Positions 1-56,390 of a stretch of DNA of 56,390 bases are shown here, piece by piece; positions within the stretch are counted from its first letter, which is position 1; every line of letters starts with the position of its first letter. The position numbers and the translations under genes are program-made. Under the pieces are notes generated by a model. The model was not told the DNA's origin. It searched no databases and worked only from the letters and a program-made list of their open reading frames with translations. Location: positions 1 to 56,390 of the forward strand of contig JAIBBJ010000017.1 in NCBI GenBank assembly GCA_019694735.1, in the 5' to 3' direction. The DNA is from Gemmatimonadaceae bacterium. Lineage in GTDB: Bacteria > Gemmatimonadota > Gemmatimonadetes > Gemmatimonadales > Gemmatimonadaceae.

Positions 1-2
1 CG

Positions 3-1094
3 GGCAAGGCCCCGGGCGGTGGCGCGCCCGGCGGCGGTGGCGCGGGTGGCCCCGGCGGTGCACGCGGCGGCGGCTCCGTCGTCCTCGCCCGCACCGACAT
101 CCACACCGTGCAGCCCGGCCGCATCGAGGCAGGCATCGCGATCAGCGGCACGCTCCGTCCGATCGAGACGGTGAGCGTGCGCGCCCGCCTCGAGGGCGAT
201 CTCGTGGCGCTCAACGTCCGCGAGGGCGATGCGGTGCGCGAGGGCGCGGTGCTGGCCGAGCTCGAGCGCTCCGAGCAGGAGGCGGCGCTCCGCTCGGCCG
301 AGGCGGACGTGCTGGCGGCCCGTGCCGAGGCGACCACGGCGCAGTGGAACCTCGACCAGACGAAGGAGCTCCACCAGGCGGGGGCGGTCGCCGAGCGCGA
401 CCTCCGCGCCGCCGAGCAGACGGCGCTCACCGCGCAGGCGCGCCTCGCCGCGGCGGAGTCGCGCGTGAAGGCCGCGCAGTCCCTCGCGCGCGACACGCGG
501 GTCACTTCGCCGGTCACCGGTGTCGTCGAGAAGCGGAATGTCGAGAATGGCGAACGGGTGACGCGGGGGCAGGAGCTCTTCACCGTGGTGCGCGCCGACG
601 TGCTCGAGCTCGCGGCCGCGGTGCCGGCGCGCCGGGCCTCGGCGCTCGCGCGCGGCCTCGAGGTGCGGTTCACCGCCGACGGTCGCGCGATCGACGGCCG
701 TGTCGCGCGCGTCAGCCCGACCATCGACCCGCAGTCGCAGTCGGTGACGGTCTTCGTGCAGGTGCCCAACGGGAACGGCGTGCTGAAGGGCAACACCTTC
801 GCCACCGGGCAGATCATCGAGCGCGGCTACGACGGCCAGCTCGTGATCCCGCAGTCGGCGATCCGCCAGACGGCGGCGAGCGCCGGTGCGGTCCCGTTCG
901 TGTGGAAGGTCGCCGGCGGCGCGCTCGCGCGTGCCGACGTGAAGCTCGGCATCGTTGACGAGGCGCGCGGCGTCGTGCAGGTCACCGAGGGCCTCAAGCC
1001 CGGTGACGAGATCGTCGTCGGCAACGTCGGGCTGCTCGGCGCCGGCATGCAGGTGCAGATCATCGGCAACGAATCGGCGCGCGGTCCCCGGTAG
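3..1094 (+). CDS. RND efflux periplasmic adaptor subunit (membrane fusion protein), 5'-truncated
   Basis: The reading frame is open from base 3 with no stop, so the gene begins upstream of the window; at least 363 residues are present. The visible N-terminus is a Gly/Ala/Pro-rich linker (about 25 residues). A lipoyl/biotinyl half-motif and alpha-helical hairpin follow (Ala/Glu-rich, heptad-like, roughly residues 70-150), then the second lipoyl half (TSPVTGVVEKRNVENGERV) and beta-barrel and membrane-proximal domains ending in GDEIVVGNVGLLGAGMQV. This is the order of AcrA/MexA-type adaptors, which link an inner-membrane RND pump to an outer-membrane channel. The pump gene starts 64 bp downstream. 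The family is clear; the substrate is unknown. Confidence 0.9.
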   Translation, partial: GKAPGGGAPGGGGAGGPGGARGGGSVVLARTDIHTVQPGRIEAGIAISGTLRPIETVSVRARLEGDLVALNVREGDAVREGAVLAELERSEQEAALRSAEADVLAARAEATTAQWNLDQTKELHQAGAVAERDLRAAEQTALTAQARLAAAESRVKAAQSLARDTRVTSPVTGVVEKRNVENGERVTRGQELFTVVRADVLELAAAVPARRASALARGLEVRFTADGRAIDGRVARVSPTIDPQSQSVTVFVQVPNGNGVLKGNTFATGQIIERGYDGQLVIPQSAIRQTAASAGAVPFVWKVAGGALARADVKLGIVDEARGVVQVTEGLKPGDEIVVGNVGLLGAGMQVQIIGNESARGPR

Positions 1095-1158
1095 CGGCAC
1101 CCCCGCCGGCTCCCCGCGCCCTCGACCGGCGGCCCCCGCCGCCCCCTCAGGACCCGCG

Positions 1159-4100
1159 ATGTTCCTCTCCGACGTCTCCATCAAGCGCCCCGTCTTCGCC
1201 ACCATGCTCATGGTGGCGCTCGTCGTGCTCGGCGGCGTCTCGTTCTTCCGCCTGGCGGTGGACGAGTACCCCGACATCACGTACCCGACGATCGTGGCGC
1301 AGACCGCCTACCCCGGCGCCTCGCCGGAGGTGGTCGAGCGCGAGGTCTCCAAGCCGATCGAGGAGGCGCTGAACACGACCGAGGGCCTGAAGGAGATCAC
1401 CTCGACGTCGTCCGAGGGCAGCTCCTCGGTGCGCCTGCAGTTCGAGCTCGGCGTGGACGTGATGAAGATGCAGCCCGAGGTGCAGGGCAAGGTCGCGCGC
1501 ATCCGCCGCCAGCTGCCGCGCGACATCGAGGAGCCGGTCATCATCCGGTTCGACCCGAACGACCGGCCGATCATGAGCATCGTGCTGCAGTCCGACACGC
1601 GGCCGATGCGCGAGCTCACCGACCTCGCCGAGGAGGTCATCGGCAAGCGGCTCGAGTCGATCCCCGGCGTCGGCGGCGTGAACGTGGTCGGCGGCACCGC
1701 GCGCGAGATCCGCGTCGAGCTCGACCCGTCGGCGCTGCGCGCCTACGGCCTCTCCCCGGCGCAGGTCGTCGCCGCGCTGCAGCGCGAGAACCAGGAGGTG
1801 CCGGCCGGCCGCATCCAGCGCGGCGACACCGAGCGGCTCGTCCGCATCACGGGCCGCGTCACCGACCCGATGGCCTTCGGCGACGTGACGGTGGTGGTGC
1901 GCAACGGCGCCCCGGTCCGGGTCCGTGACGTCGGCAAGGTCGTGGACGGGACCGCGGAGAAGCGCAGCGCCTCGCTGATGGGCACCGAGCCCGCGCTCTC
2001 GCTCGAGGTGCTCAAGATCACCGGCTCCAACACGGTCGCGGTCGCCGAGCAGGTCCGGGGCGTCATCGATGAGCTGCAGGAGCAGCTCCCGAGCGACCTG
2101 AGGCTGACGATCATCCGCGACGACTCGAGCAAGATCCGCGAGGCGCTGTTCGACGTCGAGCTCACGCTCGTCCTCGGCGCGATCCTCACGGTGATGATCA
2201 TCTACCTGTTCCTCGGGTCCTGGCGGTCGACCGTCATCACCGGCCTCACGCTGCCGGTCGCGATCATCTCGAGCTTCTTCGCGATGTGGATGTTCGGCTT
2301 CACGCTGAACACCATGACGCTCCTCGCCCTCTCGCTGGCGATCGGCCTGCTGATCGACGACGCGATCGTGGTGCGCGAGAACATCGTCCGTCACGTCGCG
2401 ATGGGGAAGGACCACTTCCTCGCCGCCAAGGAGGGCACCGACGAGATCGGCCTCGCCGTCTTCGCGACGACGCTGGCCGTGATCGCGGTGTTCATCCCGG
2501 TCGCCTTCATGGGCGGCATGATCGGGCGGATCTTCTACCAGTTCGGCGTCACGGTGGCGTTCGCGGTCGCCGTCTCGCTCTTCGTCTCGTTCACGCTCGA
2601 CCCGATGCTCTCCAGCATCTGGCATGACCCCGAGGCCGAGCAGCACGGTCCCGAGGCGCGGGCGCACGCCGGCCCGCTCCGCCGCATCGCCCTCGCGTTC
2701 GACGCCTGGTTCGAGGGGATGGCCGACCGCTATCCGCCGCTCCTGCGCTGGGCGATCACCCACCGCTGGAGCATGCTCGGCGGCGCGGCGGCGTCGGTGC
2801 TCGTCGCGTTCGTGATCGCCGGCCGGCTCGGCTTCACGTTCATGCCCGACTACGACGCCGGTGAGTTCAACGTCTCGTACCGCGTCACCCCCGGTTCGCG
2901 CGTGGACTTCATCGTGGGCAAGGGTCTCGCGCTCGACACGATCGTCAAGCGCGTCCCCGAGGTCGAGTTCACCTATCTCACGATCGGCGGCGGCGGCGGG
3001 CGCGGGAACTCCACCGGCGGCCAGCTCTTCGTGAAGCTCAAGGCGAAGCACGACCGCGCGCGCTCGATGGCCGAGATCCAGAACGACCTGCGCCCGAAGC
3101 TGCGGATGGTCAGCGGCGCCCGCGCATCCATCGACGGCACGCGCTCCATCTTCGGCGGCTTCCGCCAGCCGATCGACATCAAGGTGCAGGGCCCCGAGCC
3201 CGCCCGGCTCAAGCTCATCGCCAACCAGGTGCTCGAGGTCGTGCGCGGCGTCCCCGGCATGGGCGAGCCGACCTCGTCCGACCAGGGCGACATCCCGCAG
3301 CTCGACGTGCGCGTGGACCGGCAGCAGGCGTGGGCCGCCGGCCTCGGGGTCGGCTCCATCGCCGCGACGCTGCAGCCGCTCTTCTCGGGCACGCGGGCCA
3401 CGCTCTGGCAGGACGAGCAGGGCTACACGCACGACGTCCGCGTCGTGTACCCGGAGTCGCTCCGCACGTCGGCCGAGGACGTGGCGAACATTCCCGTGAC
3501 CGGCAGCGCGATGGACCCGCGCACGCAGCTCCCGGCGGCGATCCCCCTCGCGCAGGTGGCCGACGTGCGGGCAGGCGTCGGCCCGCAGCAGATCGAGCGT
3601 CGGATGCTCGAGCGCCAGGTCTCCGTCTCCGGGCCCGTCGCCCCCGGTGCCCCGGTCGGCGTCGTCGCGGACCGCGTGCGCGCCGAGCTCGACTCGCTCG
3701 TCCTGCCCGCCGGCTACCGCACCGTCTTCGCCGGCGACGTGCAGAACCTCGAGGAGACCAAGGGCTACGTGCTCGAGGCGATTGTCCTCGCCATCATCTT
3801 CATCTACCTCATCCTCGCCTCGCTCTTCGGCTCGTTCCTGCAGCCGCTGGCGATCATGCTCTCGCTGCCGCTCTCGCTCCTCGGCGTCTCGCTCGCCCTG
3901 CTCGTCACCGGCGGCACCCTCAACGTGATGTCGATGATCGGCATCATCATGCTGATGGGCCTGGTGACGAAGAACGGCATCCTGCTGATCGATTTCGTGA
4001 ACCACGCGCGCGGCGAGGGCAAGGACCGCCTGACGGCGATCCTCGAGGCCGGACGCATCCGCCTGCGGCCGATCATCATGACGACCGCGGCGATGATCTT

Positions 4101-4350
4101 CGGCATGATCCCGCTCGCGATGGCCATCGGCGAGGGCGCGGAGCAGCGGTCCCCGATGGCCCACGCCGTCATCGGCGGGCTCATCACCTCCACCCTGCTC
4201 ACGCTGTTCGTGGTGCCGGCCGTCTACACGCTGCTGGACGACCTGGCGGGCTGGGCGACGGGGCGGCGGGAGCCGACCGGCGAGGCGTCCGGCGCCGAGC
4301 CGCACGAGCTCCCGGTGCTCGCCGATCAGCGCGCCGGAAACCCCGCTTGA
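1159..4350 (+). CDS. RND multidrug/hydrophobe efflux pump, inner-membrane subunit (AcrB/MexB-like)
   Basis: 1063 residues, the normal size for HAE1-type RND pumps. The ATG at 1159 gives the canonical N-terminus ([23 protein letters not shown]1 at residues 12-30). Proton-relay residues are in place: Asp400-Asp401 in TM4 ([13 protein letters not shown]) and Lys938 in TM10 ([13 protein letters not shown]), matching AcrB D407/D408/K940. Two large periplasmic loops follow TM1 and TM7. It exports substrates by proton antiport together with the adaptor encoded just upstream. No TolC-type outer-membrane factor is found downstream; it may lie upstream of the window. The exact substrate cannot be read from sequence. 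Confidence 0.95.
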
Positions 4351-4376
4351 CGGGACGGGGTTCCCCGTGGTATTCA
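4347..4376 (+). promoter_or_regulatory. Candidate sigma-70-type promoter for the histone-like gene
   Basis: TTGACG (4347-4352), an 18-bp spacer and TATTCA (4371-4376). It overlaps the stop codon of the pump gene and lies about 40 bp before the ATG at 4418. Assigned by pattern only. Confidence 0.35.
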
Positions 4377-4417
4377 GCGTCTCGCGTGCACGCGTGTCAC
4401 CTGTTTCGGAGGCTTCC

Positions 4418-5137
4418 ATGCCGCTCAACGAGGAGATGATGGACCGGCTCTTCTCGGATCGCGACGACGATTCGGAGGAGTCGGGGTACGGGGGCGGCGG
4501 CAGCGCCTCCTATGACGAGGATGAGGACGAGGACGGCGGGTGGGCCATCAACAAGGACCACTCCGACTCGCTGTGGGATTCGACCGACGACTCGGACGAC
4601 GATGACGAGGAGGGCGGTGTCGCCCCGGTCGCCGGCGCGGAGGACGACGAGGAGGACAGCGACCTGTTCGGCGATTCGATGGCGCCGCGCCGCCGTGGAC
4701 GCCGCCCGGCCGAGAAGCCGCGGACGCCCAGCGTCTTCGAGACCGGCGAGACCGAGGTCCCGGCGGCGGCCGCCACTCCGGCGCCGAAGCCGGCCGCCGC
4801 GAAGGCCGCTCCGGTGGCGAAGCCGGCGGCGGCCCCGGCGGCGGCCAAGGCCGTGCCTGCCAAGCCCGCGTCGGCCAAGCCCGCCGCGAAGCCGACCGCG
4901 AAGCCCGCCGCCAAGCCGGCGGCGAAGGCAGCGAAGCCGGCAACCAAGGTGGCCGCCAAGAAGGCCGCCCCCAAGAAGCCGGCCAAGGCGGCGAAGAAGC
5001 AGGCGAAGCCGGTGAAGAAGGTCGCGAAGAAGCTGGCGAAGAAGCCGACGAAGGCGGCCAAGAAGCCAGCGAAGAAGGTCGTCAAGAAGGCCGCGCCCAA
5101 GAAGGCGGCCAGCAAGAAGCCCGCCGGCAAGAAGTAG
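4418..5137 (+). CDS. Histone-H1-like charged protein: acidic N-terminus, Lys/Ala/Pro-rich C-terminus
   Basis: 239 residues. The ATG at 4418 is chosen because GGAGG sits 6-10 bp upstream; an upstream GTG in frame lacks this. Residues 1-80 are strongly acidic (runs of D/E with Gly/Ser/Tyr). Residues from about 115 to the end are tandem Ala-Lys-Pro repeats (KPAAKPAAK, then AKKPAKK), as in eukaryotic H1 tails and bacterial AlgP/HctB-like proteins. Related basic tails bind DNA or RNA without sequence specificity. The acidic head could tune binding, make a diblock polyampholyte or recruit partners. No globular domain is recognised. A strong terminator follows. The function of this protein is unknown; chromatin or RNA association is inferred from composition. 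Confidence 0.75.
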   Translation: MPLNEEMMDRLFSDRDDDSEESGYGGGGSASYDEDEDEDGGWAINKDHSDSLWDSTDDSDDDDEEGGVAPVAGAEDDEEDSDLFGDSMAPRRRGRRPAEKPRTPSVFETGETEVPAAAATPAPKPAAAKAAPVAKPAAAPAAAKAVPAKPASAKPAAKPTAKPAAKPAAKAAKPATKVAAKKAAPKKPAKAAKKQAKPVKKVAKKLAKKPTKAAKKPAKKVVKKAAPKKAASKKPAGKK

Positions 5138-5159
5138 CCGCACGGCGCTTCGCCCTCGA

Positions 5160-5191
5160 GCCCGGCGGCGCGGATGCGCCGCCGGGCTTTT
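5160..5191 (+). terminator. Rho-independent terminator after the histone-like gene
   Basis: Perfect 12-bp stem GCCCGGCGGCGC / GCGCCGCCGGGC with a GGAT loop, followed by TTTT. It starts 22 bp after the stop codon. Confidence 0.9.
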
Positions 5192-5238
5192 CGTCGCCTA
5201 TCCGACCGCGCCCGCCCGGGCTATTGTTTCCCCCACCG

Positions 5239-5787
5239 ATGTCCGATCAGGCTCCCGTCGCCCTGCTGCGCGCGCACGCGCGCCATGCCCCGTGGAACGC
5301 CCGCGGCCTCGCCGCGCACGCCACGGCGCTCGTGGATGCCGCCGGGATGCGCCCCACCAACACCTCCGCCCGCGCGAACCCGAGTGCGCGCGCGATCCGG
5401 TTCTACGTCGCCAACGGGCTGCTCGACCACCCCGAGGGCAAGGGCACCGCGGCGACGTACCACTACCGGCACCTGCTCCAGCTCCTCGCGATCAAGATCC
5501 GCCAGCGCGAGGGCCAGACCCTCGACGTGATCAAGGTCGAGCTGGGTGAACTGCAGGGTGACCAGCTCGAGAAGCGCGTCGCCTCCTCGCTCGCGCCCGC
5601 GCTCGGCACCGGCGCCGACGTTCAGGTGCGTCACGACGACGACGCGCCCGCGCTCTGGCGGCGCGTCGCCGTCGCCGACGGCATCGAACTGCACGTGCGC
5701 GAGGACTCCCCCGCTGCGCGGGCGTCGACGATGGTCGCCATCCGCGAGGCCGTCCGGGCCGCCCTCGGCCGAGAAGCCGTGCGCTGA
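5239..5787 (+). CDS. MerR-like winged-helix regulator
   Basis: 182 residues from ATG 5239; a TTG 15 bp upstream is less likely. Residues ~50-110 carry a MerR-type N-terminal wing-HTH pattern: AIRFYVANGLLDHPEGKG, then YHYRHLLQLLAIK and an 'EGQTLDVIK' helix typical of MerR dimer approaches. The C-terminal ~70 residues match no ligand-binding domain I recognise, and there is no Cys cluster for metals. A TATTGT box lies 11 bp before the ATG (5222-5227). The next gene, 56 bp downstream on the same strand, is an RPA-like initiator, so this regulator may control that gene or itself; that link is inferred from position only. Confidence 0.7.
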   Translation: MSDQAPVALLRAHARHAPWNARGLAAHATALVDAAGMRPTNTSARANPSARAIRFYVANGLLDHPEGKGTAATYHYRHLLQLLAIKIRQREGQTLDVIKVELGELQGDQLEKRVASSLAPALGTGADVQVRHDDDAPALWRRVAVADGIELHVREDSPAARASTMVAIREAVRAALGREAVR

Positions 5788-5843
5788 GGAGCGGGACCGG
5801 GCCTCTTGCCCGGTTTCACGAGCAGGCCGACATTTCGGGTTCG

Positions 5844-6680
5844 ATGGCGTCGACCACCCGCCGCCGCCCGCCCGCTCGCACGGTCCTCCTCGATCGCGCG
5901 ATCGAAGCGTTGCCGCTCTTCCGACTCTCGGACAGCTCGGAGGATTCGGTCGTCGCCATCACCGCCGACAACGGCGGTCGGTGGCGCGTGCTGCCCGCGC
6001 CAGGTGAACGGCTGCCAGGCACCTTCGACCAGGATGTCTACGTCGAGTTGCTCCGTCGCTACCAGGAGGCGGACCAGCCGGCGGACGGCGCGCTCACCTT
6101 CACGTTGCATGCGTTCCTCCGCTCGATGGGGCGCCGCGTCGACGGCCGCACGTACGAGCAGCTGCGAGGGGCCCTCGGCCGGCTCGAGCGTACCGTGCTG
6201 GAGAGCGAGGGGGCGTGGCGTGACGCGCGCAGCGGCAAGGCCGGCCACGCGCGCTTCACCCTCCTGTCCGCCGTCGCGATCGACCGGCGGCGGCTGACCG
6301 ACCGGGACCAGCTCGCACTCTTCCCATCGCTGGCGTCCAACGAACCGGGCGACGCGCGGGTGGTGCTCGCAGCGCCGATGCGGAGCAACATCGCCGCCGG
6401 CGACATCTCCTCGCTGGTGGCCGCGCGCTACTTCGCCTTGAGCTCACCGGTCGCCCGTCGGCTCTACCGGCTCCTCGCGGCGGTGCGGGAGCGCGAGGAC
6501 GCCACCTGGGAGGTCCCACTGGAGCGCTTGGCCGAACTGCTGCCGCTCACCCAGCGGTATCCCTCGCACCTCCAGCGGGTGCTGCAGCCGGCCCACGAGA
6601 TGCTCGTGGCCGCGGCGGTCGTGCGCCAGGCCCGATTCGCCCAGGACGGGCGAAGCTGGGCCGTCGTCTACGAAGGCTGA
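5844..6680 (+). CDS. Replication initiator protein A (RPA/RepA-like, plasmid-type)
   Basis: 278 residues. The pattern matches the RPA family (PF10134-type): a 'PLFRLS' start region, the G..W.V.P....PGTFDQDVYVEL segment (~residues 45-72), an 'YEQLRGALGRLERT' helix (~110-123) and 'ARYFALSSPVARRLYRLL' (~195-212), with a winged-helix-like C-terminus. Members initiate replication of plasmids and secondary replicons, or resemble such initiators. Here it lies among housekeeping genes, directly after a MerR-like gene. I saw no iterons or DnaA-box cluster in the flanking ~150 bp, so an origin here is not supported. It may act as a chromosomal DNA-binding regulator. Confidence 0.65.
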   Translation: MASTTRRRPPARTVLLDRAIEALPLFRLSDSSEDSVVAITADNGGRWRVLPAPGERLPGTFDQDVYVELLRRYQEADQPADGALTFTLHAFLRSMGRRVDGRTYEQLRGALGRLERTVLESEGAWRDARSGKAGHARFTLLSAVAIDRRRLTDRDQLALFPSLASNEPGDARVVLAAPMRSNIAAGDISSLVAARYFALSSPVARRLYRLLAAVREREDATWEVPLERLAELLPLTQRYPSHLQRVLQPAHEMLVAAAVVRQARFAQDGRSWAVVYEG

Positions 6681-6801
6681 CTCGGGGCGGAACGCCCCGG
6701 CCGCGGTGTGGCGCCGGGGCCCGTGCGACTGCCCCGGCCGGAATCCGGACGGGCCGCGGGCGCCCAGCGCGTGACCGGCCGCTACCGTAGAAGTCCGGTT
6801 C

Positions 6802-6830
6802 TTGGCCCCCGGGGTATCCCACTGTACGTT
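6802..6830 (+). promoter_or_regulatory. Candidate promoter for the S41 peptidase gene
   Basis: TTGGCC (6802-6807), a 17-bp spacer and TACGTT (6825-6830), which would give a leader of about 30 nt before ATG 6867. It lies in a 186-bp intergenic region that otherwise holds only short GC-rich hairpins without T-tracts. Confidence 0.4.
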
Positions 6831-6866
6831 CCCCGGAGCCCTCCCCGCACCAGCCGAGGTCCCTCG

Positions 6867-8459
6867 ATGTCCCGGTCCCGCACGTTCGCCATCGCCGCCC
6901 TCATCGCCCTGCCCGTCGCGGCCGGGGCCTTCGTCGTGCAGGAGCGCGCGTCGGTCAACAGCGCACGCCTCTTCGACCAGGTGATGTCGCTCGTCAGCGA
7001 CCGCTTCGTCGATTCCATCGCGACCGGCGACCTCTACGAGCGCGCCGCCCGCGGGCTCGTGGCCGAGCTGCGCGACCCGTACTCGGAGCTCTACACGCCC
7101 AAGGACCTCGAGAAGTTCAACCAGAACACCGGCGGCTTCTACGGCGGCATCGGGATGCTGATCGAGGACCAGAACGGCACGATCATCATCTCGAAGGTCT
7201 ACCCGAACACGCCCGCCGAGGAGGCCGGCATCCGCGAGGGCGACCGGATCGTCGGGGTCGACACCGCGAGCACCGCGGGCTGGAAGGTCGATCAGGTGTC
7301 CTCCGGCCTGAAGGGCCCGCCCGGCACGAAGGTGAAGGCGCGTTTCGCCCGGCCGGGCGTCGCGCAGCCGTTCGAGGTGGAGTTCACGCGCCGCACCATC
7401 CGCATCCCCGCGATCCCGGTCGCGCTGATGCTGGAGAACAGGACGGCGTACATCAAGCTCGACCAGTTCAACGAGACCACCACGCGCGAGTTCGCGCAGA
7501 ACCTCGCCCGGTTGCAGGGCGAGGGGGCGACCGGCCTCGTCATCGACCTCCGCCGCAACACCGGCGGGTTCCTCGACCAGGCGCTCGACCTGACGAACTT
7601 CTTCCTGCCTCGCGGCGTCGAGATCGCGACCGTGCGCGGCCGCGGGGAGCCTGACCAGCGCTACGTCGCCGAGGCCGACCCGATCGCGCCGCGGATCCCG
7701 ATCGTCGTGCTGACCGACGGCTACACCGCCTCGGCCTCCGAGATCGTCGCGGGGGCGCTGCAGGACCACGACCGCGCGCTGATCGTCGGCACGACGTCGT
7801 TCGGCAAGGGCCTCGTGCAGTCGGTCTACCGCCTCGACGGCGGCTACGCGATCAAGCTCACGACCGGCAAGTGGTACACGCCGAGCGGCCGCTCCATCCA
7901 GAAGGAGCGCGTGCTCGACGCGGCCGGCAACCTCATCGAGGTGCACCCGGACTCGCTCGAGAGCGAGGCCGACCGCGCCAAGCGGCCCACCTTCCGTTCC
8001 GACGGTGGCCGCGTGGTCTTCGGCGGCGGCGCGATCACGCCCGACGTGATCGTCCCGTACGACACGATCACCACCGCCGAGCAGAAGCTCGCGCGGCTGA
8101 TCGTGCCGCACTCGCAGGAGGTCTACATCGCCCTCGACCAGTACGCCTTCGAGCTCAAGGGCGCCGTGCGCCCCGACTTCGAGGTCACCGACGCGATGCG
8201 CGGCACGCTCTACCAGCGGCTGACCGCCAAGGGCATCCGCATCGAGCGCTCGGAATGGGACGCCGGTCGTGCGTACATCGATCGCCTCCTCGGCGACCGC
8301 ATCGCGCGCCGCGCGTTCGGCGATTCCACCGCCGCGCGCCGCAACGTGCCCGAGGACGTGCAGCTGATGAAGGCCGTCGAGCTGCTCCGCCGTGGCCGCA
8401 CGACCGCCGAGCTCATCGCGCTCGGCACGACCGCCGCTCCGTCCCCGCGACGGAACTGA
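6867..8459 (+). CDS. S41-family C-terminal processing peptidase (CtpA/Prc-like)
   Basis: 530 residues from ATG 6867, which begins with an N-terminal signal/anchor (FAIAALIALPVAAGAFVV). It is followed by an N-terminal helical region (~30-80), a PDZ domain (~90-175, GGIGMLIEDQNG, PNTPAEEAGIREGDRI) and the tail-specific protease core. The catalytic dyad is Ser289 (TASASEI) and Lys314 (FGKGLVQ); the 25-residue spacing matches Prc Ser430/Lys455. These proteases degrade or trim envelope proteins from the C-terminus, in the periplasm. The C-terminal ~150 residues extend beyond the core, as in several CtpA homologues. The next gene begins 23 bp downstream, so the two may be cotranscribed. Confidence 0.93.
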   Translation: MSRSRTFAIAALIALPVAAGAFVVQERASVNSARLFDQVMSLVSDRFVDSIATGDLYERAARGLVAELRDPYSELYTPKDLEKFNQNTGGFYGGIGMLIEDQNGTIIISKVYPNTPAEEAGIREGDRIVGVDTASTAGWKVDQVSSGLKGPPGTKVKARFARPGVAQPFEVEFTRRTIRIPAIPVALMLENRTAYIKLDQFNETTTREFAQNLARLQGEGATGLVIDLRRNTGGFLDQALDLTNFFLPRGVEIATVRGRGEPDQRYVAEADPIAPRIPIVVLTDGYTASASEIVAGALQDHDRALIVGTTSFGKGLVQSVYRLDGGYAIKLTTGKWYTPSGRSIQKERVLDAAGNLIEVHPDSLESEADRAKRPTFRSDGGRVVFGGGAITPDVIVPYDTITTAEQKLARLIVPHSQEVYIALDQYAFELKGAVRPDFEVTDAMRGTLYQRLTAKGIRIERSEWDAGRAYIDRLLGDRIARRAFGDSTAARRNVPEDVQLMKAVELLRRGRTTAELIALGTTAAPSPRRN

Positions 8460-8482
8460 TCCCTCCCCCAGCCCGCTCCGCA

Positions 8483-9544
8483 GTGTCCCACCGTCATCTC
8501 CTGGTCGCCGCGCTCGTCGCGACGGCCTGCGCCAAGCCGCCCGCCCCCGCCGCCACCGTCGCCGCCGAGCCCGGCGAGACCCGCCTCAGCAACATCCGCC
8601 AGCTCACCTTCGGCGGCGAGAACGCCGAGGCGTATTGGAGCGCCGACGGGGAGTGGATCACGTTCCAGTCCACCCGCGACGGCCGCACCTGCGACCAGCA
8701 GTTCGTGATGCGCGCCGACGGCCGCGACCTCCACCGCATCTCCGACGGCCGCGGCAAGACCACCTGCGGCTGGTTCCTCCCCGGCTCCGACCGGCTGCTC
8801 TTCGCATCGAGCACGGCGCATGACGACGCCTGCCCGGCCAAGCCGGACCCGTCCAAGGGGTACGTGTGGCCCCTCGACCGATACGACATCTACACGGTGT
8901 CCCGCGACGGCGGCCCGATGACCCGCCTCACGAACTACGACGTCTACACCGCCGAGGCCGTGCTCTCGCCCGACGGGAAGCGGATCGTGTTCACGTCGCT
9001 GAAGGACGGCGACCTCGACATCTACACGATGAACGTGGACGGTACGGACGTTCGGCGCCTCACCACCACCCCCGGCTACGACGGCGGGCCGTGGTGGTCG
9101 CCGGACGGCACGAAGATCGTCTACCGGGCCAACCACCCGAAGGACTCCACCGAGCTCGCCGCCTACCGTGCGCTGCTCGACCAGCACCTCATCCGGCCCA
9201 GCAAGGTCGAGCTGTTCGTGATGAACGCCGACGGGTCCGACCAGCGGCAGGTCACCGCCCTCGGCGGCGCCAATTTCGGGCCGTCCTGGAGCCCCGATGG
9301 CACACGGATCATCTTCGCCTCGAACTTCGTCGCGCCGCGCAGCGGCAACTTCGAGCTCTACCTCGTGGATGCCTCGGCATCGATGGCGACCGCCGAGCAG
9401 CTGGAGCGCGTGACGACCAGCGAGGTGTTCGACGGCTTCCCCATGTTCAGCCCCGACGGCAAGCGGCTCATCTGGGCCTCCAACCGGCACGCCAAGTCCG
9501 CCGGCGAGACCAACGTCTTCGTGGCCGACTTCAAGTGGGAGTGA
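8483..9544 (+). CDS. TolB-like beta-propeller (PD40/WD40-like) lipoprotein
   Basis: 353 residues from GTG 8483, chosen because it creates a lipoprotein signal (HLLVAALVATAC, lipobox Cys about residue 14). The mature part has at least five PD40 repeats of the form SPDGxxIxFxS: SADGEWITFQSTRDG, SPDGKRIVFTSLKDG, SPDGTKIVYRAN, SPDGTRIIFASN, SPDGKRLIWASNR. Such propellers resemble TolB and the N-terminal propeller of prolyl oligopeptidases; no peptidase domain follows. It is probably an outer-membrane or periplasmic lipoprotein that binds proteins or peptides. It follows the CtpA-like protease by 23 bp, so an envelope quality-control role is plausible but inferred. Confidence 0.85.
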   Translation: MSHRHLLVAALVATACAKPPAPAATVAAEPGETRLSNIRQLTFGGENAEAYWSADGEWITFQSTRDGRTCDQQFVMRADGRDLHRISDGRGKTTCGWFLPGSDRLLFASSTAHDDACPAKPDPSKGYVWPLDRYDIYTVSRDGGPMTRLTNYDVYTAEAVLSPDGKRIVFTSLKDGDLDIYTMNVDGTDVRRLTTTPGYDGGPWWSPDGTKIVYRANHPKDSTELAAYRALLDQHLIRPSKVELFVMNADGSDQRQVTALGGANFGPSWSPDGTRIIFASNFVAPRSGNFELYLVDASASMATAEQLERVTTSEVFDGFPMFSPDGKRLIWASNRHAKSAGETNVFVADFKWE

Positions 9545-9574
9545 GCCGCCCGACGGCGGCCCGCGGCGGCATCC

Positions 9575-9608
9575 AGGGGGGTCCGGTGGACGCGCACCGG
9601 ACCCCCCT
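9575..9608 (+). terminator. Strong hairpin between the TolB-like and SPFH genes
   Basis: Perfect 14-bp inverted repeat AGGGGGGTCCGGTG / CACCGGACCCCCCT around GACGCG. No T-tract follows (GCTATCATCC), so it may be a weak or Rho-assisted terminator, an mRNA stability element or part of the SPFH leader. Confidence 0.5.
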
Positions 9609-9641
9609 GCTATCATCCTCGCAACTCCCCGGAGGCATCGT

Positions 9642-10670
9642 ATGGAATTCGTGATCGGCGCGCTCGTGCTCGGCGTGGGCTTCCTCCTCGCCAAGTCCAT
9701 CCGCATCATCGGCCAGGCCGAGGTGATGGTCATCGAGCGGCTGGGGAGCTTCAACCGCGTCGCGCGCTCGGGACTCAACATCCTCATCCCGATCCTCGAG
9801 CGCCCCAAGGCGATCGACGTCCGCTTCTTCGAGAGCGACGTGACCGGGCTCAAGCGCATCGTCGCGAGCACGTCGAACCGCATCGACCTCCGCGAGCAGG
9901 TCCTCAATTTCCCCTCGCAGCCGGTGATCACGAAGGACAACGTGACCATCGACATCGACGCGGTCATCTACTACCGCATCGCCGACCCGCAGAAGGCCAC
10001 CTACTCGGTCCAGAACCTCCCGTACGCCCTCGAGACCCTCACGCGCACCACGCTGCGCAACATCGTCGGCGAGATCGAGCTCGATCAGACGCTCGCCTCG
10101 CGCGACATGATCAACAAGAAGATGCGCGAGGTGATCGAGGAGGCGTCGATCGGCTGGGGCGTGGACGTCACCCGCGTCGAGCTGCAGAGCATCGAACCGC
10201 CGCGCGACATCCAGCAGTCGATGGAGCTGCAGATGCGCGCCGAGCGCGAACGCCGCGCCGCCGTCACCAATGCCGAGGCGTCCAAGCGCGCGGCGGTCCT
10301 CGAGGCCGAGGGCCAGCGCGAGGCGCAGGTCCGCAAGGCGGAGGGCGAGAAGGAGGCGGCCATCCTGCGGGCCCAGGGCCTCGCCGAGGCGCGGCTCGCG
10401 ATGGCCGACGCCGAGGCCGAGGCGGTCCGCCGCATCGCAGCCGCGCTTCCCGGCGGCGATGCGGCCACCTACCTGCTCGGCCTCAAGTACGTCGAGTCGC
10501 TGCCGCACATCGCGCAGGGCAAGGGCACCACGATCTTCCTCCCGGCCGAGGCGGCCGGCGTCATGGGCGCGATCGGGGGGTTGAAGGAGCTGCTCAAGGC
10601 CCCCGGGGCTTCGCGGGGCGACGCCCCGTCGGGCGCGCTGGGCAGCGGCCCCTTCGACGTGACCAAGTAG
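9642..10670 (+). CDS. SPFH/Band 7 (stomatin/paraslipin-like) membrane scaffold protein
   Basis: 342 residues; ATG 9642 is preceded by GGAGG. One N-terminal TM segment (VIGALVLGVGFLLA, residues 4-17) precedes the SPFH domain (~20-190; VMVIERLGSFNRVARSGLN, then DNVTIDIDAVIYYRI). A long Ala/Glu/Arg coiled coil follows (~190-260) and then a hydrophobic C-terminus. SPFH proteins form large ring-like membrane cages that modulate proteases and membrane microdomains. In many genomes a stomatin is paired with an NfeD gene; none is here. Instead a 73-residue Cys-rich protein starts at the next base after the stop, so the two are probably translationally coupled. Confidence 0.92.
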   Translation: MEFVIGALVLGVGFLLAKSIRIIGQAEVMVIERLGSFNRVARSGLNILIPILERPKAIDVRFFESDVTGLKRIVASTSNRIDLREQVLNFPSQPVITKDNVTIDIDAVIYYRIADPQKATYSVQNLPYALETLTRTTLRNIVGEIELDQTLASRDMINKKMREVIEEASIGWGVDVTRVELQSIEPPRDIQQSMELQMRAERERRAAVTNAEASKRAAVLEAEGQREAQVRKAEGEKEAAILRAQGLAEARLAMADAEAEAVRRIAAALPGGDAATYLLGLKYVESLPHIAQGKGTTIFLPAEAAGVMGAIGGLKELLKAPGASRGDAPSGALGSGPFDVTK

Positions 10671-10892
10671 GTGACCGGCCTCTCGCGCGACCGGGCGGAG
10701 CGCCTCGCCAAGGCGCACGCCTGCGCGCACTGCCGCGAGTACAGCTTCCGCAAGCTCGCGGTGAAGCCGGCCCCGGCCAGCCTCGCCGAGGAGCTGCAGG
10801 TGGTCTGGGTCGTGGTACGCACCTGCGGCGTCTGCGGCGTGCAGAGCGAGCTCGGCATCCAGGACGACGGCGACATCGTCTACGAGGGTTGA
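10671..10892 (+). CDS. Small double-CxxC (zinc-ribbon-like) protein
   Basis: 73 residues, GTG start immediately after the SPFH stop codon (0-bp gap). Two CxxC knuckles (CAHC about residue 18 and CGVC about residue 52) with ~30 residues between them suggest one structural zinc or a redox centre. No family name is recognised. Its position suggests coupling to the SPFH gene; the next gene begins 6 bp after its stop. Codon use matches its neighbours. Confidence 0.7.
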   Translation: MTGLSRDRAERLAKAHACAHCREYSFRKLAVKPAPASLAEELQVVWVVVRTCGVCGVQSELGIQDDGDIVYEG

Positions 10893-10898
10893 CGCGCC

Positions 10899-11720
10899 AT
10901 GGCGCGTGACGCCCTCCGCCGGCTACTCGAGGCGCGCCTCGGCGCGCCGGGGCGCGCGCTGCTCGCCTGGCGGACCCGCCGGCGGGCAGAGGCGCTGCTC
11001 ATCGCCCGCGGCCTCGCCCGCCCGGCCACAGCCGTTGCCCGCGCCCTCGAGGACACCGTAGCGCGTGGCCCCTTCGCCGGGATGCACTATCCCCGCCGCC
11101 TCGGCGACATCGTGCACACTGCGAAGCTCGTCGGTGCCTACGAGTGCGAGCTGCACGATGCGGTGGAGACGCTGCTCGCCCGACGCCCGTCGCTCGTCGT
11201 GAACATCGGCGCCGGCGACGGCTACTATGCCGTGGGGCTCGCCCGTCGGCGCGCCGCGGGCGGCGAGTCGGTCCGGGTGCTCGCCGTGGACCCGGACCCG
11301 ATCGCCCAGCGCGCCTGCCGCGACACCGCGCGCCGGAACGGCGTCGCCGCGCAGCTCGTGCACCTCGCCCGACTCGATGCCGCCGGGCTCGAGCCGCACC
11401 TGCGTGACGCGACCGGGCGCGCGTTGGTGGTGGTGGACGCCGAGGGCTTCGAGGAGGAGTGCCTCGACCTCGCGCAGGCCCCGTCGCTCGCGCACGCGGA
11501 CCTCCTCATCGAGACGCATGATTTCGCGCGCCCGGGCGTGCACGCGCGCTTGACCGCGCGGCTCGGGGTGACGCACGATGTGCGGGAGATCGCGATCGCG
11601 GCCCGCACCGCCGCCGCATACCCCGAGCTCGCCGCGATCGACCCGACGGTCGCCCGCGGACTGCTGGATGAGTTCCGCCACGTGCCGCAGGCCTGGCTCG
11701 TGCTCACCGCCCGCCGATGA
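10899..11720 (+). CDS. SAM-dependent methyltransferase-like protein
   Basis: 273 residues. Class I methyltransferase motif I is clear (LVVNIGAGDGYYAVGLA, ~residues 95-112), with an acidic motif II (VLAVDPDPIAQRAC) and a later VVVDAEGFEEECLD resembling the FkbM-type 'D-x-EG-x-E' motif. The N-terminal ~85 residues are Arg/Ala-rich helices. The substrate is unknown. It is in a run of same-strand genes with small gaps (6 bp before, 52 bp after). Confidence 0.7.
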   Translation: MARDALRRLLEARLGAPGRALLAWRTRRRAEALLIARGLARPATAVARALEDTVARGPFAGMHYPRRLGDIVHTAKLVGAYECELHDAVETLLARRPSLVVNIGAGDGYYAVGLARRRAAGGESVRVLAVDPDPIAQRACRDTARRNGVAAQLVHLARLDAAGLEPHLRDATGRALVVVDAEGFEEECLDLAQAPSLAHADLLIETHDFARPGVHARLTARLGVTHDVREIAIAARTAAAYPELAAIDPTVARGLLDEFRHVPQAWLVLTARR

Positions 11721-11772
11721 CCCGCGCGCGGCGGCACCCGCGTGCCGCCCCCCTCCCCTGGCCCGCCCTCCG

Positions 11773-12750
11773 ATGGCTCCCCTCGACATCCCCCGCCTCG
11801 CCGCCGGCGACCGCGTGCAGCACGAACTCCTCGTGCGCGAGCGCGACGACAAGACGACCAAGGCCGGCGATCCCTTCGCGGTCCTCAAGCTCGGCAACGC
11901 CACCGGCACGCTGGCCGTGAACGTCTGGAAGGAGATGATCCCGGCGATCGAGGGGGTGCGCGCCGGCCAGGTCGTGCAGGTCATCGGTACCATCGACCTG
12001 TACAAGGGCGCGCGACAGCTCAAGCTCACCGTACCGCCGCGCGTGGTCGCGGCGAGCGCGGCGAACCCGGAGGAGTTCCTGCCGCGCGTGCAGGAGAGCG
12101 TCGAGGCGCTCTGGGCGCGCGTGGACGGATGGCGCACCGAGATGCGCGGCCCGCTGCGGCGCGCGGTGGACCTCTTCTTCGGCGACGACGCGTTCCGCGA
12201 GCGCTTCGCGCGCGCGCCGGGCGCGACGCGCGGCCACCACGCGATGATCGGCGGACTCCTGCTCCACAGTTGCGAGGTGGCGAACATCGCCCGGGAGTCG
12301 GTGCGTACCATGCGCGGCAACGTCCCGCTGGTGACGGCCGGCGCCCTGCTGCACGACATCGGCAAGGTCGAGAGCTACGCGGTGCTGCTGTCGGGGTTCG
12401 AGAACACCCAGGCCGGCCATCTGCTGGGGCACATCGTCCTGGGCTCGCTGATGCTCGAGGAGCGCCTGCGCACCCTGCCCGCGGGGACGCTCTCCGACGC
12501 CCAGCGCCTCGAGCTGCACCACTTCATCCAGTCGCACCATGGGATCCCCGAGTACGGGGCCGCGGTGCGCCCGATGACCCTCGAGGCCGAGATCCTCCAC
12601 TTCGCGGACCAGGCGTCGGCGAAGGGCAACGACTTCAACGAGGCGGTCGGCGACTCCGAGCTCTTCCCCGGCGACGACCTCGAGTTCTCCGCGAAGCGCA
12701 GCTGGCGCCTCGAGCGCCGGGTGTGGAAGCGGTCCCACGGCTGGGAGTGA
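11773..12750 (+). CDS. YhaM-like 3'-5' exoribonuclease (OB fold + HD domain)
   Basis: 325 residues from ATG 11773. Residues ~1-90 form an OB-fold nucleic-acid-binding domain (TTKAGDPFAVLKLGNATGTL, VVQVIGTIDLYKG). Residues ~150-310 are an HD phosphohydrolase: GHHAMIGGLLLHS, LLHDIGK (His194-Asp195), FIQSHHG and an ADQASAK metal-site helix. This two-domain order and length match YhaM of Firmicutes, a 3'-5' exonuclease acting on RNA and single-stranded DNA in the cytoplasm. The Arg-rich N-terminal extension available upstream was rejected as it overlaps the methyltransferase gene. Confidence 0.85.
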   Translation: MAPLDIPRLAAGDRVQHELLVRERDDKTTKAGDPFAVLKLGNATGTLAVNVWKEMIPAIEGVRAGQVVQVIGTIDLYKGARQLKLTVPPRVVAASAANPEEFLPRVQESVEALWARVDGWRTEMRGPLRRAVDLFFGDDAFRERFARAPGATRGHHAMIGGLLLHSCEVANIARESVRTMRGNVPLVTAGALLHDIGKVESYAVLLSGFENTQAGHLLGHIVLGSLMLEERLRTLPAGTLSDAQRLELHHFIQSHHGIPEYGAAVRPMTLEAEILHFADQASAKGNDFNEAVGDSELFPGDDLEFSAKRSWRLERRVWKRSHGWE

Positions 12751-12782
12751 CGCACCCGCTGCGCGCCGCTCGACGGACCCCC

Positions 12783-12788
12783 TAGCTT
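12783..12788 (+). promoter_or_regulatory. Candidate -10 box of a leaderless fumarase promoter
   Basis: TAGCTT ends 7 bp before ATG 12796 with a pyrimidine run between, and there is no Shine-Dalgarno. No convincing -35 is seen at 16-18 bp, so this remains tentative. Confidence 0.35.
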
Positions 12789-12795
12789 TCCTCCC

Positions 12796-14319
12796 ATGAC
12801 CACGATCACGCAGCAGGACTTCATCCAGTCCATCGCGGACGCGCTCCAGCACATCTCCTACTACCATCCACTCGACTACATCCGCGCGCTGGCCGACGCG
12901 TACGAGCGGGAGCAGGGGCCGGCGGCGAAGGACGCGATCGCGCAGATCCTGACGAACTCGCGGATGTGCGCCGAGGGCCATCGCCCGATCTGCCAGGACA
13001 CGGGCATCGTCGTGGTCTTCCTCAAGGTCGGGATGGACGTCCGCTGGGACGCGACGATGTCGGTGCAGGAGATGGTCGACGAAGGGGTGCGCCGCGCGTA
13101 TCTGCTGCCGGAGAACGTACTCCGCGCCTCGATCGTCGCCGACCCGGCATTCTCGCGCCGGAACACGCGCGACAACACGCCCGCGGTCGTGCACTACGAG
13201 CTGGTCCCGGGGGACACCGTCGAGGTGAAGCTCGCGGCCAAGGGCGGCGGATCCGAGAACAAGTCCAAGTTCGCCATGCTGAACCCGAGCGACTCGATCG
13301 TCGACTGGGTCCTCAAGACGGTGCCGACCATGGGCGCCGGCTGGTGTCCGCCGGGGATGCTCGGGATCGGCATCGGCGGATCGGCCGAGAAGGCGATGCT
13401 GATGGCGAAGGAATCGCTCATGGAGCACATCGACATGGCGCAGCTCAAGGCGCGCGGACCGCGCTCGAAGGTCGAGGAGCTGCGCATCGAGCTCTTCGAC
13501 AAGGTCAATGCGCTCGGGATCGGCGCGCAGGGGCTCGGCGGGCTCTCCACCGTGCTCGACGTCAAGATCGTCGACTATCCGACGCACGCGGCCTCCAAGC
13601 CGGTCGCGATGATCCCCAACTGCGCGGCGACGCGCCACGCGCACTTCACGCTCGACGGCTCCGGCGTCGCCCAGCTGCCGGTCCCGCGGCTGGCCGACTG
13701 GCCCGATGTGACATGGCGGCCTGACGCGAACGCACGCCGCGTGGACCTCGACACGCTCACGCGGGCGGAGGTCGAATCGTGGAAGGCCGGCGACCGCCTG
13801 CTCCTCAATGGGCGGTTGCTCACGGGCCGCGATGCCGCGCACAAGCGCATCGCGGACCTCTACGCGAAGGGCGAGGGGCTCCCGCCCGGCGTCGATTTCA
13901 CGAACCGCGTGATCTACTACGTGGGCCCGGTCGACCCGGTGCGCGATGAAGCGGTCGGCCCGGCCGGGCCAACGACCGCGACCCGGATGGACAAGTTCAC
14001 CGAGCTGATGCTCGAGCGGACCGGCCTGATCGCGATGATCGGGAAGGCGGAGCGCGGGCCGGCGGGACTCGAGGCCATCCGCAAGCACAAGGCGGCGTAC
14101 CTGATGGCCGTCGGCGGCGCGGCGTACCTCGTCTCGAAGGCGATCCGCTCGGCCAAGGTGGTCGCCTTCGCGGACCTCGGGATGGAGGCGATCTACGAGT
14201 TCGAGGTCGCGGAGATGCCCGTCACCGTCGCGGTGGATGCCGGAGGCCACAACGTGCACGAGACCGGTCCCCGCGAGTGGCAGGAGCGCATCCGTGCGCT
14301 CCCGGTCCTCGCCGGCTGA
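12796..14319 (+). CDS. fumA: Class I (iron-sulfur) fumarate hydratase
   Basis: 507 residues, the single-chain form containing both alpha and beta domains. It interconverts fumarate and malate in the TCA cycle in the cytoplasm. [4Fe-4S] ligands are Cys66 (RPICQDTG), Cys184 (GAGWCPPGM) and Cys276 (IPNCAATRH); their spacing of 118 and 92 residues closely follows E. coli FumA. The C-terminal beta domain carries GRLLTGRDAAHKR and GPTTATRMD, and AYLMAVGGAAYLVSKAI. The enzyme class is oxygen-sensitive. A TAGCTT box 7 bp before the ATG suggests a leaderless transcript. Confidence 0.93.
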   Translation: MTTITQQDFIQSIADALQHISYYHPLDYIRALADAYEREQGPAAKDAIAQILTNSRMCAEGHRPICQDTGIVVVFLKVGMDVRWDATMSVQEMVDEGVRRAYLLPENVLRASIVADPAFSRRNTRDNTPAVVHYELVPGDTVEVKLAAKGGGSENKSKFAMLNPSDSIVDWVLKTVPTMGAGWCPPGMLGIGIGGSAEKAMLMAKESLMEHIDMAQLKARGPRSKVEELRIELFDKVNALGIGAQGLGGLSTVLDVKIVDYPTHAASKPVAMIPNCAATRHAHFTLDGSGVAQLPVPRLADWPDVTWRPDANARRVDLDTLTRAEVESWKAGDRLLLNGRLLTGRDAAHKRIADLYAKGEGLPPGVDFTNRVIYYVGPVDPVRDEAVGPAGPTTATRMDKFTELMLERTGLIAMIGKAERGPAGLEAIRKHKAAYLMAVGGAAYLVSKAIRSAKVVAFADLGMEAIYEFEVAEMPVTVAVDAGGHNVHETGPREWQERIRALPVLAG

Positions 14320-14348
14320 TCGCCCACCTCACGCCTCGGAGGAAGCCC

Positions 14349-14855
14349 GTGCGTTCCCTGCCCCCCGCGTGGCTGGCCGTCTCACGCCTGCTCGCTCCCG
14401 CCCTCGTGCTCCTCCTCGGCGCCGCGCCCCTCGCGCGGGCCCAGGCCGCGCCGAGCGGCGAGCAGGCGGAAGCCTACGCTGTCATCTCGCGGCTCTTCGA
14501 TGCGATGCGCGCCCGCGATACGACGGCCATGCGCTCGGCCTTCGTGCGCAACGCGTCGATGCAGACCCTCGTCGGGGACAGTCTCGTGCGCTTCGAACCC
14601 ATCGACGGATGGCTCATCGGCGTGGCGCGTGCGCCGGCCGGGTTGCTGCTGGATGAGCGGCTCGCGAACCCCGTGATCCACATGGACGGGCCGCTCGCCG
14701 TCGTGTGGGTGGACTATTGGTTCTTCGCCGGCGAGCGATTCTCCCACTGCGGCGCGGATGCCTTCCAGTTGATGCGCCAGCGAGACGGGTGGCGAGTGTA
14801 TTCGGTCGTTGACACCCGACGCAGCCAGGGATGCACACCGGCACCTCAGAAGTAG
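14349..14855 (+). CDS. Secreted NTF2-like (SnoaL-like) protein
   Basis: 168 residues from GTG 14349, chosen because GGAGGAAG lies just upstream. An N-terminal signal peptide (LAPALVLLLGAAPLARAQA, cleavage about residue 36) precedes an NTF2-like cone fold: AYAVISRLFDAMRARDTTAM, then PLAVVWVDYWFF and DAFQLMRQRDGWRV. Proteins of this type (SnoaL/DUF4440/lumazine-binding-like) bind small hydrophobic ligands or act as isomerase-like folds; the role here is unknown. It starts 29 bp after fumarase, so it may be in that transcript, and it is followed by a strong terminator. Confidence 0.7.
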   Translation: MRSLPPAWLAVSRLLAPALVLLLGAAPLARAQAAPSGEQAEAYAVISRLFDAMRARDTTAMRSAFVRNASMQTLVGDSLVRFEPIDGWLIGVARAPAGLLLDERLANPVIHMDGPLAVVWVDYWFFAGERFSHCGADAFQLMRQRDGWRVYSVVDTRRSQGCTPAPQK

Positions 14856-14885
14856 TTCGCCGTCACACATTTGGACATCAAAAAG

Positions 14886-14912
14886 GACCTCGCGTGAAAC
14901 GCGAGGTCTTTT
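14886..14912 (+). terminator. Rho-independent terminator after the NTF2-like gene
   Basis: 10-bp stem GACCTCGCGT / ACGCGAGGTC with a GAA loop, TTTT downstream and AAAA upstream (14881-14884), so it could act in both directions. Confidence 0.92.
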
Positions 14913-14938
14913 GCTTTGAAGTGACGGTTTGCCAACGT

Positions 14939-14966
14939 TTTACACCATATTCCCCAGATTTAGTGT
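14939..14966 (+). promoter_or_regulatory. Candidate promoter and long leader for the cold-shock cassette
   Basis: TTTACA (14939-14944), a 16-bp spacer and TAGTGT (14961-14966), in a locally AT-rich patch. The leader to ATG 15087 would be about 110 nt and contains a stem ACACCCTG / CAGGGGTGT around 14976-15002. Long structured leaders are common for cold-shock mRNAs. The intergenic region 14856-15086 holds the terminator and this promoter and no gene. Confidence 0.4.
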
Positions 14967-15086
14967 ACCGAAAAACACCCTGCAAGTCCTGACAGGGGTG
15001 TGTCTTAGCCATTTTCTGGTTAGCTTGGGTCCATTGGGCCGCTGACCACTCACGGTCCGCGGCCACCAGCCTCTGCCGGAGACCGC

Positions 15087-15296
15087 ATGCGGAAGCCACG
15101 ACCCAACTCGTACAACCCCGCGCAGGCCCTCCACCTCATCGCGAGCGATCGCAACGGTGCGCCGCTCAGCTGCCCGTCGTGTGCCGGACCCATCCATCGC
15201 GAACCGGGTAATGCTCCACCGCCCCCTCGGTCGCACGTCACCCTGAAGTGCACCGGATGCGGCCGAGTGGCTCGGTACATCGCCGGCGCGGCCTGA
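15087..15296 (+). CDS. Small zinc-ribbon protein upstream of a cold-shock gene
   Basis: 69 residues, with GGAGA just before ATG 15087. Two CxxC pairs (CPSC about residue 29, CTGC about residue 55) make a likely zinc ribbon; the N-terminus is basic ([11 protein letters not shown]). It lies 37 bp upstream of a cold-shock gene on the same strand with no terminator between them, so they probably share a transcript. No named family is recognised; nucleic-acid binding is inferred from the ribbon and the neighbour. Confidence 0.65.
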
Positions 15297-15333
15297 CCAC
15301 CCCTTTCGCTCAGCACAGCAAGGAGCACTACCG

Positions 15334-15540
15334 ATGGCTCGCATCAACGGCACCGTGAAGTGGTTCAACGACGCGAAGGGGTTCGGCTTCATCCAGCGTG
15401 AGGGTGGGCCGGACGTGTTCGTGCACTACAGCGCGATCCAGTCCCAGGGCTTCAAGTCGCTCGCCGAGGGCGACAAGGTCGAGTTCGAGATCGTCGACGG
15501 CCAGAAGGGCCCGCAGGCGGCCAACGTCGTGAAGATCTGA
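15334..15540 (+). CDS. Cold-shock protein (CspA family)
   Basis: 68 residues, the usual length. A single CSD five-stranded barrel carries RNP1 (KGFGFI, residues 16-21) and RNP2 (VFVHY, ~28-32). It binds single-stranded RNA/DNA and melts mRNA structure in the cytoplasm. AAGGAG precedes the ATG. A very strong terminator follows. A second csp gene lies at 34308-34517 on the other strand. Confidence 0.96.
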
Positions 15541-15547
15541 CGGAACA

Positions 15548-15606
15548 CGCCCAGAAAGACAGAGGCCCCCGGCGTCGTCCGCCGGGGGCCTCCGTCTTTC
15601 TGGGCG
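15548..15606 (+). terminator. Long Rho-independent terminator after the cold-shock gene
   Basis: Two-tier hairpin: outer stem CGCCCAGAAAGAC / GTCTTTCTGGGCG and inner stem GAGGCCCCCGGCG / CGCCGGGGGCCTC with a TCGTC loop. The tiers are separated only by a small internal mismatch. Confidence 0.85.
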
Positions 15607-15642
15607 GTCTCGGCCAGGCCCGTGCGCGCCGCGCGCCTGCGG

Positions 15643-16062
15643 TCATGCCGAGAGCGGCAGTTCCATCTGCACGAGCCGTGGTGACCGACGCGCCTCGGCG
15701 CGCGATTCCGCCCGGCCAGCGTCGCGCCCCGGCGCGGCGGCACGTGCGCCGTCGGCCGGGTGAGGCGCTGGCCGAGCGGCGGTCGTCACCGGCTCCGGCT
15801 GGCGCTCCGCAGCGCGCACCGCCGGTCGCGCGATGTCCGCGATGCCGTCATCCTCGCGCAGGAGCTCCGCGGTCACGTGCCGAAGCTGGAGGACGCGTAA
15901 CGGCGCCGCGAGGGCGTCGCACGTCCCATCGGCGATCGCCCGCGCCTCGGCCCGCGCCGCCTCGGGAAGGATTCGCGCGAGCGGATGGGCGAGCAACCGC
16001 GTGACCTCACCGGCATCGCGCAACGCGAGCGCGTCGAGCAGGGCATCCAGGTACGAGAGCAC
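15643..16062 (-). CDS. Uncharacterised small protein
   Basis: 139 residues. GTG at 16062 is chosen because AAAGGAGG lies 5 bp upstream of it; an ATG 27 bp earlier would overlap that ribosome-binding site. Residues 1-90 look helical (LSYLDALLDALALRDAGEVTRLL...), while the C-terminal ~45 residues are Ala/Arg/Pro-rich and probably disordered, ending in QMELPLSA. No family is recognised. A perfect inverted repeat (16081-16108) sits directly upstream, so the gene is probably regulated. Confidence 0.5.
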   Translation of the reverse strand: MLSYLDALLDALALRDAGEVTRLLAHPLARILPEAARAEARAIADGTCDALAAPLRVLQLRHVTAELLREDDGIADIARPAVRAAERQPEPVTTAARPAPHPADGARAAAPGRDAGRAESRAEARRSPRLVQMELPLSA

Positions 16063-16080
16063 CGTGCCTCCTTTGGCCGT

Positions 16081-16108
16081 TAGGTACACATTGCAACTAT
16101 TGTACCTA
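16081..16108. promoter_or_regulatory. Perfect inverted repeat, candidate operator
   Basis: TAGGTACA - 12 bp - TGTACCTA, located 19-46 bp upstream of GTG 16062, just before its ribosome-binding site. Reading on the minus strand, a TTGCCG lies ~17-18 bp before a CAATGT inside the repeat, so the repeat would cover the promoter. The binding protein is unknown; the adjacent NUDIX-type regulator is a candidate, though its own operator differs in sequence. Confidence 0.5.
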
Positions 16109-16153
16109 CCCCGGCAAGGGGGATGCTGTCACGGTCCTGTCGCGGTGGGGGCC

Positions 16154-16837
16154 CTAGCCCAGGAGCTCGAACCGGACGGGCCGCCGGTGGCCACGCCGGC
16201 GCCGCGGGGCATAGCGGAACAGCTGCGCGGGTCGGCCGCGGCCTTCGGACCGCCACGCGTCGGTCGGCTCCACCAAGTACGCCGCCTGCAGCGCCCGGCG
16301 GAAGCTCGCCTTGTGCAGTCGTCGCCCGAGGAGGAGTTCGTAGCTCTGCTGCAGTTCGGTCAGCGTGAACTCGGGCGGCAGGAGCCGGAAAGCGATCGGC
16401 ACCAGGTCCATCCGGTCGCGGAGCGCCGCGACCGCGGCGGCCACCATCGGCTGCTGCCGCGCCGGGAGTGCCGGCATCGCATGGACCGGGACCCACGCGT
16501 GCCCCTCCGGCGCCGGTGTCCCCTGCGGCACCAGGGCGAGCCAGGTGAGGGAGAGCGGAGCGCCCGACGGATGCCTCCGTCCCTCGCCCGCCACGCCGAG
16601 CGGCGCGAGCCACGCCGGCGCGCGCCCCAGGTGCTCCCGTGCCAGTCGCTGCGCGGCGGCCTCATGGCCAGCTCCATCCTCGAGCAGCGCCCACGGGAGC
16701 GTCGCCGCGCCGCGGAGCGGGACGACCACCAGCGCGGCCAGGTGGCGGCCGTCGCTGCAGCACACGATGAGATCGAGGGAGGCGCTGGCCGGCGAACGGC
16801 CGGCGCGCGCGACGGGAGCGGCGGAGCGGTCGCGCAT
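16154..16837 (-). CDS. NUDIX-domain winged-helix regulator (NrtR-like)
   Basis: 227 residues from ATG 16837. Residues ~15-150 form a NUDIX-like fold (LDLIVCCSDGRHLAALVV, LPWALLEDGAGHEAAAQRLA) and residues ~155-227 a winged helix (FTLTELQQSYELLLG, LHKASFRRAL, GRPAQLFRYAP). This order matches NrtR-type regulators, whose NUDIX part senses a nucleotide metabolite such as ADP-ribose. The region that would hold the catalytic NUDIX box (GX5EX7REUXEEXGU) is degenerate, so it is probably a sensor and not a hydrolase. A palindrome overlaps its promoter (16846-16875), which suggests autoregulation. The ligand is unknown. Confidence 0.75.
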   Translation of the reverse strand: MRDRSAAPVARAGRSPASASLDLIVCCSDGRHLAALVVVPLRGAATLPWALLEDGAGHEAAAQRLAREHLGRAPAWLAPLGVAGEGRRHPSGAPLSLTWLALVPQGTPAPEGHAWVPVHAMPALPARQQPMVAAAVAALRDRMDLVPIAFRLLPPEFTLTELQQSYELLLGRRLHKASFRRALQAAYLVEPTDAWRSEGRGRPAQLFRYAPRRRRGHRRPVRFELLG

Positions 16838-16845
16838 CGTGGCCG

Positions 16846-16875
16846 CAATTAGTCGCGCACAGTTACTAATGTCAA
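16846..16875 (-). promoter_or_regulatory. Promoter with embedded palindromic operator for the NUDIX regulator
   Basis: On the minus strand: TTGACA (16870-16875), an 18-bp spacer and TAATTG (16846-16851), 8 bp before ATG 16837, so the mRNA would be leaderless. ATTAGT-N11-ACTAAT (16848-16870) is a perfect inverted repeat spanning the spacer and touching both hexamers, ideal for repression. Confidence 0.6.
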
Positions 16876-16902
16876 GCCGCCGGGCGCGGGCGCACCCGCG
16901 CG

Positions 16903-17181
16903 TCAGTGCGCGATCGTGCCCTGCTTCGAGGTGTCGACCTCGTCCACCGCGCCGGCCTTGAAGAGGAAGGCCTCCATGTTCCGCGTGAGGAACTGGCGCG
17001 CCTGCGGGTCCATTACGTTGAGGCCGTAGTGGTTGATCAGCATCGTCTGCTGCTTCAGCCACTGCTGCCAGCAGTCCGGGCACGTCCCTTCGAGGATCCG
17101 CGCGCCGATGGCACCCGGGAACGGGGGGCGCTCGAAACCCGGCTTCACCTGTCCGCACTTCTGGCACTTGATCTCGGCCAT
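16903..17181 (-). CDS. yggX: YggX-family Fe(II)-trafficking / oxidative-damage protection protein
   Basis: 92 residues from ATG 17181. The core matches YggX closely: PPFPGAIGARILEG, WQQWLKQQTMLINHYGLN and a MEAFLF C-terminus. The family protects Fe-S clusters and is linked to iron trafficking. Unlike E. coli YggX, which has one conserved N-terminal Cys, this one has CQKC (residues 6-9) and CPDC (~35-38), enough for a rubredoxin or zinc-ribbon-like site. A TAGATT box on the minus strand (near 17215-17220) may be its -10. It is divergent from the MBL-fold gene by only ~22 bp. Confidence 0.88.
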   Translation of the reverse strand: MAEIKCQKCGQVKPGFERPPFPGAIGARILEGTCPDCWQQWLKQQTMLINHYGLNVMDPQARQFLTRNMEAFLFKAGAVDEVDTSKQGTIAH

Positions 17182-17203
17182 CGCCCTCGTCCTCATCCCG
17201 CAC

Positions 17204-18220
17204 GTGAGCCCGGAATCTATCACGCCGCCGTCCGCCGCGCGCCCGTCCCATCATCGGCCGGGCGGCGGATTCCGCAATCCATGGCCCGGCACCCGACCGA
17301 CCGGCATCGGCGGGCTCGTCCGCTGGGCGCTGGAGCGCGCGCGACGCGACTCGCGGGGGCCGCTGGCGCCGCCGCCGGCGCTCGCCCGCCCGGCGCCCGC
17401 GCCCCCGCGCGCCGCCCCGGACGAGGTGCGCCTGACGGCGGTCGGTCATTCGACGTTCCTGCTGCAGTTGGGGCCGCTCAACATCCTCACCGACCCCGTC
17501 TGGGGGGAGCGCGCATCGCCGCTCGCCTTCGCCGGCCCTCGGCGGCGGCACCCGCCCGGGATCGCCCTCGACGCGTTGCCGCCGATCGATCTCGTCCTGC
17601 AGTCGCATGACCACTACGACCATCTCTGCGACACCACCGTGCGCGCGCTCGCGCGCGCCCATCCGGAAGCGACGTGGTGCGCGCCACTCGGTGTCGCCGC
17701 GCGGCTCCGTGCACGCGGCGTCGGTCATGTCGTCGAGCGCGACTGGTGGCAGGACGCCGTGATCGGCACGGCGGAGGTCCGGTGTGTGCCGGCGGCGCAC
17801 TTCTCGGGGCGCACGCCGTTCGATCGCGACGCCACGCTCTGGTGCGGGTGGGCGGTGCGGGCGCACGGGCACCAGGTCTATTTCGTCGGTGACACGGGGA
17901 TGCATCCGGAGTTCGGCACGATCGGAGCGCACCTCGGACCCTGCGACCTGGTCCTCATGCCCATCGGCGCGTACGAACCGCGGTGGTTCATGCGGCCGGT
18001 GCACCTCGATCCCGACGAGGCCCTCGCGGCCTTCGGGGCGCTGACGGCCGCGCACCCGCAGCATAGGACCGTGATGGTGGGCATGCACTGGGGCACCTTC
18101 ATCCTGACCGATGAGCCGCCGGACGAGCCGCCGCGGCGCGCCGCGGCCGCCTGGGCAGCACACGGGCGCGCCGCCGAGCGGCTGTGGGTGCTCGCACCCG
18201 GGGAGACGCGGGTGCTCTAG
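17204..18220 (+). CDS. Metallo-beta-lactamase-fold hydrolase (NAPE-PLD/UlaG-like)
   Basis: 338 residues from GTG 17204, the first start before the conserved FRNPWPGTRPTGIGGLVRW segment. Metal motifs are the HxHxDH signature (QSHDHYDHL, ~residues 130-138), AHFSGRTPFD with a third His, VGDTG (Asp) and GMHWGTF (His). The NPWP N-terminal segment and the AHFSGRT motif resemble bacterial NAPE-PLD homologues, which cleave phosphodiesters of lipids; the substrate is not proven. It lacks a signal peptide and is probably cytosolic or membrane-associated. The start is uncertain because the gap to divergent yggX is only 22 bp. Confidence 0.8.
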   Translation: MSPESITPPSAARPSHHRPGGGFRNPWPGTRPTGIGGLVRWALERARRDSRGPLAPPPALARPAPAPPRAAPDEVRLTAVGHSTFLLQLGPLNILTDPVWGERASPLAFAGPRRRHPPGIALDALPPIDLVLQSHDHYDHLCDTTVRALARAHPEATWCAPLGVAARLRARGVGHVVERDWWQDAVIGTAEVRCVPAAHFSGRTPFDRDATLWCGWAVRAHGHQVYFVGDTGMHPEFGTIGAHLGPCDLVLMPIGAYEPRWFMRPVHLDPDEALAAFGALTAAHPQHRTVMVGMHWGTFILTDEPPDEPPRRAAAAWAAHGRAAERLWVLAPGETRVL

Positions 18221-18227
18221 CCACGGC

Positions 18228-19121
18228 TCAGGGGGCCGGCGCCTCGCCCCAGCGCGCCGACAGCCACGCGACGGTGCGCGCGGCCAGCTCCTGCCATCCG
18301 AAGTCCACGGTGATGACATGACCGGCGCCGCGCGTCCACACGAGCGTGCGGTCCTTCGCACCGAGGCGCGCGAGCGCGTGCACCGACTGCTCGTGCGGCA
18401 ACCGATTGTCCTGCTCGGACTGGATGACGAGCGTCGGGGCCTTCACGAACCCGAGCCGCACCGTCGTCCCCTTGGCGAGCCGGTCGAGCGCCTCGAGCGA
18501 GCGCCGCGTCGAGCAGCCGTACGACACCATGCGGCGCTGCGCCTCGGGGTCGTGGATCGACCGGCGCCCGCCGCCCGAGATGTACTTCGTGAATAGCGAC
18601 CAGAGGCGCGCGGTGCTGACCGCGACCTCCATCGGTCGCGGCACGAAGAGCATCGGCGCGAACAGCAGCACACCGTCCGGCTCCGAGTCCGCCGCCAGCC
18701 AACAGGCGACGGCGCCGCCCATCGAGATCCCGCCGACGACGACGGTGCGGTGCGTCGCCCGCAGCGCCTGGTACTCGTCCCGCGCCCGCGCGATCAGCTC
18801 CTCGGCGGTCCACGCATCGAAGGCCCGCAACGCACGCCCGTGACCCGGGTGGAGCGGCAGGCGGACGGTCCAGCCCGCCGCGTGCAGCACGCGGGCGACG
18901 CCGTCGAGCGAGGCCGGTGAATCGTTGTAGCCGTGGAACAGCAGCACCGCACGGTCACCGCGCGCGCCGAACGTGCGCGGCTCGGCGCCGCGCACGATCC
19001 CGGCGCCGTCGGTCGGCATCCGCTGGGCCCATCGGCGCTCGCGCGCCCGTGCGCGCCACCACCGTTGCGCCCACGTCACCGCCCCGAGTCCGACGACCCA
19101 CGCGCTCCATGGCATCGCCAT
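18228..19121 (-). CDS. Alpha/beta hydrolase (monoacylglycerol lipase/carboxylesterase-like)
   Basis: 297 residues. It has a short N-terminal hydrophobic segment (AWVVGLGAVTWAQ), an oxyanion strand (AVLLFHGYNDSPASL), the nucleophile elbow GISMG (Ser), a lid region rich in aromatic residues, LVIQSEQDNRLP with the catalytic Asp and a GAGHVI His motif. This resembles bacterial monoglyceride lipase or Est30-type carboxylesterases. It starts 5 bp after the MoeZ stop, so it is likely in the same operon; ATG 19115 is an alternative start two codons later. It is convergent with the MBL-fold gene, 7 bp apart. Confidence 0.85.
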   Translation of the reverse strand: MAMPWSAWVVGLGAVTWAQRWWRARARERRWAQRMPTDGAGIVRGAEPRTFGARGDRAVLLFHGYNDSPASLDGVARVLHAAGWTVRLPLHPGHGRALRAFDAWTAEELIARARDEYQALRATHRTVVVGGISMGGAVACWLAADSEPDGVLLFAPMLFVPRPMEVAVSTARLWSLFTKYISGGGRRSIHDPEAQRRMVSYGCSTRRSLEALDRLAKGTTVRLGFVKAPTLVIQSEQDNRLPHEQSVHALARLGAKDRTLVWTRGAGHVITVDFGWQELAARTVAWLSARWGEAPAP

Positions 19122-19126
19122 CGACG

Positions 19127-20317
19127 TCAGTAGCGCGGCACGCTCGGATCGACCTCGGCGCTCCAGCGGTCGATACCGCCGGTCAGGTTGAGCACGTGCG
19201 GGAAACCCGCCGACCGGAGGTAGTCGGCGACCATCGCGCTGCGCATCCCGTGGTGGCACACGATGACGTACGTGGCCTCGCGCGGCCAGCGCCCATGCTC
19301 CGTGGGCACGCGGCCCATCGGCACGAGCGCCGCCCCGTCGAGGGCCGCCGTCCGGTGCTCCCACGGCTCGCGCACGTCGATCACGCGGAGCGCATCGCCG
19401 CGGGCGAGCCGCTGCGCGAGCTGCGCTGGGAGGATCTCGGTCGGCTCCTCCGTCGGTGCCACGGGCACCGCTCCGGACCCCGCGGCCGGCACCGCGGCGG
19501 ACGCGACGGCGGTCGGCGGCCCCTCGCCGCAGAACGCTTCGTAGTCGTCGAGCAGGACCTCGGCCCGGCGAGTCCCGCACCACGCGCACGCGGGGTCCCG
19601 CTCGATGCGCACGTCGTGGAACCGCATCGTCAGTGCGTCCACGGCGAGCAGCCGGCCGGCGAGCGTCTCGCCGATCCCGAGCACCAGCTTGAGCGCCTCG
19701 GCCGCCTGCAGCGTGCCGAGCAGTCCGGGCAGCACGCCGAGGACACCACCCTCCGCGCAGCTGGGCACGCTGCCCGGCGCCGGGGGCTCGGGATGCACGC
19801 ACCGGTAGCACGGACCGTCCGCGGTGCCGAAGACGGCGAGCCGCCCCTCGAAGCGGTGCACGCTCGCGTGCACGAACGGGCGACGCTCGAGCACGCATGC
19901 GTCATTGACGAGATAGCGCGTGGCGAACGCGTCGGTGCCGTCGAGGATGACGTCGTAGTCCTGGATGATGCCGCGCGCGTTCTCCCGCGTGAGGGCGGTG
20001 CGCCACGTCTCGACCCGCACGTGCGGATTGAGCGCCTCGAGGCGCGCGCGCGCCGACTCCACCTTCGCCCGACCGACGGACGCGGTGTCGTGGAGCACCT
20101 GACGCTGGAGATTGTGCATCGCGACGAGGTCGTGATCGAGGAGGCCGAGCCGCCCGATGCCCGCGGCGGCGAGATAGAGCGCGGCGGGCGACCCGAGCCC
20201 GCCCACGCCGACCACGAGCGCCGAGGCCGCGCGCAGCCGCTCCTGACCGACCTCGCCGACGTGCGGCAGTACGAGGTGGCGCGCGTAGCGCTGGAGTTCG
20301 TCGGGGGAGAGCGGCAT
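19127..20317 (-). CDS. moeZ: ThiF/MoeB-type sulfur-carrier adenylyltransferase with C-terminal rhodanese (MoeZ-like)
   Basis: 396 residues from ATG 20317. Residues 1-245 are the E1-like ThiF/MoeB domain: RYARHLVLPHVG, the nucleotide loop VGVGGLGSPAALYLA, the LNPHV region, CYRC and CAWC zinc pairs, and an SCAEGGVLGVLPG Cys loop. Residues ~295-396 are a rhodanese with the active-site Cys in VCHHGMRS. Such fusions adenylate and sulfurate ThiS/MoaD/CysO-like C-terminal glycines. A TATATT box (20324-20329) lies 6 bp before the ATG, so transcription may be leaderless. The partner carrier protein is not in the window. Confidence 0.92.
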   Translation of the reverse strand: MPLSPDELQRYARHLVLPHVGEVGQERLRAASALVVGVGGLGSPAALYLAAAGIGRLGLLDHDLVAMHNLQRQVLHDTASVGRAKVESARARLEALNPHVRVETWRTALTRENARGIIQDYDVILDGTDAFATRYLVNDACVLERRPFVHASVHRFEGRLAVFGTADGPCYRCVHPEPPAPGSVPSCAEGGVLGVLPGLLGTLQAAEALKLVLGIGETLAGRLLAVDALTMRFHDVRIERDPACAWCGTRRAEVLLDDYEAFCGEGPPTAVASAAVPAAGSGAVPVAPTEEPTEILPAQLAQRLARGDALRVIDVREPWEHRTAALDGAALVPMGRVPTEHGRWPREATYVIVCHHGMRSAMVADYLRSAGFPHVLNLTGGIDRWSAEVDPSVPRY

Positions 20318-20323
20318 GCGGCC

Positions 20324-20329
20324 AATATA
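20324..20329 (-). promoter_or_regulatory. Candidate -10 box of a leaderless moeZ promoter
   Basis: TATATT on the minus strand, ending 6 bp before ATG 20317 with no Shine-Dalgarno. No good -35 hexamer is seen. Confidence 0.4.
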
Positions 20330-20430
20330 CGCGAGGGGGCACCGGCGGCTCGCGCCGCGATGCCCCCTCACGCTCGGGAGTGGTCCCGGAACCACCCCCG
20401 CCGCCGGGCACAGGCCCGTGCGGGATGCCG

Positions 20431-22542
20431 CTACCGCCTGCTCACCTCGCTGCGCGCGGCGTCGAGCGCGGCGGTCGCCGCATCGAACCGCTGCACGAGG
20501 TCGGCGAGCTCGCGTTGGAAGAGCGCGGCATCGCCGTAGCGGATCGCCTCGTTGACCGACGGGAACACCATGTTCGAGTACCCGTTATCGACATCCGCCA
20601 CGTATATGAGATTCCTATACCACGGCCGCGAGCGCAAGCCCTCGGGCCGCGTCATCGCACGCTCGACCTGGAGCAGCGCCGCGTTGGTCGCGCGCTGCCG
20701 GGCCGGCGCCACGCCGGCGGCGAGCGCCGCATCGCGCGCGGTCGCGAAGGCCAGCGCCGCACGCTCCATACGGTCGATCGCGGCGGCGAGGGGCGCGCTC
20801 GAACCGGGCCAGCCCTTCGCGCGCAGGTTGTCGTCGATGGGCTTCAGGTAGCGACGCATGGTGCGCGCGAACTCGACGTAGTCGTACGGCAGGACGTCCG
20901 CGTTCGCGAGCCGCATCACCATGAGCGTCCCGATCCGTGCCGCGGCCGCGTGGTAGCGGTACCCGGGATCGCCGAACCGCTCCATGAAGGTGTACGAGTC
21001 GTAGTTCGAGTGGTACACGCCGTTCGCGCCGCCGAACCCCCAGTCGCTGTGCGGGATGCCGAGGTGGTTGTAGAACCCGGCGAAGTCCGAGCCGCCGCCC
21101 GGATCGCCCATCGCCGGCTCCTCGCCCTCGCGCACACCGCTCCGGCGCCGCCAGACGTCGTAGACGCTCCCACCGCCGCTCGGGTCGGGGACCGCGCGCG
21201 TGACGTCGCGCAGCACCCCTCGCAGCGTCGGTGTGCCTCCGCCCCCGAACGCGGGACCGCTCGCGCTGACGTCCTGGTTCAGGTAGGCGACACCGCCACG
21301 CATCAGCCGCAGCGAGTCGTCCTCGACGTACTCGGTGGAGCCGACGAGCCCCCACTCCTCGGCGTCCCACGTCGCGAAGAGCAGCGTGCGGCGCGGACGC
21401 CACCCGGCCTTCATCTGTTCGGCCACCGCGCGCGCCGCCTCGACCACGCTCACCGTGCCGCTCACATTGTCGATCGCGCCCGGGCTCCACGCATCGCGAT
21501 GGCCGCCGATGACGATCACCTCGTCGGGGAAGTCGGTGCCGCGGATCACGCCGAAGGTGTCCCAGATGCTCTTCACCGCCGCGGTCGCCGAGTCGCTCCA
21601 GACCTTCACGCGCGCCTGCACCGGTCCGGGCCCGACGTGGTAGCGGAAGGCGAGCCCGCCCTGCCATCCGCGCGGGAGCTGCGCGCCGCGCACCCCCTGC
21701 AGCAGCTCGATCGCATTGCCGTAGGAGAGCGGGAGCACCGGGATGCGCGGCACCGGCATCTCGGCCACGGGGATCCGCGCGGCGTTCGCGAGCGACGGAT
21801 ACCCGGGGGTGCTCGGGTCGCCGGCGCCGTTCATCACGCTGCCACGCTGCACGCCGCGCGCGTTGCGGAACGGCCCCTCGGGATACACGTCCCCCTGCAC
21901 GTAGCCGTCGTCAGCCGGGTCGCTGTACATGAGCAGGGCGACCGCTCCGTGCTTCTCCGCCTCGCGGGCCTTGATGCCGCGGAAGCTGCGGCCGTAGCGC
22001 GCGATCGCGACCTTGCCCTTCACCGACACGCCCATCGAGTCGAGCACGGCGTAGTCCTCGACGAGCCCGTAGTTGACGTAGACGACCTCGCCCGTGACGT
22101 CCCCCGTGCCCGAGTAGCCGTTCACGGTCGGATACTCGTCGTACTGCATCGTGGTCGGGTCCTCGGGGAGCCGGCCCTCACGCAGCTCGAGCGGCTTCGG
22201 GTCGGGCTGCACGCGCCAGACGCCGTAGTCCACCGTGTGCGGCAGCCAGACGCGGTACTCGCGGACCTCGGTGGCGATGCCCGCCGCCTTCAGCGCTTCG
22301 ACGACGAGGTCGCGCGTGCGCGCCTGCGCCGGCGTGCCGGCGATGTGCGGCCGGTCGGCGAGGGCACGGGCGAGCGCGCCCACGCGTGCCGTGTCGGGCC
22401 GGGCGACCGCCGCCGCCTCGGCGGCGCGCTGCGCGGCGGCGCGGCTGGCCGGATAGCCGGTGAGCGACTGTGCGCCGAGCGGCGCGGTGCGCGGGACGAG
22501 CAGGGCGGCGAGCAAGAGCGCGCCGGGACGGAGGATGGGCAT
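20431..22542 (-). CDS. Secreted M28 zinc peptidase (PSMA/glutamate carboxypeptidase II-like)
   Basis: 703 residues with a signal peptide (GALLLAALLVPRTAPLGAQ). A protease-associated domain (~130-290) is inserted ahead of the M28 catalytic domain, and a helical dimerisation-like domain is C-terminal (~570-703). The di-zinc site is His348, Asp358, Glu395/Glu396, Asp424 and His511; the first spacings (10, 47/48, 76) equal those of human GCPII H377/D387/E424-E425/D453. It probably releases C-terminal amino acids from peptides in the periplasm or outside. It is 44 bp downstream of the aldo/keto reductase gene and probably cotranscribed. Confidence 0.93.
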   Translation of the reverse strand: MPILRPGALLLAALLVPRTAPLGAQSLTGYPASRAAAQRAAEAAAVARPDTARVGALARALADRPHIAGTPAQARTRDLVVEALKAAGIATEVREYRVWLPHTVDYGVWRVQPDPKPLELREGRLPEDPTTMQYDEYPTVNGYSGTGDVTGEVVYVNYGLVEDYAVLDSMGVSVKGKVAIARYGRSFRGIKAREAEKHGAVALLMYSDPADDGYVQGDVYPEGPFRNARGVQRGSVMNGAGDPSTPGYPSLANAARIPVAEMPVPRIPVLPLSYGNAIELLQGVRGAQLPRGWQGGLAFRYHVGPGPVQARVKVWSDSATAAVKSIWDTFGVIRGTDFPDEVIVIGGHRDAWSPGAIDNVSGTVSVVEAARAVAEQMKAGWRPRRTLLFATWDAEEWGLVGSTEYVEDDSLRLMRGGVAYLNQDVSASGPAFGGGGTPTLRGVLRDVTRAVPDPSGGGSVYDVWRRRSGVREGEEPAMGDPGGGSDFAGFYNHLGIPHSDWGFGGANGVYHSNYDSYTFMERFGDPGYRYHAAAARIGTLMVMRLANADVLPYDYVEFARTMRRYLKPIDDNLRAKGWPGSSAPLAAAIDRMERAALAFATARDAALAAGVAPARQRATNAALLQVERAMTRPEGLRSRPWYRNLIYVADVDNGYSNMVFPSVNEAIRYGDAALFQRELADLVQRFDAATAALDAARSEVSRR

Positions 22543-22586
22543 CGGTCGGTGGGAGGAGGAACGCGCGGATCGTCCCGCGCCGTCGG

Positions 22587-23489
22587 TCAGTAGCCGTGCG
22601 CCGCCCGGCCGGCGGCGCCGTCGAAATCCTGCGTGGTCTTGTAGCGCTCGTGGCGACCGTCGCCCGCCGTCGCCTTGGCCCGCTGCCGGAGGGCGTCCAT
22701 CTCGCCGGCGTGGAACGGCTTGAAGCCGGCGGCCGCCTTCAGCGTCCTCCGGAACGCCGCCGCGGCGTCGCATCCGACGAGCACCGATGCGACCGGCAGC
22801 GACCAGGCGTAGCGCAGCGCCTCCTCGGCCTTCACGACCTTGTGCGCCGGAATCGCCCCGCCCGCGAGCGGCTTCGTGCCGATCACCGTGGCCCCGCGGC
22901 GGATCACCTCGGGGAGCACCTGCCGCTCGAAGGAGCGGAAGGTGGCGTCGAACGGATTCAGCGGCATCAGCACGGCGTCCCACGCGAAGCCGCGCGCGAG
23001 CAGCTTCAGCGCGATGTGCGGCGACTTCTCGCCGTGGAACGCGATCCACCGCACGCGCCCCTGATCGCGTGCCTCCTGCGCCGCGTCGAGCCCGCCATGG
23101 TCGTACAGCCAGTCGGGATCGTTGTCGTAGATGACCTCGTGGAAGCTCCAGCACTCCACACGGTCGGTGCGCAGGTGCCCGAGCGTCGTCTCGAACTGCT
23201 GCATCGCCGTCTTGTAGTCGCGCAGGTGGGCGCAACACTGCCAGAGGAGCTGCACCCGCTCGCGGTAGCCGTCACGCAGCGCCAGGCCTAGCCACCGCTC
23301 GCAGCGTCCCTCGTCGTACTCAGGGGCGACCTCGAGCAGCGTGACCCCCTGGTCGATCGCCTCGCGCACGAGCCGGATGGTGCCCTGCTGGCCGAGCGCC
23401 GCGAGGCGGCGGGTCCCGAGGCCGAGGATGCCGACCGCCCCGCCGCGTCCGAGGGCGCGCTGCTCGAGGATCACGGGGGGCTTGGGCAT
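22587..23489 (-). CDS. Aldo/keto reductase homologue with altered catalytic tetrad
   Basis: 300 residues from ATG 23489. TIM-barrel AKR features: GLGTRRLAALG, AIDQGVTLLEVAPEYDEGRCE, HLRTDRVECWSFHEV, GRVRWIAFHGEKS and GTKPLAGG with LVGCDAAAA at the NADP-binding end. The tetrad D-Y-K-H reads Glu53, Tyr58, Gln84, His117 by alignment; the active-site Lys and Asp are both substituted. It may be catalytically altered, use another mechanism or be a non-reductase scaffold. It lies 10 bp downstream of the phosphatase gene and 44 bp upstream of the M28 gene. Confidence 0.8.
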   Translation of the reverse strand: MPKPPVILEQRALGRGGAVGILGLGTRRLAALGQQGTIRLVREAIDQGVTLLEVAPEYDEGRCERWLGLALRDGYRERVQLLWQCCAHLRDYKTAMQQFETTLGHLRTDRVECWSFHEVIYDNDPDWLYDHGGLDAAQEARDQGRVRWIAFHGEKSPHIALKLLARGFAWDAVLMPLNPFDATFRSFERQVLPEVIRRGATVIGTKPLAGGAIPAHKVVKAEEALRYAWSLPVASVLVGCDAAAAFRRTLKAAAGFKPFHAGEMDALRQRAKATAGDGRHERYKTTQDFDGAAGRAAHGY

Positions 23490-23499
23490 CGCGGCGCGC

Positions 23500-25101
23500 T
23501 CAGGGCTGGACCGGGAGTACGCGGCCGTCGAGCGCCTCGAGCGGCCGGACACCGAGGAGCGCGGCGAGCGTCGGCGCCATGTCGACCACCCGGGCCTCGC
23601 CGGCGCGGCGCCCCGGGGCGATGCCCGGACCCCAGAGGATCACCGGCACCTGCGTGTCGGAGTCATGCGGCAGCCCGTGCGTCGCGTACGTCACGTTCCA
23701 CCAGTAGCCGAACGGCTCCGGCGTCACGACGGCCCGCACCGGCCCGTCGAGCGGCAGCATGTGCAGCCAGCGCCGCGCGATCGCGTCATGCACCGTGTCC
23801 GCCGCCGCGAGCTCGGAGAGCAGCGCGGCCCGCATCACGCCGTTGAGCGGCCGGAGCGCGTCCACCCAGATGCGCGCGATCCGATCCGGGTCCACGTTCG
23901 CGCGACGGAACGCCTCGCGGTCGACCACGCGGAAGCCGTCATCCGCATCCACCGCCGCGGTGTCGACGCCGGCCGCACGCATCGCGGCGTACGCGAGACG
24001 CCACGCGTTCCGCGGGTCCACGCGTTGCGCATGCGCATTCGGGTAGTACGGCGACCGCCATTCGGGGAACGGCGACACGCCATGGTCCGCGGTCAGCGCC
24101 ACGAGCAGGCGGCCCGGCCCGCGCAGCGCCACGAGGGAGTCGAGGAACGCCCCGAGATACCGGTCGACGCGCAGGATCTGGTCGTGGATCTCCTTCGAGT
24201 CGGGGCCGTACTTGTGCCCGACGGCATCGGTGGACGACAGCGACACCGCGAGCAGGTCGGTGCGGCCCGGCAGCGCGCCGAGCTCGAGCCGGCGCACCCC
24301 CGCGAGCGCGAACGCGAGCGTCAGCGAGTCCATGAACGGGGTGTCGCGGATCGCACCGACGACCTGGGCCGGGTCATCCGGCAGCACGTGCGGGAACACG
24401 TAGTCCCGACCGCTCGACTCCAGCGGGTTCGAGTCCGGCTCGGCGTAGCGGTCCGCCGGGAGGAGGGGGGCCCAGGTCCGCCCCGCGAAGCCCTGCGGCA
24501 ACTGCCGCGCGTTGAACTCCCGCACCCAGGTCGGCAGCGTGTCGCGGTAGTATCGCGAGGTGGTGAAGATGCCGTTGGACGCGTACCAGTAGACGTCCGT
24601 CTTCGCCCGGCCGATCGGCAGGATCGCGCCACGGTCCTTGCGCGAGACCGAGAGCGCGCGGGTGCGCGGGTCGGCCGCTGCCATCCAGTCGAACAACGTG
24701 GTCCCGCGGAACCGGAAGGGCGAGGCGCCGACGTCCGGCGCGCCGAGCAGCGGCGCGTCCGCAGTGTTCACCCCCTGCGAGTTGCTGGAGATGCCGGTGT
24801 GCACCGGGAACCGACCGGACATCGTCGTCGCGTGCCCGGGTGCGGTCTCCGAGATCGCGTGGTCGTGCCGGCCGCGCAGCCAGGTCGCCCCGCCGTCGCG
24901 CAGGCGCGCGATGCCGCCGGTGAGGTTGCCGCCGTAGCGATCCAGGTAGTCGCTGCCGAACTGGTCGATCGTGATGAACACCACGAGCGTCGGCCGACCC
25001 GTCGCCGCGGGGGGAGCGGGTTGCTGCGCCGCAGCGTGGCAGGCCACGAGCGCGAGCGGGGAGAGGAGCGACGCGAGGAGACGGAGCGGACGCGACGGCA
25101 T
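23500..25101 (-). CDS. PafA-like alkaline phosphatase superfamily lipoprotein
   Basis: 533 residues from ATG 25101. A lipobox (LALVAC, Cys21) suggests a lipid-anchored periplasmic or outer-membrane enzyme. The superfamily metal sites are visible: Asp46 (FITIDQ), nucleophile Thr86 (SETAPGHATT), Asp/His in STDAVGHKYG, ADHGVS and ATHGLPHDSD. PafA-type substrate residues can be matched: Asn107 (SSNSQG) and Lys155/Arg157 (SRKDRGAI). The family includes phosphate-irrepressible phosphomonoesterases; substrate range is not certain. It heads a minus-strand run with the aldo/keto reductase homologue and the M28 peptidase. Confidence 0.87.
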   Translation of the reverse strand: MPSRPLRLLASLLSPLALVACHAAAQQPAPPAATGRPTLVVFITIDQFGSDYLDRYGGNLTGGIARLRDGGATWLRGRHDHAISETAPGHATTMSGRFPVHTGISSNSQGVNTADAPLLGAPDVGASPFRFRGTTLFDWMAAADPRTRALSVSRKDRGAILPIGRAKTDVYWYASNGIFTTSRYYRDTLPTWVREFNARQLPQGFAGRTWAPLLPADRYAEPDSNPLESSGRDYVFPHVLPDDPAQVVGAIRDTPFMDSLTLAFALAGVRRLELGALPGRTDLLAVSLSSTDAVGHKYGPDSKEIHDQILRVDRYLGAFLDSLVALRGPGRLLVALTADHGVSPFPEWRSPYYPNAHAQRVDPRNAWRLAYAAMRAAGVDTAAVDADDGFRVVDREAFRRANVDPDRIARIWVDALRPLNGVMRAALLSELAAADTVHDAIARRWLHMLPLDGPVRAVVTPEPFGYWWNVTYATHGLPHDSDTQVPVILWGPGIAPGRRAGEARVVDMAPTLAALLGVRPLEALDGRVLPVQP

Positions 25102-25237
25102 CGAGACCGGTACGGGGGATGGGTGGCGAACGTTGCGCCGGACCGGGCGATCCCACCAGAGGCGGGCATCCCCGGACGCTTGACGCCCCCGCGGGGACGA
25201 CCCAACATGCGGGTCCCTCCCAGCCCCTCCCCCACCG

Positions 25238-28200
25238 ATGTCATCCCGATCCTCCCGCTCGTTCGCTCTCGCCCTCGCCGGCGCCGCGTCGTTGTTCATG
25301 CCGGGGACTGCGGCGGACGCGCAATCCCGCGCGCGCATCCCGCGCGCGCCCGCCACGACCACGACGGCGGCCGGAGCCCCGGCCGCCGATGCCACGCTGC
25401 GCGACCTCGTCGGCCGCCCGTGGCGCAACGTCGGCCCCTCGCGCGGCGGACGCTCCGTCGCGGTGAGCGGGATTCCGGGGCGCCCGCTCACCTGGTTCGC
25501 CGGCTACACCGGCGGCGGGCTCTGGCGGACCGACGATGCAGGGTTGAGCTGGCGGAACATCTCCGACGGGCAGTTCAAGTCGAGTTCCATCGGCGCGATC
25601 GCGGTCGCGCCGTCCGATCCGAACGTCCTGTACGTGGGAACCGGCGAGCATGCGATCCGCGGCCAGTCTTCGCCGTACGGCGACGGCGTCTACAAGAGCA
25701 CCGACGAGGGCCGCACCTGGACGCACGTGGGCCTCGCGGCGACGCGGCAGATCGCCGCGGTGCGCATCCACCCCACCGACCCGAACCTCGTCTACGTCGC
25801 GGCGCAGGGCGACCGCTGGAAGGGCACGGCCGAGCGCGGCATCTATCGGTCGCGCGATGGCGGCGCCACGTGGCAGCTCGTGCTCGCCGGCGCCAACGCG
25901 ACGAGCGGCGCGTCCGACCTCTCGATGGACGCCACCAACCCACGCATCCTCTACGCAGCCTTCTGGGACCACCAGCGGCTGCCGTGGTACGTCCGCTCCG
26001 GGGGCCCCGGCAGCGGCATCTGGAAGTCCAGCGACGGTGGGGACACCTGGACACGCCTCACCGACGGCCTGCCGGCGCTGATGGGCAAGATCGGCGTCAG
26101 CGTCTCCCCGAAGGCGCCGGACCGCGTGTATGCGATCGTCGAGGCGGAGAAGGGCGGCCTCTACCGTTCGGATGATGCGGGCCGCACCTGGCGCCTGCTC
26201 TCCGCCGACCGCCTCATCCAGACGCGGTCGTGGTACTACATGAACGTCGTCGCCGACCCGGGCAATGCCGATGTCGTCTGGGTCATGAATGCGCCCGTCA
26301 CACGCTCGATCGACGGTGGCGCGACGTTCCGCGTCGTCAACGCCCAGCACGGGGACAACCATGCGCTCTGGATCGACCCCACGGCGCCGGAGCGCATGAT
26401 CAACGCCAATGACGGCGGCGCGTCCATCTCGCTCGACGGCGGTCGCAGCTGGAGCACGCAGGACAACCAGCCGACGGCGCAGTTCTATCACGTGACGGTC
26501 GACGACGAGTTCCCGTACAAGCTCTACAGTGGCCAGCAGGACAACTCGTCGGTCATCATCCGCAGCTTCGGGAACGGCGGCGCGGTCGGCGTGCGGGACT
26601 GGTGGGACGGGCCGGGCTGCGAGAGCGCCAACGTCGGCGTGAGCCCGCGCGACGCGCGCTACGTCTACGGCGGCTGCTACCAGGGCATCATCAACGAGTT
26701 GGACCAGCGCACCGGCCTCACGCGCGAGATCATGCCGTGGCCGGAGATGAACCTCACCGAGCCCACCGACCGCACGCGCTACCGGTTCAACTGGACGGCG
26801 CCGATCGTCGTCTCGCAGCACGATCCGCGCGTCATCTACCACGGCGGCAATGTGCTCTTCCGCACGACCGACCGCGGCACGGCGTGGCGTCCGATCTCCC
26901 CCGACCTCACGCGGGACGATCCGACCCGCCAGGGGTGGGGCGGCGGCCCGATCACGAACGAGGGGGCGGGCGGCGAGGTGTACGGGACGATCTTCGTCAT
27001 CGAGGAATCGCCGCACGATGCGCGCACCCTGTACGTCGGCACCGACGACGGCCTCGTCCAACTCACGCGCGACGGCGGGGGGACGTGGACGAACGTGACG
27101 CCCCCGACCGCGGGCGACGGCCTCGTCAACGAGATCGAGGTCTCACCGCACGATCCGGCGACCGTGTGGGTCGCGTTCCGCCGCGACCGCGTCGGCGACC
27201 CGGCACCCTACGTCTTCCGATCCGCCGACTACGGGCGCACGTGGACGCGGACCACCGACGGATTCGATGCCGACCAGCCCGTGCGCGTGGTGCGCGAGGA
27301 TCCCGAGCGCCGCGGCCTCCTCTACGCCGGGACCGAGAATGGCGCATGGGTGTCCCTCGATGGCGCCCCGTGGACGCGTCTCGCCGGCATGCCCGTCACG
27401 CCGGTGACCGACCTCGAAGCGCGGCACGGCGACCTGATCGCGTCCACCGAGGGGCGTGCGTTCTGGATCCTCGACGACCTCGCGCCATTCCGTCAGCAGA
27501 CGTCCGCGGTCGCCAGCGCGGCCGTGCACCTCTACGCGCCGCGGCCGGCACTCCTCGTGGACGCCTCCAGCTTCTTCGGCGGCGGGGGCGATCGCGTCGG
27601 CCGCAACCCGTCGTTCGGCGCGACCGTGTTCTACCGGCTCGCGGCGGCGCCGGACTCGACGACCACCGTCACGCTCGAGTTCCTCGATGCGCGGGGCCTC
27701 GTCGTGCGGCGCTATGCGAGCGCGCCCGGCACGACCGGCACGGCCGGCGGCCCGCCGACGCCGCGGCCCCCGACGCGCGCGGGACTCAACACCTTCACGT
27801 GGGACCTGCGCCGCGAGGCCCCGACGACGCTCCAGGGTGTCCAGCTCTTCGGCGCACCGATGGGGGGCGGCGCGAAGGTCCGCCCGGGGCGCTATTCGGT
27901 CCGCCTGACCGTCGGCACCGTGGTGCAGACGCAGGCCTTCGAGGTGCGCGACGATCCGCGGCTGGAGCCGGTGCCTGCCGCGGTCGCCGCCGAGCGGGAC
28001 TCGCTCGCGAACGTGCTCGTCGCGCGCATCGGTGAGATCCATGATGCGGTGCTGCGGGTTCGCGACCTCAAGGCCCAGGTGACCGGCATCATGACGCGGA
28101 CCGCCGGCGATCCGATGGCCGACAGCATCGCCGCCGAGGGCCGGGGACTCACCGCGAAGGCCGATACGCTCGATCCGCGGATGACCACCAAGGCGGGCAA

Positions 28201-28456
28201 CGGGCAGGACATCATCAACTACGCGAATGGCATCAACGGGCAGTACGGCTTCCTGCTCGGCCAGCTCGAGGGGAATCCCGGGCTCTCGGTGCACATCCGG
28301 GAGCGGCTCGAGGAGATCGACCGCGCGTGGGCGTCGCTCCGCAGCGAGGTGGAACGCTTCGAGACTGTCGACGTGGAGCGCTTCAACCGGCTGTTGGAGC
28401 GGGCGAAGGTGCCCGGGCTGATCGTGCCGAAGCCCAAGCCCAAGGTCGTGATGTGA
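25238..28456 (+). CDS. Large secreted BNR/Asp-box (VPS10/sortilin-like) beta-propeller protein
   Basis: 1072 residues with a signal peptide (FALALAGAASLFMPGTAADA). At least nine Asp-box motifs (S-x-D-x-G-x-T-W) are present between residues ~95 and ~690, for example STDEGRTW, SRDGGATW, SSDGGDTW, SDDAGRTW, SLDGGRSW, TRDGGGTW and SADYGRTW. They mark two propellers of the exo-alpha-sialidase/xyloglucanase/VPS10 type. The last ~300 residues hold a beta-sandwich-like segment and a helical end. Homologues are often called 'glycosyl hydrolase', but no catalytic acid pair can be assigned from sequence. It is divergent from the phosphatase gene with 136 bp between starts; that gap shows no obvious palindrome. 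Confidence 0.85.
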   Translation: MSSRSSRSFALALAGAASLFMPGTAADAQSRARIPRAPATTTTAAGAPAADATLRDLVGRPWRNVGPSRGGRSVAVSGIPGRPLTWFAGYTGGGLWRTDDAGLSWRNISDGQFKSSSIGAIAVAPSDPNVLYVGTGEHAIRGQSSPYGDGVYKSTDEGRTWTHVGLAATRQIAAVRIHPTDPNLVYVAAQGDRWKGTAERGIYRSRDGGATWQLVLAGANATSGASDLSMDATNPRILYAAFWDHQRLPWYVRSGGPGSGIWKSSDGGDTWTRLTDGLPALMGKIGVSVSPKAPDRVYAIVEAEKGGLYRSDDAGRTWRLLSADRLIQTRSWYYMNVVADPGNADVVWVMNAPVTRSIDGGATFRVVNAQHGDNHALWIDPTAPERMINANDGGASISLDGGRSWSTQDNQPTAQFYHVTVDDEFPYKLYSGQQDNSSVIIRSFGNGGAVGVRDWWDGPGCESANVGVSPRDARYVYGGCYQGIINELDQRTGLTREIMPWPEMNLTEPTDRTRYRFNWTAPIVVSQHDPRVIYHGGNVLFRTTDRGTAWRPISPDLTRDDPTRQGWGGGPITNEGAGGEVYGTIFVIEESPHDARTLYVGTDDGLVQLTRDGGGTWTNVTPPTAGDGLVNEIEVSPHDPATVWVAFRRDRVGDPAPYVFRSADYGRTWTRTTDGFDADQPVRVVREDPERRGLLYAGTENGAWVSLDGAPWTRLAGMPVTPVTDLEARHGDLIASTEGRAFWILDDLAPFRQQTSAVASAAVHLYAPRPALLVDASSFFGGGGDRVGRNPSFGATVFYRLAAAPDSTTTVTLEFLDARGLVVRRYASAPGTTGTAGGPPTPRPPTRAGLNTFTWDLRREAPTTLQGVQLFGAPMGGGAKVRPGRYSVRLTVGTVVQTQAFEVRDDPRLEPVPAAVAAERDSLANVLVARIGEIHDAVLRVRDLKAQVTGIMTRTAGDPMADSIAAEGRGLTAKADTLDPRMTTKAGNGQDIINYANGINGQYGFLLGQLEGNPGLSVHIRERLEEIDRAWASLRSEVERFETVDVERFNRLLERAKVPGLIVPKPKPKVVM

Positions 28457-28491
28457 CGGCGACGGGCGGGGCGCCAGTGCCCTGAGGTGAC

Positions 28492-28524
28492 GAGGCCCCG
28501 GGGACCGTCGGTCCCCGGGGCCTC
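28492..28524. terminator. Hairpin between convergent BNR and argD genes
   Basis: Perfect 15-bp inverted repeat GAGGCCCCGGGGACC / GGTCCCCGGGGCCTC with a GTC loop, midway between the two stop codons. There is no T-tract on either side, so it is a symmetrical terminator-like hairpin. Confidence 0.6.
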
Positions 28525-28542
28525 GCGACTCCGGCAGGGCGA

Positions 28543-29724
28543 TCAGCCGATCGCGGCCTCGAGCTTCTCCAGCCCCTGCTTCAGGTCGTCCCGCGTCATC
28601 ACCAGCGGTGGCAGCAGGCGCAGGGTATGGTCACCGGCCGACACGATGAGCAGGCCGTGCTCCATCGCGCGGGCGACGATGTCCTTCGCGGGCTCGGTCA
28701 CGTCGAGACCCCACATGAGGCCGCGGCCGCGCACCGCACGCAGCTTGGCCGAGCGCTGGGCGAGCGCCGCGAGTTGCCCGCCGAACCACTTCCCCTCCTT
28801 CGTCACGTGCGCGAGGAGCTTCGGGTCGTTGAGCCGGTCGAAGACGTGGTTGGCGACGTGCGCGACGAGCGGACCGCCGCCGAAGGTCGTGCCGTGGTCC
28901 CCCGGGAGCATCGCATCGGCGACGCGCTGCGTCGTGAGCACGGCACCCATCGGGAGCCCGGCGGCCATCGGCTTCGCGATCGTCAGGAGGTCCGGCGTGA
29001 TCCGGAACTGCTCGTAGGCGAAGAACGTCCCGGTGCGCCCGTAGCCGCACTGGATCTCATCGAGGATGAGCAGCACGTTCCGCTCGGCCGTGAGCGCTCG
29101 CAGTTCGCGGACGAAGCCGGCATCGAGGACGCGGACGCCGCCCTCGCCCTGCACCGGCTCGAGGATCACCGCGCACGTCGTCTCGTCGGTGATGACCTTC
29201 GAGAGCTCGTGGAGGTCGCGCTCGTGGATGTGGATGCCGCCCGCGAGCGGTCGGAACGGGTTCCGGTACTGGGGACGGTCCGTCGCCGCCACCGTGCCGA
29301 AGAGCCGACCGTGGAAGGCACCACGCAGCGAGATGATCTCGTGCTTCGCCACGCCGCCCGCGAGCTTGCCCCATTTCCGCGCCATCTTGAACGCGCCTTC
29401 GTTCGCCTCGGCGCCCGAGTTGCAGAAGAACACGCGATCCGCGAACGACGCCGCCACCAGCTTCTCGGCGAGCCGCTCGCCGGGGGCGGTGCGGTACAGG
29501 TTCGAGGTGTGGATCAGGCCGGTCTCGAGCGCTTCGAGCATGGCCTGCCGCACGCCGGCGTCATTGTAGCCGAGCGAGTTGACCGCGATGCCGGCGGCGA
29601 AGTCGAGGAAGGCGCGCCCCTCGGCGTCGAAGAGGCGCACGCCGTCGGCGCGAACGAACTCCATCGGCGCCCGCCGGTAGAGCGCGAGGAGGGCGTCGGT
29701 CATCGGAAGGGCGGCAGCGGTCAT
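28543..29724 (-). CDS. argD: Acetylornithine aminotransferase (class III PLP)
   Basis: 393 residues. It converts N-acetylglutamate semialdehyde to N-acetylornithine in arginine synthesis. Landmarks: FCNSGAEANEGAFKMARKWG (phosphate/PLP binding), the HGRLFGTVAAT motif, LILDEIQCGYGRTG and the PLP lysine in LTIAKPMAAGLPMG. The ATG at 29724 overlaps the argB stop as ATGA, with AAGGAAA upstream. It is the last gene of argCBD. The enzyme might also serve lysine or ornithine metabolism, but the operon context favours ArgD. Confidence 0.95.
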   Translation of the reverse strand: MTAAALPMTDALLALYRRAPMEFVRADGVRLFDAEGRAFLDFAAGIAVNSLGYNDAGVRQAMLEALETGLIHTSNLYRTAPGERLAEKLVAASFADRVFFCNSGAEANEGAFKMARKWGKLAGGVAKHEIISLRGAFHGRLFGTVAATDRPQYRNPFRPLAGGIHIHERDLHELSKVITDETTCAVILEPVQGEGGVRVLDAGFVRELRALTAERNVLLILDEIQCGYGRTGTFFAYEQFRITPDLLTIAKPMAAGLPMGAVLTTQRVADAMLPGDHGTTFGGGPLVAHVANHVFDRLNDPKLLAHVTKEGKWFGGQLAALAQRSAKLRAVRGRGLMWGLDVTEPAKDIVARAMEHGLLIVSAGDHTLRLLPPLVMTRDDLKQGLEKLEAAIG

Positions 29725-30593
29725 GCGGTTTCCTTGCTGGGGGACGGGGCAAGCGAGACGGCGGTGCCCGCGCTGGCGTCGGTGACGCCGGCGAGGTCGG
29801 CGATGCGCACGCGGCGCACGCCGTTGCTGAGCGCGGCGGTCGCCGCTTCCAGTTTGGCCCGCATCCCGCCCTGCGCGACACCGCGCGCCACGAGGTCGGA
29901 GATGCCGACGGGGTCGAGCGTGCGCACGGTCCGGCCGCCGTCGAGCACGCCGGGCACGTCGGCGAGGAAGAGCAGCTCGTCCGCACCGAGGCTCGCGGCG
30001 ATGGCGGCGGCGGCGTCGTCCCCGTTGACGTTGAGCCCCTCGCCGGTGGCCTGCTCACGGTCACGTGCGAGCGGCGAGATCACCGGCACCCACCCGGCGT
30101 TCAGGAGGTCGGCGACGAGCGTCGCATCGCTGTACACCTCGCCACCCACGCGACCGAGGTCCGGGTCGGTGACCCGGGCGGTGAGGAGGCCGCCGTCCTC
30201 GCCGCTGATGCCGACGGCCCGGACACCGGCGACGGTGAGCTGCGCGACGAGGCGCTTGTTGACGGTGCCCGACAGCACCATGCGGACGGCATCGAGCTCG
30301 CGCGCGCGCGTCACGCGCCGTCCGTTCACGAACGTCGGCTCGCCACCGAGCTGTCGTTGCAGTGCACTGACCTCGTCGCCGCCCCCATGCACCACCACGA
30401 GACGCGTCGCGCCGCCGCTTGCGGCCTCTCTGAGGCGGTGGGCGAGCGACGGGTCGCCCTGCGCGCGTCCGCCGATCTTCACCACGCGGATCAGCACGTC
30501 CGGTGCGACGTGGGACGCGACGTGCGGCACGTGGTCGGTGCGCGGGACGAGCGTGGTGGGGAACGCGTCGGTGCGGCGGCGCTGCGCGCTCAT
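29721..30593 (-). CDS. argB: N-acetylglutamate kinase
   Basis: 290 residues. It phosphorylates N-acetylglutamate, the second step of arginine synthesis. Amino-acid-kinase fold motifs: RVVKIGGRAQG at the start of the core (~residue 36), VVVHGGGDEV, the NGRRVT substrate loop typical of ArgB rather than LysZ, GTVNKRLV, LNVNGDDAAAAIA and FLADVPGVLDGG. There is an N-terminal extension of ~30 residues. Both ends overlap neighbours by ATGA (argC upstream, argD downstream), so translation is coupled. Confidence 0.93.
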   Translation of the reverse strand: MSAQRRRTDAFPTTLVPRTDHVPHVASHVAPDVLIRVVKIGGRAQGDPSLAHRLREAASGGATRLVVVHGGGDEVSALQRQLGGEPTFVNGRRVTRARELDAVRMVLSGTVNKRLVAQLTVAGVRAVGISGEDGGLLTARVTDPDLGRVGGEVYSDATLVADLLNAGWVPVISPLARDREQATGEGLNVNGDDAAAAIAASLGADELLFLADVPGVLDGGRTVRTLDPVGISDLVARGVAQGGMRAKLEAATAALSNGVRRVRIADLAGVTDASAGTAVSLAPSPSKETA

Positions 30594-31555
30594 GCGGGCA
30601 GCCCGGCGGCCTCGTCGAGGCCCAGCATGAGATTCGCGTTCTGCATCGCCTGCCCTGCGGCGCCCTTCATGAGATTGTCGATCGCGCTGAAGACCTGGAT
30701 GGTGGGCGTCCGGACCCCTTCGACCGGCCGGACCGCCAGACGGACGACGTTCCGATGCTGCACGTGCCGCAGTTCCGGTAGCCCCTCGACGACCTCGATG
30801 AAGCGCTCGCCGGCGTAGCGCGAGCGCCAGGGCGCGAGCAACTCGGGGAGCGGACGGGCGAGCGGGATGGTGAGCGTCGAGAGGATGCCGCGGGCGACTG
30901 GCAGCAGGTGGGGCGTGAACAGCAGGTCGAGGTCGGCCCCGAGCTCGTGCACGAGGGCGCGCATCTCCTTCAGGTGTCGGTGCGCGTTCATGACCCCGTA
31001 CGCGCGGTAGTTCTCCGTGACCTCTCCGAAGAGCAGGTCCAGCCGCGGCGACAGGCCCGCCCCCGTCACGCCGCTCGCGCTGGCGATGTGAACCGTGCCG
31101 CCGGGAGCGATGAGGCCGTCCTCAAGCAGCGGGATCAGCGGGATGAGGGCGGACGTCGGGTAACAGCCCGGGTTGGCCACGCAGTCGGCGCTTCTCACCG
31201 CCGCGCGGTTCAGCTCGGTCAGCCCGTACGGGATGCCCGTGCTCGCGCCGTTGCCGATCCGGTGATCATGACTGAGGTCCACCACCGGGGCGCCCGCCGC
31301 ACGCGCGCGCGCGACCCATTCGGCGCTCGCGCCGTGCGGCAACGCGGAGAAGATGAGGCGTGCGTCGGCCAGGCGGGCGTCCTCGGTCGCCTCGAACGTC
31401 ACCGAGCCGCCCATTGGGAGCTGTACGGTCTCGCCGCGTTGCGCATTCGCCGTCGCGAATGCCAGCGTCATCCGGGGATGGCGCTGGATGAGACCACAAA
31501 GCTCGCGCCCCGCGTAACCGGAGGCGCCGAGCACGCCGACTGGAATCTTATGCAC
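30590..31555 (-). CDS. argC: N-acetyl-gamma-glutamyl-phosphate reductase
   Basis: 321 residues from GTG 31555. It reduces acetylglutamyl phosphate to the semialdehyde with NADPH. Landmarks: GVLGASGYAGREL (Rossmann loop), the active-site Cys in NPGCYPTSALIPL, SASGVTGAGLSP and HRHLKEM with a catalytic His. No Shine-Dalgarno is present; the promoter -10 lies 6 bp before the GTG, so the message is probably leaderless. It is the first gene of argCBD and diverges from argR. Confidence 0.95.
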   Translation of the reverse strand: MHKIPVGVLGASGYAGRELCGLIQRHPRMTLAFATANAQRGETVQLPMGGSVTFEATEDARLADARLIFSALPHGASAEWVARARAAGAPVVDLSHDHRIGNGASTGIPYGLTELNRAAVRSADCVANPGCYPTSALIPLIPLLEDGLIAPGGTVHIASASGVTGAGLSPRLDLLFGEVTENYRAYGVMNAHRHLKEMRALVHELGADLDLLFTPHLLPVARGILSTLTIPLARPLPELLAPWRSRYAGERFIEVVEGLPELRHVQHRNVVRLAVRPVEGVRTPTIQVFSAIDNLMKGAAGQAMQNANLMLGLDEAAGLPA

Positions 31556-31560
31556 TGAGA

Positions 31561-31575
31561 ATGCATACTAATGCT
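31561..31575. promoter_or_regulatory. ARG-box-like operator over the argC promoter
   Basis: ATGCATACTAATGCT: GCATA-CT-AATGC is an inverted repeat with one mismatch and nearly the same core (GCATACTWATGC) as the site upstream of argH. ArgR is encoded 75 bp away, and known ARG boxes are 18-bp AT-rich imperfect palindromes of this type. Confidence 0.6.
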
Positions 31576-31590
31576 ACTTAGCGGTGTCAA
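31562..31590 (-). promoter_or_regulatory. argC promoter, predicted leaderless start
   Basis: On the minus strand TTGACA (31585-31590), exactly 17 bp, then TATGCA (31562-31567). The -10 ends 6 bp before GTG 31555, so transcription should begin at or next to the start codon. The -10 lies inside an ARG-box-like palindrome. Confidence 0.7.
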
Positions 31591-31597
31591 CCCGTTC

Positions 31598-31627
31598 CTG
31601 ACTTTCTCGCGCGGGTCGTGCTAGACT
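31598..31627 (+). promoter_or_regulatory. Candidate argR promoter
   Basis: CTGACT (31598-31603), an 18-bp spacer and TAGACT (31622-31627). AGGAG at 31636-31640 serves as the ribosome-binding site for GTG 31650. Confidence 0.4.
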
Positions 31628-31649
31628 CCCCACACAGGAGATCGCCATC

Positions 31650-32126
31650 GTGACCGCCAGCAAGCGCGAACGCCAGCACGCCATCCTCGAGCTGATCGGC
31701 ACCCGTGAGATCGGTAGCCAGGAGGAGCTCCGCCAGCTGCTGCTCAAGCACGGGTGGGACGTCACGCAGTCCACGCTCTCGCGCGACCTGCGCGACCTGC
31801 GCATCGCGCGCGTACCGACGGACCGCGGGTTGCGGTATGTGGCCGGGGCGGAGGGCGCCATGGAGGATGGGGGGCGCGCGCCACTGGCCGCGCTGTTGCC
31901 GCAGCTGATGGTGCGACTGGATGGCGTCGCGCACCAGATCGTCCTGCGCACCGTGACCGGCAGCGCGCAGACGGTCGCGCATGCACTCGATCGCGAGGCC
32001 AGCCCGGACATCCTCGGCACGATCGCCGGCGATGACACGATCCTCATGATCTGCCGGAGCGAGCAGGCGCGGGAGCGCGTGGCCCGGCGCCTCGCGCTAC
32101 TGGCGCGACGCCCCGGGCGCACCTGA
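31650..32126 (+). CDS. argR: Arginine repressor
   Basis: 158 residues from GTG 31650, with AGGAG 9 bp upstream. The N-terminal winged helix (residues ~1-70) has SQEELRQLLLKHGWDVTQSTLSRDL-type helices; the C-terminal oligomerisation/arginine-binding domain ends with the hallmark GTIAGDDTILMICRS. It binds ARG boxes as an arginine-loaded hexamer and represses biosynthesis. Placed between argCBD and argH, each with an ARG-box-like palindrome nearby, it is the obvious regulator of both. Confidence 0.95.
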   Translation: MTASKRERQHAILELIGTREIGSQEELRQLLLKHGWDVTQSTLSRDLRDLRIARVPTDRGLRYVAGAEGAMEDGGRAPLAALLPQLMVRLDGVAHQIVLRTVTGSAQTVAHALDREASPDILGTIAGDDTILMICRSEQARERVARRLALLARRPGRT

Positions 32127-32133
32127 GTGGCAT

Positions 32134-32149
32134 TCGCATACTTATGCGA
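32134..32149. promoter_or_regulatory. ARG-box-like operator upstream of argH
   Basis: TCGCATA-CT-TATGCGA, a perfect 7-bp inverted repeat with a CT centre. It lies just after the argR stop and 66 bp before argH GTG 32215, and its core GCATACTTATGC differs by one base from the site at argC. Confidence 0.65.
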
Positions 32150-32214
32150 CTAGGTTTGGACGTCGGGTGCGATGTGCACCCCCCTCACCTCCCTGCCCTT
32201 CCGGGTCATTCATC

Positions 32215-33603
32215 GTGAGCAGCGGTTCTGAACACAAGCTGTGGGGCGGTCGCTTCGCCGGTGGCCCCGCGCCTGAGCTCGAGGCGGTCAATCGCTCGAT
32301 CACCGTCGACCTGCGGCTGTGGCCCTTCGACATCGCGCTGTCCAAGGCATGGGCGGCCGCCCTCGGCATTGCCGGTGTCCTCACCGACCCCGAGGTCGCG
32401 GCGATTCGCAGCGGCCTTGATCGGGTGGGGGCGCGCATCGCGGCCGGTGAGGCCCCCATCGGCTCTGATGAGGATGTCCACACCTTCGTGGACCGGCTGT
32501 TGCACCAGGAGGCTGGCGAGCCCGCAGGTCGGCTGCACACCGGGCGCAGCCGCAATGACCAGGTGGCCACGGGGACGCGGCTCTGGACGCGCGATGCCAT
32601 CGCGACCGTCATCGGGCAGCTCCGGGAGGTCCAACGCGCGATCCTCGAGCAGGCCGAGGCCCACGTGGACGCCATCATGCCGGCCTATACGCACCTGCAG
32701 CGCGCACAGCCCGTCTCGGTGGCGCATTGGCTCCTCTCGCACTTCTGGGCGCTGGAGCGGGATCTGGTTCGGCTTCGCGCTGCCCATGGCTCAGCCGGCG
32801 TCCTGCCGCTCGGTTCGGGCGCGATCGCAGGCTCGGCCTTCCCGGTTCCGCGCGACCATCTCCGGGAAGCCCTCGGCTTCGAGCGGATCAGCGCGAACTC
32901 GATCGACGCGGTGGGGGATCGCGACTTCATCGCGGATGCGCTCTACGCGCTTACGGTGCTCGGGACGCACCTGTCGCGGATCGGTGAGGACCTGATCCTG
33001 TTCGGTTCCAGCGAGTTCGGATTCGTCCGTTTCGGCGACGCGTTCTCGACCGGCTCCTCGATGATGCCGCAGAAGCGCAATCCGGACGCGCTGGAGCTCG
33101 CGCGCGGCTCGGGGGCGAGGATGCTGGGCGGCCTGACCGCGCTGCTGGCGACCTTGAAGGGGCTCCCGAGCGGCTACAACAAGGACCTGCAGGAGGACAA
33201 GCGGGCGCTGTTCGACGCGATGGACGGCATGCGGCTGCTGCTTCCCGCGGTCGCCGGTTCGATCGCGACGTTGTCCTTCGATCGCACGCGAATGCGCAGC
33301 GCGGTGACGACTGCCATGATGGCAACCGATCTCGCCGATTACCTCGTGCGGAAACGCGTGACGTTCCGCGATGCGCACGGTGCCGTCGGACGCCTCGTTC
33401 GTGAAGCGGAGGAGAGGGGCATCGAGATGTCGGCGCTGCCGTTCGAGAGTTTCGCCGCCGCGCACGCCGCCTTCGAGCGCGACGTCCTTGACGAGTTGCG
33501 GCCGGAGACCTCACTTGGCCACCGAGAGCTCCCAGGAGGCACAGGAATCGAAGCGGTGCGCAGTCAGGTGGAGATGGCCCGAAACGCGCTAGTAGCCACT
33601 TGA
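32215..33603 (+). CDS. argH: Argininosuccinate lyase
   Basis: 462 residues from GTG 32215, which gives the canonical N-terminus (KLWGGRFAGG); an upstream GTG would add 16 unconserved residues. It cleaves argininosuccinate to arginine and fumarate. Landmarks: HTGRSRNDQVATGTRLW, TAYTHLQ-type helix (AYTHLQRAQPVS), the flexible catalytic loop GSSMMPQKRNPD and YNKDLQEDK. The fumarate it produces feeds the TCA cycle. argG and argF are absent from the window. Confidence 0.95.
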   Translation: MSSGSEHKLWGGRFAGGPAPELEAVNRSITVDLRLWPFDIALSKAWAAALGIAGVLTDPEVAAIRSGLDRVGARIAAGEAPIGSDEDVHTFVDRLLHQEAGEPAGRLHTGRSRNDQVATGTRLWTRDAIATVIGQLREVQRAILEQAEAHVDAIMPAYTHLQRAQPVSVAHWLLSHFWALERDLVRLRAAHGSAGVLPLGSGAIAGSAFPVPRDHLREALGFERISANSIDAVGDRDFIADALYALTVLGTHLSRIGEDLILFGSSEFGFVRFGDAFSTGSSMMPQKRNPDALELARGSGARMLGGLTALLATLKGLPSGYNKDLQEDKRALFDAMDGMRLLLPAVAGSIATLSFDRTRMRSAVTTAMMATDLADYLVRKRVTFRDAHGAVGRLVREAEERGIEMSALPFESFAAAHAAFERDVLDELRPETSLGHRELPGGTGIEAVRSQVEMARNALVAT

Positions 33604-33694
33604 CGAGGTCGGTCTACGCTGTTTCTGAGATTATGATATATAAACTGTTGTTAGGTATTGAGTTATAGTTTTATTCTGATTGAAAAGATGAATT

Positions 33695-33738
33695 ATCCGC
33701 CGTCGCGACCTGGGTTCGCGGCGGCGGATTTCGTTTTC
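33695..33738 (+). terminator. Rho-independent terminator in the AT-rich gap after argH
   Basis: Stem ATCCGCCGTCGCG / CGCGGCGGCGGAT (one T-G wobble) with a 9-nt loop, followed by TTTCGTTTTC. It lies 92 bp after the argH stop. The surrounding gap 33604-33857 is conspicuously AT-rich and has no supported gene. Confidence 0.8.
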
Positions 33739-33857
33739 GATGCCACCGCGACGCATGCTTCCGAAGCAGGTTGCGAGGTTCTTGGTACGCTGATCTGATG
33801 TTGTTGTAGATTTTGTGCTTACAGAAGCTATATTGATTCTCGCAACCTAGGAACATT

Positions 33858-34250
33858 ATGCGCGCCGTCACCTCATCGACCGCTGCTGCGGTCCTCGACG
33901 TTCCGCGGAAGACACTCGACAACCTCGTGGCCAGCGGTCGCATTGCGGGCCTGAGCGTGGGCCGTCAGGGGCTCGAGCGGCGCATTCCTGTTGCCGTCCT
34001 GCCAGTACTCTTGCTCGCTCGAGAGCTGGCCGCCGAGCTGTCCGTGCCGCTCAGCCGGGCCGTGATCATGGCGCAGCAGCTGCTCACGGGAGCCGCGATT
34101 CGCGGCCGCTCCTGGCAACTCGAGGTGGATGCAGGCTCGATCGTCGCGGAGGTCGACAGCCGCTTGGAGTCTGCCATTGAGACCGAGGTGCGGCCTCGCC
34201 GGGGTCGCCCACCACGGCACCGAAGCGATCCCCGGAACCCGCACCCCTGA
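33858..34250 (+). CDS. Small HTH protein with basic C-terminal tail
   Basis: 130 residues; AGGAAC lies just before ATG 33858. Residues 1-50 look like a MerR/excisionase-type HTH (TSSTAAAVLDVPRKTLDNLVASGRI, followed by RQGLERRIPVAVLPVLL). The middle is helical, and the tail is RPRRGRPPRHRS, with an AT-hook-like RGRP core. An AT-rich upstream region with a TATATT box (33829-33834) may be its promoter. No named family is recognised. It could be a nucleoid-associated or phage-derived regulator; this is a guess from composition and context. Confidence 0.55.
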   Translation: MRAVTSSTAAAVLDVPRKTLDNLVASGRIAGLSVGRQGLERRIPVAVLPVLLLARELAAELSVPLSRAVIMAQQLLTGAAIRGRSWQLEVDAGSIVAEVDSRLESAIETEVRPRRGRPPRHRSDPRNPHP

Positions 34251-34254
34251 ACGA

Positions 34255-34287
34255 CAAAAGGCGCCCGGAGCCGAAGCTCCGGGCGCC
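34255..34287 (-). terminator. Rho-independent terminator of the second cold-shock gene
   Basis: 12-bp stem GGCGCCCGGAGC / GCTCCGGGCGCC with a 4-nt loop. On the minus strand it is followed by TTTTG. It also sits 10 bp after the stop of the plus-strand HTH gene and may serve both. Confidence 0.9.
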
Positions 34288-34307
34288 CCTCGATCGTGCC
34301 GGCGTGG

Positions 34308-34517
34308 TTACGAGACCTTCGAGACGTTCTCGGCAGCGGGGCCCTTGGCACCCTGCACGATGTCGAACTCGACGGCGTCGCCCTCGGCGAGCGACTTGAA
34401 GCCCGAGCCCTGGATCGCGCTGTAATGCACGAAGCAATCCTTGGTCCCGTTGTCCGGGGTGATGAACCCGAAGCCCTTCGCGTCGTTGAACCACTTCACC
34501 TTGCCGGTCGTACGCAT
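34308..34517 (-). CDS. Cold-shock protein (CspA family), second copy
   Basis: 69 residues with RNP1 (KGFGFI) and RNP2 (CFVHYSA). AGGAG lies 8 bp before ATG 34517. It shares most core residues with the copy at 15334-15540 ([24 protein letters not shown]) but differs in the acidic loop and carries a Cys before RNP2. It has its own promoter at 34645-34673 with a predicted ~120-nt leader, as expected of cold-shock mRNAs that are regulated through 5' structure. Confidence 0.96.
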
Positions 34518-34644
34518 TCCCTACTCCTGATTTGGTGATTGTCGCCGGGAGCGGAACACGCCGACCCTGCACAATCGAGATCACGGGACACGAGAAGGTC
34601 CCCCGCGCTGGACCATCCCTCGGAGAGTCCAAGGGACAAAGAGG

Positions 34645-34673
34645 AACTTACGGGGAACCTGTCCAGCCCGCAA
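34645..34673 (-). promoter_or_regulatory. Promoter of the second cold-shock gene, with long leader
   Basis: On the minus strand TTGCGG (34668-34673), 17 bp, then TAAGTT (34645-34650). Start would be near 34638, leaving about 120 nt of untranslated leader before ATG 34517. Confidence 0.5.
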
Positions 34674-34723
34674 TGGGGGGCATCGCCGATATGGGCGGAA
34701 CGCCGCACCCACCATCACCCCGA

Positions 34724-35218
34724 TCAGGGGACCGCGGGGGCCGGCGGCCCAGGTGGCGCCGCCGGCGCCCCGGCGGCGGCGTCCTGCACCAGGCGATAGC
34801 CGGTGACGAAGTAGTGGGTGTCGCCGAAGCAGGACGTCGGGATCCCGCGGTGCTCCTCATAGTGCAGCGCGAACGATCCCCCCTTTCCCAGGTCCGCGTC
34901 GAGGGCACGGGCGAGCGAGTCCGACCGGATCGTGAACGCGAAGATCTGCGGCGCGACTCCCGGGTTGGTGGTCATCGCGAGTTCCCCTTCCCATGTCTTG
35001 CAGAGCCAACCCTTCCGCGAGAGCTTCTGGACGATGCCCGCCCGCGTACCGGTCGAGTACGTGTAGTTCATCGCGACCGCCGTCCAGGTCGCCAACGCGA
35101 GGAGCGGGAACCCGAACAGGGTGAGCAGGGTGAGCTTCCCCCAGTGGCGCCGCGCGAATCCCGGCCGGGGCGCGGGAGGGGGGGTGGGCGGGGAGGCAGG
35201 GGTCTCGGGGGCGGTCAT
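34724..35218 (-). CDS. Single-pass membrane protein of unknown family
   Basis: 164 residues from ATG 35218. A Pro-rich N-terminus precedes one TM segment ([21 protein letters not shown], ~30-50), then a small domain with [20 protein letters not shown] and [10 protein letters not shown], and [14 protein letters not shown]. The YSxGxRxGxxxKxSxKG...KTWEGEL pattern is seen in a widespread uncharacterised family. Two Cys (WLCKTW, TSCFGD) may pair. The C-terminus is Ala/Pro-rich. The topology suggests a periplasmic domain. Confidence 0.65.
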
Positions 35219-35346
35219 GGGAGCGCTCGGCGGACGGGAGGAAACGCAGTCGGGATAGTAAGTTGTTCGTGTGTGCGGGGCGAGGGTGCCCACCTCCCCG
35301 GCCCCGCGCGCTCCCCGAACCAGTCCTCAGCCCGGCCCGCCTGCCC

Positions 35347-36576
35347 GTGACCCCGTTCAAGCCGCGTCGCAAGACCGTCACCGCCAATGTCGGTGGAGTC
35401 CCCGTCGGGTCCGCCCACCCCATCGTCGTGCAGTCCATGACGAATACGGACACGGCGGATCCGGCCTCCACGGCCGCACAGGTCGCGGCGCTCGCCAAAG
35501 CCGGATCTCAGCTCGTACGCGTCACGGTGAACAATGACGAGGCGGCGGCCGCGATCCCCGAGATCGTCCAGCGGCTCGGCGACCTCGGGGTGTCCGTCCC
35601 CATCGTCGGGGACTTCCACTACAACGGCCACCTCCTGCTGCGGAAGTTCCCGCGGGCGGCGGAGCTGCTCGCCAAGTATCGCATCAATCCCGGCAACGTC
35701 GGGACGAAGCATCGCGACGACAACTTCCGCACGATCGTGCAGGTGGCCGTCGACAACGGCAAGCCGGTGCGCATCGGGGTGAACTGGGGCTCGCTCGACC
35801 AGGACCTGCTGACGCAGATGATGGACGCGAACGCGGACCGGCCCGAGCCGCTCGAGGCGAAGGAGGTCTACTTCGAGGCGATGCTCGAGTCGGCGCTCCG
35901 GTCCGCGGCGCTCGCGGAGGAGGTGGGTCTCCGGCACGATCAGATCCTGATCTCGGCCAAGATCTCCCAGGTGCAGGATCTGGTGACCGTGTATCGACGG
36001 CTCGGGGGACGGTGCGACTATCCGCTGCATCTCGGACTGACGGAAGCGGGGCTCGGGACGAAGGGCGTGGTCGCCACGACCGCCGCGCTCGCGATCCTTC
36101 TCAGCGAGGGCATCGGCGACACCATCCGCGTGTCCCTCACGCCACGACCGGGTGGCGACCGCACGGAGGAGGTGATGGTCGCCCAGCAGATCCTGCAGTC
36201 CCTCGAGCTGCGCTCGTTCACCCCGCAGGTGACCGCATGCCCTGGGTGCGGCCGCACCACCTCGACGTTCTTCCAGAAGATGGCCGAGGACATCCAGAAC
36301 TACCTGCGTGAGCAGATGCCGGTCTGGCGGGCCTCGCACCCCGGCGTCGAGGAGATGAAGGTCGCCGTGATGGGGTGCGTGGTGAACGGGCCCGGCGAGT
36401 CGAAGCATGCGAACATCGGCATCTCACTGCCCGGCACGTTCGAGGAACCGAAGGCGCCCGTGTACGTCGACGGGCAGCTCAAGGTCACGCTCAAGGGGGA
36501 CCGAATCGTCGCGGAGTTCCTCGAGATCCTCAACGCGTACGTTGAGCGGACCTACCCCGCGGTCGCCCGGACCTGA
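35347..36576 (+). CDS. ispG: 4-hydroxy-3-methylbut-2-enyl diphosphate synthase (flavodoxin/ferredoxin)
   Basis: 409 residues from GTG 35347, chosen because it starts just before the conserved [15 protein letters not shown] segment. It catalyses the penultimate step of the MEP isoprenoid pathway (MEcPP to HMBPP). Landmarks: [19 protein letters not shown]-like [18 protein letters not shown], the TIM-barrel ending [14 protein letters not shown], and the [4Fe-4S] ligands in ACPGCGRTT (two Cys) and [10 protein letters not shown] (third Cys) plus the conserved Glu. The compact two-domain bacterial type. Confidence 0.95.
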
Positions 36577-36623
36577 GCGCGATCCGGCGCGCGGCGGTCG
36601 AGGTGCCGTGCACCCCGGCGCGT

Positions 36624-37220
36624 TCAAGCGCCTGCGAGCGCCGCGACCAGTGCGTCCAGCTCGCCCATGATGGGCGCATCGAACCCTGCCCCACGCAGCC
36701 GCGCGCTGACATCGCGGTACCACTGCAGAGTGCCGTCGCGTCCGCCGCTGAAGCGGCCCCAAACGGTGTCCGGATCGATGGTGCGGCGCACATCGGCAAG
36801 GGTCGCACCGGCGTTGTGGACCTTGTCGGCGGCGCAGACCCAACGGGCGGCGTCCCCGGCCAGTCCGAGGCGCGCGAGATAGTCCGCGCGCGCGTCCTCG
36901 CGCGAGAACTCGATGCCGTCGTCATCCACCCGTCGCTTCGTCACGGCCAGCACGGTCTCGAGCACGGGGGCACCGAATTTCGCGGCGATGCGCTCCTCCA
37001 GCATCTCGCGCGTCCAGCCCTCCCGTACGCAATCCTCGATCACGTCATGCAGGATCCCCGCGATGACGGTCTCCTCGTCGCGGCCGTACCGCGTGAGGAT
37101 GATCGCGACGTTGGCCGGATGGGTCAGGTAGGGCAGGCGCGTGCCCTTCCGCACCTGGCGGTCGTGGTGCTTCGCGGCGAACGCGAAGGCGTGGTTGATC
37201 CGATCGGAATAGCCGGTCAT
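36624..37220 (-). CDS. SpoT/MESH1-like HD hydrolase (possible small alarmone hydrolase)
   Basis: 198 residues from ATG 37220; an ATG 18 bp upstream (37238) is equally possible. One HD domain only: FAAKHHDRQVRKGTRLPYLTHPANVAIIL, GILHDVIEDC (His-Asp) and FGAPVLETVLAVTKRR, then a helix with ADKVHNA that completes the metal site. This order matches the hydrolase half of SpoT and the stand-alone MESH1 family, which removes pyrophosphate from (p)ppGpp (or acts on NADPH in animals). No synthetase domain is present. TATGTT lies just upstream on the minus strand. Confidence 0.8.
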   Translation of the reverse strand: MTGYSDRINHAFAFAAKHHDRQVRKGTRLPYLTHPANVAIILTRYGRDEETVIAGILHDVIEDCVREGWTREMLEERIAAKFGAPVLETVLAVTKRRVDDDGIEFSREDARADYLARLGLAGDAARWVCAADKVHNAGATLADVRRTIDPDTVWGRFSGGRDGTLQWYRDVSARLRGAGFDAPIMGELDALVAALAGA

Positions 37221-37267
37221 CGCAGATGAGGGGAACATAGCGTCGGCACCGTGACGGCGCATCGCAC

Positions 37268-37717
37268 TCACCGCAGTATCGTCGCGGCCAGCTGAAGGTC
37301 GAGCACGACGAGCGCGAGCCCCTGCACCGTGATCCCGAGCCCCGCGCCGACGAGGCCGAAGCGCCGATCGAGCCGCCAGCCGAGGAGCGCGAGGGTGAGG
37401 CCGACCGCGACGTAGCCGCCGTCGAGCCCGATGTTCAGCCACACGAAGCGGTCGAGCGCGACCGCCCCGGCATAGTCCCGCACGGCGAGGCCGCGGCGCG
37501 CGACACCGACGATCGCCGCATCCACCAAGCCCCACGCGACCGACTGGATGGCGAAGTGCGTGAGCAGGGGCGAGTGCTGCCGGCGTATCCGCTGCAGTGC
37601 GATGAGCGCGGTCCCCGCCGTGATCGAGAGGAGGGCCCAGACGAGGAGCTTGAGGAGGTGCAGCCGCTCGAACGAGAGCAGAGAATCAGCCCACTGACCT
37701 GATAGTGCGCTGTTCAT
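37268..37717 (-). CDS. Four-TM membrane protein (DUF6992-like)
   Basis: 149 residues. Four hydrophobic segments: LLKLLVWALLSITAGTALIAL, FAIQSVAWGLVDAAIVGVA, VWLNIGLDGGYVAVGLTLALLGW and VGAGLGITVQGLALVVLDLQL. No signal or catalytic motif. The ATG overlaps the stop of the upstream Wzz/BY-kinase-like gene (ATGA), so translation is coupled; role unknown. Confidence 0.65.
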   Translation of the reverse strand: MNSALSGQWADSLLSFERLHLLKLLVWALLSITAGTALIALQRIRRQHSPLLTHFAIQSVAWGLVDAAIVGVARRGLAVRDYAGAVALDRFVWLNIGLDGGYVAVGLTLALLGWRLDRRFGLVGAGLGITVQGLALVVLDLQLAATILR

Positions 37718-39468
37718 GGCCTTTTGTTGCCGGTATCAGAACCACGAATGGCGCGCTGTACGGCCTCGAACGATCCACCCGGGGTTCGCCCTTTCCGCTT
37801 CGAAAGCTCCGCCACCAGCTCCGCTCGCGTCGGCAGCATCGGGCGAGGCGCGTCCCACAGGATCAGGCCCTGGATGCGCCGCCCCGTCCCCTGAAGCCGA
37901 GTGACATCGGCGAGCAGCGCATCGATCGAGCGCTCCCCCACCACCGCCGTCAGCACGGCCGGCCCCGGGCCCGCCAGCGACGACGCGGCACCGATCTGCT
38001 CGAGCGGGGACAGCACCAGCGTGAGCTCGAAGGAGGACGCGAAGCGCGCGAACTCCTCGGTCGTCACGGCGTCGATGGCGGCATCCGCGACGCGGTCGCC
38101 GCCCGGTGGGAGCATGGTGATGGGCAGGCCGTCGCTTGAGCCGACCGGACGCGCCACCTCGCGCCAGGAGAACGTACGCCCCAGCACCTCGTGGACACCG
38201 GGCTCGATGCGCTCACGGAACGTCCGCGACAACGAGGCCTCGCCGGAGTCGAGATCGGCGATGAGCGTGCTGCGATGGTCCGCGGCGGCGGCGATCGCGA
38301 GCCGTGCGCCGACCGTCGCGACGACCTCCGCGTCGCCGCCGCTGACGATCGCGCTTCGCGTCCGCGTGCCCGTCGCGGTGAGGCCGAGGTACAGCATGCG
38401 GAATGGATCCACCCCGGTCGGCTTGAAGCGCGCTGGCCCATCGATCGGCACCTCGCGCACCACGCTGAGGACGCGCAGTCCGGTCAGGCGCTCGGCCTCC
38501 GCGACCCCCGCCAGTGTGGGTGCCTCCCACTCGCTCCGCAGCGCCGTGCCGAAGCCAACGGCCAGTCCGACGAGGAGCACGGCCGCGAGGGCCAGGGCCG
38601 GGAGGAAGTCCACGAGCTCCGACCGTGCGGTGCGGTCGGTCGCGGACGCGGCATTCGCGGCGGCTACTGTGCGCGCCGCGGCGACCAGCGAATCGTGCAG
38701 TCTGCGGAGACGGGCCACGGTGTCGCGCGCCGCGGCGAGCGCGCCTGCGGGCGCGATGGTATCCACGCTCACCGGTACAGCGCGGACGGGCGCCGCGGGC
38801 GCGGGAGGCGCGGGAGGCGCGGACGCACCCCCGGCGGGACCCGATTGGGCCTCCAGTTCCGCGCGACGATAGTCCGCGATCGCCACGATCGTCCGACCGA
38901 CCCGGCCGATCGCCTCGGTGAACGGTTCCGCCGCCCCCGCCATCCGACGCGCATCCTCCAGTCGCCGGAGCGAGTCCGCCAGCGCGCGCATGCGAGGCCC
39001 TGCCTCGACGAGCGGGTGTGCGGCGACGTGGCGATAGCCTTCGGCGCTGCGCGCGGCGCGCGCCGACAGGATGCGCTGCGCGAGGTCCGCCAGATCCGGC
39101 GTGGCGCCGGCACTCGGCGAGGCAGGGCGGGGCAGCGGTGCTGCGATCGGACGGAGGGCCGCATCACGGCTCGCGACCATCAGCGATTCGGCGGTCGCGA
39201 GCGTGTTCTCGGCCGCGCGGACACGCTGCGCGCTCCGCAACGTGTCGATCATGACCGTGTCGAGGGCCGCCCGGACCCCGGGGTCCGCCGCACGCGGTAC
39301 GAGCGCCGAGACGGTGGCGAGCGTCGTGAGCGTGCCGACCACGACGCTCCACCGCACCATGAAGCGCCGGCTGCGGCGCGCCGCGAGGGAGGCGCGTGCC
39401 GACAACCAGGCGCCGCCCGTGCGCGCGGTCGCGAGCGGTGGTGGGGAGGGGGAGGGGGCGTCCGACAT
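37714..39468 (-). CDS. Wzz-like polysaccharide copolymerase fused to a degenerate BY-kinase (CpsD/ParA-like) domain
   Basis: 584 residues from ATG 39468. TM1 at 39-58 and TM2 at 288-308 flank a long periplasmic helical region, the topology of Wzz/chain-length determinants. The cytoplasmic C-terminus (~365-580) looks like a BY-kinase/ParA fold: SAIVSGGDAEVVATVGARLAIA, then STLIADLDSG (Walker A') and LTLVLSPLEQIGAA. The Walker A position lacks GK[ST] (GGDAEVV), so nucleotide binding is probably weak or lost. There is no Tyr cluster at the C-terminus. Role in exopolysaccharide export or length control is inferred. Confidence 0.6.
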   Translation of the reverse strand: MSDAPSPSPPPLATARTGGAWLSARASLAARRSRRFMVRWSVVVGTLTTLATVSALVPRAADPGVRAALDTVMIDTLRSAQRVRAAENTLATAESLMVASRDAALRPIAAPLPRPASPSAGATPDLADLAQRILSARAARSAEGYRHVAAHPLVEAGPRMRALADSLRRLEDARRMAGAAEPFTEAIGRVGRTIVAIADYRRAELEAQSGPAGGASAPPAPPAPAAPVRAVPVSVDTIAPAGALAAARDTVARLRRLHDSLVAAARTVAAANAASATDRTARSELVDFLPALALAAVLLVGLAVGFGTALRSEWEAPTLAGVAEAERLTGLRVLSVVREVPIDGPARFKPTGVDPFRMLYLGLTATGTRTRSAIVSGGDAEVVATVGARLAIAAAADHRSTLIADLDSGEASLSRTFRERIEPGVHEVLGRTFSWREVARPVGSSDGLPITMLPPGGDRVADAAIDAVTTEEFARFASSFELTLVLSPLEQIGAASSLAGPGPAVLTAVVGERSIDALLADVTRLQGTGRRIQGLILWDAPRPMLPTRAELVAELSKRKGRTPGGSFEAVQRAIRGSDTGNKRP

Positions 39469-39535
39469 CGCGGTGAAGTATCGCCAGCCGAAGCCGTTGA
39501 CGCGACGCATCGTGCGGGCGGCACGACCGCAGACG

Positions 39536-39564
39536 TTGACCGCGACCGTGCCGCCCATTACGGT
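39536..39564 (+). promoter_or_regulatory. Predicted his operon promoter
   Basis: TTGACC (39536-39541), 17 bp, then TACGGT (39559-39564). Start would be near 39571, so the leader peptide ATG at 39574 is almost at the 5' end of the mRNA. Confidence 0.5.
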
Positions 39565-39573
39565 TCACTCACG

Positions 39574-39660
39574 ATGTCATCCCTCCGCCACCATCACGCG
39601 CACCATCGCCACGGCCTGACGGGCCGGGGGATGTCGGCGCACGCGGAGACCCGGGCCTAG
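39574..39660 (+). CDS. hisL: Histidine operon leader peptide
   Basis: 28 codons ending in TAG at 39658. Codons 6-13 read HHHAHHRH, that is six His in eight, with one more His at codon 23. The frame lies between the divergent Wzz-like gene and hisG, has no other plausible function and is followed by an attenuator-type terminator (39688-39720) before hisG. The His runs are where a ribosome would stall when charged tRNA-His is scarce. No ribosome-binding site is visible; the transcript may be nearly leaderless. Confidence rests on the combination of His run, position, terminator and complementary arm. Confidence 0.8.
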   Translation: MSSLRHHHAHHRHGLTGRGMSAHAETRA

Positions 39661-39711
39661 CCGCCCTCGCGACGCCTGCTGGCCCCCGACCCGTCCCCCT
39701 CCGGACGGGTC
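39618..39711 (+). promoter_or_regulatory. Histidine attenuator: antiterminator arm and terminator 5' arm
   Basis: Segment 39618-39630 (GACGGGCCGGGGG), just after the His codons, is complementary at 12 of 13 positions to 39683-39695 (CCCCCGACCCGTC; one C-A mismatch). The latter contains the 5' arm of the terminator GACCCGTCC (39688-39696), so the two structures are mutually exclusive. Stalling on His codons would leave the upstream arm free to form the antiterminator. Confidence 0.75.
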
Positions 39712-39720
39712 TTTGCGTTT
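39688..39720 (+). terminator. Intrinsic terminator in the his leader (attenuator)
   Basis: Stem GACCCGTCC / GGACGGGTC with a 6-nt loop, followed by TTTGCGTTT. It lies after the leader peptide stop and 36 bp before hisG, so it must be bypassed for operon expression. Confidence 0.85.
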
Positions 39721-39755
39721 CCCGGCCGCGCTTCGCTCCGATCCCTTCGATCCCC

Positions 39756-40628
39756 ATGCTCCGTCTCGCCATCCCCAACAAGGGTCGCCTCAACGAGGAC
39801 ACCCGCTCCCTCCTCGCCGACGCGGGCCTCGAGGTCCGCGCCTCCTCCGAGCGCGCGCTCGTCGCGTCGCTCGGCGGCGAGTTCGAGGCCATCTTCGTCC
39901 GGGCGCAGGACATCCCCGAACTCGTGGCCGATGGGTCCGCCGACGCCGGGATCACCGGCTGGGACCTCGTGCAGGAAGCCTCGCGGCCGCTGGAGTCGCT
40001 CCTCGACCTCGGCTTCGGCCGCTGTCGCCTCGTCGTCGCGGCCCGCGACGAGAGTGGCATCCGCACGCTGGCGGACGTCCCGGACGGCGCGCGCGTGGCG
40101 ACCGTCTTCCCGCGTGTGACCGAGCGATTCTTCGGGTCACGCGACCGGCGCGTCGAGCTGGTGCCGGTCTCGGGCGCGGTCGAGGTGGCGCCACACCTCG
40201 GCATCGCCGACATCATCCTCGACCTCACCTCCACGGGCTCGACACTGCGGGTGAACGGCCTGCGTGAGGTCGCGACGGTGCTCGAATCCACGGCGCATCT
40301 CGTGACGGCCGGGGCGGCGAGCGGCCGCGCGCCCTCCGCCGATCGCCGGCGCGCACTTGACGACCTCGTCGCGGCGCTGCGGTCGGTGCTCGCGGCCCGC
40401 GGCCAGCGCTACGTCATGGCGAACGTGCCCCGCGCGCAGCTCGAGGCGGTGCGGCGCATCCTGCCCGGCATCTCCGGACCGACGGTGATCGACGTGATGA
40501 ACGGCGGCTCGAAGGTCGCGGTGCACGCGGTCTGTCCAGCGGACGGGATCTACCGCACGCTCAACGCGCTGAAGGCGGTCGGCGCCGAAGGGATCCTCGT
40601 CACCCGCATCGAGCGGCTGCTGCCATGA
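39756..40628 (+). CDS. hisG: ATP phosphoribosyltransferase (long form)
   Basis: 290 residues. First and committed step of histidine synthesis (ATP + PRPP). Landmarks: LRLAIPNKGRLNEDT, GITGWDLVQE, the PRPP loop DIILDLTSTGSTLRVNGL and a C-terminal ~75-residue ACT-like regulatory domain (MANVPRAQLEAVRRILPG). The length and C-terminal domain are those of the long HisG, which binds histidine for feedback inhibition and needs no HisZ. It is the first structural gene after the leader attenuator; ATG 39756 has no clear Shine-Dalgarno. Confidence 0.95.
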   Translation: MLRLAIPNKGRLNEDTRSLLADAGLEVRASSERALVASLGGEFEAIFVRAQDIPELVADGSADAGITGWDLVQEASRPLESLLDLGFGRCRLVVAARDESGIRTLADVPDGARVATVFPRVTERFFGSRDRRVELVPVSGAVEVAPHLGIADIILDLTSTGSTLRVNGLREVATVLESTAHLVTAGAASGRAPSADRRRALDDLVAALRSVLAARGQRYVMANVPRAQLEAVRRILPGISGPTVIDVMNGGSKVAVHAVCPADGIYRTLNALKAVGAEGILVTRIERLLP

Positions 40629-41932
40629 GCGCCCTCCGGTTCGCCTATCGCGGCGCCGCTTCGGCCCTCGACGCGGCCGCACGCGCGCGCGTCTTCGACC
40701 GCGCGACGTCGGGCGATGCCGCGCTTCGCACGCGCGTCGCCGCGCTCCTCGCCGAGGTGCGACGTGACGGGGATGCCGCGCTCCGCCGGTTCGCCGAGCA
40801 CTTCGATGGCGCGCGGCTCGACGCGCTCGAGGTCCCGCGCGCCGAATGGACCGCAGCGCTCGAGGCCCTCGACCCGGACCTGCGCCGCGTGATGACGCGG
40901 GCGGCCGCGAACATCCGGGACGTGCACGCCGCGTTCCGGCCCGTCGCGCGCGAGACGGTGACGGCGGACGGGGCGGTCATCGGCCGCCGCCCGGACCCGC
41001 TGTCCCGCGTCGGCGTCTATGCACCCGGCGGGCGCGCCGCCTACCCGAGTTCCGTCCTCATGGGCGCGGTCCCGGCACGTGTGGCCGGGGTCGGCGAGGT
41101 GATCCTCTGCTCGCCGCCGGGCGCGGACGGACGACCGAGCGCGGTGGTGCTCGCCGCGGCCGCACTCGCCGAGGTCGATCGTGTCTTCGCGATCGGCGGC
41201 GCCGGGGCGATCGCCGCGATGGCATACGGGACGGCGAGTGTGCCGATGGTGGATCGCATCGTCGGACCCGGCAATGCGTACGTGGCCGAGGCGAAGGCGC
41301 AGGTGGCGAGCGCGGTCGCGATCGACTCGCCGGCGGGCCCGAGCGAGCTGCTCGTGCTCGCCGACGCGACGGCTGACGCGACGGTGCTCGCGCGCGAGCT
41401 GGTCGCGCAGGCCGAGCACGATCCGGTTGCCGCGGTGGTGCTCGTGACGGATGCGCCGGCGCTCGCCGACGCGGTCGTCGCGGCACTCGCCGCCCGCATC
41501 GACGCGGAGCCGCGGGCGGCGATCGTGCGCGATGCGCTGGCGGCCCGCGGCGCGATCGTGATCGTCGACACCCTCGACGCGGGGATCGCGTTCTCGAACG
41601 CGTGGGCCCCCGAGCACCTGCTGCTGGTGGTCCGACGCGAGGCGGAGCAGGGCATCCTCGACCGACTGCGGCACGCCGGCACGATCTTCGTGGGGGCGCA
41701 GGCCAGCGTCGCATTCGGGGACTATCTGAGCGGCGCGAACCACGTGCTCCCGACGGGCGGCGCGGCGCGCGGGTACTCCGGGCTCTCCACGCTCGATTTC
41801 GTGCGCTGGACCACCTACCAGCGCATCGGCCCGGCGACTGCCGCGGCGCTCGCCGACGACACGGGGCGCTTCGCTGACGCGGAAGGGCTGCCCGGGCACG
41901 CCGCGGCCGCCCGCCAGTGGAGCCGCCGATGA
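40625..41932 (+). CDS. hisD: Histidinol dehydrogenase
   Basis: 435 residues; ATGA overlap with hisG. It oxidises histidinol to histidine in two NAD-dependent steps at a zinc site. Landmarks: RVGVYAPGGRAAYPSSVLM, IAAMAYGTASVPMVDRI, GPGNAYVAEAK, DSPAGPSELLVLAD, EHLLLVV, GANHVLPTGGAARGYSGL, and conserved His residues near EHDP and EHL. Full-length. Confidence 0.96.
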   Translation: MSALRFAYRGAASALDAAARARVFDRATSGDAALRTRVAALLAEVRRDGDAALRRFAEHFDGARLDALEVPRAEWTAALEALDPDLRRVMTRAAANIRDVHAAFRPVARETVTADGAVIGRRPDPLSRVGVYAPGGRAAYPSSVLMGAVPARVAGVGEVILCSPPGADGRPSAVVLAAAALAEVDRVFAIGGAGAIAAMAYGTASVPMVDRIVGPGNAYVAEAKAQVASAVAIDSPAGPSELLVLADATADATVLARELVAQAEHDPVAAVVLVTDAPALADAVVAALAARIDAEPRAAIVRDALAARGAIVIVDTLDAGIAFSNAWAPEHLLLVVRREAEQGILDRLRHAGTIFVGAQASVAFGDYLSGANHVLPTGGAARGYSGLSTLDFVRWTTYQRIGPATAAALADDTGRFADAEGLPGHAAAARQWSRR

Positions 41933-42981
41933 CATCGATCCTGCGCCCGGGACTCGAGCAGGTCACCGCGTACGCGCCGGCGCCGGTCGACGGCCTGACG
42001 CTCGACCTGCGGGACAACGTGAACCTCTGGGGCGCGCCCCCGACCGCGCTGGCTGCCGTGCGTGGCGCCGCTGCCGCGGCGCTGCAGGAGTATCCGGCGG
42101 TCAGCGGCGGCCCGCTCGTGCTGGCGCTCGCGGCGCACCTCGGCGTGCGCCCCGACGAGATCGTCGTCGGCTGCGGCAGCGACGACCTCATCGATGCCTG
42201 CTTCCGCGCGGTCGCGGCGCCGGGGGAGCGCGTCGCGCATCCGGCCCCGAGCTTCTCGATGGTGCCGCGCTTCGCGCGTCTCAATGGCCTCGAGCCCGTC
42301 GGCGTGCCGCTGCGGCCGGATGGCGCGGCCGACATCGATGCCATGCTCGCGACGGGCGCGCGCATCCTCTACCTCTGCTCGCCGAACAACCCGACGGGCA
42401 CGTTGACGCCGGAGACCGAGCTCCGGCGCTGCATCGCCGAGGCGCCTGGCATCGTCGTGCTCGACGAGGCGTACGCCGAGTTCGCGGGCACGCGCGACTG
42501 GCGCGCCGAGGCGCCCGGGATGGAACGCGTGCTCATCCTGCGCACCTTCTCGAAGGCGTGGGGACTGGCCGGGCTCCGCGTCGGCTACGGCGTCGGCTCG
42601 CGCGCGCTCGTCGACGCCGTCGTGCGCTCGCGCGGGCCGTACAAGGTCAACGCGCTCGCCGAACGGGCGGCGACCGCGGCCGTGCGCCATGACGAGGCGT
42701 GGATGCGCGCCGCGGCGGCGGAGGCGGCCGAGTGCCGCGCGCGGCTCGATGGGCTCGTGCACGGTCGGCGTGGGGTTCGCGCGTGGGCGTCGGCGGGGAA
42801 CTTCGTCTTCTGGCAGGTGGACGGGAACGCCGACGCGCTCGCGGCGCGCTTCGCGGCCGCTGGCATCGGCGTGCGCGCCTTCCGCGCGCTGCCCGGCATC
42901 GGCGATGCGCTCCGCATCGGCGTGGCGCCCTGGCCGGCGCTCGAACGCCTGATTCCCGTCATCGAGGCGGCGTGGCCCTGA
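41929..42981 (+). CDS. hisC: Histidinol-phosphate aminotransferase
   Basis: 350 residues from ATG 41929 (ATGA overlap with hisD). PLP fold type I enzyme that forms histidinol phosphate. Landmarks: CGSDDLIDACFRAVAAPGERV, LCSPNNPTGT, VLDEAYAEFAG and the PLP lysine in LRTFSKAWGLAGLRVGYG, plus the C-terminal Arg region LRIGVAPW. An in-frame ATG 12 bp earlier lies inside hisD and is not favoured. Confidence 0.95.
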   Translation: MTSILRPGLEQVTAYAPAPVDGLTLDLRDNVNLWGAPPTALAAVRGAAAAALQEYPAVSGGPLVLALAAHLGVRPDEIVVGCGSDDLIDACFRAVAAPGERVAHPAPSFSMVPRFARLNGLEPVGVPLRPDGAADIDAMLATGARILYLCSPNNPTGTLTPETELRRCIAEAPGIVVLDEAYAEFAGTRDWRAEAPGMERVLILRTFSKAWGLAGLRVGYGVGSRALVDAVVRSRGPYKVNALAERAATAAVRHDEAWMRAAAAEAAECRARLDGLVHGRRGVRAWASAGNFVFWQVDGNADALAARFAAAGIGVRAFRALPGIGDALRIGVAPWPALERLIPVIEAAWP

Positions 42982-43601
42982 TGCGGATCACGCTCTTCGA
43001 CTACGGCGCGGGCAATCTCCACTCGCTCGCCAAGGCGCTCGCTGGTCCGGGGCGCGCGGTGCAGGTGGAGCCGGACCCGGTCGCGGCCTGCGACACCGAT
43101 GTCCTCGTGCTGCCCGGCGTCGGGGCGTTCGGCCCGGCGGCGGCGCGGTTGGCACCGGGACGTGAGGCGATGCGCTCCGCCGTCCGGGCCGGCCTCCCGA
43201 CGCTCGGCATCTGCCTCGGCATGCAACTGCTGTTCGACGGCAGCGACGAGGGGGACGGGCTCGGGCTCGGGCTCGTCGCCGGCCGCGCGACACGGCTCGC
43301 CGCCGCGCGCTTGCCGCAGATCGGCTGGAACTCGATCGACGACGCGACCGGCGGTGCGCCCGACGCCCTGTTCGCGTCCAGCGGCCTCACGATCGCATAC
43401 TACGCCAACAGTTTCGCCTGCCGCCCGGACGATCCCGCCATCGTCACGGCGTGGTCGGTGCATGAGACCGATCGGTTCGCGGCGGCGGTGCGTGTCGGCG
43501 CATGCGTCGGCGTGCAGTTCCACCCGGAGAAGAGCAGCGCCCCGGGCCTCCGTTTCCTCGATCACTTCCTGCGGACCGCCGCGCGCGGCCGTGTGCCCTG
43601 A
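42981..43601 (+). CDS. hisH: Imidazole glycerol phosphate synthase, glutaminase subunit
   Basis: 206 residues; starts on the last base of the hisC stop (TGATG). Class I glutamine amidotransferase triad: Cys in GICLGMQLLF, and His/Glu in GVQFHPEKS. It provides ammonia to HisF. The N-terminus (ITLFDYGAGNLHSLAKAL) is typical. HisF is encoded separately three genes downstream. Confidence 0.95.
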   Translation: MRITLFDYGAGNLHSLAKALAGPGRAVQVEPDPVAACDTDVLVLPGVGAFGPAAARLAPGREAMRSAVRAGLPTLGICLGMQLLFDGSDEGDGLGLGLVAGRATRLAAARLPQIGWNSIDDATGGAPDALFASSGLTIAYYANSFACRPDDPAIVTAWSVHETDRFAAAVRVGACVGVQFHPEKSSAPGLRFLDHFLRTAARGRVP

Positions 43602-43607
43602 GACCCC

Positions 43608-44321
43608 ATGCTCGCCATCCCCGCCATCGACCTCCGAGACCGCCACTGCGTGCAGCTGGTAGGCGGCGAGTATGACGCCGAATCGGTGCGCCTCGACGAC
43701 CCCGTCGCCGTCGCGCGCCGCTGGGCCGCCGCCGGCTTCACCCGGCTGCACGTCGTGGACCTCGACGCGGCCACCGGCCGCGGCGACAATCGCGATCTCG
43801 TGCGCGAGCTGCTGCGCACCGTCACGCTGCGGATCCAGGTCGGCGGCGGCGTGCGGGATGACGACGCGCTCAATGGGTGGCTGGACGAGGGGGCCGAGCA
43901 GGTCATCATCGGCACCCGGGGCGTCGAGGATCCGTCCTGGCTCCTCGAACAGGCGTCGCTCGCGCCCGGCCGCCTGATCCTCGCCGCCGACGTGCGCGAC
44001 CGCTCCGTGGTCTCGAAGGGCTGGACCGCCCGCACGAAGCGTCGCCTGCCCGACTTGATCGCCGAGCTGCGTGACGCGCCCTTGGCCGGACTGCTGGTCA
44101 CGGCCGTCCACAAGGAGGGGAAGATGGAGGGTACGGACCTGCCCCTGATCGAGGAGGCCGTCGGCGACTCCCCGTGGCCGGTGCTCGCCTCGGGCGGTGT
44201 CGGCACCATGCAGGACCTGCGGAACCTCGAGGACCGCGGCGTCGCGGCGGTCGTGCTCGGGATGAGCCTCTACACGGAAGCGCTCGACCCGCGGGTCGTC
44301 GCCGAGGAGTTCGCCCGATGA
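43608..44321 (+). CDS. hisA: ProFAR isomerase
   Basis: 237 residues, (beta/alpha)8 barrel. It isomerises ProFAR to PRFAR. Landmarks: IPAIDLRDRHCVQLVGGEY (catalytic Asp8), VVDLDAATGRGDN, IQVGGGVRDDDAL, and the second phosphate site ASGGVGTMQDL. It starts 6 bp after hisH and overlaps hisB by ATGA. Confidence 0.95.
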   Translation: MLAIPAIDLRDRHCVQLVGGEYDAESVRLDDPVAVARRWAAAGFTRLHVVDLDAATGRGDNRDLVRELLRTVTLRIQVGGGVRDDDALNGWLDEGAEQVIIGTRGVEDPSWLLEQASLAPGRLILAADVRDRSVVSKGWTARTKRRLPDLIAELRDAPLAGLLVTAVHKEGKMEGTDLPLIEEAVGDSPWPVLASGGVGTMQDLRNLEDRGVAAVVLGMSLYTEALDPRVVAEEFAR

Positions 44322-44869
44322 GCGCGTCACGGACGGCGGTGCGCGAGCGGCGCACGGCCGAGACCACGGTGCGCGTCGAGGCGCGGCTCGGCGCGGGCAT
44401 CGCCGATGTGCGCACGACGGTGCCCTTCCTCGACCACATGATGACCGCGCTCTCGCGCTATGCGGGCATCGACCTCACCATCCGCGCCGAGGGCGACCTG
44501 CGGCACCACATCATCGAGGACGTCGCGCTGACGGTGGGCCCGGCGATCGCGGACGTGATCCCCGCGACGGCCGCCCGCTACGGCGAGCGCACCGTGCCGA
44601 TGGACGAGGCGCTCGTGCAGGCGGTCCTCGATGTCGGCGGGCGCCCGTTCTACGAAGGCCCGATCCCGAGTTCGCTCTACGAGCACTGGATGCGGTCGTT
44701 CTGTGACGCGGCGAAGTTCACGCTGCACCTGCGGGTTCTGCGCGGTGAGGACCGGCATCATGTGGTCGAGGCCGCCTTCAAGGCGCTCGGCTTCGCGCTG
44801 CGCCAGGCCGCGGTGGACTCGGGCGCGGTGTTCTCCACCAAGGGCGCCGTGGCGATGGAGGCCCGATGA
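44318..44869 (+). CDS. hisB: Imidazoleglycerol-phosphate dehydratase (monofunctional)
   Basis: 183 residues, dehydratase only; there is no N-terminal phosphatase domain of the E. coli type. Metal-binding His/Glu motifs: [26 protein letters not shown] and [12 protein letters not shown]. The missing phosphatase activity is supplied by hisN downstream. Coupled by ATGA to hisA and hisF. Confidence 0.95.
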
Positions 44870-45633
44870 CGCTCACACGACGCCTGATCGTCTGCCTCGA
44901 CGTGCGGGACGGCCGCGTGGTGAAGGGCGTCAACTTCACCGGGCTGCGCGACGTGGGCGACCCGGTGGCCCTCGCCACGCGCTACGAGGACGAGGGGGCC
45001 GACGAGATCACGTTCCTCGACATCTCGGCCACCCAGGAGGCGCGCGCGACGCTCCTCGACCTCGCACAGCGCACCGCCGAGCGTCTCTTCATCCCGCTCA
45101 CGATCGGCGGGGGCATCCGCTCGGTGGACGACATGGCGGCCGCGCTCCGCGCCGGCGCCGACAAGGTGAGCGTCAACTCGGCGGCGGTGCGCGACCCGTC
45201 ACTCCTGACGCAGGGCGCGACGCGCTTCGGGGCCCAATGCATCGTCGCAAGCATCGACGCGGCGTGGGACGGCGCACGCTTCCGCGTGTTCACGGCCGGC
45301 GGCCGCACCCCGACCGACCTGGATGCCGTGGCATGGGCCCGCGAGTGCGTGCAGCGCGGGGCCGGCGAGATCCTGCTGACCAGCATCGATCGCGACGGAC
45401 GGCGGGACGGCTATGACCTCGCGCTCACGCGCGCCGTCGCCGACGCGGTGGACGTGCCCGTCATCGCATCGGGCGGGGCGGGGAGCGCCGCGCATGTCTG
45501 CGCCGCCATCACCGAGGGCGGCGCGGACGCCGCCCTCGTCGCCGGCATCCTGCACGACGGCGAGACGACGGTGGGGGCGCTCAAGGCCGCGATGCGCACC
45601 GCGGCCCTCCCGGTGCGCGAGGCGGCCGCATGA
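44866..45633 (+). CDS. hisF: Imidazole glycerol phosphate synthase, cyclase subunit
   Basis: 255 residues, (beta/alpha)8 barrel paired with HisH. It cyclises PRFAR with ammonia to imidazole glycerol phosphate and AICAR. Landmarks: [18 protein letters not shown] (catalytic Asp), [32 protein letters not shown] and [15 protein letters not shown] overlap with hisB and hisN. Confidence 0.96.
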
Positions 45634-46391
45634 GCGTCAGCCTGCTCGAGTCGGTGCAGGTGGTGGCGCGGACCGCCGGGGCGGTCGCGCTCGCACACTA
45701 CCGCACGGCGTTGACGGTCGAATCGAAGGGCGACGGGTCGCCGGTCACCGTCGCCGACCGCGAGGCCGAGCGCGCCGCGCGCGCGTGGCTCGCCGAGCGC
45801 TTCCCGGCGGACGGCATCCTCGGCGAGGAGTTCGGCGCGACCGCGGGCACCAGCGGCCGACGCTGGCTCCTCGACCCGATCGACGGCACCAAGAGCTTCG
45901 TGCGTGGCGTGCCGCTGTGGGGAACGCTGGTCGCGGTGGTCGAGGGCGAGCGCGTGCTGGCCGGTGCCGCGTGCTTCCCGGCGGTCGATGAGCTCCTCGC
46001 CGCCGCTCCGGGCGAGGGCTGCTGGTGGAACGGCCGCCGCACGCGCGTCAGCACGGTGGAGGCGCTCACTGCCGCGACGGCGCTCGTGACCGACGACCGG
46101 ACGTTCGCAACCCCCGAGCTGACCGCCGGCTGGCGCCGACTCGCCGCCCAGGTGGGCGTGGCCCGCGGCTGGGGCGATTGCTTCGGCTACCTGCTCGTCG
46201 CGACCGGGCGCGCCGAGGTGATGGTGGATCCGATCATGAATCCGTGGGATGCGGCCTGCTTCCAACCGATCATCGAGGAGGCCGGCGGCGTGTTCACCGA
46301 CCTCACGGGCCGACGCACGGCGTTCGGCGGCAGCGTGATCGCCACCAATGCCGCACTCGCCGGCGCGGCGCGGGAGTGCTTCGATGCTTGA
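45630..46391 (+). CDS. hisN: Histidinol-phosphate phosphatase, inositol-monophosphatase type
   Basis: 253 residues of the IMPase superfamily: [21 protein letters not shown], the metal motif [19 protein letters not shown] and the second motif [15 protein letters not shown]. Its location inside the his operon, beside a dehydratase-only HisB, identifies the substrate as histidinol phosphate. ATGA overlap with hisF; its stop overlaps the hisIE start by 8 bp. Confidence 0.92.
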
Positions 46392-46980
46392 TCTCGACCG
46401 GCTCGACTTCACCAAGGGCGGCGGCCTCGTCACGGTCGTCGCGCAGGATGCCGTGACGGGGGCGGTGCTGATGGTCGCGCACGCCGATCGGGAGGCGCTC
46501 GAGCGCACCATCGCGAGCGGCGAGATGCATTACCGCTCGCGCTCGCGCGGGAGCTGGCACAAGGGCGCGACGAGCGGCCATGTGCAGCGGGTCGTCTCGC
46601 TCGCGGCCGATTGTGATGCGGACGCGGTGCTCGCCCGCGTGCGCCCCGCCGGGCCGTCCTGCCACACCGGAAGCACCACCTGCTTCGGCGCCGGGGACGC
46701 CGACGCGCTCGGGACACTCGATGCCACGATCGCGCGCCGCGCCGCCGAGCCGCCCGGCGCCGGGGCCGGCTATACCCAGCGACTGCTCGGCGACCGGAAC
46801 CTGCGGCTCAAGAAGATCGGCGAGGAAGCGAGCGAGCTCGTGACGGCGTGCGCGGACGGGGACGTCGCCCGGGCGACCGAGGAGGCGGCAGACCTGCTGT
46901 ACCACGCGCTCGTGGCGCTGCGCGCCGTCGGCGGGTCGCTCGACGGGGTCCGCGCAGTACTCGACGCGCGCGCACGGTGA
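46384..46980 (+). CDS. hisI: Bifunctional phosphoribosyl-AMP cyclohydrolase / phosphoribosyl-ATP pyrophosphatase
   Basis: 198 residues from ATG 46384. The N-terminal half is the HisI cyclohydrolase (FTKGGGLVTVVAQDA, SRGSWHKGATSGHVQ, and zinc ligands in AADCDADA and PSCHTGSTTCF). The C-terminal half (~110-198) is the HisE pyrophosphatase (LGDRNLRLKKIGEEASELV, EEAADLLYHALVAL). It performs steps 2 and 3 and closes the operon; together with hisG-D-C-H-A-B-F-N it completes the pathway. Confidence 0.95.
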   Translation: MLDLDRLDFTKGGGLVTVVAQDAVTGAVLMVAHADREALERTIASGEMHYRSRSRGSWHKGATSGHVQRVVSLAADCDADAVLARVRPAGPSCHTGSTTCFGAGDADALGTLDATIARRAAEPPGAGAGYTQRLLGDRNLRLKKIGEEASELVTACADGDVARATEEAADLLYHALVALRAVGGSLDGVRAVLDARAR

Positions 46981-46983
46981 GGC

Positions 46984-47006
46984 GGGACCGCGGCCGCGCC
47001 GGTCCC
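46984..47006. terminator. Hairpin between convergent his operon and M16 genes
   Basis: GGGACCG / CGGTCCC around a GC-rich 9-nt loop, directly after the hisI stop. No T-tract, so a weak bidirectional terminator at best. Confidence 0.35.
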
Positions 47007-47013
47007 CCCTCGG

Positions 47014-48438
47014 TCAGAATCCCATCAGCTTGAAGCGGTCGACCTGCGACGGGTTGCCGATGTAGGTGAACCGGATGTCACGCATCCACTGCTGGGCGAC
47101 GCGCCGCAGGTCCGCGCCGGTCACGGCCCGCAGCTCGGCCACGAACCGGTCGCCCGCACGGTAGTCACCGCGGTAGAGTTCCGAGCGCGCAAGGAAGTCC
47201 GCCTGCGCACCGGAGGTCTCGTTGTCGAGGAAGTACTCCGTGATGAACTGCTGCACGAGCGGCGCGAGCAGGTCGGTGTCGATCGTCTCCTGCTGCAGGA
47301 TGCGCACCTGTTCCCGCATGATGCGCAGCGTCTCGTCGGGCCGGGTGGTCGTCACGTAGAGCCCACCCGACGTGACCCCGCGGTCGCGGAAGCGCGCCTC
47401 GACCGCGTACGTGAGGTTCCGGCGCGAGCGGACCTCGGCGAAGAGCCGGCCCTGCAGCACCGCGGTCGCGACGCGCAGCGCCGGCACGTCCGGATCGCTG
47501 GCGGCGGGACCGCTCCACCAGCCGAGGATGTAGTTGGTCGGCAGACGACGCGAGACGATGTGCACGTTCGAGCCCGCGCGGGGACCGAGCGGTGCGGGGA
47601 CCCGCCACTGGTAGCTCCCCGCCGGCAGCGTCCCGAGCGTGGCGCGGACCAATGCCTCCACCTTGGCGCGTGGCAGGCCGCCGACGATCACGAGGAGCAT
47701 CCGCGACTTGACCATCTGGGTCCGGTGGAACTCGCGTACCTGGTCGAGCGTAAGCGCCTGCAGCCCGCCCGCCGTCCCCACGGCCGAGGCCTGATACGGG
47801 TATCCCGCGAAGGCCACGCTGTCGGCGAGGTATTCGAGCAGCGCGTCCGGATCGTCCTCGCGTTGCTGCAGCGCGGTCACCCGCTGCGTGCGCACGAACG
47901 CGAAGTCGTCGGCGCTCAACGTGGGCCGCAGGAGCCGGTCCGCATAGAGCGCCCACGTGGAATCGATCCGGTCGGTGGTCGTGCGCAATCCGTACACGGT
48001 ATAATCATCGGTCGCGGCCACGCCGATCTCGCTCCCGGTGCGCGCCAGTGCGCGGCGGAACGCGTCGCCGGGATACCGCTGCGTCCCCCGCTCCGTCAGG
48101 TCGAGCAGCAGCGGCTCGAGACCCGCCTGCGCCGACGGCACGAGATGCACGCCGCCCAGCAGGTAGAGGTTCGCCACGACCAGGTTCGTGTTGGTCCGGC
48201 GCTGGATGATGGTGACGCCGTCGACGACGAAGCGCGTGGTGAGCGAGTCGTGCACGACGGGCGCGACCAGCGGAGCGGCGGGCACCGTCGGAGCCTCGCG
48301 GCGCGGCGTCCCGCCGTCCTTCGACGCGGGGGGCGGGAAGCGGTCCTTGGTCTGCGCCGCGCTCGGTTGCGCGAGGACCATGAGGAGCGCGGCCACCGCG
48401 AGCACGGGGCGGGACGAGGGCACGATGCGGTGCGTCAT
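47014..48438 (-). CDS. M16-family protein lacking the zinc motif (inactive partner)
   Basis: 474 residues from ATG 48438 with a signal peptide (VLAVAALLMVLAQPSAAQ). The M16 fold is clear (FVVDGVTIIQRRTNTNLVVANLYLLGG; ELPVPAPLG-like mid region), but the position of the HxxEH motif reads GLEPLLLDLTERG, with no zinc ligands. In two-subunit M16 enzymes one subunit is catalytic and the other contributes an Arg/Tyr substrate pocket; this is the second type. It is coupled by ATGA to the active subunit upstream. Confidence 0.9.
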   Translation of the reverse strand: MTHRIVPSSRPVLAVAALLMVLAQPSAAQTKDRFPPPASKDGGTPRREAPTVPAAPLVAPVVHDSLTTRFVVDGVTIIQRRTNTNLVVANLYLLGGVHLVPSAQAGLEPLLLDLTERGTQRYPGDAFRRALARTGSEIGVAATDDYTVYGLRTTTDRIDSTWALYADRLLRPTLSADDFAFVRTQRVTALQQREDDPDALLEYLADSVAFAGYPYQASAVGTAGGLQALTLDQVREFHRTQMVKSRMLLVIVGGLPRAKVEALVRATLGTLPAGSYQWRVPAPLGPRAGSNVHIVSRRLPTNYILGWWSGPAASDPDVPALRVATAVLQGRLFAEVRSRRNLTYAVEARFRDRGVTSGGLYVTTTRPDETLRIMREQVRILQQETIDTDLLAPLVQQFITEYFLDNETSGAQADFLARSELYRGDYRAGDRFVAELRAVTGADLRRVAQQWMRDIRFTYIGNPSQVDRFKLMGF

Positions 48439-49943
48439 GGCATCACCCCCCACCCGGCGAGTTCCTGCTCGGTCAGGCGCAGTCGCGCCTTCACGCCCTC
48501 GGGAAGCATCACGCCGACGACGCGCGGGCGGCCGATGATGTACTTCCGCGCGTACGCCTGCAGCTGCTCCGGGGTCTGCTTCGCCATCTCGTCGATGTAG
48601 CGGAGGTGATAATCGAGCCCGACGACACTCCACCAGAAGCCGATGGTGTGGGCGTTCTCCGAGGCGCGTTCCTGGCCGAACGCCGTGGTCACCGCGCGGT
48701 TGGCCTTCACGGCCTCGAGCTCGTCCGCCTTGAAGTAGCCCGGTTCGAGCGTGGCGCGGAGCTCGGCGTCGAGCACCTTGAGCGCCTCCCGGAGGTTCTC
48801 GGGCGTGGTCTGCCCGCTCACCGTGATCGGGCCGGTGTGATTGAGCGTGTAGTAGTTCACCACGACGCCCTGCCAGAGCCCGCTGTCCACGAGGCGCTGC
48901 TGGAAGCGTGAGGCCGGCTGGTTCAGGATGTCGGAGAAGACGTCCGCCGCGAAGGTCGCGTCCTGGTCGGCGCTCGCCCCCGGACCGTGCCACTGGATCT
49001 GCACCGTCACCGCATTGACCGGCTCCTCGACGATCACGCCGGTGCTGCCGGCGAGGGGCTGCACGGGCGGCACCGGCGCGTCGTGGAACGGATCCGCACC
49101 GCGCGGCCAGTTCCCGAAGACGCGCTCCGCCTGCGTGAAGATCACCGCGGGGTCCACGTCCCCGGCGACGATCAATGCCGAGTTGTTGGGCACGTAGTAG
49201 CGGTCGCGGATGGTCCGCATCTGCTCGGGCGTGACGTCGTTGATCACCGCGCGGTCGCCGATGGTGTTCTTCCGGCTCCAGAAGCCGCCCCAGAGCTCAT
49301 GGCCGATGCGCGCATCGAGCCGGAACCATGGCGACGACTCGGCGCGGTCGTACTCACCGAGCACCACGACCTTCTCGCGCGCGAGCTCGTCGGCACGGAA
49401 CTGCGCGCCGCGCAGCGCAGCCTCGAGGAACTCCATCCCGCCGGCCACGGAATCGGCGACGACCGTGAGATAGTACGTGACCTGCTCCTCGCGCGTGGTC
49501 GCGTTGAACGCCGCGCCGAGCTGGGCCGCGCGGTCCATGAACTCGTCGGGCTCCGGGTACCGGTCGTTGGCCTTGAAGAACATGTGCTCGAACAGGTGCG
49601 CGAGCCCTGCGTACTCGGGCGTCTGCGTGAAGGCGCCGTTCCGCACGACCAGCTCCACGGTGGCGATCGGCACGCCCTCGCTCGGTGCGACGATGACCTC
49701 GAGACCGTTGGCGAGCACCGTGCGGCGGATGGTGCGCTCGAGTTCCGCGCGCCAGGAGGACGCGGGTGCGAGGGGCGGGGCGCCGGCGGTGGGTGCTGCG
49801 GGACCCGGCCGCGGCGTCGGGCGAGGGGCCGGGCGAGCCTGCGCCATCGCGCCCGAGGCACACAGCATGCCGAGCAGCAGGGCGCGGACCGTGCGCCACC
49901 GGCCGCTGGCGGCGTCAGGCCGCCGCGGGTTGATTTCGCGCAT
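48435..49943 (-). CDS. M16 zinc metallopeptidase, catalytic subunit
   Basis: 502 residues from ATG 49943; an ATG 9 bp further up (49952) is possible but would overlap the murB start. A signal peptide (VRALLLGMLCASGAMAQA) and Pro-rich linker lead to the catalytic motif HLFEHMFF (HxxEH, inverted zinc signature), and about 75 residues later the third ligand region (EKVVVLGEYDRAES). It is the periplasmic, pitrilysin/MPP-like type, probably degrading small peptides together with the adjacent inactive partner. Confidence 0.92.
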   Translation of the reverse strand: MREINPRRPDAASGRWRTVRALLLGMLCASGAMAQARPAPRPTPRPGPAAPTAGAPPLAPASSWRAELERTIRRTVLANGLEVIVAPSEGVPIATVELVVRNGAFTQTPEYAGLAHLFEHMFFKANDRYPEPDEFMDRAAQLGAAFNATTREEQVTYYLTVVADSVAGGMEFLEAALRGAQFRADELAREKVVVLGEYDRAESSPWFRLDARIGHELWGGFWSRKNTIGDRAVINDVTPEQMRTIRDRYYVPNNSALIVAGDVDPAVIFTQAERVFGNWPRGADPFHDAPVPPVQPLAGSTGVIVEEPVNAVTVQIQWHGPGASADQDATFAADVFSDILNQPASRFQQRLVDSGLWQGVVVNYYTLNHTGPITVSGQTTPENLREALKVLDAELRATLEPGYFKADELEAVKANRAVTTAFGQERASENAHTIGFWWSVVGLDYHLRYIDEMAKQTPEQLQAYARKYIIGRPRVVGVMLPEGVKARLRLTEQELAGWGVMP

Positions 49944-49946
49944 CGT

Positions 49947-50951
49947 ATGCATCGCTCGTCATCGAAGGGAGTGCGGCGGACCGCCGGTGAGGTTCGGGAG
50001 GCGCTCGCGCCGGCCCTCGGGGCCGACCGCCTGCGCCTCGGGGTGCCGCTCGCTCCATACACCACGTTCCGCATCGGCGGTCCGGCCGACGTCCTGTACG
50101 ATGCCACCTCGGCCGACGAACTCGCTACGGCCGTCACCAGCGCGCATGCCGCCGGCATCCCGTGCTTCGTGCTCGGCCTGGGGGCGAACATCCTCGTCGG
50201 CGACCGCGGCGTGCGCGGGCTCGTCGTCCGCAACCTGGCGCGGGGCATCCAGGACCTCGCGGGCGGGCGGGTGCGCGCCGAGAGCGGCGTCGTCATCGCC
50301 GACCTGATCCGCCACGCCGTCGCGCGGGGACGGTCCGGGCTCGAGCACTACGTCGGCATCCCCAGCACCGTCGGCGGCGCGGTCTGGCAGAACCTGCACT
50401 TCCTGTCGCCGGCGCCGGCCCGCGAACGGACGATGTTCATCGCCGAGGTGGTCGAGTCCGTCGAGCTGGTGCCGCCGGGCGGCGGGCGGATGACCGTCCC
50501 CCGCGAGGCGATGGGGTTCGGCTACGATGACTCGCGCCTGCATACCAGCGGCGAGACCGCGCTCGCCGTGACGTTCGCGCTGCCCGAGGGCGATCCGGCA
50601 GTGATGCATCGCGTGATGCAGGAGAACCTCTCGTGGCGCGGCGCCCGGCATCCGTGGCTCGAGGTGCACCCGAGCGCCGGCTCGGTGTTCAAGAAGATCG
50701 AGGGCGTCGGCGCCGGGCGGCTCATCGACCAGTGCGGGCTCAAGGGCCATCGCATCGGAGGGGCCCAGATCTCGCATATCCACGCCAACATCCTCGTGAA
50801 CCTCGGCGGCGCCACCGCGGCGGATGTGCGGGCGCTGATCGCACTCGCGCAGCATCAGGTGCGCGAGCGCTTCGGTCAGTCCCTCGAACCCGAGATCGGA
50901 TTCATCGGCGAGTTCGCCGAGGAGTCGGCGCAGCTCGACGCGAAGAGCTGA
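49947..50951 (+). CDS. murB: UDP-N-acetylenolpyruvoylglucosamine reductase
   Basis: 334 residues from ATG 49947; GTG 49971 is a shorter alternative. It reduces UDP-GlcNAc-enolpyruvate to UDP-MurNAc. FAD-binding motifs: TTFRIGGPADV, LGLGANILVGDRGVRG, and GIPSTVGGAVWQN. The catalytic Ser lies in HPSAGSVFKK and the Glu in EIGFIGEF; the enzyme resembles the short (type II) MurB. The GIPSTVGGAVWQNLHF segment differs from the usual GIPGTVGGAxxMNAGA. Its start is only 3 bp from the divergent M16 start. Confidence 0.93.
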   Translation: MHRSSSKGVRRTAGEVREALAPALGADRLRLGVPLAPYTTFRIGGPADVLYDATSADELATAVTSAHAAGIPCFVLGLGANILVGDRGVRGLVVRNLARGIQDLAGGRVRAESGVVIADLIRHAVARGRSGLEHYVGIPSTVGGAVWQNLHFLSPAPARERTMFIAEVVESVELVPPGGGRMTVPREAMGFGYDDSRLHTSGETALAVTFALPEGDPAVMHRVMQENLSWRGARHPWLEVHPSAGSVFKKIEGVGAGRLIDQCGLKGHRIGGAQISHIHANILVNLGGATAADVRALIALAQHQVRERFGQSLEPEIGFIGEFAEESAQLDAKS

Positions 50952-51508
50952 CGCCCGAGCCCGCGCACGGCCCGGGGCACGGGCCCGCCGCGCGGCACGG
51001 GGCCGCGCTCGCCGCGCGAGGCGAGCCCGCGCGGCCCCTCGTACCACCACATCGCCGAGGTCCGGTCACGCCGCCGGTCCCAGATGAAGCCGCGTTGCCC
51101 CTCGTGCGGGAGTCGACGCAGGAACTCCACGCGCGAGAGCACGCCGGATCCGCGGTCGGCGACCGCGTAGACGACGGCCGCGCTCGAGTCCGGCAGCCGC
51201 ACCTGCAGCCGTCGCCGCACCTCATCCGGCCCGGGGCCGTCGAGCTGGATGCACTCGTAGAGCGGCAGGATGTCGGGTGCACGCCGGCCGATGAGCGCAT
51301 GCACCGCGAAGATGCGCGTCAGGGCCGGCGGCAGCGTGGCGAACGCCGCCGAGTCGCCGACGGCGGAGTCGGCCGCGAGCGCGTTCCAGTCCACGGTCGC
51401 GGCGTGCGCCTCGGTCACGCCGCGGCGCACGAGCAGGGCCGCGACCACCGGGGCCGCGATCATGAGGCCCAGGAGCGCCCCGACGCCGACCCGGGACGCC
51501 CGGCTCAC
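50876..51508 (-). CDS. Uncharacterised membrane-anchored protein, 3' end antisense to murB
   Basis: 210 residues from GTG 51508, which overlaps the stop of the upstream outer-membrane gene as GTGA. One N-terminal TM segment (VGVGALLGLMIAAPVVAALLV). The rest is soluble, with LYECIQLDGPGPDEVRRRLQVRLPDSSAAVVYAV, probably periplasmic. No family is recognised. The last 76 bp overlap murB on the opposite strand; the Arg/Gly-rich C-terminus may be an extension produced by loss of an earlier stop. Confidence 0.5.
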   Translation of the reverse strand: MSRASRVGVGALLGLMIAAPVVAALLVRRGVTEAHAATVDWNALAADSAVGDSAAFATLPPALTRIFAVHALIGRRAPDILPLYECIQLDGPGPDEVRRRLQVRLPDSSAAVVYAVADRGSGVLSRVEFLRRLPHEGQRGFIWDRRRDRTSAMWWYEGPRGLASRGERGPVPRGGPVPRAVRGLGRQLFASSCADSSANSPMNPISGSRD

Positions 51509-53670
51509 CAGCGCTGACCGAACTCGAGGAAGATGCGCCACGGGGAGTCAGGGTGGTCCACCGCCTTGGCGACGACCGCGCCGACGGCGCCCCCGAAGAA
51601 GCGCAGCGACATCCCGATGGAGGTGCGCGGATGGCCGGTCGGTTCCGAGCCGAGCGCGGTGACCGTGGCCAGCGCTTCCGCTGTGGACGCGCGCGCCCAA
51701 CCCGATTGCGCGGAGAGCCCGAGCGCCGGCGCCGGCGGCGGCAGCCAGAACCGTTCGGTCACCTGCAGCGGGGCACTCAGCACGGGGAACCGGTAGAGCA
51801 CACCGCCGCGCAGCACGGCTGCCTGATCCCCCGCGAACTCCTTGTAGCCGTATCCGGGGAGATTCTGGTTCCGGCCGAGCTCGAAGAGCTGCTGCGGTGG
51901 GGCGCCCGGATCGGTGATGCCCACATCGAGACGGGCCCCGAAGGAGAACGGGCCGCGATTCGTCCGGGCCGTGAATCGCGCCTCGCCCCGCTGGTACGCC
52001 AGGTCGCCGTCGCCGCGCTCGTAGTAGAGCCGCATGCCGGCTCCCGAGCGCAGGAACTCCAGCGTGACGTCGGGTCGGTACTCCCACGTCACCGCGCTCC
52101 GCACGTACCGGCCCGGCGTGATGGCGCGATTCTCGAGGAAGGGACGTCCGATGCCGAGCGGATTCCGATCCACATTCATGCGGACGTCCCGATCCTCCGC
52201 GGCGGCGACGTCGAGACGGAACTGCCCCTGCTGGCGCGCGCCCACGAAGCGCATCACCTGGCCCCCGGCGGTCCAGCGGTCCACGTAGTCGTAGTTGTCA
52301 CGCCCGAGCAGCGCGCCCAGCGTCGAGCCGGAGTCGAACGGGCTGCGGAAATCGTTCGTGATGTCGAGCGATCGCTGCAGCCGCACCGCCCAGATGGTGC
52401 GTTCGCGCCGGAGGTCGGCGACCAGCCGGCCGCGGGCGGTCCCCTCCACCCAGGCCCAGCCGGCCGCCCCGCGCACCGTCAGCCCGGGGACGGCATCGCG
52501 GAATCGCAGCACCGCCCCGAGCCCGGTGAACGGCCCTTGCACGCGATCGACGCGGAGGAGGTCGCTCAGCCGTTCGGTCTCGAGGGAGAAGCGCGGCGGT
52601 CCCGTCGGGCGCCAGCGGTCGGGCGCCACATCATTGAAGTCCTCGGCGCTCACGTCGGCCGTCATCTCACCGAGCTCGGTGGACCAGGCCGTGAAGGCGG
52701 CGAGCGTATCCTTCGGCGCGATCACGAGGCGGAAGGGGCGGATCGCGAGGCTGTCCCCGGGTGTCCCCGGCTCCACCCCCGCGGGGATCGGGAGCAGTTC
52801 ACGGTCCACGAATCGCGTCAGGATCCGGAAGACCGCTCGCGAGTCGCCGACCGAGTTCGAACTCGCGTGCGCCTCGAACCGTTGACGTGCCGGCAGCCAG
52901 AACTGGCCCTCGGCCTCGGCGTTCTCCGCTTCCACGTACGCGATGCCCTGGAGACCGGCGTCGCGGAGGAGATCCCACTTCGGCTTCGGACCGCCGACGA
53001 CGGCGAAGAAGCCGCGCATCCGGACGATGTGGCGCCGGACCGCGTCAAGATCGAGCTCCCCGATGAACACCACGCTCTTCGCCGGCAGGCCCTCGCGGAC
53101 CGCCACCTGCACGCGCACGATCGGGATCGTGCGGTCACCCGCCCCCATCGTGACGATCGTGTCGCCACCGCCATAGCGGTAGTACCGCTCGCGGTCCGCC
53201 GCGAGCGGGTGGACCGCATAGAGCGGGTCGGGGTTGCGCCGGCGTGCGGAACGGCGGGCCGCCTCGCTCGTGTCGCGACCGAAGAGCAGCGCCAGGCGGT
53301 TGCCATACAGCGATGGGATCGCCCAGCCCGATCGGAACAGGCCGAGGCTCGCGAACGTCGTCCCGATCGCCTGGGTGCGGTATCCGGTGACCTCCTGCTC
53401 GTAGGCGCCGGTACGGTCCCAGGTGAGCGTGCTCGCGACCTGCTCGAGCGACACCGACATCTCCACGCGCTCGGAGCGCCGATTGCCGATCGAGATCTCA
53501 CTCTCCAGGCGCGAACGGTACCCGCCCAGCCCCGGCGGCACATGACGGTTGAGTTCCGCGGCCTCCGTGACCAGCGTCCGGAGCGCCTCGGACGCGTACG
53601 TGGCCGTGTCCCCCCGCGGGAGGGTGTCCGCGGGCAGGGAGAGGGCGAGCAGGAGGGCGGGTAGCAGCAT
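51505..53670 (-). CDS. Outer-membrane beta-barrel protein (DUF5686/Omp85-like C-terminus)
   Basis: 721 residues with a short signal peptide (LLPALLLALSLPA). The N-terminal half (~1-400) is mixed alpha/beta, with helix-strand units. The C-terminal half shows alternating hydrophobic/aromatic strands (for example VRGAAGWAWVEGTARG, IWAVRLQRSLDI, FSFGARLDVGI, RIFLEFGQRW) and ends in an aromatic residue (Trp), as required for barrel assembly. This layout resembles DUF5686 or surface-antigen-type proteins. The ligand or role is unknown. It is followed by an overlapping gene (GTGA). Confidence 0.65.
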   Translation of the reverse strand: MLLPALLLALSLPADTLPRGDTATYASEALRTLVTEAAELNRHVPPGLGGYRSRLESEISIGNRRSERVEMSVSLEQVASTLTWDRTGAYEQEVTGYRTQAIGTTFASLGLFRSGWAIPSLYGNRLALLFGRDTSEAARRSARRRNPDPLYAVHPLAADRERYYRYGGGDTIVTMGAGDRTIPIVRVQVAVREGLPAKSVVFIGELDLDAVRRHIVRMRGFFAVVGGPKPKWDLLRDAGLQGIAYVEAENAEAEGQFWLPARQRFEAHASSNSVGDSRAVFRILTRFVDRELLPIPAGVEPGTPGDSLAIRPFRLVIAPKDTLAAFTAWSTELGEMTADVSAEDFNDVAPDRWRPTGPPRFSLETERLSDLLRVDRVQGPFTGLGAVLRFRDAVPGLTVRGAAGWAWVEGTARGRLVADLRRERTIWAVRLQRSLDITNDFRSPFDSGSTLGALLGRDNYDYVDRWTAGGQVMRFVGARQQGQFRLDVAAAEDRDVRMNVDRNPLGIGRPFLENRAITPGRYVRSAVTWEYRPDVTLEFLRSGAGMRLYYERGDGDLAYQRGEARFTARTNRGPFSFGARLDVGITDPGAPPQQLFELGRNQNLPGYGYKEFAGDQAAVLRGGVLYRFPVLSAPLQVTERFWLPPPAPALGLSAQSGWARASTAEALATVTALGSEPTGHPRTSIGMSLRFFGGAVGAVVAKAVDHPDSPWRIFLEFGQRW

Positions 53671-53733
53671 CAGGGCAGTGGTCCGGGCGGAGGTCCTACG
53701 GCGGGACCGCGCGCCCGGATTCTACACCGACGC

Positions 53734-53762
53734 TTGCTCGCTGGACATCATCCGGGCATTCT
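53734..53762 (+). promoter_or_regulatory. Promoter of the SLC13 transporter, predicted leaderless
   Basis: TTGCTC (53734-53739), 17 bp, then CATTCT (53757-53762), ending 7 bp before ATG 53770; no Shine-Dalgarno. Confidence 0.45.
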
Positions 53763-53769
53763 TGCCGCG

Positions 53770-55242
53770 ATGGAATCCGCTCCCGCCCCGACGCCGGCGC
53801 GCGCCTTCACCGGCGCCCAGGCGATCGCGCTCGCCGCGGGCCCGATGACCGGCCTCGCCCTCCGTGCGCTCGCGCCCGGCGGCCTCCCGCCGGCAGCCGC
53901 GGGCGTCCTCGGGGTCGGAGCGTGGATGGCCATCTGGTGGATCACCGAGTGCCTTCCGCTCGCCGTCACCGCCTTGCTGCCCATCGCCGTCTTCCCCCTT
54001 CTCGGAGTGACGACGACGAAGGAGGCCGCCGCCAGCTTCGCGAACGAGGTGGTCTATCTCTACCTCGGCGGCTTCCTCCTCGCGGCGGCCCTCGAGCATT
54101 GGCACGCGCACCATCGCATCGCGCTGGGCGTCATCCGACGCGTCGGCACCAGCTCCCGGCAGCTCGTGCTCGGCGTCATGCTCGCGACCGCGTTCGTGTC
54201 GATGTGGATCTCGAACACGGCGACCGCGGCGATGATGTATCCCATCGCCCTTGCCATCGGAGCGCTGTTCGGCACCGGCGAGGCGGCCCGGAGCCAACGG
54301 GTCGCCCTGCTCCTCGGCGTCGCGTTCGCGGCGAGCATCGGCGGAATGGGGACGCTCCTGGGGACGCCGCCCAACCTGATCCTCGCGGCGGCGGCGAAGG
54401 ATCTCGCCGGTGTGACGCTCGACTTCGTCGGCTTCCTCCGCTTCGGGCTGCCGACGATGCTCGTGCTGCTGCCGCTGTGCTGGGTCCTGCTGGTGTTCGT
54501 CTTCCATCGCGAACGGATCGAGCTCGGCACCGAGGGCCTCGCGCTGCTCGAGTCGCGTCGGGCCGCCCTCGGCCGCCTCGAGGGCGGCGAGGCGCGCGTC
54601 ATGGTCGTATTCGTCGCGATGGCCGCAGCGTGGTTCTTCCGGGAGCCGAAGGCGATCGGCGCATTCACCATCCCGGGGCTGACCGACCTGGCGCCGCGGC
54701 TCACCGACGCCGGGATCGCCGTGATCGGCGGCATCGTGCTCTTCCTGGTGCCGGGCCGCACGAAGGCGGGGACCGTGCGGCCGCTGCTCACGTGGCGCGA
54801 GGCCCGCGAGATCCCGTGGGACGTGCTCTTGCTCTTCGGCGGAGGGCTGTCGCTCGCCGCGGCGATGGAATCGAGCGGACTGGCCGAGCGCATCGGCACG
54901 TGGATGGCGGGGCTGCAGGGGCTTCCGCTCCCCCTCGTGCTGCTGGGGCTCGCGGTCGTGACGGTGATCATCTCGGAGCTCGCCTCCAATGCGGCGACGG
55001 CCTCGATGGGCATGCCGATCGCGGTCTCCCTCGCACACGCGCTCGGGCAGCCACCGCTGCTCGTGATGATGGTGGTCGGGCTCGCCGCCTCGGTCGGGTA
55101 CGCCCTGCCCATGGCAACCCCGCCGAACGCGATCGTCTTCGGCAGCGGGGAGCTGACGGTGAAGGACATGGCGCGGGCCGGGCTCGCACTCGACGTGCTC
55201 GGCATCCTCGTCGTCGTCGGCGTGGTGCTCATCGCGTTCTAG
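53770..55242 (+). CDS. SLC13/DASS-type anion transporter
   Basis: 490 residues, around 11-12 TM segments. Divalent anion:sodium symporter motifs in both repeats: SNTATAAMMYPIA (~residues 150-162) and SNAATASMGMPIA (~415-427), plus GGMGTLLGTPPNLIL and ALPMATPPNAIVFGSG, which form the two substrate/sodium hairpins. Family members carry dicarboxylates such as succinate or malate, or sulfate; the nearby fumarase does not prove a substrate. A leaderless promoter candidate precedes it. Confidence 0.9.
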   Translation: MESAPAPTPARAFTGAQAIALAAGPMTGLALRALAPGGLPPAAAGVLGVGAWMAIWWITECLPLAVTALLPIAVFPLLGVTTTKEAAASFANEVVYLYLGGFLLAAALEHWHAHHRIALGVIRRVGTSSRQLVLGVMLATAFVSMWISNTATAAMMYPIALAIGALFGTGEAARSQRVALLLGVAFAASIGGMGTLLGTPPNLILAAAAKDLAGVTLDFVGFLRFGLPTMLVLLPLCWVLLVFVFHRERIELGTEGLALLESRRAALGRLEGGEARVMVVFVAMAAAWFFREPKAIGAFTIPGLTDLAPRLTDAGIAVIGGIVLFLVPGRTKAGTVRPLLTWREAREIPWDVLLLFGGGLSLAAAMESSGLAERIGTWMAGLQGLPLPLVLLGLAVVTVIISELASNAATASMGMPIAVSLAHALGQPPLLVMMVVGLAASVGYALPMATPPNAIVFGSGELTVKDMARAGLALDVLGILVVVGVVLIAF

Positions 55243-55256
55243 CCGGGGCGCCCGCT

Positions 55257-55262
55257 TAGGTT
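55257..55262 (+). promoter_or_regulatory. Candidate -10 box of a leaderless promoter
   Basis: TAGGTT ends 8 bp before ATG 55271, with a pyrimidine run between, in the 28-bp gap after the transporter. No good -35 is seen. Confidence 0.3.
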
Positions 55263-55270
55263 TCTCCCCG

Positions 55271-55786
55271 ATGCGCCACGACTACTCGTTCGTCGCCGAC
55301 ACCGATTCGCTCGATGCGCTCAGGCGCTTGCGGCGCGGATGGGCCGGCTGGGAGCTCGCCGAGGGGGAGTTCCGCGTGCGGCTCCGGGCCGGCGGCACCG
55401 TGCGCTGCCATGTCGACCGCGCGGAGATCGAATCGGGGTTCGAGGTCTCCTGCCTCGTGGCGGACTTCCTCGAGGAGCAGGAGACGCTGCCCGCGCGTGA
55501 TTCCGCGTTCACCTCGCATCCCAACGAGGTGGCGGTCTTCCGCGGCGTGACGTGGCTTGAGCGGCGGCCCGACCTCGGCCCCGAGCATTCGATCCAATAC
55601 AGCGGGATCCCCGGCATCGCGATCCCCGACGCCGCGGTCGCGAAGTGCGACTTCACGGATGCGATCGCCGTCACCAACGCGGAGGCGGCCCTGATCGTGC
55701 GGCTCGCCCTGCGGCCCGGATGGCTCGAGGTGCTGGAGGACCGCACGGAGGTGGAGGAGTTCCTCGCGTTGCGGGGGTTCGCGTGA
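55271..55786 (+). CDS. Uncharacterised soluble protein
   Basis: 171 residues, no signal peptide or TM. Visible features: SLDALRRLRRGWAGWELAEGEF, RCHVDRAEIESGFEVSCLVADFLEE, and a C-terminal VTNAEAALIVRLALRPGWLEVLEDRTEV segment. Cys in RCHVD, VSCLV and AKCDF could be structural. No family recognised. GTGA overlap with the tag gene suggests coupled expression. Confidence 0.6.
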   Translation: MRHDYSFVADTDSLDALRRLRRGWAGWELAEGEFRVRLRAGGTVRCHVDRAEIESGFEVSCLVADFLEEQETLPARDSAFTSHPNEVAVFRGVTWLERRPDLGPEHSIQYSGIPGIAIPDAAVAKCDFTDAIAVTNAEAALIVRLALRPGWLEVLEDRTEVEEFLALRGFA

Positions 55787-56390
55787 GCGCGCACCTCGCC
55801 GATGGACTCGTGCGGCACGAGGACGGCGTGGTGCGGTGCTGGTGGTGCGGCACCGACCCGCTGTACGTCCGCTACCACGACCTGGAGTGGGGCACCCCGG
55901 TGACCGATGAGGTCCGGCTCTTCGAGAAGCTGTCGCTCGAGGGGTTCCAGGCGGGGCTCAGCTGGATCACGATCCTGCGGAAGCGGGAGCGCTTCCGGGA
56001 GGTCTTCGCGGGCTTCCGCCCGGAGGCGGTCGCCCGCTTCGGCGCGCGTGACGTCGCGCGGCTGCTGCGCGATCCCGGCATCGTCCGCCACCGCGGCAAG
56101 GTCACCGCCGTCATCGAGAACGCGCGCCGGTACGAGGCGCTGTGCGCGGAGTTCGGCTCGCTCGCGGCGTTCATCTGGAGCTTCGAGCCGCGCGGCGCAC
56201 GCCCGGCGCCGACCGCGCGTCAGGCGATCCCCGCCGTGGTGCCGGCATCCGCCGCGATGTCCAAGGCGCTCAAGGTCCGCGGCTGGCGGTTCGTCGGGCC
56301 GACGACGATGTACGCGCTCTTCCAGGCGATGGGGCTGGTGAACGACCATCTGGCGGGATGTCGCCGGCGCGCGGAGGTGGATGCCGTGCG
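55783..56390 (+). CDS. tag: DNA-3-methyladenine glycosylase I, 3'-truncated by the window end
   Basis: At least 202 residues from GTG 55783 (overlapping the previous stop as GTGA); no stop before the window edge. It excises 3-methyladenine in base-excision repair. It aligns along its length with E. coli Tag: CWWCGTDPLYVRYHDLEWG, the LEGFQAGLSWITILRKRE helix with the catalytic Glu, GIVRHRGKVTAVIENARRY, KALKVRGWRFVGPTT and LVNDHLAGC. Zinc ligands (N-terminal Cys, YHD His, and NDH...C near the C-terminus) are all present. The N-terminus is ~15 residues longer than E. coli Tag. Confidence 0.95.
   Translation, partial: MSAHLADGLVRHEDGVVRCWWCGTDPLYVRYHDLEWGTPVTDEVRLFEKLSLEGFQAGLSWITILRKRERFREVFAGFRPEAVARFGARDVARLLRDPGIVRHRGKVTAVIENARRYEALCAEFGSLAAFIWSFEPRGARPAPTARQAIPAVVPASAAMSKALKVRGWRFVGPTTMYALFQAMGLVNDHLAGCRRRAEVDAV

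Follow-up and report, generated by a model that had tools for sequence, protein, structure and literature searches.

The 56,390-nt window analysed here, a stretch of a Gemmatimonadaceae genome, carries upstream of hisG an element that, to judge from its sequence and from its counterparts in related genomes, is very probably a ribosome-mediated transcription attenuator for histidine. It has the parts that define this class of regulators, namely a leader open reading frame (ORF) with codons matching the downstream pathway, an intrinsic terminator and an alternative antiterminator helix incompatible with it (Table 1). An earlier note, made from the letters of the window, had read the region as a histidine attenuator, and the comparative data support this reading, as leader, arms and terminator recur in the same order and with the same spacing in relatives.

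Table 1. Features of the hisG leader region and of the operon behind it (positions in the window).
Feature	Position	Strand	Basis or details
Predicted promoter	39536..39564	+	TTGACC 39536-39541, 17-nt spacer, TACGGT 39559-39564; sequence and placement in relatives
Leader ORF	39574..39660	+	ATG 39574, stop TAG 39658-39660, 28 codons + stop, peptide MSSLRHHHAHHRHGLTGRGMSAHAETRA
Regulatory codons, six His in eight	39589..39612	+	Sequence and chance test
Region 1, 5′ arm of the 1:2 hairpin	39598..39617	+	Includes the final three His codons of the run; core GGCC 39613-39616 conserved
Region 2, loop and 3′ arm of the 1:2 hairpin	39618..39640	+	39618-39630 doubles as antiterminator arm
Region 3	39683..39696	+	Terminator 5′ arm 39688-39696 plus flank pairing with region 2 in the antiterminator
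Intrinsic terminator (3:4)	39688..39720	+	GACCCGTCC 39688-39696, loop, GGACGGGTC 39703-39711, then imperfect T tail TTTGCGTTT
hisG (ATP phosphoribosyltransferase), first operon gene	39756..40628	+	TIGR00070, 210.7 bits against a cut-off of 75.75
hisD, hisC, hisH, hisA, hisB, hisF, hisN-type histidinol-phosphatase	40625..46391	+	Overlapping or a few nt apart

The 28-codon frame with six His codons in eight lies exactly where it had been described, and it is far above chance expectation. Its regulatory His codons start at 39589, 39592, 39595, 39601, 39604 and 39610, with an extra one at 39640; in all six frames of the window, the run from 39589 is the only stretch of eight codons with at least six His, and none of 60 dinucleotide-model simulations contained one. 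Among 110 hisG upstream regions from Gemmatimonadaceae, 106 possess a His-rich leader, counted wherever a short frame held three or more His within ten codons, so the frame, whose absence from relatives would have spoken against the earlier reading, is close to universal in this family. The four exceptions comprise a region whose contig end falls within the leader but leaves the His run visible (L008), one in which the visible run is broken by two Ns (L058, on the same contig as L183), one that is cut ahead of the leader (L061) and a sole region without a His-rich leader (L105). Arms and terminator occur in similar spacing in 107 of the 110 regions. In most cases GGCC..ACGGGYCG comes after the last His codon, and GGCCCGTCC-loop-GGACGGGCC-TTTTT another 60-90 nt on.

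Within the leader peptide, conservation is highest in the His run, and this argues against a T-box, a riboswitch or a protein-bound leader as the histidine sensor with the His frame being incidental. T-boxes and the HisR repressor do govern his genes in other phyla (PMC9413887); here, neither the window nor any of nine related loci yielded an Rfam family at its gathering score, T-box models included, and we consider sensing of this kind extremely unlikely. The Chloroflexi-1 match obtained in a permissive Rfam scan of 39500-39780, at 16 bits of the 80 required, was dismissed as chance.

Turning to the RNA, the minimum-energy fold of the window pairs 39598-39617 with 39621-39640, and the conserved core of this 1:2 hairpin (39598-39640) is the small CGGCC/GGCCG hairpin at 39612-39626 to which the earlier note had already pointed. 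The antiterminator joins the arm GACGGGCCGGGGG (39618-39630) to CCCCCGACCCGTC (39683-39695), with 12 of 13 positions paired and a mismatch of C39624 with A39689; both this arm and the terminator proved to be at the coordinates originally assigned to them. Because the folding energy of the region is unremarkable (z -1.05), the case is built on conservation rather than on stability. RNAalifold, given 61 diverse sequences, returned exactly the 1:2 and 3:4 hairpins, unprompted. Their pairs are formed in 95.7% of cells, compared with 24-53% when the helices are slid, and both-side changes occur in 28 cells as against 6.1 in shuffles, none of 500 shuffles being as high. The 2:3 helix is likewise retained, with 87.1% of cells paired versus 28-48% when slid, and in permutations its whole arms form stronger duplexes with their own partners than with swapped ones (0 of 5000 as strong; shared ancestry was left in for the permutation tests). 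In single lineages both partners have changed, L056 combining GGCGGGCC with GGCCCGCC and L022 GCCGGG with CCCGGC. Covariation of 2:3, however, does not exceed that of shuffles (about 53 of 500 as high), since region 3, which is nearly invariant and tied to two partners, barely varies. The expectation of the earlier note that the His runs and paired arms would hold up in alignments is therefore borne out for the runs and for the strongly covarying 1:2 and 3:4 hairpins, while for the two antiterminator arms, whose lack of covariation it had regarded as damaging, the pairing is preserved with little covariation.

A GC-rich 3:4 hairpin with a T run is found in nearly all relatives, approximately 20-100 nt upstream of hisG; in the window, the gene upstream is encoded on the opposite strand, so the terminator is not that of the upstream gene. 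The near universality of this hairpin bears on a translational variant of the model, in which the leader and its alternative structures would gate the hisG start, instead of or besides transcription. Some attenuators do work in this way (PMC9413887), and a strong Shine-Dalgarno core is rare at hisG (5 of 106 genes); nevertheless, the conserved terminator and the upstream regions of the relatives, in which no conserved arm was seen at the hisG start, render such a variant very unlikely. Transcription attenuation remains our preferred reading.

When the alignment was lengthened to take in the entire His run, RNAalifold produced no usable consensus, probably owing to varying codon numbers; permutation and synonymous recoding were therefore used to test the extended 1:2 hairpin. 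In pairing with the downstream arm, the native His arm outperforms swapped arms (0 of 5000, again with shared ancestry left in), and the native codons outperform synonymous recodings that keep the peptide (0 of 200). From these two results, selection for RNA pairing is visible in the codon choice of the His arm. Similar long hairpins fold in other relatives. Among the points that weigh against the attenuator reading are the distance from the stop codon to the hairpin end, which varies widely across relatives (median 5 nt; 10-90% range, -12 to +22), and the imperfect T tail of the terminator in the window.

From these conserved parts we infer ribosome stalling, an order of folding, a leaderless start and a response to histidine, which together would operate as follows. 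Transcription would begin at or near the leader AUG, a ribosome would load on the nearly leaderless message, and the nascent RNA would fold the 1:2 hairpin, with His codons in its 5′ arm. When histidine is short, the ribosome would wait at a His codon, covering region 1 and leaving region 2 free to pair with region 3 ahead of the synthesis of region 4, so that no terminator forms and hisGDCHABFN is transcribed. With ample histidine, the ribosome would reach the stop at 39658, past the hairpin end (39640) and ahead of region 3 (39683); 1:2 would refold behind the fast ribosome, 3:4 would form, and transcription would end around 39711-39720. Termination would also be the default in the absence of translation.

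Folding with the ribosome masking the His codons, a check put forward in the earlier note, raised 2:3 pairing as this scheme predicts. In our equilibrium model of 104 sequences, with the RNA ending before region 4, mean 2:3 occupancy increased from 0.45 without a ribosome to 0.79-0.80 with a ribosome at the first or middle His codon, and in the window it rose from 0.09 to 0.84-0.86. The fold switch is thus obtained for the first and middle His codons and not for the last, at which the ribosome covers part of region 2 and the occupancy is 0.00.

How the antiterminator is prevented in histidine-replete cells, given that a ribosome at the leader stop would sit between the two arms, had been raised as a difficulty from the outset. 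The ordinary footprint of a ribosome at this stop spans approximately 39642-39670, clearing the hairpin without reaching region 3, and the longer 1:2 hairpin largely answers the objection. Part of it stands, as a stop-held ribosome still favours 2:3 at equilibrium (0.84 in the window, before region 4 exists). Termination in the replete state would hence have to rest on kinetics: 1:2 would form first, and RNA polymerase would need only about 15 nt more to make region 4. A rapidly formed blocking structure is one of the two routes to low basal read-through described by Elf and Ehrenberg (PMC1183508).

The start of the leader message is predicted at about 39571-39574, coinciding with the leader AUG, from the promoter spacing, and not downstream of 39696, where it would have been at odds with the earlier reading. 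In nearly all relatives, a TTGAC-17-TAnnnT promoter ends 5-10 nt upstream of the leader AUG; with a score of at least 8 of 12 as the criterion, a promoter whose -10 element ends 4-11 nt upstream of the leader start was found in 93 of 106 relatives, compared with 9 of 1058 shifted anchors. A Shine-Dalgarno core at the leader start is present in only 4 of the 106. Because the promoter ends so few nucleotides before the AUG in nearly all relatives, the message is probably leaderless, with transcription beginning at the AUG or a few bases off. The leader ORF is where it was first seen, with the correction that its translation probably needs no ribosome-binding site. At hisG starts, too, a 4-nt Shine-Dalgarno core at -16 to -4 is found in only 5 of 106 relatives, and translation initiation in Gemmatimonadaceae may often proceed without this element. 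On the minus strand, the longest frame of the divergent gene starts at 39558, within the his promoter; if the gene instead began near 39468 (MSDAPSPS...), the intergenic region would be a normal one.

According to profile scores of the downstream genes, the order of the operon behind the leader is hisGDCHABFN, hisC, hisA and hisB being assigned as best matches below strict model cut-offs. The closest hisG relatives of the genome are from named Gemmatimonadaceae.

The leader codons change with the downstream genes. A second match of our covariance model R1 in the same genome (L222, G000:C212:4053-4160, minus strand) precedes a DAHP synthase gene and encodes a Phe/Tyr leader, MLRHHATVFYFSCFAPTPTGPGAGTARD; across DAHP synthase loci, a Phe/Tyr-rich leader was found in 27 of 30, e.g. 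MTRAQSYAYYYYYTTHTTGRSWRTR, with the promoter just upstream of the AUG. Tyr-rich leaders with the same terminator design stand before biopterin-dependent aromatic amino acid hydroxylases (L230, L231 and L232), a class of enzymes able to convert phenylalanine to tyrosine. In one genome, a Thr-rich leader, MTNAAIRTTGTTTTTTTRLTGRGRECLRR, and a terminator precede aspartokinase (L245, approximately 400-630), a single case. Candidate Trp leaders before trpE (13 loci) and leuA leaders (3 loci) were not convincing. Since the codons match the pathway, His before hisG and Phe/Tyr before DAHP synthase, leader codon identity is, in the sequences compared, the best single argument for ribosome stalling as the signal.

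The same observations bear on the notion that the product is a functional His-rich peptide, for example a metal-binding one of the HHHAHH type, next to an unregulated terminator. Its His content is indeed very high. Nonetheless, the remaining residues track the RNA arms (the region 2 sequence codes for TGRG), the choice among synonymous codons is fitted to the hairpin, the sister element at DAHP synthase carries Phe/Tyr instead, and the leaders stand ahead of the matching pathway, all of which make a functional peptide very unlikely.

Across the phylum, R1 matched 182 of 395 Gemmatimonadota genomes at E <= 0.01, the weakest of these matches including false positives and other attenuators. Among the rejected matches, L236 lies within coding sequence and L246 has the appearance of coding sequence. 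In f5, a family of the same class as Gemmatimonadaceae, a His-rich leader precedes 24 of 30 hisG genes. Outside the phylum, R1 matches hisG upstream regions of Myxococcus, Corallococcus, Pyxidicoccus, Hyalangium and Archangium (53-67 bits) and of two Eisenbacteria (65-78 bits), the M. xanthus leader reading MLFASLHHHHAHHRLGPDGTVRHAHAWVRR. The hisG attenuator loci from these lineages, Myxococcaceae/Archangiaceae and Eisenbacteria, are L125, L131, L152, L162, L170, L172, L173 and L180. In the hisG tree, which is unrooted and of unsettled inner order, Gemmatimonadaceae share a group (100/99) with these Myxococcota and Eisenbacteria to the exclusion of the Gemmatimonadota families f4 and f5; given this grouping, hisG probably moved together with its attenuator.

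Taken further, these data raise the prospect of one leaderless design with the core GGCC / ACGGGYC / GGCCCGTCC / GGACGGGCC, phylum-wide in Gemmatimonadota, retuned by exchange of the codons in the run (His before hisG, Phe/Tyr before DAHP synthase and before an aromatic amino acid hydroxylase, perhaps Thr before aspartokinase) and moved with hisG between Gemmatimonadaceae, Myxococcaceae and Eisenbacteria, a proposition on which our judgement is evenly balanced. The attenuator reading would extend his attenuation, reported from Proteobacteria and, in candidate form, from some Firmicutes, to Gemmatimonadota, Myxococcaceae/Archangiaceae and Eisenbacteria, through an RNA absent from Rfam. It predicts that regulatory ORFs in these bacteria start without ribosome-binding sites, and the His-codon arm would provide an example of synonymous codons under RNA selection. 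For annotators, unannotated leader peptides can be found in this way in a little-studied phylum, and M. xanthus, with the same element ahead of hisG, offers a tractable organism for testing. The earlier note knew of no such attenuator for this lineage; indeed, our search of the open-access literature returned no relevant paper on histidine or leader-peptide attenuation in Gemmatimonadota, which is not a basis for claiming priority, and the class itself is wider than the lineage, reaching Myxococcota, Eisenbacteria and other Gemmatimonadota families.

Ribosome-stalling his attenuators are well known in Proteobacteria. With the his attenuator of E. coli and Salmonella (hisL, RF00514), the element shares a leader ORF with His codons, mutually exclusive hairpins and an intrinsic terminator before hisG, as well as, in its proposed mechanism, attenuation as the main control with low basal read-through (PMC1183508). 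Unlike that system, it is probably leaderless, and it gave no match to the His_leader model RF00514 in the window; its own genome holds a sub-threshold match elsewhere only, and 1 of 14 control genomes exceeded the cut-off. Its antiterminator arm, moreover, lies inside the leader ORF with the stop codon beyond it, so that a stop-held ribosome leaves the core of region 2 uncovered, and RNAalifold revealed no conserved counterpart of the extra Salmonella hairpin. The candidate attenuators predicted by comparison in some Firmicutes, with 3-5 consecutive His codons (PMC9413887), resemble ours, in a comparison by description, in having a His leader, a terminator and an antiterminator, and differ in lineage. 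As regards the start, the closest likenesses are Sinorhizobium trpL, in which the 5′ end of rnTrpL is at the ATG and ribosomes read it as a leaderless message (PMC7298713), and the mycobacterial polycysteine ORFs, leaderless regulatory ORFs without Shine-Dalgarno sequences (PMC9031893). Compared by description, these resemble the present element in that its regulatory ORF, too, probably opens the message and is read without a Shine-Dalgarno sequence; they differ in using Trp and Cys codons and in belonging to other phyla. The mechanism is a known one; what appears new is the RNA family, together with the lineages in which it occurs and its coupling to a probably leaderless start.
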